Shown here one piece after another: positions 1 through 30,120 of a stretch of DNA of 30,120 bases (the stretch's first letter is position 1; every line of letters begins with the position of its first letter). Position numbers and translations under genes: made by a program. The stretch spans positions 1 through 30,120 of the IMG/VR virus record IMGVR_UViG_3300017724_000047, one strand, 5' to 3'. Source of the DNA: a virus. Below the pieces are notes generated by a model. That model was not told the origin of the DNA, made no database searches, and was given only the letters and a program-made list of their open reading frames with translations.

Positions 1-159
1 GGTTGAGCCTGTCCAACCTGTTAAACCATTACTAAAATCTCCATTAGTTAGAATTTCTGTATCGCTTACACTAAAAACTGGTTTTATAGAATTTAACACA
101 CCTACTCCATAAGCTGTTGGAGTGGTTACAATACTTGCTTTTTGTAGTAAATTACTCAT
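1..159 (-). CDS. Tail fibre / adhesin N-terminus (partial at window edge)
   Basis: The frame opens at an ATG and runs 53 codons to base 1, where the window cuts it. The visible N-terminus contains a TPTAYG segment and then LTNGDFSNGLTGWTG, the start of a carbohydrate-binding-like beta-sandwich common in Bacteroidota phage fibres. The fibre at 27985-29601 has the matching phrase ELITNGTFDTDSDW, so the two are probably paralogous. The start overlaps the end of the upstream 66-residue gene by 8 bases (TATGAGTAA), implying coupled translation. It follows the head genes, so it is probably part of the fibre or baseplate module. The C-terminus and the exact role cannot be seen. Confidence 0.7.
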   Translation of the reverse strand, partial: MSNLLQKASIVTTPTAYGVGVLNSIKPVFSVSDTEILTNGDFSNGLTGWTGST

Positions 160-352
160 AACATTCTTTTAAGTCGTTTAACAATTGAATAGTCATTATA
201 TTATTCTCATACGTTGAAACTCTACGTCTTAAATCTGATTGCAAATAAGAAACGTAATAATCATCTCCCCATTCTACATCATTCTGCGCAGTTCCCCACC
301 AAGAATAACTATAATATAATCCCCAATTTGATGTGTTCGCTGTTATACTCAT
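152..352 (-). CDS. Small hypothetical phage protein (66 aa)
   Basis: A 66-residue acidic protein rich in Trp and Tyr in its first half (NWGLYYSYSWW), followed by a polar helical segment. I do not recognise the family. The reading frame is supported by tight packing: its ATG overlaps the TGA of the 37-residue gene upstream (ATGA), and its stop overlaps the start of the fibre gene. It lies between the head-tail adaptor gene and a fibre gene, so a minor structural role is possible, but that is inference from position only. Confidence 0.6.
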   Translation of the reverse strand: MSITANTSNWGLYYSYSWWGTAQNDVEWGDDYYVSYLQSDLRRRVSTYENNIMTIQLLNDLKECYE

Positions 353-462
353 AATTTATTTCTGCGTTTAGCGTGTTCGTTTGTGTCCACATATTTCTTT
401 TTTAGATATTGTACTAACTTTACAATATTCTCTTTTTTTTGTTTATATCTTATAATACCCAT
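349..462 (-). CDS. Basic microprotein (37 aa)
   Basis: This 38-codon frame begins at an ATG inside the last codons of the head-tail adaptor gene and ends in a TGA that overlaps the next ATG (ATGA). The product is strongly basic and probably helical (MGIIRYKQKK at the start, AKRRNKL at the end). It fills what would otherwise be a 97-base gap in a tightly packed operon, and the overlaps at both ends are the main support. Function is unknown. Confidence 0.5.
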   Translation of the reverse strand: MGIIRYKQKKENIVKLVQYLKKKYVDTNEHAKRRNKL

Positions 463-965
463 CCACCGAAATCTGCGTTAGCTGTATCTGGATAAGTATC
501 ATCTTGTGTGTTAGCGTTGTACTCTGGATACGTATTTTGATTATATATCATAAAGTCTATAAAGTTATTAGTGTAAAATTGTGCTATATCTCTATATTTT
601 TCTACTAAATAATCAACTTCATCCTTATCTACTGTTACACTACTTTCACTTGTGTGCTTATATACGCCACCATTAGCTACTGTATAAGCAGCAAAAGGCA
701 TATAGCATACTAATGCCCAATAAATAGTCATTGGCTTCACATATGTCTCTAAAAGTGTCTTATAAGCAGCGTTAGCTGGGTCGTTTATAGTTCCAGCTAT
801 AATTAAAGCTTGTATCTTTTCTAAAAGTTTAGTTCCTAAATAATTTTGCACCTCTGTATCTTGTGCAATCTCTACCATATAGATAAACTTATCTGGGTCT
901 ACATTGCCAGAAAGTACAGAATACCTTTTAATATCTTTAGTTGTTATAAATAATGCTTTTGCCAT
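450..965 (-). CDS. Head-tail adaptor-like protein (DUF6712-like)
   Basis: 171 residues. The N-terminus (KALFITTKDIKRYSVLSGNVD) and the following helical segment around EIAQDTEVQNYLGTKLL resemble the DUF6712 proteins that I know next to portal or capsid genes in Bacteroidota phages, where they are taken as gp6-like head-completion or connector proteins. The gene starts 8 bases after the portal stop, which fits a connector role at the portal vertex. The middle is hydrophobic and helical (YWALVCYMPFAAYTVA), and the C-terminal 30 residues are acidic, polar and probably disordered. The family match is from memory and the role is inferred from family and position. Confidence 0.65.
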   Translation of the reverse strand: MAKALFITTKDIKRYSVLSGNVDPDKFIYMVEIAQDTEVQNYLGTKLLEKIQALIIAGTINDPANAAYKTLLETYVKPMTIYWALVCYMPFAAYTVANGGVYKHTSESSVTVDKDEVDYLVEKYRDIAQFYTNNFIDFMIYNQNTYPEYNANTQDDTYPDTANADFGGWVL

Positions 966-973
966 TTCTTATT

Positions 974-2899
974 TTATTTAGGGTATGCACCTCTATTAGG
1001 CATATTCTCTGGCGCAATTCCAGCTTGTTTAGAACCTGTTGGGTTTTTCATATAACTTTGAGGAATACTTCTTGTCTTTTTATAGTTCCCTAAATTCTCT
1101 GATGGCTCTGTATTGCTTTCAAGTCTATATAAGACCTTTTTCCATTTGTGTCTACAATATATTCCACCTTTAAATTTAAATAAATCGTAAGATTGTCTAT
1201 TATGACCTAATTCTCTATTTACTCCCTGTCTTGATGCTTTGTCTATATCTTCAATTGTCCATACTATTCCTGTTGATGCCATATTCATCATATTTCTACA
1301 AAAGTCTCTTGTTGAACTACTTGCTTTTGATGAACCTATTGCATAAGTATATCTTATTTTATACAATCCGTTTTTAGAATCTAAATAACTAAAAGAACTT
1401 CCTTTTTTCTTTGAATCTATTTCATCTTTTAAACCTAACAGACCTTTAACTTTAGATAGTGTGCTTTTCTTCTCTTTTATTAAGTAATTTGCCCAATCTT
1501 CGTTGTCTATGTCGCTATCTTGGTCAATCTCATCAACAAATACATATTCTTCTGACATTTGTTCTCCACTCTCTGCTAAATGACCTAATACATTTTCAGA
1601 TTCTTCATCTGATAGACTTGCTTTCTCGTGAGACTCACAAGGCATATAATAAACGACACCATCTTCTTCGTGTTCGTGATATCCTTGACATCCTTGCTCT
1701 AAAGCTTTAGCTTCTGCTTCTTCTTTTGTTTTATAAGCTTCAATTCCGTCTATTTTCTTTAAATTTAACTCATAACCAGTTTCTTCTTCTATGATTTCTT
1801 CATTAACTATGTCAATATCACTAAAATCAAGAGGTTTAAGAGTCTTAAAGTATAAGTCTAATGCTATATCATTAACTGAAAGAATAGCATCAATACACTC
1901 TATGACTTGGTCTTGAAAGCATTGTATAACTATATTATCAAATAGTTGTGTAGCGTTCTTAATTTCTTCTGCATTGTTTCCAAGTCCATCGTTACCTTCA
2001 CGAATACCAAGAAGCATTGGAGATGTAACCCTATGACCAACGATTAGTTTTCTAAAGCACTCATCAGCTAAATACTGATAGTGTTGTGGTGCATCGTTTA
2101 AAGGAATGTCATCTATTGTAGTTTTAGATTCAGAGTTGTTGTTAAAAGCTACTATTACCTTTTCTCCTCTGCTTCCTGTTAGTTTTCCTAATACATCGCT
2201 CTTAATTGATTGCATTTTCTCTGGGTCTGGTACTCCGTTGTTAAAATTAACCACTTTAGTGCCACTAAAACCATTTATACAATCATTTATAAGGTAATCT
2301 CCTATTTCGTCCTCTAACACAGCGTAAGGCATTGCAGAAGACCAATCTGGACTACTATAATAGTACTTACCAGCTTCATATGGCTTTAAAACGTACATTT
2401 CAACACCATTTGCTTTACCAAACCCAAATGCTGGTATTCTTTCTGGTTTTTCTGTAGGTTTTAAGTTATCCCAATGATTTGAGTAGTACCAACCTTCTAT
2501 TTCTCCTTCATCGTTGCATTTTTCAGCTCTTAATGTTTCCATTGGAAAGTGATGTACCTCTTTTACTCTACCATCTTGATAAACTAACTGAAATGCAGCC
2601 ATTCCTAATACTTTGTAGTCATTTATGAATTTTCTTAAATCAGACTTCTTAAATAATGACATCATTTGAGCATATTGCTCTGGTCTTTTGTCTGCATCGT
2701 GTGCTGCAAGACCTTTACCATAAATCATATTAGAAATACCTATAGTAATTGCTCTACAAGTGGTTGAGTTATTGTTTACATCAATTATGTAATTAAAGTA
2801 GTTATTATCTACTCCGTATTGTACCCAATCTTTATTTTTTAACTCTACAACTTCTGGTGCTGTATAGGCTGCAAGTTTTGTTACGAAAAATTCGCTCAT
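974..2899 (-). CDS. Portal protein with C-terminal capsid-associated extension
   Basis: 641 residues. Residues 1 to about 370 look like a portal: an early NNSTTCRAITIGISNMIYGKG helix, a KVLGMAAFQLVY segment, the GSRGEKVIVAFNN region, and a region around VTSPMLLGIREGNDGLGNNAEE typical of portals of this group. Portals form the dodecameric DNA channel and the head-tail joint. From about residue 375 comes an extension with GCQGYHEHEEDG, VVYYMPCESHE and a final domain ending in YDLFKFKGGIYCRHKW. That extension recurs in head proteins of Bacteroidota phages. A short KVKGLLGL motif at residues 483-490 matches the scaffold N-terminus. The start overlaps the upstream gene by ATGA. The gene lies downstream of the major capsid gene and far from the terminase, which is not the common order. 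Confidence 0.8.
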   Translation of the reverse strand: MSEFFVTKLAAYTAPEVVELKNKDWVQYGVDNNYFNYIIDVNNNSTTCRAITIGISNMIYGKGLAAHDADKRPEQYAQMMSLFKKSDLRKFINDYKVLGMAAFQLVYQDGRVKEVHHFPMETLRAEKCNDEGEIEGWYYSNHWDNLKPTEKPERIPAFGFGKANGVEMYVLKPYEAGKYYYSSPDWSSAMPYAVLEDEIGDYLINDCINGFSGTKVVNFNNGVPDPEKMQSIKSDVLGKLTGSRGEKVIVAFNNNSESKTTIDDIPLNDAPQHYQYLADECFRKLIVGHRVTSPMLLGIREGNDGLGNNAEEIKNATQLFDNIVIQCFQDQVIECIDAILSVNDIALDLYFKTLKPLDFSDIDIVNEEIIEEETGYELNLKKIDGIEAYKTKEEAEAKALEQGCQGYHEHEEDGVVYYMPCESHEKASLSDEESENVLGHLAESGEQMSEEYVFVDEIDQDSDIDNEDWANYLIKEKKSTLSKVKGLLGLKDEIDSKKKGSSFSYLDSKNGLYKIRYTYAIGSSKASSSTRDFCRNMMNMASTGIVWTIEDIDKASRQGVNRELGHNRQSYDLFKFKGGIYCRHKWKKVLYRLESNTEPSENLGNYKKTRSIPQSYMKNPTGSKQAGIAPENMPNRGAYPK

Positions 2900-3231
2900 A
2901 TTACTACGTATTCGTTAGTTGTTGCGTGTTCTGTATAAACATTTTTATTAATACTATATGTACTAATAGTTTGGTCTGTACAGAATATATTGTCTTTATA
3001 AACTACGCTTGTTCCATTTAAAACAGATAGTGTATAAAATGTTCCTTCTTTTAAGACTGGACTAAATGTTACATTGCCTTGTAAATAGTATTTATTTGTA
3101 GCAAATGTTAAACCAGAGTATGTTACTGGTGTATTTGTGTCTTGGTCTGTAATAACAATACTATCAGCAGTATATTCTCTTGGAATAAACTTTAATTGTT
3201 GTGCAGTTGCACTTGTAGTTAGTATTATCAT
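2896..3231 (-). CDS. Small beta-rich structural protein, unknown
   Basis: I take the ATG at 3231, giving 111 residues. The longer open frame relies on a TTG at 3264 next to the terminator and would add an artificial hydrophobic leader. The product looks like an all-beta domain (SIVITDQDTNTPVTYSG, then FSPVLKEGTFYTLSVLNG) of the kind found in decoration or tail-fibre proteins. It sits between the major tail protein gene and the portal gene and overlaps the portal start (ATGA). A strong intrinsic terminator lies 46 bases before its start. A minor head or tail protein is likely, and the family is not identified. Confidence 0.6.
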   Translation of the reverse strand: MIILTTSATAQQLKFIPREYTADSIVITDQDTNTPVTYSGLTFATNKYYLQGNVTFSPVLKEGTFYTLSVLNGTSVVYKDNIFCTDQTISTYSINKNVYTEHATTNEYVVI

Positions 3232-3276
3232 TAAAAGCTTTTTTAAATAACAAAAAAAGTACAAAAGTGTTTTATA

Positions 3277-3306
3277 TAAAAAAAGGGTACTCCGAAGAAT
3301 ACCCTT
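3277..3306 (-). terminator. Intrinsic terminator with UUCG loop
   Basis: On the minus strand a 10-bp stem (AAGGGTATTC paired with GAGTACCCTT, one G-U) closes on a UUCG loop and is followed by TTTTTTT. The stem is less perfect on the plus strand (a C-A mismatch replaces the wobble pair), so it is oriented for minus-strand transcription. It lies after the major tail protein gene at 3330-3860. Confidence 0.85.
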
Positions 3307-3329
3307 AATTTAAGAAAAATGTATAAAAA

Positions 3330-3860
3330 TTAAGTTCCTACTACAACAACAGTATTAGTAGTATCTCCAATAATTGTAGAGTCTACAAAAAATGCTGGTG
3401 CTTTTTCAGTTCCAGTAAAAGTTATATTATAGCCATTTAAATCTCCCATAGCTGCTCCAGTAGCTGTATTCACAGCACATTCACATCCGTTTTCAATTCC
3501 AGCTAAAAAGTAATTCCCATTGTAATCTTGTACGATTACTTGAGGTCTACCATAACTTAATAATTTTAATTCTTTACGAGTTTCAAGGTCTTGTTTCTTT
3601 AAAACTATCGTTCCAGTTTGTGTCCAGAATGAAGTTCCATTTTCCCTTGAGTTCTCGTTTGTTTGTTCGAAAGAGTTAGCACCTTTTAAATCGTATTTGT
3701 AAAAAGTAAGTGGAGATGCAAAAGCAGTTATTTCATCATTAGTACCAAATGTAGCAGTTCCTAATAAACCACTGGTATAATTTGAAATATAGATTGCAAT
3801 TATTCCCCCAACCGAGTCTTTACAAGGCTCTAATCTTCCAGCTCCAATATCACAAGACAT
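3330..3860 (-). CDS. Probable major tail (tube) protein
   Basis: 176 residues beginning MSCDIGAGRLEPCKDSVGG. The internal features FYKYDLKGANSFEQ, SRENGTSFWTQT, LLSYGRPQVIVQDYNGNYFLAG and YNITFTGTEKAPAFF are hallmarks of a conserved structural protein in Bacteroidota siphophages that I associate with the major tail tube. It sits directly downstream of the major capsid gene and is bracketed by a hairpin upstream and a strong terminator downstream, consistent with a separately controlled, abundant product. A head decoration protein is the main alternative. Cysteines at 3 and 13 and a CEC at about 127 are notable. Confidence 0.6.
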   Translation of the reverse strand: MSCDIGAGRLEPCKDSVGGIIAIYISNYTSGLLGTATFGTNDEITAFASPLTFYKYDLKGANSFEQTNENSRENGTSFWTQTGTIVLKKQDLETRKELKLLSYGRPQVIVQDYNGNYFLAGIENGCECAVNTATGAAMGDLNGYNITFTGTEKAPAFFVDSTIIGDTTNTVVVVGT

Positions 3861-3880
3861 AAGTATTTGATTTTCAGTTA

Positions 3881-3898
3881 GTTAGCATTACAGCTAAC
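3881..3898 (-). promoter_or_regulatory. Small inverted repeat in leader of tail-protein gene
   Basis: GTTAGC and GCTAAC form a perfect 6-bp stem with a 6-base loop, 20 bases before the start codon at 3860. It could shape the mRNA leader or be an operator-like site. There is no further support. Confidence 0.3.
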
Positions 3899-3911
3899 AG
3901 TTATATAAAAT

Positions 3912-3942
3912 ATTATAGGGGGAAATTAATCCCCCATATAAT
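3912..3942 (-). terminator. Hairpin after major capsid gene
   Basis: GGGGG at 3918-3922 pairs with CCCCC at 3931-3935, and the flanking AT bases extend the stem with one bulge. The hairpin lies 11 bases after the capsid stop codon. On the minus strand it is followed by TATAATATTTTATA and not by a clean T-tract, so it may be a weak terminator, an RNA-stabilising 3' end or a processing site between the capsid and tail-protein transcripts. Confidence 0.45.
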
Positions 3943-3952
3943 AATAGTTTAA

Positions 3953-4912
3953 TTATCCAGCGTAGTAAACTACGTCAGCACCTACTCCTATTGCAGCAGC
4001 AGCAGTAAATCTCATTACAAGTCTTACGTTTTGACTTCCATCAAGTGGAGTCATATCAATTACTCTTACTTCGTTGTAATCGTTAAGTAATCCTGTTGCA
4101 AAGAAAAGGTTACTTGATTGTGCAGCTATCATTGTATCATCTGACATTCCTCTACCTACAAAGATTGGAATACCTCCGAAAGATAAACTTCCGTTGTTAT
4201 ACCATTGTGTTCCTTTGCTATCAGAACCAGCAGCTCCAATAGTTGCAGTAAATCCACCTAAAATTCTTATGTAGAGCTTTGCAGCTTTGTTAGATACATA
4301 TAATTTTAAATCTTCTTTTCCGTAAAGTGAATTAGGAATTAAATCTACTACTTCTTGCATTTTATCAATAATGTCAGTAGAAGTTAAAGCAACTGCACCA
4401 GCAACGTCTAATACTGTTGCATCAGCAGCAGCAAGAGTTTCTAATCCGTTGTATTCTCCAGCTTGTGCGCCACCTAAATTACCAGTCCAGATATTAGTTT
4501 CGTTAGCAGCAGCAACTTTAGATGCTACGTGTCCAACTAAATAGTCAGCGAATGATGTAGGTAATCCGTTTGGATTGAATGCAGAATATCCCATCTGAAT
4601 TGACTCCCAAGTGTTGATAAAGTCAGACTTACATAATTGTAAGTTTACTTGGAATTCTTCTGGTTGGATAACTACTTCAGTTAAATTCACATTTGAACTT
4701 GCAGAAAAATCACAAGTACCATCAGCGATTAAGCTTCCAGTTTCTATTCTTTGAATTACTGATTTAAATTTTACGTTTGGCATAACTTCTACACCTCCGT
4801 CTTCAATTGTTGAAGCGCTTAATAAAGCAGCGCTAATGTACTTTCCAGCAAATTCTCCAGCATAAGTTGAAGTAATGTTTACTGTAGTAGCAAGGTCTAT
4901 CTTATTTGACAT
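3953..4912 (-). CDS. Major capsid protein (HK97-fold likely)
   Basis: 319 residues, a usual length for a processed-free HK97-type capsid subunit. It follows a scaffold-like gene and an XkdF-like protease gene, the standard capsid cassette. The sequence is rich in small residues, and the C-terminal half has typical capsid stretches: LKLYVSNKAAKLYIRIL, then FGGIPIFVGRGMSDD, then an RLVMRFTAAAAIGVGADVV C-terminal beta segment. The N-terminal 30 residues are polar and helical. The leader before the ATG is A-rich (TAAAAACCAAAATT). A hairpin follows the stop. Assignment rests on context and composition. Confidence 0.8.
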   Translation of the reverse strand: MSNKIDLATTVNITSTYAGEFAGKYISAALLSASTIEDGGVEVMPNVKFKSVIQRIETGSLIADGTCDFSASSNVNLTEVVIQPEEFQVNLQLCKSDFINTWESIQMGYSAFNPNGLPTSFADYLVGHVASKVAAANETNIWTGNLGGAQAGEYNGLETLAAADATVLDVAGAVALTSTDIIDKMQEVVDLIPNSLYGKEDLKLYVSNKAAKLYIRILGGFTATIGAAGSDSKGTQWYNNGSLSFGGIPIFVGRGMSDDTMIAAQSSNLFFATGLLNDYNEVRVIDMTPLDGSQNVRLVMRFTAAAAIGVGADVVYYAG

Positions 4913-4930
4913 AATTTTGGTTTTTAATTT

Positions 4931-5497
4931 TTAGTTTTTAAATAATTTAGCAAATACTCTATCTTGAGTACTCATTGGTTTGTTTTGAGCGTAAAGGTTC
5001 ATTTCCATTTCTCCTTTAGACTCTGGATTGTGTTTAATTGGTTTAGCAATTTCTTCTGTAGATAATTCTACTTCTTTTTCTTCGGAACTATATTCATCTT
5101 TTTCGCTTAAACGAGATTTTAAATCTGCGATAGCATCTTCAAGATTTTTAATTCTGATTTCCATACCTTTCCAGTCTTGCACGTCAGCTTCTTCAGCAGC
5201 TTCAACTTCTTCCACAACTGGTGCTTCTACAACTTCTTCTACTTCTTCTTCTACTGCTTCTTTAACTTCAGAGATAATACCATCTTCTTCAACAACAACT
5301 GTAAAGCCATCATCTAAAAGGTACTCTCCCTTTGGTACTGCAATTCTTTCATCTTCATCTGTTATGATAAAGATTTCTTTACCAGCTTCAAAAGAATCAG
5401 CTTCAAAGCGAGTTCCGTTTTCCAACTTTCTCTCTTCTAACTGAACTTCTAAACCAAGTAATGTCTTAACTTTGTTAAGGGTTTCTTTAGAGTTCAT
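4931..5497 (-). CDS. Scaffold-like protein upstream of capsid
   Basis: 188 residues, strongly acidic. Residues 1-20 hold LNKVKTLLGLEVQLEERK, then a small domain ENGTRFEADSFEAGKEIFI and DERIAVPKGEYLL. Residues about 75-105 are almost only Glu, Val and Ala, and a coiled-coil segment (EIRIKNLEDAIADLKSRL) follows. The C-terminus is basic (RVFAKLFKN). An acidic coiled-coil protein placed directly before the capsid gene is the usual scaffold layout, with the basic tail as the capsid-binding end. The conserved N-terminal motif recurs in the portal extension. Confidence 0.7.
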   Translation of the reverse strand: MNSKETLNKVKTLLGLEVQLEERKLENGTRFEADSFEAGKEIFIITDEDERIAVPKGEYLLDDGFTVVVEEDGIISEVKEAVEEEVEEVVEAPVVEEVEAAEEADVQDWKGMEIRIKNLEDAIADLKSRLSEKDEYSSEEKEVELSTEEIAKPIKHNPESKGEMEMNLYAQNKPMSTQDRVFAKLFKN

Positions 5498-5559
5498 ATA
5501 TATTAATTTTAAGTATTTACTTTTTTATTAAACAACTTTAGTTATTTGTTGTTGTAAAT

Positions 5560-5715
5560 TCAACTATTTTGTCCAGTAGTATTACCTATACCTTGATTTT
5601 GTAAGTCTCCGTTACAACATTTAGAGTTATAAGTATTGTCTTTGCATAGACATCCACGTTTACCTCCTTGTGGAGATGTTCTACTTTGTGTTGGTTTCTG
5701 ATTCCTTGAGTACAT
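5560..5715 (-). CDS. Cys-rich microprotein (51 aa) between protease and scaffold
   Basis: This 52-codon frame starts at an ATG inside the end of the XkdF gene, overlapping it by 35 bases, and ends in TGA at 5560. The product has a basic N-terminus (SRNQKPTQSRT), then GGKRGCLCKDNTYNSKCC and NGDLQNQGIGN. The CLC...CC pattern followed by a GDLQ.QGIG segment is one I associate with a small conserved protein at this same place in other Bacteroidota phages. The four Cys could bind zinc or form disulfides. Function is unknown; position suggests a role in head assembly. Confidence 0.65.
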   Translation of the reverse strand: MYSRNQKPTQSRTSPQGGKRGCLCKDNTYNSKCCNGDLQNQGIGNTTGQNS

Positions 5716-6298
5716 CTATTATTTCGTTTAGTAGTTTATCGTCTTCACTTAATTGGTCTTGTTGTTTATCTTGTGGTCTGTTTAGTTTATCAGCAAAGTA
5801 GCCTTCTATTGAAAAACCTTTTACTTTACCTTCTTTTACATAGTTGTTCCAAATATCATCATTATCTACTTTCATAGCAACCATCCAAGTACCTATTGGC
5901 ATATCTAAACCATACTTTCTTGATTTGTCGTGTACATCATCTTCTATAAGCCAAGATTCTACTATAGTCATTCCAGATAGTTTTTCTTCTGTGTGTTCTA
6001 ATGTAGCTTGTGATTGATTACCTCGCTTTAAAAACATTTGTGATGCTTTAGCTACTGTATCTTTAGAAAAGTAAATGTAAAACTCGTGGTCTCCTGATTT
6101 TCTATATATAGGTTTTTCTGGAATAAGAGCTGCTCCCATTAATAAGCGTTTTTCTTTACTTACTTCTGCAAGTCTTATTTGTTCTTGGTCTTTTAGTGCA
6201 ATAAAGTCTTCTTCTATTGCTGGAGATTCAACTACTGATATAGCTTCTATTCCAGATAGTTCTTCGTTCTCGTCTATTACTAATTCTATTATTTCCAT
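5681..6298 (-). CDS. XkdF-like prohead serine protease
   Basis: 205 residues. The N-terminus (IELVIDENEELSGIEAISVVESPAIEEDFIALK) and the core (LLMGAALIPEKPIYRK, YIYFSKDTVAKASQMFLKRG, LEHTEEKLSGMTIVESWLIED, GTWMVAMKVDNDDIW, VKGFSIEGYF) fit the putative phage serine protease XkdF family (PF14550). Such enzymes cleave the scaffold and capsid N-termini during prohead maturation; the conserved His of LEHTE and Ser of GFSIEG are plausible catalytic residues. It stands upstream of the scaffold and capsid genes as expected. It ends soon after the protease core with an acidic helix. Confidence 0.8.
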   Translation of the reverse strand: MEIIELVIDENEELSGIEAISVVESPAIEEDFIALKDQEQIRLAEVSKEKRLLMGAALIPEKPIYRKSGDHEFYIYFSKDTVAKASQMFLKRGNQSQATLEHTEEKLSGMTIVESWLIEDDVHDKSRKYGLDMPIGTWMVAMKVDNDDIWNNYVKEGKVKGFSIEGYFADKLNRPQDKQQDQLSEDDKLLNEIIDVLKESETNTK

Positions 6299-6339
6299 AG
6301 TTCTTTTTTTATAAACAATAAATTTTGGTTTTTGTTATA

Positions 6340-8247
6340 TTATCCAAGTGATGCTCCTTGTATTATATTGTTTTGTAAGCTCTGTGCAGATGTAACATCT
6401 TGACTTACAACAAATGCTTGTACTGGTGCTTGTTGTCCTAACGCTGCTGCTAACTGGTTTGTACCACTTGTACCTAATATATCAAACGATGGTGTTTGTG
6501 CTGTTGTTTGACTTCCAGCAGTTGTAGATACATCTGGAATATTTACAGTCGAACCACTTGCACCTAATTTAGAAGTTGCTTGTTTAGAAGATTTCATTGC
6601 TGATTTAATTGTTTTAATAATTCCAGCAGCTTGAACAGCATACCCTAAAATTAAAGGTATGTTAGCTGGGAAAGGTAATGAAGAAGCAGTTTTAGCTGCA
6701 CCACTTGAAATATCCACCCCAGCTTCTGCACCTTTCATAACTGTTTTAGTTGCAGATTGTTTTGCTGAAAATAACGTAGATTTCATTTCCATTATCATCT
6801 CTTTAGCTAACATAAGTTGTTTAGCTATCAAAATTGCTTTACCAAGTTTAGATTCTGCTCCAGCTATCGCTATTGCATCAGCAAAGGATTTGTCTTGAAT
6901 TGCTTTTTTATCTTCTGCTATCTTTTTTGCTGCTGCTTCTTCATCTGCTATTTTTTTATCTCTTCTTGCTTTGTCTGTTGCATCAAAAGTAGCTTGTTTT
7001 TCTGCAATCGCAGCATCTCTTGCTATGTCAAGTTCATCGACAGCTAAATCATTTAATATAGCTTCTTCTCTTAAAGATGCATAATGTTCTCTTAATTTTT
7101 CTAATTCTAAAGCTCTTTTATCAACTTCTTCAACAGCTTGTGCATCTCTTAAAGTTTTTTTGAAATTTGCCATTGAGGTTTCGGCTGCTTTTGTTTCGGC
7201 TTCTATTTGCTTTGATATAGTATTAACTTCTCTTTGTACTTGTCGTGCTGTGTTAGCTCTGGCAGCTTGTTGTCGATTTACTGCTGCAATTGCATCGGCT
7301 TCTTTTGTTAGATTTTCTTTATTACTTCTACTAAAAGTATTTTCAGCAATTTGTGCATCTCTTCTTAATTCTAAAAATTCTGTTTCTTTGTCTAATAAAC
7401 TATCTTCTAATACTTGGGCATCTAATAATGCTTGTTTTCTTTCTGCAGCACTAAACTGGTCTTCTTGTCTTGACTTTAACCTTAATTGCGCTATTTCACT
7501 TTCTAATTTACTTCTATCTATTATTAATTGTCTTTCAATTTTATCAGCTTTAGCTCTCATATCAGCTACCTCTGCTGCAGCTTTTCCTTCTTTTATTTGT
7601 TCTTCAGTAAAAGTTTTAATAGATGTAGCTGCTTTAGTTACAGAATCAGTAACACTATCCATTCCTAAAGTTACTTTACCTACTGCATCTGCAGCGATTT
7701 TACCAGCTTTTGAAAAATTACCTTTAAATAATTGTGTAATTGCTTTTCCTAAACTTGGAACTAAATTTATTAAACCTTCAAATCTCGTATTTAAATTATC
7801 TTTTATTAAATCTCCAAAAGATTTTAAAGATTCAACTGGGTTTTCAAATACAGAAATTATTTTTTCTCCTAAATCAGCAAACAAGTCTACTAAATTACCA
7901 GTAAGCGCACCAATAACTCCCATTATTTTAGCGAATTTGTTTTGTCCTTCTTCTGAACCTGTGAAAGCAGCTCCTAAAGCTGTAATTCCTAAAACCAAAG
8001 CACCAATACCAGTAGATATTATAGCTAATCTCATTGATTTAAATCCAGCTGTTACTGATTTTAAACCACCTTTTAAACCTTTAAATTTACTTACAAGTCC
8101 TCCTGAAGCACTGTCAAGACTACCTAAAGCTCCTTCAAGATTTCCAGTATTTTTTGAAGTGTCCTTTATAGAATCATCTAACTTATCTACGCTTTTAACT
8201 GCTTTAGAAGTATTAGCTTCAAAATTTAAGATATACGTTTCTGCCAT
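6340..8247 (-). CDS. Tail tape measure protein
   Basis: 635 residues. The N-terminus is a predicted coiled coil, then a hydrophobic segment (LAIISTGIGALVLGITALGAAF, about residues 73-94), then a long region (about 210-470) rich in Ala, Glu, Lys, Arg and Gln with heptad character, and a second hydrophobic stretch near residue 525-560. This architecture defines tape measure proteins, which set tail length and travel into the host envelope during injection. It is short for a tape measure, predicting a short tail if the usual length relation holds. It begins inside the end of the 50-residue gene upstream. The antisense strand contains a long spurious open frame. Confidence 0.85.
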   Translation of the reverse strand: MAETYILNFEANTSKAVKSVDKLDDSIKDTSKNTGNLEGALGSLDSASGGLVSKFKGLKGGLKSVTAGFKSMRLAIISTGIGALVLGITALGAAFTGSEEGQNKFAKIMGVIGALTGNLVDLFADLGEKIISVFENPVESLKSFGDLIKDNLNTRFEGLINLVPSLGKAITQLFKGNFSKAGKIAADAVGKVTLGMDSVTDSVTKAATSIKTFTEEQIKEGKAAAEVADMRAKADKIERQLIIDRSKLESEIAQLRLKSRQEDQFSAAERKQALLDAQVLEDSLLDKETEFLELRRDAQIAENTFSRSNKENLTKEADAIAAVNRQQAARANTARQVQREVNTISKQIEAETKAAETSMANFKKTLRDAQAVEEVDKRALELEKLREHYASLREEAILNDLAVDELDIARDAAIAEKQATFDATDKARRDKKIADEEAAAKKIAEDKKAIQDKSFADAIAIAGAESKLGKAILIAKQLMLAKEMIMEMKSTLFSAKQSATKTVMKGAEAGVDISSGAAKTASSLPFPANIPLILGYAVQAAGIIKTIKSAMKSSKQATSKLGASGSTVNIPDVSTTAGSQTTAQTPSFDILGTSGTNQLAAALGQQAPVQAFVVSQDVTSAQSLQNNIIQGASLG

Positions 8248-8378
8248 TTTATTTGTCTTTTAACTTGTTTAAATCCTTCTTTAATTGTTTCTGGCATTTT
8301 GTTTTTGCCCTTTGCTATTTCTATTGTTTCACTAACTCCGTAAAACTCATCTATGTTTAATAATTTTAATACTATCAT
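8226..8378 (-). CDS. Small basic protein before tape measure (50 aa)
   Basis: This 51-codon frame starts with a TAATG overlap with the stop of the large tail protein gene and overlaps the tape measure start by 22 bases. The product starts MIVLKLLNIDEFYGVSETIEI and becomes strongly basic toward the C-terminus (KQVKRQIKWQKR). The overlaps at both ends support it as a coupled gene. A tail assembly factor is possible given the position before the tape measure, but no family is recognised. Confidence 0.55.
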   Translation of the reverse strand: MIVLKLLNIDEFYGVSETIEIAKGKNKMPETIKEGFKQVKRQIKWQKRIS

Positions 8379-10447
8379 TATGTTAATACGCTTGGTGTGT
8401 AAGCACTTTGTTTAGTTATTAATTCTAATTCACTTTTGTTTGTTAGTAAATTAGTTTGTATGCTATTTATATAATACTCTTGTCCGTTTACAATAAACAC
8501 ATCATTTAGTTCATAGTTTAAAACTATTGATGAAGGCAATTGCGCAGTAAACTTTACAACTCTTGCTTGTTCTTCAAATAACTTAACTATGTATTGAGAA
8601 TAGAATCTATTAAACAAACTATTCTCATTTAAGTTTCCAGTGTATTCGTTAAACTCTATTCCAAAATTTAAAGTGTGATTTGCGTCTTCTGTTGCATTTG
8701 CTGCTGAATTATACTGTTCATATTGTGAAGAGGTAACTGGATATTCAGACGAATCTACTAATCGATTAAAAAACATATATGGTTTTCCAAGTGTAGTTTT
8801 ACTTTCTGCATCTACCCACCAACCAAAAACATTACCAGTAAAATCTCCATTCTCATCTATTATATTTATTAATTGACTACGTTGCCCTGATACCTGTACA
8901 TCATAGCTTTGACCATCATATTTTTCTGGTGCTGAATAGTTAAGATTACCAAATTGTTGGCTAAACTGGTTTAAGTACCTTAAAGATGTTTGTGTAACAG
9001 ATGGAGCGTAATTAAAGTTAATTCTTGAATATGGTATTGGTCTATCTATATTGTTAGAATCTACTACTATATATTTAGAGATATCGTGAGAAACCCCTGT
9101 AGACATAAAGTCATCAAATGTTTCAATATATATTTTACTTGAACCTCTTTTTGTGTAAGCAGTAAGATTAAACATCTTAAATAAAGTAGTCATATAGTCA
9201 AGGACTTTCATATCAGGTAAGTAATCTTGTATAAATATGTTTTGTCCTAAATTAAAAGCATTATAAGAATAGTTGCCAGAATCTACTGGTGTACCATCTT
9301 TTAGTGTTCGTGTTATAAGCATTGTTTCTGCATCGAATACACCAGAACTTGAAGAGTTTAATCTAAATTCTATATCATAAGTTCTTGAAGATAATGTGCC
9401 ACTATTTAAATCCCTTAATGCTACAGTAAAGTTATTTGCTGGTGTTATTCTTGTTTGATAATCTAATAACTCATTAGTCAATTTATCTCTTGATATAATC
9501 TCTAAATCAATACCAGAATTACAATCAAGTGCTAATCTTATAGAATAATTATATATATCACTTACAACTAAATTACCTCCACTTAAATAATCAGTTCCTG
9601 AAGTATATGTAAAATCAGCAAATGTTAATTTCTTTGACCTTTGGTCTAAATCAATACCAAATAAAGGCACTGTAGTTTCAGGGTTTGTTATAGGTGTTTT
9701 TTCTCTATGCAACCATAAATATAATTCATCAAATACATCACTATCAAAGAAACTTGTTATACCAGTTTCATTTGCCATATTAAACTCTATATTATATTGT
9801 GTTTCTATTGCTTCTATAATACGTTTGCATTTTATGGCTGGTTTTAGTTCTTTACGTAATTGTGTCCAAGCAACATTATGTAAATTAGGTGTAGTTATTG
9901 TATTTGTAGAATCATAGCTATAATAGTTTTGTAGAGTAACTAAAGGCATAGTAACATTTCTATTTGCTAAATTAGTAGCTGGTAATCCAGAACTTTGTAA
10001 ACCATATCTAAAAGCATCTAAAGTGTCATTGTTATTTAACACCATATCATAAGCACTTAAAGGGTTTAAAGCACTTAATGTTTCATCTCCAAATATATCT
10101 TTAAGAGATGAAGTATTACCAAAGAACACCACTTTATAGGCGTGTGCTTTGTTGTTTTTCATAGATACAGAATCTAATCTAATCTTACCTACTTTAAAAT
10201 CTGCTCCATCAAGCTTAATAATAGCATCTACTCTAAACCTTGCATCATAACCATTAATAATGTCATTGTTGTAATAGTGTTTAAATATCTTATTATTAGT
10301 AGAGGATGCTGGTAAATTAAACTGCTGACTAAAAGGTGCAAACACTAAAGCAATATCACGAACATTTTGTTGTGTATCTGTAATAGTAATTGCTTCATCT
10401 TTAAATAAATCAACTCTTGTATTATCTATATATAATTCTAAATTCAT
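8378..10447 (-). CDS. Large tail / baseplate protein (689 aa)
   Basis: 689 residues. The N-terminus (LELYIDNTRVDLFKDEAITI, then APFSQQFNLPASSTNNKIF) and the segment LDGADFKVGKIRLDSVSM belong to a conserved large tail protein seen beside the tape measure in Bacteroidota siphophages. The middle holds RIIEAIETQYNIEF, which I associate with baseplate-hub-like proteins, and the C-terminus (ELNDVFIVNGQEYYINSIQ) is a beta-rich segment. It probably forms part of the tail tip or baseplate. It abuts the upstream 380-residue gene with no gap and is coupled to the small gene downstream by TAATG. The functional assignment is from family memory and position. Confidence 0.65.
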   Translation of the reverse strand: MNLELYIDNTRVDLFKDEAITITDTQQNVRDIALVFAPFSQQFNLPASSTNNKIFKHYYNNDIINGYDARFRVDAIIKLDGADFKVGKIRLDSVSMKNNKAHAYKVVFFGNTSSLKDIFGDETLSALNPLSAYDMVLNNNDTLDAFRYGLQSSGLPATNLANRNVTMPLVTLQNYYSYDSTNTITTPNLHNVAWTQLRKELKPAIKCKRIIEAIETQYNIEFNMANETGITSFFDSDVFDELYLWLHREKTPITNPETTVPLFGIDLDQRSKKLTFADFTYTSGTDYLSGGNLVVSDIYNYSIRLALDCNSGIDLEIISRDKLTNELLDYQTRITPANNFTVALRDLNSGTLSSRTYDIEFRLNSSSSGVFDAETMLITRTLKDGTPVDSGNYSYNAFNLGQNIFIQDYLPDMKVLDYMTTLFKMFNLTAYTKRGSSKIYIETFDDFMSTGVSHDISKYIVVDSNNIDRPIPYSRINFNYAPSVTQTSLRYLNQFSQQFGNLNYSAPEKYDGQSYDVQVSGQRSQLINIIDENGDFTGNVFGWWVDAESKTTLGKPYMFFNRLVDSSEYPVTSSQYEQYNSAANATEDANHTLNFGIEFNEYTGNLNENSLFNRFYSQYIVKLFEEQARVVKFTAQLPSSIVLNYELNDVFIVNGQEYYINSIQTNLLTNKSELELITKQSAYTPSVLT

Positions 10448-11590
10448 TTATCTTATGTTGTTTATAGTGTCAAACGCAAAGCTTACATCTATTGTGTAGT
10501 TTATTAAACTATCTGTAAGACTTGTTTTGTAGTCTATATTGTTGTTTTCAATATTAACAGATAATGTTTTATTTTTGTATTCTATCCATACTTTATCACT
10601 TAAGAATAGTTGCTTAAATACTTCATTGTTACTTTCTGGATAATAACCACTATTTAACGTAAGCCTTTGGTTTGCATTTTTAGTAAGTAGTCTTACTTGT
10701 GCATTGTATGTTGCGTATGTTCCGTTGTTTAGTATGTTGGATTTGTATTTGTCTTTTTCAGTAGTCATTGCAAGTTTAGAATTCTTAAAGAAGTATATAT
10801 CTTGATATGCTCCAAACTTATTTATAAAGGTTAGCTTGTAAGGTGTGTATTTACATTCTATTATGTTTTCTATGTTTAAAACAGTAACACCCTCTATTGC
10901 GTTTATTATAACCTCATCAACAGGATAAATAGTTTCATTTCTTAAAAACTCTTGTATGCAAGGATTGTCTTCAAACGTACCTCCTGATGCTTCTACTCTT
11001 TCTCTATAATTATCTACATCAGCAGAAGCTGTACTTACGTATGCAATCTGGTCTTGTATTTTTAATCCCGAAGTAGGAGTCCAAACATATATCTGCGCTC
11101 CTTTGTTTAAAAATGCAACAGAGGTTGTGTTTTCATTATCTACAGGTATTCTTAAAGCATCATCATCTGATTTAAGTATTGTTGTGTTTGATTGTAAGTA
11201 ACCTTGTAGTAGTTGAGGGTTTGCACCTTCTTCAAAATATCCATATCCGTAAAATGCTCTTTCCCCTAAAACAGTTGTAACAACATCGCTACTACCTGTT
11301 ATAGTTTCTGTAGTTCTATAATCTACATACACTGTAGTATAATCATCTGCTGCTAAAAGTGAGTTAGGGTATGTTCCACTAAATGCTGCTGGTATGTAAT
11401 CTTTTATTAACTCTGCTATCTCAAAGTTTATGTGTTCGTTTATAGCTGTAGAAGTTAAAGTGTATTGTGGGCTTCCTTGCCAAGTAGTCTCAACACCTCC
11501 TATGTATATTCTTAACTCAAGTGTAGCACTTGTTAGGTTAGTAGTATTTAAGTTTATGAAGTAAGGACTTCTTACGTTTATTTTACTCAT
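10448..11590 (-). CDS. Conserved tail structural protein (380 aa)
   Basis: 380 residues, beta-rich. It starts with INVRSPYFINLN and has TLELRIYIGG, then INFEIAELIKDYIPAAF, TTVYVDYRTT and YKLTFINKFGAYQDIYFF. This combination of an N-terminal beta domain and a YG..D..FF.. segment is typical of a tail protein that lies next to the larger tail protein in Bacteroidota phages. It could be a tail-tip or distal-tail-like component. The start overlaps the upstream gp10-like gene by 8 bases, and the stop directly abuts the next gene. The exact role is not known. Confidence 0.6.
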   Translation of the reverse strand: MSKINVRSPYFINLNTTNLTSATLELRIYIGGVETTWQGSPQYTLTSTAINEHINFEIAELIKDYIPAAFSGTYPNSLLAADDYTTVYVDYRTTETITGSSDVVTTVLGERAFYGYGYFEEGANPQLLQGYLQSNTTILKSDDDALRIPVDNENTTSVAFLNKGAQIYVWTPTSGLKIQDQIAYVSTASADVDNYRERVEASGGTFEDNPCIQEFLRNETIYPVDEVIINAIEGVTVLNIENIIECKYTPYKLTFINKFGAYQDIYFFKNSKLAMTTEKDKYKSNILNNGTYATYNAQVRLLTKNANQRLTLNSGYYPESNNEVFKQLFLSDKVWIEYKNKTLSVNIENNNIDYKTSLTDSLINYTIDVSFAFDTINNIR

Positions 11591-12116
11591 TGTTGTTGTC
11601 TTTTAATATGTCTATTATGTCTTGTGCAAATGCTTTAGTTAGTAGTTGAGGATATCTATCAAAGGCTGCTAAAAATGGTTTAGTAAAAAACATACTTGGT
11701 TTTATACCTTGTGCAAATATGCTTCGTTGTAATATAAACCCTATAGTTCTATAATTACCCTTTTTAAACTTCCCTTCTTTATCTCTTAATCTTATGTTTC
11801 TTTTTTTTGCCCAATCAGCTAATGGTTGCATTGGTGGTCTTTTAGATTTAAAACTATAAGGACTATTGCCACCTTTTTGTTTTCCGTTTTTTACTAAACT
11901 TGGGTCTGCACCTTTAACACCTTTATCTAAAAATGTTCCGTACTCATCCATTATAAAAGCTAAATCAAAGTTGCCATTCTTTTCATCTAACTTGTAATGA
12001 ATACTATTATATAAGTCTTTAGTTACATTGTGTTTTTGTTTAGTAAGATTAGACCTTGATTGTTGTACTACATACTTACCAAAAGCTTGTAACTCTGTTT
12101 GTAAGTTCTTTAGCAT
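11583..12116 (-). CDS. HK97 gp10-like tail-completion / connector protein
   Basis: 177 residues, basic. The N-terminal helix with LYNSIHYKLDE, the DEYGTFLDKGVKG motif and the region RPPMQPLADWAKKRNIRL fit the HK97 gp10-like or minor tail family that joins head and tail. A C-terminal helix with MFFTKPFLAAF is also typical. It follows the 154-residue tail protein gene with a 7-base overlap. A role in head-tail joining or tail completion is the best inference. Confidence 0.65.
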   Translation of the reverse strand: MLKNLQTELQAFGKYVVQQSRSNLTKQKHNVTKDLYNSIHYKLDEKNGNFDLAFIMDEYGTFLDKGVKGADPSLVKNGKQKGGNSPYSFKSKRPPMQPLADWAKKRNIRLRDKEGKFKKGNYRTIGFILQRSIFAQGIKPSMFFTKPFLAAFDRYPQLLTKAFAQDIIDILKDNNNE

Positions 12117-12574
12117 ATTGTCATATCGTTAGGTATTAGTACATTAAACGTAACAGTCCATCCAGCTAACTTATTTTCAAATCTATCTACAAAAGGCTCT
12201 AATGAAGGGTCTCCATCTAATTGGTATTTATCTACATATAAGTCTCCTCTTAATAGTAACTCAAGTAATCTATTAGCTACAGCAAGTTGTGTGTTAAATA
12301 CATCTTGTTCATTGTTGTTACCTCTAAACTCTTGTGGTATTCCATCTGCAAAGTTTTTGCTCTCATCTACTATATCCATACATAATAACGATAAACTAAA
12401 GTTCCATACGTTACCTTGCATAGTTGCACTATTAATCATAAAGTGTGATAACGGAAATATAGTCTGTTTGTTTAAGTCTACATCGTATATGTCGCCATAG
12501 GTTACTGTATTGACAAAGTCATCTAATTGTAGTGTTTGTCTTATCTTTTCAGATAGGTTATAAAATCCTTGCAT
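12110..12574 (-). CDS. Tail terminator / completion-like protein (154 aa)
   Basis: 154 residues with VTYGDIYDVDLNKQTIFPLSH, WNFSLSLLCMDIVDESKN, NNNEQDVFNTQLAVANRLLE and FENKLAGWTVTFNVLIPND, all strong signatures of a conserved Bacteroidota phage protein that I would place with tail-terminator or neck proteins. The start codon follows the stop of the -1 frame of the chaperone gene by a single base, so it is probably translated by reinitiation after the GT product. Family recognition is good; the functional name is inferred. Confidence 0.65.
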   Translation of the reverse strand: MQGFYNLSEKIRQTLQLDDFVNTVTYGDIYDVDLNKQTIFPLSHFMINSATMQGNVWNFSLSLLCMDIVDESKNFADGIPQEFRGNNNEQDVFNTQLAVANRLLELLLRGDLYVDKYQLDGDPSLEPFVDRFENKLAGWTVTFNVLIPNDMTIC

Positions 12575-12575
12575 A

Positions 12576-12830
12576 TTATTGTGATTTACGTTTTATCATT
12601 CTTGTTTCTAATTCTGCTTTTTCTTTTTCAAATGCCAAGTACATTAAACACTGGTGTAATGGAAGCTTTGCAACTTCTTTAAATCTTGTAATGTCTCCTT
12701 TAGCAAGTGTATATAGTTCTGAATAGCTTCCCCATTTTCTGGAGAAATTTGACCTTTGGTCTGTTCCTTCGTTACTTCCTTCTCCAAATAGTTCGGTATA
12801 TAGTTCAGCAATTCGTTGGTTAAATTGTAA
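12576..12830 (-). CDS. T domain of tail assembly chaperone, reached by -1 frameshift (GT)
   Basis: This 84-residue frame has no start codon in its first part. It lies in the -1 frame relative to the chaperone gene and becomes open at the run of nine T at 12829-12837. If ribosomes slip by -1 after Phe156-Phe157 of the upstream product, a 241-residue fusion results. The T part reads LQFNQRIAELYTEL, later RKWGSYSELYTLAKGDITRF and LPLHQCLMYLAFEKEKAELE; the W-G-x-Y ... LA.GDI..F..V..LP pattern is what I know from T domains of Bacteroidota siphophage chaperones. It ends 1 base before the next gene, closing a gap that the unshifted product leaves open. Confidence 0.75.
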   Translation of the reverse strand, partial: LQFNQRIAELYTELFGEGSNEGTDQRSNFSRKWGSYSELYTLAKGDITRFKEVAKLPLHQCLMYLAFEKEKAELETRMIKRKSQ

Positions 12831-13300
12831 AAAAAAACCATAGCACCTAATACAACACTTAATGGCATCTCTTTCATTACCTCGCTGTACTTGTGGCTTC
12901 CTTCGTATTCTTCTATTAGATACTTATGTCCTTGCTTTTGTTTGAGTGGTCTGAATAATACAGCCATTGCCTTATGCATATTACCCCATTCATTTATATA
13001 GCTTGTAACGTCTTTATTTTCTCCATAGGTAATTTCATCAAGGTTTGGTATAAAACCATAAGAAACACCATTTAAATTAAACGTAGGGATGTATTTGTGT
13101 TCTTGGTCAAATAGTTTATTGATGTGATTGATTAAGTAATCTACATCTTTGTCTTTAATCTTACCAAGCTCTTTTGTGTTTATGTTGAGGATGCGTTTAA
13201 GTAAATCATCATTACTTGGATTCTCTATAAGTAAGAAGTCTTGATAGTCTTTTAACTTGACTTCCTTAAGTGTACTTGGTATAGAAACTTCTATTTGCAT
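12644..13300 (-). CDS. Tail assembly chaperone, G product
   Basis: The ATG at 13300 gives 218 residues; the longer frame uses a TTG next to a terminator. The sequence starts MQIEVSIPSTLKEVKLKDYQ and contains YIPTFNLNGVSYGFIPNLDEITYGE, MHKAMAVLFRPLKQKQG, and GSHKYSEVMKEMPLSVVLGAMVFF cut across several blocks. This matches the G component of the tail chaperone in Bacteroidota siphophages. G and GT together coat the tape measure before tail tube polymerisation. The codons for Val-Phe-Phe at 155-157 form the slippery site. The C-terminal 61 residues are unique to the unshifted product. A terminator lies 20 bases before the start. Confidence 0.8.
   Translation of the reverse strand: MQIEVSIPSTLKEVKLKDYQDFLLIENPSNDDLLKRILNINTKELGKIKDKDVDYLINHINKLFDQEHKYIPTFNLNGVSYGFIPNLDEITYGENKDVTSYINEWGNMHKAMAVLFRPLKQKQGHKYLIEEYEGSHKYSEVMKEMPLSVVLGAMVFFYNLTNELLNYIPNYLEKEVTKEQTKGQISPENGEAIQNYIHLLKETLQDLKKLQSFHYTSV
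12827..12839 (-). other. Slippery sequence for programmed -1 frameshift
   Basis: The minus strand reads GGTTTTTTTTTAC, with codons GTT TTT TTT TAC in the G frame. Both Phe tRNAs can re-pair perfectly after a -1 slip (X XXY YYZ with all T), entering the T frame at TTA CAA. A weak CAATT/AATTG hairpin starts just downstream, so the length of the T run may be the main stimulator. Confidence 0.7.
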
Positions 13301-13319
13301 AAAGTGTTTTTTATAAAAC

Positions 13320-13350
13320 AAAAAAAGGATTACTTTGTATAAAGCAACCC
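13320..13350 (-). terminator. Intrinsic terminator before tail chaperone gene
   Basis: On the minus strand GGGTTGCTTT pairs with AAAGTAATCC (10 bp, two G-U) around an ATAC loop, followed by TTTTTTT. It follows the 71-residue gene and lies only 20 bases before the chaperone ATG, with no evident promoter between. Tail expression therefore needs readthrough, antitermination or an unrecognised promoter. Confidence 0.85.
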
Positions 13351-13376
13351 TCTTTTATCTAACTATCAACTAAAAA

Positions 13377-13592
13377 TTATCTTAATGTCTTATATAGGTA
13401 TAAGTATAACTCTTGTATCTTATCTCCTAACTTTTTGTCTTGTCTGTATGTTTCGTTTCCGATTTGTATTCTTCCTTCTCTATGTATCTCTAATTTAACC
13501 TCTGGTCTTCTTGTTCTTGTTATTGGTTTTACTATTACCTTGATGTCATTCTTTAAACACCAACTAATAGCATCTCTAACGTTTCTTGTCAT
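13377..13592 (-). CDS. Small conserved-looking basic protein (71 aa)
   Basis: 71 residues, strongly basic: an N-terminal helix (MTRNVRDAISWCLKND), a short beta region (IKVIVKPITRTRRPEVKLEIH), and a polar C-terminal helix (KLGDKIQELYLYLYKTLR). A nucleic-acid-binding role is plausible from charge, but no family is recognised. It is coupled to the small membrane protein gene upstream by an ATGA overlap and is followed by a strong terminator, so it ends a transcription unit of small genes. Confidence 0.6.
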   Translation of the reverse strand: MTRNVRDAISWCLKNDIKVIVKPITRTRRPEVKLEIHREGRIQIGNETYRQDKKLGDKIQELYLYLYKTLR

Positions 13593-13768
13593 TTAAACAA
13601 GTTAATCATTATTGCTGGAATAAATAGTGTAGATAATAAACAAATTATTTGATATATTCTTGTATATAGTTTTCTATAGTAAATAGTATCTGTGTATTCT
13701 TTTAGTGTATATACTTTTGTTGTGTTGTTTTTTGTTACTATTACTTCGTTTTGTTTTACCTCTATCAT
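13589..13768 (-). CDS. Small single-helix membrane protein (59 aa)
   Basis: A 60-codon frame with an ATGA overlap to the next gene. Residues 1-36 are polar and basic (MIEVKQNEVIVTKN, then TLKEYTDTIYYRKL), and residues 39-57 form one hydrophobic helix (YQIICLLSTLFIPAIMINLF). The arrangement predicts a tail-anchored inner-membrane protein. It may act on the host envelope or be lysis related, but nothing in the sequence shows the function. Confidence 0.55.
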   Translation of the reverse strand: MIEVKQNEVIVTKNNTTKVYTLKEYTDTIYYRKLYTRIYQIICLLSTLFIPAIMINLFK

Positions 13769-13770
13769 AT

Positions 13771-13881
13771 CTAAAATATTAAGTTATGTATAATAGATTC
13801 AAGCGATAATAATACTACACTTGCTATTAATAATACAAATGAGAATAATGTTAATGTTAAGTAGTGTTTTAGTTTTTTCAT
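13771..13881 (-). CDS. Membrane microprotein (36 aa)
   Basis: 36 residues: basic start MKKLKHYL, then one hydrophobic helix (TLFSFVLLIASVVLLSL). The gene has the A-rich leader (AAAAACAAAACA just before the ATG) shared by several small genes of this phage. It ends 2 bases before the next small membrane protein gene. Short phage membrane peptides of this kind often modify the host membrane or block superinfection; here that is speculation. Confidence 0.45.
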   Translation of the reverse strand: MKKLKHYLTLTLFSFVLLIASVVLLSLESIIHNLIF

Positions 13882-13912
13882 TGTTTTGTTTTTAATGAGC
13901 GTACATGCGCTG

Positions 13913-14059
13913 TTATTGATTTAAATATCCTGTAAATTTCTGAAAGTCTTTTGCTTCTTTTTCTGTTTTAAAATAATGGCTTTCAATTTCATTATCTTTA
14001 GTAATAATGTCTAATCTAAAAGAATCACTTTGTTTGTTTGTCATTAGTCTTGTTTTCAT
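13913..14059 (-). CDS. Small hypothetical protein (48 aa)
   Basis: 48 residues, polar, with a probable beta-beta-alpha layout (FRLDIITKDNEIESHYFKT, then a helix KEAKDFQKF). It carries the A-rich leader AAAACAAAACA before its ATG. The leader and the lack of any competing frame support it. Function unknown. Confidence 0.45.
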   Translation of the reverse strand: MKTRLMTNKQSDSFRLDIITKDNEIESHYFKTEKEAKDFQKFTGYLNQ

Positions 14060-14082
14060 TGTTTTGTTTTTTAATTATATGT

Positions 14083-14301
14083 TTATGGTAATTTCCATAA
14101 TAACCTTTTAAGTGTGTTTTTTCTACCTTGTAGAATATCCCACTCATTTCTTAATTCTGGATGTTCATCTAACATTAATCTAAATACTTTATTATTCATT
14201 ATTAAAGTACCACCTTTTAATGTTTGTAGAGTTGTAATTCTCCAATTGATTTGTCTGATGAGCTTTTGAATTTGCTCTTTTTGTTGCCATTTAGTTTTCA
14301 T
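14083..14301 (-). CDS. Small basic hypothetical protein (72 aa)
   Basis: 72 residues, basic and helical, with MKTKWQQKEQIQKLIRQINW at the N-terminus and NTLKRLLWKLP at the end. The start is supported by the A-rich leader (CTAAAAACAAAACAAA directly before the ATG). It follows the 87-residue gene by 12 bases. No family recognised; DNA binding is possible from charge. Confidence 0.55.
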   Translation of the reverse strand: MKTKWQQKEQIQKLIRQINWRITTLQTLKGGTLIMNNKVFRLMLDEHPELRNEWDILQGRKNTLKRLLWKLP

Positions 14302-14313
14302 TTTGTTTTGTTT

Positions 14314-14577
14314 TTAGTTATTAATTTCAATTACTTTGATTGTGGATTTTAATACTTTTTTGTTTTCGTTTAAGTCTACTAAAACATTAAATGAACCTTT
14401 ACTTGAGTGTACTTCAAAAACACATTGATAATTTAAAGATTTTAAATTTAATCTTGTTCCCTCAAATGAAAAGTGCCAAAAGTCTTCAGTAAATTTATTT
14501 TCAAAAACTTCTTTTACTAATAAGTAAACCTTATCTTCTTGATTTTGAGTTAGTTGAAGTGTATTTGTGATTGTCAT
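14314..14577 (-). CDS. Hypothetical protein (87 aa)
   Basis: 87 residues: an N-terminal helix (LTQNQEDKVYLLVKEVFENK), then a beta-rich part (LNLKSLNYQCVFEVHS, SFNVLVDLNENKKVLKSTIKVIEI). A candidate promoter -7 element lies about 50 bases before the start, making it the first gene of a small-gene unit that ends at the 13320-13350 terminator. Function unknown. Confidence 0.6.
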   Translation of the reverse strand: MTITNTLQLTQNQEDKVYLLVKEVFENKFTEDFWHFSFEGTRLNLKSLNYQCVFEVHSSKGSFNVLVDLNENKKVLKSTIKVIEINN

Positions 14578-14629
14578 AATAACCTTTTTTTTTAATTACA
14601 CTGCAATATATAACTATTTAACTTATAAA

Positions 14630-14637
14630 CAAAATTA
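14630..14637 (-). promoter_or_regulatory. Candidate -7 promoter element
   Basis: The minus strand reads TAATTTTG, matching the Bacteroidota -7 consensus TAnnTTTG, in the 73-base gap between the large terminase gene and the small-gene unit. I see no good -33 TTG at the right distance, so support is partial. Confidence 0.3.
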
Positions 14638-14650
14638 TTAATAACTTTTT

Positions 14651-15814
14651 TTAGTAAATGTAATATTGACCCTTATTAGGATTCTCTAATTGTGAAGTGA
14701 TAGCATACCTCATCGCATCTATACAATGGTTAAAAGCATCTATTGGTTTGTTAAGTGTTTCTCCTTCTTTGTTCTTTAACCAAATGTAGTTCTGTAGTTC
14801 TTTAATTAAGTTATGACTTCTATTAGTTATATAGATTTCATTTTGATTGATGAGGTTGATACCATACACTATTGAGTCTTTACCTTTCTTTACTGGCATT
14901 ATTAAATGACCATAGCTTGATAACTCTGCAATACTTTTAGGTTCTGCTGAATCTGCATATATGATTTCTTTTGCTTCGTGTGTTTTAAGTAAGTTGCTTA
15001 TCTGACTATTTAGTAATCCTTTTTGATAGATGACCTCATCAAAGATATATGAGTTGTTGTATTTGTAAAGTGCTATTAAAGTAGAAGGGTCATTAGTATA
15101 ACCAAAGTCCATTCCGTAACAAAGTAGTCTTGCTTCGTTTGGTAAGTCTATAGGCTTCCAGTCTTTTATACAAGCACCTTCTAAACTTCCTATCTCTCCA
15201 AGTCCATATACATTCCACCAGTTATTCCAATAGGTAGATGTCTTTGCTTTGTCTTTAGCTTTCTCTATGTCTTTTATAATTGTGTCTGGTAATGCTTCAT
15301 TGTCTAAATACGTTAGCTTTATAAAGTCTGCATCTTCTTTGCCTTGCAGTTCTGTATGCGCCCAGAATGATGAGGTTGGGTTAAACTCAATCCATATATC
15401 TCCAGATGTTCTTATTGCTAATTGGTTGTATGCTTCGTAAGGTATGTTGTTAGCTTCGTTTACATATAGGGTGTGTCTTCTTGCTCCTCTTAACTTGTCT
15501 GCTGATTCAACACTAAAGAACTCTATGTAACTTCCGTTTGCAAACTTATACTTAAGCATTGACTTATTATATTGCATATCATTATAACGATTAGTCATCA
15601 TCATAATCTTTAGGAAGTCTTTTAAAGCACCTCTACGCAAATGTGGTATAGACTCACTAACTACGCTTATTTCTACGTTAGGAGTTCTTATAGCTCTATC
15701 TATGAGGATTGGTAGTATGCCGAATGTCTTACCAGCAGATGTTCCACCTTGAACTATTTTTTTACGTTTCTTTAGTTTAAGAAGTTTTTTAATTGCAGTT
15801 GTTACTACAAACAT
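14651..15814 (-). CDS. terL: Terminase large subunit
   Basis: 387 residues. The ATPase domain has Walker A GGTSAGKT (residues 23-30) and Walker B TLYVNE (115-120). The RNase H-like nuclease domain has acidic residues in YGMDFGYTNDPS (Asp236), IIYADSAEP (Asp288) and FNHCIDAMRYAI (Asp366). The enzyme pumps DNA into proheads through the portal and cuts the concatemer. Its start overlaps the end of the small subunit gene (TAATG). At 387 residues it is at the short end of the family. Unlike in many phages, the portal gene is not next to it but about 12 kb further along the transcript direction. Confidence 0.95.
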   Translation of the reverse strand: MFVVTTAIKKLLKLKKRKKIVQGGTSAGKTFGILPILIDRAIRTPNVEISVVSESIPHLRRGALKDFLKIMMMTNRYNDMQYNKSMLKYKFANGSYIEFFSVESADKLRGARRHTLYVNEANNIPYEAYNQLAIRTSGDIWIEFNPTSSFWAHTELQGKEDADFIKLTYLDNEALPDTIIKDIEKAKDKAKTSTYWNNWWNVYGLGEIGSLEGACIKDWKPIDLPNEARLLCYGMDFGYTNDPSTLIALYKYNNSYIFDEVIYQKGLLNSQISNLLKTHEAKEIIYADSAEPKSIAELSSYGHLIMPVKKGKDSIVYGINLINQNEIYITNRSHNLIKELQNYIWLKNKEGETLNKPIDAFNHCIDAMRYAITSQLENPNKGQYYIY

Positions 15815-16059
15815 TAATCAATAATATTAAATAAAGGTTGCTCGTTGTTTAGAGTAATGTCTTTTGTTTCTCTTGGTTTACCAGCATAGTAATGATAGAA
15901 CATTTGTATAAATTTAAACTCTCCAGATTCTATTCCTTTTTTTAGAGCTGCATAAGCTTGTGGCTCAAGTGGTGTTAGTCTTTCGATTAACTTTACCTCT
16001 TCGGCTTTAGGCTTTCTACCAGCAGTTGTATGTCCTCCGTTGTTCTTTCTTTTATCCAT
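15814..16059 (-). CDS. Terminase small subunit-like protein
   Basis: 81 residues. A basic N-terminus (DKRKNNGGHTTAGRKPKAEEVK) is followed by a helical part with LTPLEPQAYAALKKGIESGEFKFIQMFYHYYAGKPRETKD and ends EQPLFNIID, quoted here as its parts. This small protein directly precedes the large terminase gene in many Bacteroidota phages and is the likely DNA-recognition partner. The TAATG overlap with the large subunit gene supports coupled expression. It is shorter than classical small subunits. A promoter-like -7 element lies about 38 bases upstream of the start. Confidence 0.75.
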   Translation of the reverse strand: MDKRKNNGGHTTAGRKPKAEEVKLIERLTPLEPQAYAALKKGIESGEFKFIQMFYHYYAGKPRETKDITLNNEQPLFNIID

Positions 16060-16096
16060 AATTAAAAAAGATTATTATTAATTATTTTTTATATAA

Positions 16097-16104
16097 CAAA
16101 TATA
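16097..16104 (-). promoter_or_regulatory. Candidate -7 promoter element for terminase genes
   Basis: TATATTTG on the minus strand is a perfect match to the TAnnTTTG element, in the 56-base gap before the small terminase gene. No TTG at 17-19 bases upstream is visible, so if it works it may need an activator or the phage sigma factor. Confidence 0.35.
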
Positions 16105-16115
16105 TTGTGTTTTTG

Positions 16116-16580
16116 TTATTTGAGTCTTTCAACAAGTCTGCTTATTCTTTTTTCTGCTTCTGGTAATTGTGGGTCTGGTATTTCTTTTATTTTACCTAAT
16201 AGTGTTCTGTGTTTTATGTCTATGTTTAGTTTTCTTACATAGTCGTATTTGAGTTTTAGTTGGTAGTGTTCTATTTTTAGTCTTGCTAATTGTCTATCTA
16301 TAGGGATGTATTCATCTGTCTTTTTTATTCTATTGTATATTTCCATATATTCTGGGTTATACATTTCAAATGCTGGGAATACATTTGTTATAGAGTGTAG
16401 TACTGTTGCGTGGTGTAGGTTTAGTGTTTGTCCTATTTCGTGTAAAGATAAGTTTGTTCTGTCTTTACATATCTTAAAGTATATAGCTCTTCCATAAACA
16501 ACTTGTCTTTTTCTTGTCTTACCTCCTATTTCGTATCCTAATTCTCTTTCTACTAATTTTCTAATCGTTGTCGTTTCCAT
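16116..16580 (-). CDS. DnaA domain IV-like DNA-binding protein
   Basis: 154 residues. Residues 23-64 match the C-terminal DNA-binding domain of DnaA: RKRQVVYGRAIYFKICKD, then SLHEIGQTLNLHHATVLHS, the DnaA signature with HHATVLHS in place of DHTTVLHA. There is no AAA+ ATPase domain; after residue 70 the protein is a basic helical extension. Such phage proteins may bind an origin or titrate host DnaA boxes. The gene overlaps the end of the upstream 74-residue gene and is the last gene before the packaging genes. Confidence 0.8.
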   Translation of the reverse strand: METTTIRKLVERELGYEIGGKTRKRQVVYGRAIYFKICKDRTNLSLHEIGQTLNLHHATVLHSITNVFPAFEMYNPEYMEIYNRIKKTDEYIPIDRQLARLKIEHYQLKLKYDYVRKLNIDIKHRTLLGKIKEIPDPQLPEAEKRISRLVERLK

Positions 16581-16785
16581 TTATTATATTTTGTATTAAT
16601 TGTGTAAATTCTATTTTTTCTATTGCTAATTTAATTCCTTCACATTCCAAGTACATTTCTTTATCTTCATAGTCGTATAAGATAATTCTTAATTCGTCTA
16701 ATTCAGTTCCTTTCTCGTAGTCGTATAATGCAATGTAGTAAAATTGATATATTATATCATTCTTGAGTCCCTCGTTTTCGTACAT
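16561..16785 (-). CDS. Small acidic hypothetical protein (74 aa)
   Basis: I chose the ATG at 16785 over an upstream TTG at 16803. The product is acidic and Tyr-rich (IIYQFYYIALYDYEKGTELDE, then IILYDYEDKEMYLE) with a final helix. It overlaps the DUF3310 gene by 29 bases at its start and the DnaA-like gene by 20 bases at its end, so it is embedded in the operon. An acidic surface could mimic DNA or bind the host replication proteins, but no family is recognised. Confidence 0.55.
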   Translation of the reverse strand: MYENEGLKNDIIYQFYYIALYDYEKGTELDELRIILYDYEDKEMYLECEGIKLAIEKIEFTQLIQNIINGNDND

Positions 16786-16969
16786 ATTCAATCTCTCTTT
16801 CAAGATAGTCTTTAGCTTTTAGTAAATCCATTAGTTCGTGATTCTTCTTGTCTGCTCTGCTTATGTACTTTATTATGTTTCCTCTATTGAAGTTTAAGTT
16901 GTAGTCCTTGATAAAGTCTATAACATCATATCCTTTTCCGTTTTCATAGTGTGGTTGAGTTGCTCTCAT
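16757..16969 (-). CDS. DUF3310 protein (SaV-like)
   Basis: 70 residues. The pattern HYENGKGYDVIDFIKDYNL (7-25), FNRGNIIKYISRADKK (27-42) and DLLKAKDYLEREI (48-60) is that of DUF3310 (PF11753), a very common small phage protein of nucleotide-metabolism context whose activity is not established. The G-N-IKY-R core and KA.YL motif are intact. The start codon lies inside the preceding basic gene (26-base overlap). Confidence 0.85.
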   Translation of the reverse strand: MRATQPHYENGKGYDVIDFIKDYNLNFNRGNIIKYISRADKKNHELMDLLKAKDYLEREIEYVRKRGTQE

Positions 16970-17111
16970 TGTTTTTGTCTTTTATTAAAACTCCGTTTCT
17001 TTTTACTTTAGGTTTTCTTTCTTCTTCTATAAACCTTTCTCTTTGCTTTCTTCTTGCTGCCCTTTGTTTTTTATTAGGCTTATCTTTTTTTAAAGGTTTA
17101 AATTGTCTCAT
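16944..17111 (-). CDS. Highly basic microprotein (55 aa)
   Basis: A 56-codon frame that starts with a TAATG overlap with the methyltransferase stop and overlaps the DUF3310 start by 26 bases. The product is very rich in Lys and Arg (MRQFKPLKKDKPNKKQRAAR at the N-terminus, RRKQRERFIEEERK next). It would bind nucleic acids or be largely disordered. The opening MRQFKP resembles MRKFKP of the 38-residue protein at 22429-22545. Function unknown. Confidence 0.55.
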   Translation of the reverse strand: MRQFKPLKKDKPNKKQRAARRKQRERFIEEERKPKVKRNGVLIKDKNNESNSTTL

Positions 17112-17731
17112 TAAAATAATCGTGTTTGTTGTTTATGTTGTTCTATTCTTTTTGTTGCTGCTTCAAAGTATTCTTTGTCTATTTCGTAACCAGTTAAGTC
17201 ATATCCTAAATTATGACAAGCTATAGCTATAGAGCCACTTCCTAAATGTGTATCTAATATTTTATATCCCTCTTTGGCGTAATTCATTAATATCCATTCA
17301 TAAAGTGCCACAGGTTTTTGTGTTGGGTGTATTCTTATTTCTTTATCTTTCATATTCTGTTGCAACATACCATTCCAAGTGTACTCAAATATTCTTACCG
17401 ATTTATGAGTAGTGCATATAGCAACTTCTCCGTCTCCAAATGCTGTACCGTTTTTATTCCAAACTATAACACCTCCAATATTTCCAAAATAATTACCTCC
17501 CCAGATTATAGTATTTTTGGAAACTCTTTTCAACTCATTAAAATATTCTTTAGTTGGTGGAGTATTTTTAAATTCTTTAAACTTAGTCCTGCTTGTTGCT
17601 TGTTTTTTACTATCTGTCATTTTACTTGCAAAAGCATCGTTTCCACCGTATGGAGGGTCTACAATAGCCAAGTCGAACTGATTGTCTTTCATTTCTTTCA
17701 TAGCTTCCATACAGTCTTGATTGTATATCAT
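17111..17731 (-). CDS. Orphan DNA methyltransferase (beta-type order)
   Basis: 206 residues. The catalytic motif DPPY (25-28) precedes the AdoMet-binding motif LDTHLGSGS (159-167), with HPTQKP (135-140) and GYEID (181-185) in the expected places. This is the beta-group order of N6-adenine or N4-cytosine methyltransferases (N6_N4_Mtase family). The recognition part between the motifs is short. No restriction endonuclease is adjacent, so it is an orphan that could protect phage DNA or mark newly made strands. It overlaps the FEN-like gene at its start (ATGA). Confidence 0.9.
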   Translation of the reverse strand: MIYNQDCMEAMKEMKDNQFDLAIVDPPYGGNDAFASKMTDSKKQATSRTKFKEFKNTPPTKEYFNELKRVSKNTIIWGGNYFGNIGGVIVWNKNGTAFGDGEVAICTTHKSVRIFEYTWNGMLQQNMKDKEIRIHPTQKPVALYEWILMNYAKEGYKILDTHLGSGSIAIACHNLGYDLTGYEIDKEYFEAATKRIEQHKQQTRLF

Positions 17732-18414
17732 TGTGTTCTTAATTTAAGTAAATTATAACATTGTATGTATTTTAACTTTGCTTTTGATTTGTATATTGTT
17801 TTAAATAGTTCATATGTCTTTTTTGTAAATTGATAATGTGTCTTGCAATCTTTAAACAATCTTTTTGCATATGCCTTTCCATAACCTTTACAATAGTTTA
17901 CATTGTCTGCACTATCTCCAACTATCATTTGTTCGTAGAAGTTATATAAAGCATCGTAAGGACTTATATCTATTATCTCTTGGTGTTTGTAGTGATAGTT
18001 GTACATAAGGCAAGGTAGTTGCTTATAATCCTTGTCAAGTGATACTATTATTACATTGTTGTGTCCTAATTCATCGGTAAGTGTTTTCCAATACGTAGCA
18101 ACTAAATCATCTGTCTCAACACCATAAGAGTTTTTAGTAGAGTATATCTGTGCTATGTGTTCGTGCATCTCAAATAGTAATTTAGGATGTTCTTGCTTTT
18201 TTCTGTTTGCTTTGTAGTTAGGGTCTAATAGTTTTCTAAAATTACCTTTGCTATTATTAAAAGTTATTACTCTTTCTATTTGGTAGGTTTCTTCAAGTCT
18301 ATTTACAATTGACATAAATACCTCATCAAACTTTCCTATAGCTTCATCTAATATGTCATCAACACCGCAACAAGAAGAATACACTAAACTATCTGCATCA
18401 AATAAAACTACCAT
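17728..18414 (-). CDS. FEN-family 5'-3' exonuclease
   Basis: 228 residues. It shows the acidic metal-binding set of phage 5'-3' exonucleases: FDADSLVY (Asp6, Asp8), a YKANRK motif (67-72), ETDD (100-103), SLDKDYKQL (125-133) and GDSADN (166-171), then a GYGKAYAKRLF helix-hairpin-like segment. Such enzymes remove RNA primers and flaps or make 3' tails for recombination. No DNA polymerase gene is visible in the window. It overlaps the upstream small gene by 7 bases and the methyltransferase by ATGA. Confidence 0.85.
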   Translation of the reverse strand: MVVLFDADSLVYSSCCGVDDILDEAIGKFDEVFMSIVNRLEETYQIERVITFNNSKGNFRKLLDPNYKANRKKQEHPKLLFEMHEHIAQIYSTKNSYGVETDDLVATYWKTLTDELGHNNVIIVSLDKDYKQLPCLMYNYHYKHQEIIDISPYDALYNFYEQMIVGDSADNVNYCKGYGKAYAKRLFKDCKTHYQFTKKTYELFKTIYKSKAKLKYIQCYNLLKLRTQ

Positions 18415-18629
18415 TGTTCTTCTATTATTTCTATGGCTTGATTCTCTAACTCATCAATTACTTCTTGTTCTAATATATCTATAATGTCTTGTCCTCCACA
18501 TAACACTTTAAAACAATTAAAATCACTACTAAAATCTGGATACATATAACTACCATCTTGACCTTTTTGATATTCTCCTACAACAACTAAAGCTATGTTA
18601 TCATATTCTACTGTTATTTCTTTTTTCAT
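18408..18629 (-). CDS. Small acidic hypothetical protein (73 aa)
   Basis: 73 acidic residues: a beta-rich front (KEITVEYDNIALVVVGEYQKG) and an acidic C-terminal helix (DILEQEVIDELENQAIEIIEE). The upstream sequence holds the best promoter candidate in the window and an A-rich leader, so this is probably the first gene of a transcript running into the nuclease, methyltransferase and replication genes. Function unknown. Confidence 0.6.
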   Translation of the reverse strand: MKKEITVEYDNIALVVVGEYQKGQDGSYMYPDFSSDFNCFKVLCGGQDIIDILEQEVIDELENQAIEIIEEQW

Positions 18630-18645
18630 TTTGTTTCGTTTTGTG

Positions 18646-18673
18646 CAAATATAAACAATTTTGTTTAAAACAA
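18646..18673 (-). promoter_or_regulatory. Candidate Bacteroidota-type promoter
   Basis: Minus strand: TTG (18673-18671), 17 bases, then TATATTTG (18653-18646), a full match to TTG-N17-19-TAnnTTTG. It lies in the gap between the PD-(D/E)XK-like gene and the 73-residue gene, 17 bases before the ATG at 18629. Confidence 0.5.
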
Positions 18674-19009
18674 TTCATTTATAGGCAGTAATATTCCTTT
18701 TGATGTATCATTATCTCCACCTTTTTTATCTCTATCTGTGTTAAGATACTTTCTGCATTTTTCTTTTAATTCTTTTGTTTCAATTAAATGAAATGTATTG
18801 CTAATACAAAAACAATAATAATCTGATTGACTTGTGCTTATACCAGATTTTTTCCCTCTACTCATATATTCAACATATATGTTTTTTGTCTCAATAGCTT
18901 GTAAATCGTACTTTACTTCTATTGTTTTATTTTTAAAAATATTACCAAGCTCTTCTTCTTTTACTTGACCTACCTTTAAATCATATTTAAAATCATTATT
19001 GTACTTCAT
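18665..19009 (-). CDS. Putative PD-(D/E)XK-like nuclease (114 aa)
   Basis: 114 residues. An EEE helix (18-20), then TIEVKYD (29-35) giving an E-x-K pair, then NIYVEYMSRGKKSGIST (43-59) and DYYCF fit the small PD-(D/E)XK fold seen in phage Holliday-junction-type or host-takeover nucleases. The GGDNDTSKGILLPI end is also typical of this group in my memory. No database comparison was possible, so the fold is inferred. It neighbours a phosphoesterase and a FEN-like gene, which suits a DNA processing cluster. Confidence 0.55.
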   Translation of the reverse strand: MKYNNDFKYDLKVGQVKEEELGNIFKNKTIEVKYDLQAIETKNIYVEYMSRGKKSGISTSQSDYYCFCISNTFHLIETKELKEKCRKYLNTDRDKKGGDNDTSKGILLPINELF

Positions 19010-19157
19010 CTTCTTTAAAATCTTTAGTTGCTTTAGTTAAGAACTCATCAACAACATCAACTCTTCTTGAAAGTTTTTCTATTGCTACATACAAAGTAGC
19101 TACTGTAGATTCAAGTATCTTAAATCTTTCTTTAGTTGTGTATTTTTTATTTTTCAT
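18996..19157 (-). CDS. Small helical protein (53 aa)
   Basis: I take the ATG at 19157, which overlaps the stop of the phosphoesterase gene (ATGA); the longer frame depends on TTG. The product is helical with a probable coiled coil (ILESTVATLYVAIEKLSRRVDVV) and a charged end (KATKDFKEDEVQ). It overlaps the next gene by 14 bases. It may be an adaptor for one of the neighbouring DNA enzymes. Function unknown. Confidence 0.5.
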   Translation of the reverse strand: MKNKKYTTKERFKILESTVATLYVAIEKLSRRVDVVDEFLTKATKDFKEDEVQ

Positions 19158-19864
19158 AATTCCATTAATTCGTTTATAACTGTATGTCCTCCTAACACTA
19201 CTGCACAAGCAATAGCTGGTTTTTTTCCTCTTTTAGCGTATGCCATAGCATAAGCAGTTGCATCTATTCCACAACCTATTTGACTACCAAAGACTTTAAA
19301 GTTCTGACCAACATACCACTCTGTGTAACATTGTGTGTGTAAGTGTCCTTGTATTGTGCTTTGCATATCAGCTCTACATTTAGTTCTTGCAGTTCCAGCT
19401 TCTCCGTGTATATATTGTACACCATCAATTACAACTCTATCAACAAACTTCCATTGTGGTACTTCTAATACATCCTTGTAAGCCTTTATCCATTTCTTTG
19501 GTACTGCGCTTGTTTGTGCTTTACGCATAATAAGTCTATCGTGATTTCCTATTGTTACGTGAGCTTTAGGGAAAGCATTGTACCAATTAGCTATTTTACT
19601 TATTGCAAGTTCTAATTCTTGACCTCCTCCAAGACCATCTGCATCTGATTCGTGGTATGAAGAATAATGATTATCAATTACATCTCCTATAAACACAACT
19701 CTATTACAATTGTATTTAGCGTAAGTTTCTTGACAATGTTCTAAATATCCATCTAAACAGAATGGCTCGTGTAAGTCTCCTATAACAAGTACTCTTGTTT
19801 CTTTCTTGGTTATGTTCTCGTAAGCTACTTTTTTGTTTCCGTTAATGCGTGGTCTAATTTCCAT
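19154..19864 (-). CDS. Calcineurin-like metallophosphoesterase
   Basis: 236 residues with the complete metallophosphoesterase motif set: GDLHEPF (29-35), GDVID (60-64), GNHD (106-109), a His in YIHGEAG (His153) and GHLHT (173-177). Such proteins cleave phosphodiesters or phosphomonoesters with two metal ions; phage members may be nucleases. The gene overlaps the Cys-containing gene upstream by 11 bases and is coupled to the next gene by ATGA. The substrate cannot be read from the sequence. Confidence 0.85.
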   Translation of the reverse strand: MEIRPRINGNKKVAYENITKKETRVLVIGDLHEPFCLDGYLEHCQETYAKYNCNRVVFIGDVIDNHYSSYHESDADGLGGGQELELAISKIANWYNAFPKAHVTIGNHDRLIMRKAQTSAVPKKWIKAYKDVLEVPQWKFVDRVVIDGVQYIHGEAGTARTKCRADMQSTIQGHLHTQCYTEWYVGQNFKVFGSQIGCGIDATAYAMAYAKRGKKPAIACAVVLGGHTVINELMEL

Positions 19865-20264
19865 AAGTTTTATATAAAGAGTTTAATTCATTAGTTATAG
19901 TTCTTATACAACTCCCACAAGATGTCATTACTTTTTTATCATTAAATACTCTGTTGTATATTTTTAGTAATTGTTTTTGTTCTGATGAGTTTACTCTTGT
20001 TCTGTTTAGAGAAAACCATTCTTGTAAATAAACATATTCGTTTTCTAATAAACACTTTGGTCTTTTATATCTAAATGCCTTGTTTAGTGCTACTTGCCTT
20101 TCATCACAACCACAATCTTCTCCAGCTATAAACTTAACAGCTTTAGCTATTCCAGTAGCTTTAGTAATCTTGGCAATGGTATCTCCTAACCCTTTTGATT
20201 GTTTGTCGTAATTTGCTTTCCATTCTTTGTACTCTTTAGTACGTTTGTCTTTTGGTGGTTTCAT
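19854..20264 (-). CDS. Conserved Bacteroidota phage protein with Cys motifs (136 aa)
   Basis: 136 basic residues. It has a KPPKDKRTKEYKEWKANYDK start, the segment GLGDTIAKITKATGIAKAV, then EDCGCDERQVALNKAF and a C-terminal TSCGSCIRTI. The paired DCGCD and SCGSC motifs could bind a metal. I know similar proteins (GLGD..EKITKATGI..) as conserved unknowns in this phage group. It overlaps the sigma factor stop by ATGA, suggesting coupled production with the transcription regulator. Confidence 0.65.
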   Translation of the reverse strand: MKPPKDKRTKEYKEWKANYDKQSKGLGDTIAKITKATGIAKAVKFIAGEDCGCDERQVALNKAFRYKRPKCLLENEYVYLQEWFSLNRTRVNSSEQKQLLKIYNRVFNDKKVMTSCGSCIRTITNELNSLYKTYGN

Positions 20265-20833
20265 ATTAAATTATAATCTTCGTTTTTAAAATCTTCGTAG
20301 TCTTCACTAAACTTATCTCTAATTTTATCTTTGCCTTTCTTTAGTGTATGAAATATATTGACTGGACTTATTTTAGTTTCACTTGATAAACCTCTTATAC
20401 TTAAATCAGTATCTCTATATAATTCATAAATACTCTTATCGTACCAATGCCACTTATCTAACTCATTGTCCATCTTCTCACATAATCTCCAAAAAGCTTC
20501 TTCTTTTTTTATTTCATCAGTGGCTGTAAATTTATGCATATCTTTTTCTGGAATCTCATTAAAGTCTTTGTCTTTGTAAAATTCTTCTATTTGTATTTTA
20601 TGCACTTTGTTTTTCAATTTAATATAATTAATAAATACACTTCTAATTGTGAAATACATATAAGCTTTAGAATATTTACCATTGCTATATACTTTTTTGT
20701 TGTCTGCATATTTAATAATCTTTAAATAGCTTTCTTGCACTATGTCTTCTGCATAGTCCTTCGCTCCTAAATTTTTTGCTATTTGTACCCACTCTTTATG
20801 ATTTTTACCTAATGCTACTAAAAATTCTGTCAT
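20261..20833 (-). CDS. Phage-encoded sigma-70-family (ECF-like) factor
   Basis: 190 residues. Residues 26-42 (DYAEDIVQESYLKIIKY) match sigma region 2.1-2.2, residues about 54-74 (YSKAYMYFTIRSVFINYIKL) resemble regions 2.3-2.4, and residues 132-172 (YELYRDTDLSIRGLSSETKIS onward) form the region 4 helix-turn-helix that reads the -35-like element. The size and two-domain layout fit an ECF-like factor. It could direct host RNA polymerase to phage promoters. The gene starts 2 bases after the ATPase gene ends. Confidence 0.75.
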   Translation of the reverse strand: MTEFLVALGKNHKEWVQIAKNLGAKDYAEDIVQESYLKIIKYADNKKVYSNGKYSKAYMYFTIRSVFINYIKLKNKVHKIQIEEFYKDKDFNEIPEKDMHKFTATDEIKKEEAFWRLCEKMDNELDKWHWYDKSIYELYRDTDLSIRGLSSETKISPVNIFHTLKKGKDKIRDKFSEDYEDFKNEDYNLI

Positions 20834-20834
20834 A

Positions 20835-21677
20835 CTAAAAACTTACACCTTTTAAGGGATTATATAAATCTCCAACTATCTCTGGTAGACCTATGTTATT
20901 AACTCTAAAGCTAAATGTTTCAAATGCATAACCTCTGCTCCGTTTACATTTAACTGTTATCCAATCCTTGTTTACTGTGTTTGTTTCTAATTGTATTTGT
21001 GTTTCTGTTTTCTTTTCTAAAAAACTCCCTAAATGTCCAGTCGGTTTATCTGTTCCAAAATTACTATGTATTACAGTAATGATATGGCAATTAAACTTTT
21101 GCGACCATTCCATTAGTTTTTGTGCAATGTGGTTACTTTGTTCAAGATTGTTTACATCTGCTACTAAATCAGCAATTCCATCTATGACAACTAATCCTAC
21201 TTTGCCTTCTTCTATTTTTTCTTTCAAATAGTATTCTATAAAATCTACTCTTTGTTTGAATCCAACTGTTCTTAAACCAAAAGTGTGATAGCAACCTAAA
21301 TCTGTTTCTTGGTTCATATCTACAACTCTACGAAATACTCTTTGAGCGTGAAACTTTCCTTGTTCTGTATCAAAGTGTATAAGACATTTATTGTTTCTGT
21401 GTCCCCTTAACTCTCCACCAAATTTGTTTTTGTTTCCTAAATATACAGAAGCTAATAAACTAATAAAGAAAGTCTTTTTAGTTTTAGGAGGTGCTTGTAC
21501 AAAACTGAAGTTACCATAAGTACCTAAAGGTATTGGTAAGGTCTTTGAGCCTTTTAGTGTTTGTATAGTTGTTTCTCCCATAGATATTGCTACTGGTGGA
21601 TATTCTACTATGTCATTAGTATTTATTACACACTCTTCTTCCAAGAGTTGCATAAACATTTTCTGTTCTTCGGTCAT
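20835..21677 (-). CDS. RecA-fold ATPase / helicase-like (AAA_25-like)
   Basis: I take the ATG at 21677 (280 residues); the longer frame uses TTG inside a terminator stem. The ATPase core shows a degenerate Walker A APPKTKKT (62-69, the two Gly replaced by Ala and Lys but Lys-Thr kept), DTEQ (103-106), Walker B GLVVIDGIADL (161-171) and a sensor-like HIITVIHSN (198-206). This is the RepA/DnaB-like RecA-fold group; loading or unwinding at the fork, or recombination, are possible. It stands next to the SSB-like gene. The start abuts an intrinsic terminator. Confidence 0.75.
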   Translation of the reverse strand: MTEEQKMFMQLLEEECVINTNDIVEYPPVAISMGETTIQTLKGSKTLPIPLGTYGNFSFVQAPPKTKKTFFISLLASVYLGNKNKFGGELRGHRNNKCLIHFDTEQGKFHAQRVFRRVVDMNQETDLGCYHTFGLRTVGFKQRVDFIEYYLKEKIEEGKVGLVVIDGIADLVADVNNLEQSNHIAQKLMEWSQKFNCHIITVIHSNFGTDKPTGHLGSFLEKKTETQIQLETNTVNKDWITVKCKRSRGYAFETFSFRVNNIGLPEIVGDLYNPLKGVSF

Positions 21678-21704
21678 AAAAAAAGGAGGGTTTTTACACC
21701 CTCC
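21678..21704 (-). terminator. Intrinsic terminator abutting a start codon
   Basis: Minus strand: GGAGGGT pairs with ACCCTCC around GTAAAA, followed by TTTTTTT and then immediately the ATG of the ATPase gene. The stem begins 7 bases after the SSB-like stop. It can act as terminator or attenuator and may also block ribosome access. Confidence 0.8.
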
Positions 21705-21710
21705 CAAATA

Positions 21711-22004
21711 TTAAAATGGTAAATCTACATTGTTGTCGTTGTCTTGTGGTTGAGCTTCTTGCTGTGCTTTAGTGGACTTGCCATCAGTCCAAACTACCTT
21801 GCCATTCCCAATGTATTGCTTTGGCTTTTTAGCTTCCCTCTCTTCTTTTGTTTGTGAATCAAAGGCTGATACGTTTTGACCGAATTGGTTTGTTTCATCG
21901 TTTACACTTATTGTTAAGTTATAGTAAACTCCTTTCTTTCCTTTTACAAATTTTTCTTTTGGTAGATTTTCTACGTTGATGTTTAAATTGATTAATGATG
22001 CCAT
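21711..22004 (-). CDS. SSB-like single-stranded DNA-binding protein
   Basis: 97 residues. A short beta-rich front (INLNINVENLPKEKF, then VYYNLTISVNDETNQFGQNV) suits a compact OB-like fold; a polar, Gln- and Asp-rich tail follows, ending NVDLPF. The acidic tail with a terminal Pro-Phe is the hallmark of bacterial and phage SSBs that recruit partners. It sits between the annealing-associated gene and the ATPase gene. It is shorter than cellular SSB. It ends directly before a terminator. Confidence 0.7.
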   Translation of the reverse strand: MASLINLNINVENLPKEKFVKGKKGVYYNLTISVNDETNQFGQNVSAFDSQTKEEREAKKPKQYIGNGKVVWTDGKSTKAQQEAQPQDNDNNVDLPF

Positions 22005-22006
22005 TG

Positions 22007-22432
22007 TTATTTATTTAAGTTTATTAATTTATCTTTATTTACTTTTTTAAAATCTTCTGATTCGTCTTCTCCAAATACTCCTAACTCATAAAAGCCAGTT
22101 AGTTTAAGTACTGCTCTTGATAAAGCTCTTTTCTCTGCCATTTCAGCAACATACCAAGTATTGCAATTACCATCTTTAAATGATGCTCCTTTTAATGCAG
22201 AGCCAAATGTTTCTATAGTTGTGTTTGGTTTTGTACTAATATAAGCATTTGCTTTAAATACTGCAAAGTTAGTCTCACACTTTATAACTTCATAGGTTAT
22301 AGTAATGTTTTCTTTTGCTTGTATTTTTTCTATGCCTTTTCTTGTTATTATAACATAGTGTTGATGTTTATATACATCATCTTTTGTTAGTTCGTACTTA
22401 TTATATAAGTCTAATAATTTTTCTCTGTTCAT
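22007..22432 (-). CDS. Conserved recombination/replication-associated phage protein
   Basis: 141 residues. It has DVYKHQHYVIITRKGIEKIQ, a beta segment ITITYEVIKCE, and a characteristic end YVAEMAEKRALSRAVLKLTGFY followed by GVFGEDESED. The MAEKRA.SRAVL motif is like the AE.RA..RAL motif of phage single-strand annealing or Sak-type accessory proteins. Position directly before the SSB-like gene supports a role on single-stranded DNA. This is an inference; the family is not formally assigned. It overlaps the 38-residue gene by ATGA. Confidence 0.6.
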   Translation of the reverse strand: MNREKLLDLYNKYELTKDDVYKHQHYVIITRKGIEKIQAKENITITYEVIKCETNFAVFKANAYISTKPNTTIETFGSALKGASFKDGNCNTWYVAEMAEKRALSRAVLKLTGFYELGVFGEDESEDFKKVNKDKLINLNK

Positions 22433-22545
22433 TTTTTTGCTTTTAGTTTTCCGTGTTTATTTGTTTTTTGCCAATTATATGTTTGACTGAATTCATCGCA
22501 AGGAATAAATTTTACTTTACCTTTTGGTGGTTTAAATTTTCTCAT
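22429..22545 (-). CDS. Basic microprotein (38 aa)
   Basis: A 39-codon frame joined on both sides by ATGA overlaps, which is strong support for such a short gene. The product is very basic (MRKFKPPKGKVKFIPCDEF, ending HGKLKAKK). The first residues resemble those of the 55-residue basic protein at 16944-17111. Nucleic-acid binding is likely from charge; function unknown. Confidence 0.55.
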   Translation of the reverse strand: MRKFKPPKGKVKFIPCDEFSQTYNWQKTNKHGKLKAKK

Positions 22546-22796
22546 TCTATTGTTTGTTTTACGTTTGTTTTAAACTCATAAAATTCTTGAGTCTGTTTTC
22601 TTATTTCTTGTTTAATGTTACTGTTGTTTAATCTTAATTCTCTATTCTCTATGTGCATTGAGTTTATATAAAAATACATTTCACTTAATGCTTTCATATA
22701 TTTATCGGTTTCTTTAGGTTTAGTTTTGTTAAACTCTAACAATAAGTTAGCTAATAGCTCATAGTTAGTATGAAAGTTAATCTCTTGTAAAGTCAT
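22542..22796 (-). CDS. Helical hypothetical protein (84 aa)
   Basis: 84 residues, helical, with a probable coiled coil near the C-terminus (RELRLNNSNIKQEIRKQTQE). It overlaps the upstream 69-residue gene by 20 bases and the next gene by ATGA. No family recognised. Both neighbours are also small helical proteins, so they may act together. Confidence 0.55.
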   Translation of the reverse strand: MTLQEINFHTNYELLANLLLEFNKTKPKETDKYMKALSEMYFYINSMHIENRELRLNNSNIKQEIRKQTQEFYEFKTNVKQTIE

Positions 22797-22986
22797 TTAG
22801 TACTTCTTTTTTTACTATATCTTTATATGATTCTGGACAACCATCATCACATAACTCAAATATAAATGTTTCTAAATTAGTTATTCTTGTATTTGCTTTA
22901 CATAGTTCTTTTTGTAATGCATCTATCTGCATATTTTTAAAAGTGTATAAGTCTTTTACTGTTTCGTGTATAGGTTCGTTTTTCAT
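22777..22986 (-). CDS. Coiled-coil small protein with Cys (69 aa)
   Basis: 69 residues beginning MKNEPIHETVKDLYTFKNMQ, followed by a coiled-coil stretch (IDALQKELCKANTRITNLE) and a CDDGCPESY segment. I have seen similar short proteins in early regions of this phage group, without a known function. The start lies 1 base past the previous gene's stop. The two Cys of CDDGC may bind metal. Confidence 0.55.
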   Translation of the reverse strand: MKNEPIHETVKDLYTFKNMQIDALQKELCKANTRITNLETFIFELCDDGCPESYKDIVKKEVLNDFTRD

Positions 22987-22987
22987 A

Positions 22988-23140
22988 TTATAAGTTGCTA
23001 AAGTTATTAATTTCTACTCTAACCCCAGAACCATTACGTTGTTCTAAAATGCATTTGTTAAATAAAGAATATCTAAATGCTTTAAAGTAATCAGTCTCTT
23101 TAATTTGGTCTCCTTGTTGTGTGGTAATAATGTAATACAT
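22988..23140 (-). CDS. Small hypothetical protein (50 aa)
   Basis: A 51-codon frame from an ATG at 23140 to TAA, ending 1 base before the next start. The product (MYYIITTQQGDQIKETDYFK, then AFRYSLFNKCILEQRNGSG and VRVEINNF) appears to be a small alpha/beta domain. A hairpin precedes it by about 17 bases. The tight junction with the downstream gene and clean leader support it. Function unknown. Confidence 0.5.
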   Translation of the reverse strand: MYYIITTQQGDQIKETDYFKAFRYSLFNKCILEQRNGSGVRVEINNFSNL

Positions 23141-23149
23141 ATTATATTA

Positions 23150-23175
23150 TTTTTAAAAGGGGTTTTTACACCCCT
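23150..23175 (-). terminator. Weak intrinsic terminator / hairpin
   Basis: Minus strand: AGGGGT pairs with ACCCCT around GTAAAA, followed by TTTAAAAAT. The GTAAAA loop and the flanking GGGT and ACCC are identical to the terminator at 21678-21704. The T-tract is short, and the hairpin lies 17 bases before the start at 23140. Confidence 0.5.
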
Positions 23176-23182
23176 ATTGTTT

Positions 23183-23395
23183 TTATTTTGTTAAAATATT
23201 TATTTTATGTTCAAGACCTTCTGCATTGTTTATGCACCAAGCATTTTCTTTCTGAATATAATCTTGTGAATAATGAGTTAAGCAAAAATCTTTTTCCCAA
23301 TCAATAAAAGTTCTAAACTTTTCTCCTTTAATTTCAAAGTCGTGTGATAAATTTTTTTTTGTTATTTCTGTAATTTTTTGATAAATGTTTTGCAT
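23183..23395 (-). CDS. Small hypothetical protein (70 aa)
   Basis: 70 residues: a basic N-terminal helix (NIYQKITEITKKNLSHDFEI), a Phe- and Trp-containing middle (FRTFIDWEKDFCLTHYS) and AWCINNAEGLEHK near the end. The start is supported by the A-rich leader (CTAAAAACAAAACA before the ATG). It is followed by a hairpin, so it ends a short unit with the 57-residue gene. Function unknown. Confidence 0.55.
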   Translation of the reverse strand: MQNIYQKITEITKKNLSHDFEIKGEKFRTFIDWEKDFCLTHYSQDYIQKENAWCINNAEGLEHKINILTK

Positions 23396-23413
23396 TGTTT
23401 TGTTTTTAGTTAA

Positions 23414-23587
23414 TTATTTGTTTTGTAAAAATTCTATACAATCTTTTTTTGTAAGAAAGTATTTGTCTTCAAAAACCATATCTAATTTATCGTTCTCATA
23501 TCTTGCAATTCTCCAAGTATCTAAAGACCTTTGATAAAATGGTTTGTTTGTTATTTTTGTTCCGAAGATGTTAGTAAATGTTTTCAT
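23414..23587 (-). CDS. Small hypothetical protein (57 aa)
   Basis: I start at the ATG at 23587, preceded by the A-rich leader (TAAAAACAAAACAAATT). An upstream ATG at 23659 would add 24 hydrophobic residues but would place a promoter-like site inside the gene. The product contains KPFYQRSLDTWRIARYENDK and a C-terminal helix KKDCIEFLQNK. No family recognised. Confidence 0.5.
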   Translation of the reverse strand: MKTFTNIFGTKITNKPFYQRSLDTWRIARYENDKLDMVFEDKYFLTKKDCIEFLQNK

Positions 23588-23626
23588 AATTTGTTTTGTT
23601 TTTAGATAATAATTTGTTTCGATATG

Positions 23627-23656
23627 TAAATATAATAAAAAATAATTAATTAACAA
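23627..23656 (-). promoter_or_regulatory. Candidate promoter for small early genes
   Basis: Minus strand: TTG (23656-23654), 19 bases, then TATATTTA (23634-23627), one mismatch from TAnnTTTG. It lies between a strong terminator and the ATG at 23587, the expected position for a new transcript. Confidence 0.4.
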
Positions 23657-23685
23657 CAATGTTTATAAAATAATTTAAAATAAAG

Positions 23686-23720
23686 CAAAAAAAAAGAGGT
23701 AAACCGAAGCCTACCCCTTT
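23686..23720 (-). terminator. Intrinsic terminator with UUCG loop after NinG gene
   Basis: Minus strand: AAAGGGGTAGGC pairs with GTTTACCTCTTT (12 bp with three G-U pairs) around a UUCG loop, then nine or ten T. It follows the NinG-like gene by about 25 bases and cleanly ends that transcript. Confidence 0.85.
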
Positions 23721-23743
23721 CAGAAAACAAAACAAAACAAGAA

Positions 23744-24136
23744 TTATTTTAAGTTAGTTAGTAATTTATTGTAATATTCTATTAGTTCTTTTAAATGTAT
23801 ATCGCTAAATTTAGCTATTTCTCTACTTTTATTTTGTAATGATTCAGCAGTACCTTTTTCATAAGCATCTTCTAAATACATTCCAAATTTAAATTGTTCT
23901 CCGTATCTAAATACATTACATCCACTACATTGAACTTGTACATTTGTTTCATCCCACCTTGTTGAGTAATGCTTTCGACTCATAAAGTGTCCAGCTTGTA
24001 ACTCTTTCCAATGTGCTTGTTTACCACAAGTAACACATTTAGCAATTTCATTTACTGCAAATCTTCTTCTTATATATTGACTAAATACTGTATCAAGTTT
24101 TTTTACTATACTTTTTCTTGATGGTTTTTTAGGCAT
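23744..24136 (-). CDS. NinG/Rap-like recombination nuclease
   Basis: 130 residues. CVTCGK (34-39), ELQAGHFMSRKHYSTRWDE (45-63), NVQVQCSGCN (65-74) and YGEQFKFGMYL fit the lambda NinG (Rap) family (PF05766), zinc-binding HNH-like enzymes that cut Holliday junctions and D-loops. All four zinc-ligand Cys and the GHF His are present. A basic N-terminal tail (PKKPSRKS) precedes the domain. The start overlaps the previous small gene (TAATG), and a strong terminator follows. Confidence 0.85.
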   Translation of the reverse strand: MPKKPSRKSIVKKLDTVFSQYIRRRFAVNEIAKCVTCGKQAHWKELQAGHFMSRKHYSTRWDETNVQVQCSGCNVFRYGEQFKFGMYLEDAYEKGTAESLQNKSREIAKFSDIHLKELIEYYNKLLTNLK

Positions 24137-24285
24137 TATATTATTTCGTTGTCTATCTGCTGTATTAAGTAACGTAAATCTTCTTTACTAAATTTACCTT
24201 CAATACTTTCTTTGTATGTAGATAGTTTTAAGTCGTAGTATTCAGTTTGATTTTCGTGTCTTCTAATTTTTACTGCTATGTTCAT
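24136..24285 (-). CDS. Small hypothetical protein (49 aa), first gene after AT-rich spacer
   Basis: A 50-codon frame whose TAA overlaps the NinG start (TAATG). The product (MNIAVKIRRHENQTEYYDLK, then a helix EDLRYLIQQID) is a small alpha/beta protein. It is the first gene after the AT-rich, promoter-like spacer at 24286-24470 and has an A/T-rich leader. Function unknown. Confidence 0.55.
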   Translation of the reverse strand: MNIAVKIRRHENQTEYYDLKLSTYKESIEGKFSKEDLRYLIQQIDNEII

Positions 24286-24470
24286 AGTTTAAATATAGCG
24301 TTTTTATATTTAAAAAAAAAGTAATAACTTTAACATTTTTTAATTATTAGTATTTTTATATAAATAAATACATAAATAAATATAAAGAAAGATAAATATA
24401 TATAACAAAATTATTATAAATATTAAATTAGAAATATAAAGATATATGAAGAATATTCAAATTTATCTGG
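24286..24470 (-). promoter_or_regulatory. AT-rich spacer with promoter-like elements
   Basis: This 185-base gap between lysis and replication genes is almost entirely A and T. On the minus strand it holds TTTG at 24461-24458, 19 bases, then TATATTTC at 24438-24431 (one mismatch to the consensus), and a second -7-like TAATTTTG at 24413-24406. I see no gene and no strong hairpin. It may also serve as an easily melted origin region. Confidence 0.4.
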
Positions 24471-24878
24471 CTACTTTCTGGTTTTTTCGTATGAGCGACC
24501 TCCGAAGTAGGCTAAAAAACAAATTGTTAAAAGTTCTTTTACAATTTCCAGTTCATCAATCTGAATAAACCAACCAATAACAAAAGAAACAGTTAAGAAA
24601 ATTAAAGTAAGAGGTCTAACGTTTTGCGTAAGTTTAGAACCCTTTGAATCAGCTTCCCATCGTTTAGTTACCTCTTGCATCTCTACCATATCTATTTCAA
24701 GTAGTTTTAAAGCTTTTTCTTTGTCTTCTGGTGGTAATGACTCATCTTTGTCTATAAGTCCTTTAACAATACCTAATACACCATTAGAGGGTAATGCATC
24801 TCCTAATGTATTAACTATACCAGAACCATTGTTAAGTAAAAACTGACCAACCTTTGTATCTTTAAACTTCTTCGCCAT
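24471..24878 (-). CDS. Holin, GTA-type (3TM family)
   Basis: 135 residues. The N-terminal half is soluble and helical (VGQFLLNNGSGIVNTLGDAL, then EDKEKALKLLEIDMVEMQEV). The C-terminal half carries TQNVRPLTLIFLTVSFVIGWF and ELLTICFLAYFGGRSYEK, two hydrophobic segments with the RPLTL and GGRSYEK signatures of the GTA-release holin family (PF11351). It would form the membrane lesion that releases the endolysin. It lies two genes after the M15 peptidase gene. The start overlaps the small 50-residue gene by 17 bases. Confidence 0.75.
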   Translation of the reverse strand: MAKKFKDTKVGQFLLNNGSGIVNTLGDALPSNGVLGIVKGLIDKDESLPPEDKEKALKLLEIDMVEMQEVTKRWEADSKGSKLTQNVRPLTLIFLTVSFVIGWFIQIDELEIVKELLTICFLAYFGGRSYEKTRK

Positions 24879-25014
24879 AACCCCATTTAAAATGTAAACA
24901 AATAAATATTAAGAAAATATTTAGTTCTTCATTATCTTCTTCATCTAATGCTGGATGATATTCCCAACCTAACATTAAACCTCTTTCAATAATAAAACTA
25001 AAACCTATAAACAT
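24862..25014 (-). CDS. Small membrane-associated protein between endolysin and holin (50 aa)
   Basis: A 51-codon frame starting 1 base after the endolysin stop and running 17 bases into the holin gene. The product starts MFIGFSFIIERGLMLGWEYH, continues with an acidic part (PALDEEDNEELN) and a hydrophobic IFLIFICLHFKW segment. Similar short F-G-x-x-F...G...YH..LD......L.I.LF....F.W proteins occur in this phage group in my memory. It may help lysis, given the neighbours. Confidence 0.55.
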   Translation of the reverse strand: MFIGFSFIIERGLMLGWEYHPALDEEDNEELNIFLIFICLHFKWGYGEEV

Positions 25015-25015
25015 A

Positions 25016-25399
25016 TTATAATTTTTTTTGATAATCCCATCTTGCTCTTTCTCCTCTTATATCATAGTGTACAAAAGAATCATACAAACCTAATCCACCT
25101 TGTAACATATCTCCGTTGCTTATAAGTCTTTCTATTGTATTGTAGACTTCTAAAGGTGTCATTCCTTTTATAGCAATATCACTTGCTCTACCCATTATAT
25201 GTTGGCTTGATTTTACACCTCCTATTGTAGCGTTGTATTCTTCTGACCTATAAGCACTATTAATATGTATTGGTTTTCCTAATTCATCTCTTAACACTTG
25301 TAGTTGGTTAGCAACTTTAACTATATTATGATAAACATTTATTGGCATTTCACTTCCATCATTGCAATCAAACTCCTCTTTAGTAAAATTCTTTGTCAT
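25016..25399 (-). CDS. Endolysin: M15-family D-Ala-D-Ala carboxypeptidase
   Basis: 127 residues with the zinc-peptidase motif set of Peptidase_M15_3: SAYRSEEYNATIGG (48-61), SQHIMGRASD (65-74, zinc ligands His67 and Asp74) and the third ligand His111 in FVHYDIRG. Such enzymes cleave peptidoglycan stem peptides. There is no signal peptide, so it depends on the holin to reach the wall. The gene overlaps the 43-residue membrane protein gene by 20 bases. Confidence 0.9.
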   Translation of the reverse strand: MTKNFTKEEFDCNDGSEMPINVYHNIVKVANQLQVLRDELGKPIHINSAYRSEEYNATIGGVKSSQHIMGRASDIAIKGMTPLEVYNTIERLISNGDMLQGGLGLYDSFVHYDIRGERARWDYQKKL

Positions 25400-25511
25400 T
25401 GTATTTTTTATTTAATAATATTTTTCCTAATATAAATATTAATATTATTGTTATTAAATTAATATGTGATTCTCCACACATACCAGTCAAATGATTTATT
25501 GTTTCTAACAT
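25380..25511 (-). CDS. Small membrane protein upstream of endolysin (43 aa)
   Basis: A 44-codon frame that begins 1 base after the barrel-protein stop and ends inside the endolysin gene. The product starts MLETINHLTGMCGESHINL and has one hydrophobic helix (ITIILIFILGKILL) followed by a charged tail (NKKYNDKEF). The TG.CGESH motif before the helix looks conserved in related phages from memory. It could be a second holin or a lysis accessory protein. Confidence 0.55.
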   Translation of the reverse strand: MLETINHLTGMCGESHINLITIILIFILGKILLNKKYNDKEFY

Positions 25512-25512
25512 A

Positions 25513-26580
25513 TTAGATTTTAAAATTAATACCAGCTTTAATTGTTTTTAGCTCTCTGTCCCAATACCTTTGGTTTGTAACCTCTGCAAATAATCCAAGC
25601 TTTTTATTTAGCCTAACACCAAACACACCACCAAAAGAATAATCTATCCAATTATCATTTCCTATAAATTTTCCGTATGAATATCTTTCATCTCCTTTTT
25701 GTAGTTTGTGATTCGGTAATATATTTCCGTAAGCGTGAATCCAGAAATTCTTTCTGTAATGATAGAAGTCTAAACCTATTACACTTGATATATCAGCAAA
25801 GCTTCCTATCTGTGCTAATTGCTCTTTATTGTATATGTTTACTAATCTACCATAGATGTTATTTCTATAATCTAAATCAGAGTTGCTTATTAATTCTCCA
25901 TCATCATTATACCAGAAATAATCATATCCTGTTTCTCCAGTAACAACGTTTGTCCACTCATAAGGCACATCGGTATGATTAAAATAATCGTATGATAAAT
26001 TCCACCAAGAATTTTCTTCTAAATACTTTTGTATTGGGTTATGACCATAGGCTTTGTCATATGTTCTGTACATTGCGCCTATAGATATAGATAGTTTTTT
26101 ACTAATAGGTATTCTAAAGCGTACATCAGCAGATTTATAATTTATATCTACTAATTCATTTCTTTGTGATTCTGCCTTTACAAGCCACCATTTAGCCAAA
26201 TAACGTACAAAGAATTGTTGGTTGTTAAACTCTCTGCCTTGTTGTCTACCCTCTTGGTATTCAAATAAGTATTCTAATCCTTTTACGTTTCCTATATTAG
26301 AGTTCAAAGAATTGTTTTGTTCTTCTCCATCATAGAACCTTTCTTTGTCTTCATATCCAAAATGAGCAAGTTTTCTAAACCCAAATGTTTTTATCTCGTC
26401 TGCTGGGTTTCTTACTGTAGTTTCAAATAGCTCTGAATCTTGAGTAACGTAAAATGTCTTATCTCCTTGTATAGAGTTGCTTTGTGTATATGCTCCATAT
26501 AAAGTAGCGTATTTAAACACATCTTTAAAGATGTCTGCTTGAGCGTTAAGTGTAAATAATAATAATAGTAAGTACTTCAT
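25513..26580 (-). CDS. Predicted outer-membrane beta-barrel protein
   Basis: 355 residues. It has an N-terminal signal peptide (MKYLLLLLFTLNAQA, cut before ADIF or DIF), no later hydrophobic helices, and many alternating aromatic beta strands (FFVRYLAKWWLVKAES, VDINYKSADVRFRIPI, KLSISIGAMYRTYD, FWIHAYGNILPNHK). It ends in an amphipathic strand IKAGINFKI, like the C-terminal signal of outer-membrane barrels. I recall similar proteins in marine phage contigs, with no known function. It sits between the exported thioredoxin-fold gene and the lysis genes. Receptor masking, superinfection exclusion or outer-membrane weakening are possible roles. Confidence 0.65.
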   Translation of the reverse strand: MKYLLLLLFTLNAQADIFKDVFKYATLYGAYTQSNSIQGDKTFYVTQDSELFETTVRNPADEIKTFGFRKLAHFGYEDKERFYDGEEQNNSLNSNIGNVKGLEYLFEYQEGRQQGREFNNQQFFVRYLAKWWLVKAESQRNELVDINYKSADVRFRIPISKKLSISIGAMYRTYDKAYGHNPIQKYLEENSWWNLSYDYFNHTDVPYEWTNVVTGETGYDYFWYNDDGELISNSDLDYRNNIYGRLVNIYNKEQLAQIGSFADISSVIGLDFYHYRKNFWIHAYGNILPNHKLQKGDERYSYGKFIGNDNWIDYSFGGVFGVRLNKKLGLFAEVTNQRYWDRELKTIKAGINFKI

Positions 26581-26583
26581 AGT

Positions 26584-26934
26584 TTAGAATTTGTCTTGTA
26601 GTAGGTTATCAATATGTTCTTGGATTCTTTCTTGTGTGCTATTTGGTAGTTTCATAGCTAAACCAGCTTCTATCTTTTCTATTAGCTCTCCGTTGTTATA
26701 TAGACAGATAGTAGGTAAGAATATAATCTTTTCGTTTGCGTGTATCTTCTTATCCTTCTCTATGTAAAAGGTATTGATGTTATGCTCTCTAAAAGGCTTT
26801 AAAGAGTAATTATCTTTGATAAACTCGGCAGTATATAAAACGACACTAATGTCATCTTTATAAGACTGACTATGAGTTACAGAAAAAGCAAATAGGACAA
26901 TCGCTACACATAATTTATTTTTTAGATATTTCAT
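26584..26934 (-). CDS. Exported thioredoxin-fold protein lacking CxxC
   Basis: 116 residues. A signal peptide covers residues 1-23 (KNKLCVAIVLFAFSVTHSQ). The rest reads as a thioredoxin fold: VVLYTAEFIKDN (31-42) where thioredoxins have W-C-x-x-C, INTFYIEKD, then LPTICLYNNGE (73-83) with the cis-Pro loop. The catalytic cysteines are absent, so redox activity is unlikely and a binding or chaperone role is more probable. It overlaps the membrane-protein gene upstream by 20 bases and precedes the barrel gene by 3 bases. Confidence 0.65.
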   Translation of the reverse strand: MKYLKNKLCVAIVLFAFSVTHSQSYKDDISVVLYTAEFIKDNYSLKPFREHNINTFYIEKDKKIHANEKIIFLPTICLYNNGELIEKIEAGLAMKLPNSTQERIQEHIDNLLQDKF

Positions 26935-27193
26935 ATAATCTCATTTCTAATATTTTCAAGGTTTCCTTCATCTCTTGCACATCTTCTTGAGTTGTAATTA
27001 TAGCTTCTCGTATGATTTGGTCTTTATACTGAAACTCTGTTGAGGTTACCTCTGGCTCTGGAAGTGTCATAGCTTTCGCAATGTCAGCTTGTAAAACGAA
27101 GTACATAGAGGATAAACTAATAGCAAACCCTACAATCATTCCAATAGTTTTTAAGTCTAAAGTTACTTTTGTATCTTCTCCAATCTTTGTCAT
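26915..27193 (-). CDS. Small one-helix membrane protein with coiled coil (92 aa)
   Basis: 92 residues. One hydrophobic segment (LKTIGMIVGFAISLSSMYFVLQ, about 14-35) is followed by an extracytoplasmic polar part and a C-terminal helix that may form a coiled coil (EDVQEMKETLKILEMRLYEI). Such layouts occur among phage small holin or spanin-like proteins of this group. It is coupled to the upstream gene by ATGA and overlaps the thioredoxin-fold gene by 20 bases. A role in envelope disruption is inferred from position. Confidence 0.6.
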   Translation of the reverse strand: MTKIGEDTKVTLDLKTIGMIVGFAISLSSMYFVLQADIAKAMTLPEPEVTSTEFQYKDQIIREAIITTQEDVQEMKETLKILEMRLYEISKK

Positions 27194-27624
27194 TTTTTAT
27201 CTATTTCTTTAAGTTTACTTATTGCCCAATTTACTCCAGCGCTACCACCCCAAGCATCCCACATAATACCTCCACATCCTTCAGAATAAGGAACATCTTT
27301 ATTTTGTTGATGTCTTTTAAAACTTGCCATTCTTGAAATAGTATCTCTACTAATGTTTTCTCTTCTTGCTAATTGACCAGCTCTTGTCCAACCAACTTGT
27401 GTTCCACAATCACTTCCATTTTTTTCCTTGTATTCAACAGCTCTTTTTGCATTGTTTACTGCTCCATCTGGATAATCATTATAGCTTTCTAATTCTACCT
27501 TTTTAAAAGCATCATAGCATATTGCTATTGCTTGGTCTTTTGAATGATAAGGCGTAAGCATCGGCACACATCTTATCATAAAATCGCTTTGCTTTTCTGC
27601 TGGTTTAGGCTTTGGTATTGGCAT
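27190..27624 (-). CDS. Stand-alone phage domain protein with DYP..NAKRA motif
   Basis: 144 residues. The N-terminus MPIPKPKPAEKQSDFMIRC is followed by DAFKKVELESYNDYPDGAVNN, then AKRAVEYKEKNGSDCGTQVGW, TRAGQLARRENISRDTISRM and finally CGGIMWDAWGGSAGVNWAISK. The DYP.....NAKRA...K...G..CGT.VG..RA.QLA.....S..TI.RM pattern is known to me as a domain attached to prohead-protease or other head proteins of Bacteroidota phages, so here it appears as a separate gene. The biochemical role is unknown. It overlaps its neighbours by a single base and by ATGA. Confidence 0.65.
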   Translation of the reverse strand: MPIPKPKPAEKQSDFMIRCVPMLTPYHSKDQAIAICYDAFKKVELESYNDYPDGAVNNAKRAVEYKEKNGSDCGTQVGWTRAGQLARRENISRDTISRMASFKRHQQNKDVPYSEGCGGIMWDAWGGSAGVNWAISKLKEIDKK

Positions 27625-27983
27625 TATAGTTTATTATCTTGATATTTAACTCCAAAGAATCCGTGTACTCCTTCATCATCTAAATCAATAGCTTTAGATT
27701 TCCAACCATAAGGGTGGTCAATAGTTACATTGCCATCTTCATCCGTTTCTTCTAAATCTTTCCATAGTACATCAACAGAATATTTGTCTGATAATACAGG
27801 CGCTTTAGTTTCTTTTCCTTCTTCATCGTATTCCCCTTGCTCTAATACTATAAAGCCAAGCTTTACGATAGTGTGTTTGTGAGTAGGGTAGTCATTACCA
27901 TCTTCATCTGTTGCGTGTGGTAAAGCTGCTATTTTTAATTCTGCTGCTTCTTGTGAGTCAAACTCGTATTTACTAATTTTCAT
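27624..27983 (-). CDS. Acidic hypothetical protein (119 aa)
   Basis: 119 residues, strongly acidic, with EAAELKIAALPHATDEDGND, THKHTIVKLGFIVLEQGEYDE and ISLDDEGVHGFFGVKYQD-like segments (the last read as IDLDDEGVHGFFGVKYQD). It looks like a small beta-rich domain with repeated DEDGN loops that could bind calcium. It lies directly after the fibre gene, so a fibre assembly or head/tail accessory role is possible. No family recognised. Confidence 0.6.
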   Translation of the reverse strand: MKISKYEFDSQEAAELKIAALPHATDEDGNDYPTHKHTIVKLGFIVLEQGEYDEEGKETKAPVLSDKYSVDVLWKDLEETDEDGNVTIDHPYGWKSKAIDLDDEGVHGFFGVKYQDNKL

Positions 27984-27984
27984 A

Positions 27985-29601
27985 TTATAAAGTTGTTAAT
28001 GTTTGTAATTGTGCGTTTGTCAATCTTGTTTTGTAAAGTTTGAAATCTTGATAACTTCCAGATTGTTCATTGCCAAGCGAATTCCCTAAATAAAAGTCAT
28101 TTAAAGATGATGGTACTGTTGCGTTTCCAGAAGATGCTACTAAAACTCCGTTTATATATAAAGCATTGTCTCCGCTTTTATATGCAAATGCAATTTTATT
28201 TAAAATATTTACATTAATTGAACTGCTTATTACCAATAAAGAACCATTTACATCTACTCTAATTTCATTTGAAGAAGTAAAGTATATTTGATAGTATGAA
28301 GAACCGCTTGTATATGCAAGAGCAATACTCCTTGTTCCACTTGGTAATAAACTATTAGTTTGAAAATACATAACGCCCTCTGTTTGACCTATATAATTAG
28401 TTAAACCTGATTTTGAACAAGTTTCAGCAACTCTTGTCTGACTTGCTCCATTAGTAGGAATGTATGATGTAGGGTAAGAACCTTGTTCAAGCATTGCTCC
28501 CCAAACATAAACACCTTTTGTAGTGTCTCCTATATAAGTGTTATCATAAGCAGTTCCAGTACTCCATTGTTCGTCTGCCAAACAAAGTCCCATATAAATT
28601 GCAGTATCTGGCGCTATAAAATTTGCGCTTAACCTATACCACCCATTGCCATAGTTTTCAATTTTAGCATTACTAATACTATACCCACTACCCTCTGAAA
28701 AAGTATAGACTAAAGAGCCATTATCTAAATCAAAAAAGGCTATATTTCCTCTTGTGGAGCTATAAAAACCTTGAATACCAACATATCTTCTGTTAAGTTT
28801 TTTAACAAATATGCTAAAATTATGTTCAACACTTACATTTACGTTTTCTGTATCATATATTATGTGATTATTATTATCAATAGTCTCAAAAACTGCATCA
28901 GCATTTAAACTACCATCTGGAGATATAATAGAATTTGTTGTTACAGTTGTTTGACCTTTAGTCCAACTCGCATTACTAAAATCTTCACTATAAGTAACCA
29001 AGTTAGTAGAAGCTCCTTCTAACAAAAGCGAAGGGCAAGATTGTACTACTCCATTTGATATATCGTAGTTTAGTCGTGGTTGGTCGCCTGTTACTTCTAC
29101 TACAGATACGTTGTCTATTGTTATTGTTGTGCCTGATGTAACTTGCAAATATAAAACTGTAGAAGAATCTGCTAATTTGTCTAAAACCTCATATTCTCCA
29201 ACTGCTGTTATTGTAATACTTGCAGAGCCTGAACCTGTAAATACTTTAAAAGTTCCATTAATTGCTGTAACTTTAATTTTTGTTTTGTAAACTTTGCCTA
29301 CTGTATATACAGTTTGATATAAATTAGAATTACTTGTTTGGCTTCCATCTGAACTTGCTACACCATTACTAATAGTCCACCCTGTTCCTTTAACCCAATC
29401 ACTATCCGTATCAAACGTTCCGTTTGTAATCAATTCGTTACCAAAATATCCTACTGTTTGTATTAGTCCATTTTGTCCTACTCTTGTCGCAGAGCTATCT
29501 CTATTAAAAGTAAAGTCCCCATCTCCATTATTAGGTAGTACTGAATATACTTTAGAATCTGCATAAGCAGATGGTATCATTGCTAAACTTGGTGTTGCCA
29601 T
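27985..29601 (-). CDS. Tail fibre / adhesin with carbohydrate-binding and LamG-like domains
   Basis: 538 residues in modules. Residues 1-50 (ATPSLAMIPSAYADSKVYSVL, then FNRDSSATRVGQNG) are the attachment start typical of Bacteroidota phage fibres. About 55-165 is a first beta-sandwich (ELITNGTFDTDSDW). About 195-390 is a second one starting NLVTYSEDFSNASWTKGQ, containing GWYRLSANFIAP and ending SYPTSYIPTNGASQTR. About 400-538 is a concanavalin/LamG-like domain (IAFAYKSGDNALYINGV, YLGNSLG, LTNAQLQTLTTL). It probably binds host surface glycans. A second LamG-ended gene lies upstream. Confidence 0.85.
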   Translation of the reverse strand: MATPSLAMIPSAYADSKVYSVLPNNGDGDFTFNRDSSATRVGQNGLIQTVGYFGNELITNGTFDTDSDWVKGTGWTISNGVASSDGSQTSNSNLYQTVYTVGKVYKTKIKVTAINGTFKVFTGSGSASITITAVGEYEVLDKLADSSTVLYLQVTSGTTITIDNVSVVEVTGDQPRLNYDISNGVVQSCPSLLLEGASTNLVTYSEDFSNASWTKGQTTVTTNSIISPDGSLNADAVFETIDNNNHIIYDTENVNVSVEHNFSIFVKKLNRRYVGIQGFYSSTRGNIAFFDLDNGSLVYTFSEGSGYSISNAKIENYGNGWYRLSANFIAPDTAIYMGLCLADEQWSTGTAYDNTYIGDTTKGVYVWGAMLEQGSYPTSYIPTNGASQTRVAETCSKSGLTNYIGQTEGVMYFQTNSLLPSGTRSIALAYTSGSSYYQIYFTSSNEIRVDVNGSLLVISSSINVNILNKIAFAYKSGDNALYINGVLVASSGNATVPSSLNDFYLGNSLGNEQSGSYQDFKLYKTRLTNAQLQTLTTL

Positions 29602-29603
29602 AA

Positions 29604-30120
29604 TTATATGTTAAAAGTTTGTTCTGCGCAGCTTAAAGCTTCTGTGTTAGCTCCTACATACTGCATTCTATAATAATAATTTAAAAATATTTCTCTGTTG
29701 TTTGTACTTGTTAAACAAGCTAATTCTGCATCTGATAATGCTTCTTTAAATACTGCTACTGTTTTGCATCTTCCGTAGAAAGGTTGCGATGTATTTCCAT
29801 TGCTATTAAAACCTAAATTAAATAAACCAGAAGGAGTTGTGTAAGCAGAAGTAGAAGTGTAAATATTTAATCCATTTAAATATATTTTTCTCTCATTTGC
29901 TTTATAACTAAATGCAATTTTTTGAAAGCAATCTAAATTAATATTAAACCCTTGTACAAAACTTGGAGCATAAATTCTTGCTTGTCCACCTTCAAAACCA
30001 ATTATTATTCTATTACTTGTAGATTTATCTGAAAGAGATATGTATTTACCAGAAGTTGTATTAGCAAACTTTACATCTATATAAAAAGTTCCCTCTGTTG
30101 AATTTATTAAGTCGCTATTA
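29604..30120 (-). CDS. LamG-ended fibre protein, C-terminal part (partial)
   Basis: The frame is open from the window edge to TAA at 29604, 2 bases before the next start. The visible 171 residues form a LamG-like domain: FYIDVKFANTTSGKYISLSD, IIIGFEGGQARIYAP, KIAFSYKANERKIYLNGLNI, then VAVFKEALSDAELACLTSTN. The last motif parallels LTNAQLQTLTTL of the next gene. It is a fibre or adhesin; the N-terminus is outside the window. Confidence 0.7.
   Translation of the reverse strand, partial: NSDLINSTEGTFYIDVKFANTTSGKYISLSDKSTSNRIIIGFEGGQARIYAPSFVQGFNINLDCFQKIAFSYKANERKIYLNGLNIYTSTSAYTTPSGLFNLGFNSNGNTSQPFYGRCKTVAVFKEALSDAELACLTSTNNREIFLNYYYRMQYVGANTEALSCAEQTFNI

Follow-up and report, generated by a model that had tools for sequence, protein, structure and literature searches.

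How does one phage gene, interrupted by nothing more than a run of thymines, come to specify two proteins, and is it the ribosome or RNA polymerase that switches between them? This question is raised by a locus in the IMG/VR virus record IMGVR_UViG_3300017724_000047, of which we analyzed a stretch of 30,120 nucleotides (positions 1 to 30,120; hereinafter the window). The gene in question, G (12644..13300, minus strand), runs from an ATG at 13300, which is a better start than the TTG at 13321 also proposed by the ORF caller, to a stop codon ending at 12644, and codes for a zero-frame product of 218 aa. Near its codon 155 the minus strand of the window reads ATG GTT TTT TTT TAC; the nine successive Ts (12829..12837, minus strand), zero frame GTT TTT TTT TAC, are read as TTT TTT TTA in the -1 frame. 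The latter frame continues into a second domain, T (12576..12836, minus strand), with 84 residues after the Phe-Phe pair and a TAA stop at 12578-12576, one base ahead of the ATG (12574) of the next gene (12110..12574, minus strand; 154 aa, phrog_30964). The G stop lies 69 bases ahead of the same ATG, and both frames are open over about 185 nt (12644..12828, minus strand). The predicted fusion, GT, would comprise 157 residues of G and 84 of T (241 aa), such that G residues 1-157 are common to both products and residues 158-218 overlap T. An initial annotation made from the sequence had described the nine Ts, the 84-codon -1 frame ending one base before the next gene, the 69-base gap, the approximately 185 doubly open bases and a slip after Phe157 giving a 241-residue product; we recovered each of these in the window, the T run exactly to the base, and a recount of the fusion gives the same length.

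Scans of IMG/VR with single sequences and with alignments retrieved approximately 550 loci. In approximately 360 distinct relatives G and the T domain are both retained, still offset by -1, with the identity in G falling to about 26%. These relatives include IMG/VR contigs, the Nonlabens phage P12024L, a Galbibacter isolate and flavobacterial MAGs. One early scan used a pattern spanning the slip site; the patterns of later scans were placed elsewhere, with the same outcome. The cultured relatives are the Nonlabens phages P12024L and P12024S (26-30% identical), whose genes 40/41 and 38/39, respectively (JQ823123, JQ823122), are direct homologs of the pair in the window: in P12024L the T9 occupies the same register, the -1 T domain is shared, and TerL lies just upstream. 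In contrast to the reading presented here, the P12024L and P12024S records treat these as two separate hypothetical proteins, with the frame change unrecognized. A first genome scan with the T alignment returned no match; a scan of bacterial genomes yielded seven loci, including one in Galbibacter pacificus CAA-3 and others in MAGs named Flavobacterium, Flavobacteriaceae, Winogradskyella, and Psychroflexus. As the cellular loci fall in Galbibacter and flavobacterial MAGs, the hosts are mainly flavobacteria. A large group of phages infecting flavobacteria of marine and fresh waters thus appears to make one protein, probably a helper in tail assembly, in two versions. One cellular contig (L553, JAHZJZ010000222.1) is binned as Epsilonproteobacteria, with the rest of the family being flavobacterial, and is likely misbinned.

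Several lines of evidence indicate that both frames are in use. The doubly open stretch, about 185-190 nt long, is kept in all 194 distinct relatives of the set used for substitution analysis. When the codons of the T protein were synonymously resampled, the zero frame stayed open in only 2.7% of the trials, and when the G tail was resampled in turn, 0.5% of the trials left the -1 frame open. Across the 194 distinct sequences, changes at codon positions 1-3 numbered 12.5, 8.0, and 30.8 in G-only codons and 9.4, 6.9, and 22.1 in T-only codons, as against 14.2, 8.5, and 16.9 (T positions 1-3) in the overlap, where changes at the wobble position are suppressed in both frames. These counts together with the resampling reject the idea that the frames are doubly open by chance. 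The constraint is strong in both frames over the approximately 16 codons right after the slip and is dominated by T in the remainder. We also considered the independent translation of T and rejected it: the T frame of the window has no ATG, GTG, or TTG ahead of T codon 64, and in 327 of 341 relatives there is no ATG before codon 40. Since both frames are constrained and T lacks a start codon, G and GT are both selected, with T translated only as a fusion to G. From these comparisons it is close to certain that one gene gives rise to two products, a short one and a longer one formed by switching to the -1 frame close to where the first gene ends.

The T run itself shows a distinctive pattern of conservation. 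Among IMG/VR and phage records, each of the 356 distinct sequences extending to the site has at least nine Ts (T9 in 341, T10 in 14, and T12 in one, with none shorter); five others, whose contigs end before the slip site, were left out. The seven cellular loci all have 9 or 10 Ts. Mapped onto a tree of 336 sequences, the two bases flanking the run each changed about 30 times, the register changed five times and the length eight times, and yet the sum never fell below nine. In the commonest register (2+6+1) the run is made up of GTT, CTT, or ATT, then TTT TTT, then a codon beginning with T; in register 1+6+2 (L307, L310, L392) it is AGT or GAT, TTT TTT, TTG, with Ser or Asp in place of the preceding Val, Leu, or Ile; and in registers 0+9+0 and 0+9+1 it is TTT TTT TTT between ATG or ATA and CTG or TAC, as in the ATG TTT TTT TTT CTG of L553 (0+9+0). 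The residue following the Phe pair likewise varies between Tyr, Trp, Phe, Ser, Cys, and Leu with the T base being retained. The initial annotation had called the all-T site unusual, but missed that the length of the run is the conserved property. Judged from these substitution patterns, both frames and a run of at least nine Ts are under selection. The initial annotation had named as a potential refutation homologs in which the -1 frame is interrupted or the T run has disappeared; no such homolog occurs among the approximately 360 distinct sequences.

The last base of the heptamer, the third base of the second TTT, is particularly informative. A change from T to C here is silent twice over (TTT to TTC, both Phe, in the zero frame, and TTA to CTA, both Leu, in the -1 frame), but all 347 sequences have T at this position and none has C. 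By way of comparison, TTC accounts for 309 of 1585 upstream Phe codons (19.5%), between 12 and 29 changes were counted at each of five conserved Phe codons, the first base of T-frame Leu codons changed 6-32 times, and a doubly silent Leu site within the overlap changed at least 30 times. The Ts flanking the heptamer are not a clean proof of slippage, because both frames need hydrophobic residues there; since these residues partly explain the flanking Ts, the argument for slippage is carried by the doubly silent position and by the shifts in register. In nearly all sequences the third frame has a stop two codons past the slip, which would limit the waste from U8 or U11 transcripts; we count this as consistent only, and a role as a selected safeguard was rejected as the stop follows from the conserved residues of the two used frames. 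RNA structure acting as a stimulator from downstream or upstream was similarly rejected: the mean folding z is -0.14 for 5-55 nt and -0.33 for 5-85 nt downstream, and no consensus pairing or covariation was found there, in agreement with the little visible stimulatory structure originally reported.

We also surveyed runs in a non-redundant set of 609 other genes from these phages, the chaperone gene being left out, with expectations derived from codon shuffling. T runs of seven or more are depleted (39 observed versus 98 expected), to an equal degree in each codon phase (observed to expected ratios 0.34, 0.36, and 0.43), whereas A runs are strongly depleted only at nine or more (8 versus 43 expected). 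The independence from codon phase speaks against a ribosomal cause of this avoidance, and a cause acting purely on the DNA is disfavored by the contrast between T and A on the coding strand. The bias of T over A agrees with E. coli data, where RNA polymerase begins to slip at seven Ts but needs more As (PMC6260861). The avoidance of long runs is, however, also compatible with indel mutation as the alternative cause, and a shortage of U7 and A7 in all phases in E. coli has been given the same two explanations (PMC4066793).

Which mechanism, then, produces GT? We propose that most transcripts would carry U9 and be translated as G (218 aa), whereas RNA polymerase would slip on the nine-T run in a fraction of them, adding one U; ordinary translation of this U10 mRNA would then yield GT, the 157 residues of G followed by the 84 of T. 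Slippage by bacterial polymerases on runs of nine As or Ts is established, for example, in Thermus dnaX and Shigella mxiE (PMC1088944), and two sequence features expected of such transcriptional realignment are observed, namely a conserved, uninterrupted run of at least 8-9 at the frame junction and the phase-independent avoidance of such runs in other genes, for which indel mutation is the alternative cause. In the ribosomal alternative postulated by the initial annotation, two tRNA-Phe would slip by -1 on T_TTT_TTT, and a fraction of ribosomes would enter T. This heptamer is indeed present in the right phase with a shift of -1 in every relative, the described G/GT pairs use ribosomal frameshifting (PMC5009743), and U_UUU_UUU is efficient in E. 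coli (PMC4066793). However, seven Ts would suffice for the ribosome, yet at least nine are retained in every register, so that the constraint extends beyond the heptamer. Nor is the last base of the heptamer free: in E. coli U_UUU_UUY is classed as efficient and the tetramer U_UUC is better than U_UUU, and as U_UUU_UUC is efficient there the ribosome would accept a C at the heptamer end, silent as it is in both frames (PMC4066793). A downstream stimulatory structure, a common though not obligatory feature, is also absent. Hence, at least nine Ts in several registers, the invariant last T, and the lack of a stimulatory structure favor slippage by RNA polymerase from U9 to U10, which we infer to be probably the main mechanism; ribosomal frameshifting as the principal source of GT appears rather unlikely, though a serious contender. 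Thus, of the original claim of a programmed -1 ribosomal shift, the programmed -1 change that yields G and GT is upheld, as is selection on both frames and on the T run, and the ribosomal mechanism is supported less well.

Some counterpoints weigh on this preference. The threshold of E. coli RNA polymerase is T7, so a minimum of nine is not fully explained by polymerase slippage; T_TTT_TTT is itself a valid ribosomal heptamer, and the G/GT pairs of the literature are ribosomal (PMC5009743). Flavobacterial tRNA-Phe may have a preference for UUU over UUC, and the need for hydrophobic residues in each frame can partly explain why the preceding codon has T as its second base and the following one has T as its first. 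A run of U9 is slippery to polymerase and ribosome alike, and both could jointly set the share of GT; we consider this improbable, given that a ribosomal contribution is unneeded to explain the conservation pattern. Finally, homopolymers are in general error-prone and mutable, and the offset might not be programmed at all, reflecting instead a sequencing or assembly error or DNA-level phase variation between T9 and T10. We reject this as exceedingly improbable: the same offset recurs in approximately 360 distinct, concordant sequences from many assemblies, an isolate contig (L555) at 413x coverage and a cultured phage agree with it, no genome was found with G and T fused in a single frame, and both frames are constrained.

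In lambda, the ratio of two chaperones decides tail assembly. The architecture seen here, in the structural module of a phage, makes it very likely by analogy that G and GT are such a tail assembly chaperone pair. The phage is tailed, as terminase, portal, protease, capsid-like, and tube-like genes are present along with a tape measure protein. The latter (6340..8247, minus strand; 635 aa) was identified by tblastn and composition, with matches to the annotated tape measure proteins of Cellulophaga phage phi46:1 and Croceibacter phage P2559Y, and, should the chaperone reading hold, would be the protein with which G is expected to pair. It lies four genes downstream of T, and the terminase large subunit, TerL (14651..15814, minus strand), lies upstream of G, giving the order TerL, small ORFs, G/GT, four genes, and tape measure; the order of TerL followed by G/GT is the same in P12024L. 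G and T show no sequence match to Pfam, PDB, or annotated chaperones. An AF2 model of G (pLDDT 84.6) places the slip within a long helix and that of T is a low-confidence helical domain; in fold comparisons no solved structure matched either, the matches being to uncharacterized phage proteins only. Nor does the gene fall in the interval from the major tail protein gene to the tape measure gene: the major-tail-protein (tube)-like gene, recognized by eye, is at 3330-3860, beyond a capsid-protein-like gene likewise recognized by eye. The earlier tail-chaperone assignment is a reasonable one on the architecture of G plus GT. In phage phi46:1, gp16 (L549) occupies the same place after TerL with the same later order up to the tape measure gene, but is a single ORF without a T run or frame change, and may show how the task is accomplished in the absence of such a change.

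The closest known counterparts are gpG/gpGT of lambda and their frameshifted equivalents in other long-tailed phages (PMC5009743, which cites Xu, Hendrix and Duda, 2004, 2013, 2014). As in those, a short and a longer protein share an N-terminal part, T is in the -1 frame with the frames overlapping, and the genes belong to the structural module of tailed phages that also encode a tape measure protein. Unlike them, the present pair has no detectable sequence or fold match, follows TerL and precedes the tape measure gene by four genes, has a long zero-frame tail of 61 residues past the slip, and uses a slip site of at least nine Ts with an inflexible last base. In its conserved homopolymer of at least nine and lack of RNA structure it is reminiscent of the transcriptional realignment systems of Shigella mxiE, Thermus dnaX, IS elements, and Citrobacter tssM1; in mxiE one U added to a U run gives the longer product, and in tssM1 both products are needed (PMC1088944, PMC4256274). 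Those systems are backed by experiments on mRNA or products, whereas the present one is proposed from sequence, and none of them is a phage tail chaperone.

Taken as a whole, the proposal that polymerase slippage to U10 yields GT, and that the pair acts like the lambda chaperones, with G coating the tape measure protein, T recruiting the tail tube protein and their ratio being of importance, is reasonably likely. On balance, we also favor the view that, in this large clade of flavobacterial phages, the tail-chaperone pair arises by polymerase slippage on a run of at least nine Ts, with the G:GT ratio set at transcription. This would be the first phage tail system of its kind, one in which polymerase slippage has naturally replaced ribosomal frameshifting for the same task. 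If so, RNA polymerase and not the ribosome would set the chaperone ratio across a widespread set of aquatic phages, in a parallel to dnaX, where bacteria differ in using polymerase slippage or ribosomal frameshifting to the same result. It would also provide annotations for the PHROG families phrog_32199 (G) and phrog_38404 (T), and imply that finders relying only on heptamers and structures misassign the mechanism at such sites.

A few other runs and loci deserve mention. The window has an A8 on the coding strand (11801-11808) within the gene at 11583-12116, just under the strongly avoided A length. Among the very few such runs outside the chaperone gene, T9 or T10 occurs in other called ORFs of L113, L046, and L049. 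An A10 in the zero frame of P2559Y_0014, the gene directly before that for the tape measure protein in Croceibacter phage P2559Y (L550, 6030-6039), is probably not programmed, as the other frames soon close. Two T9 chaperone genes (L146 and L163) lie near the two ends of IMG/VR contig 3300034167_000034 (35,351 bp), which either has two chaperones in one genome or was assembled by joining two genomes.
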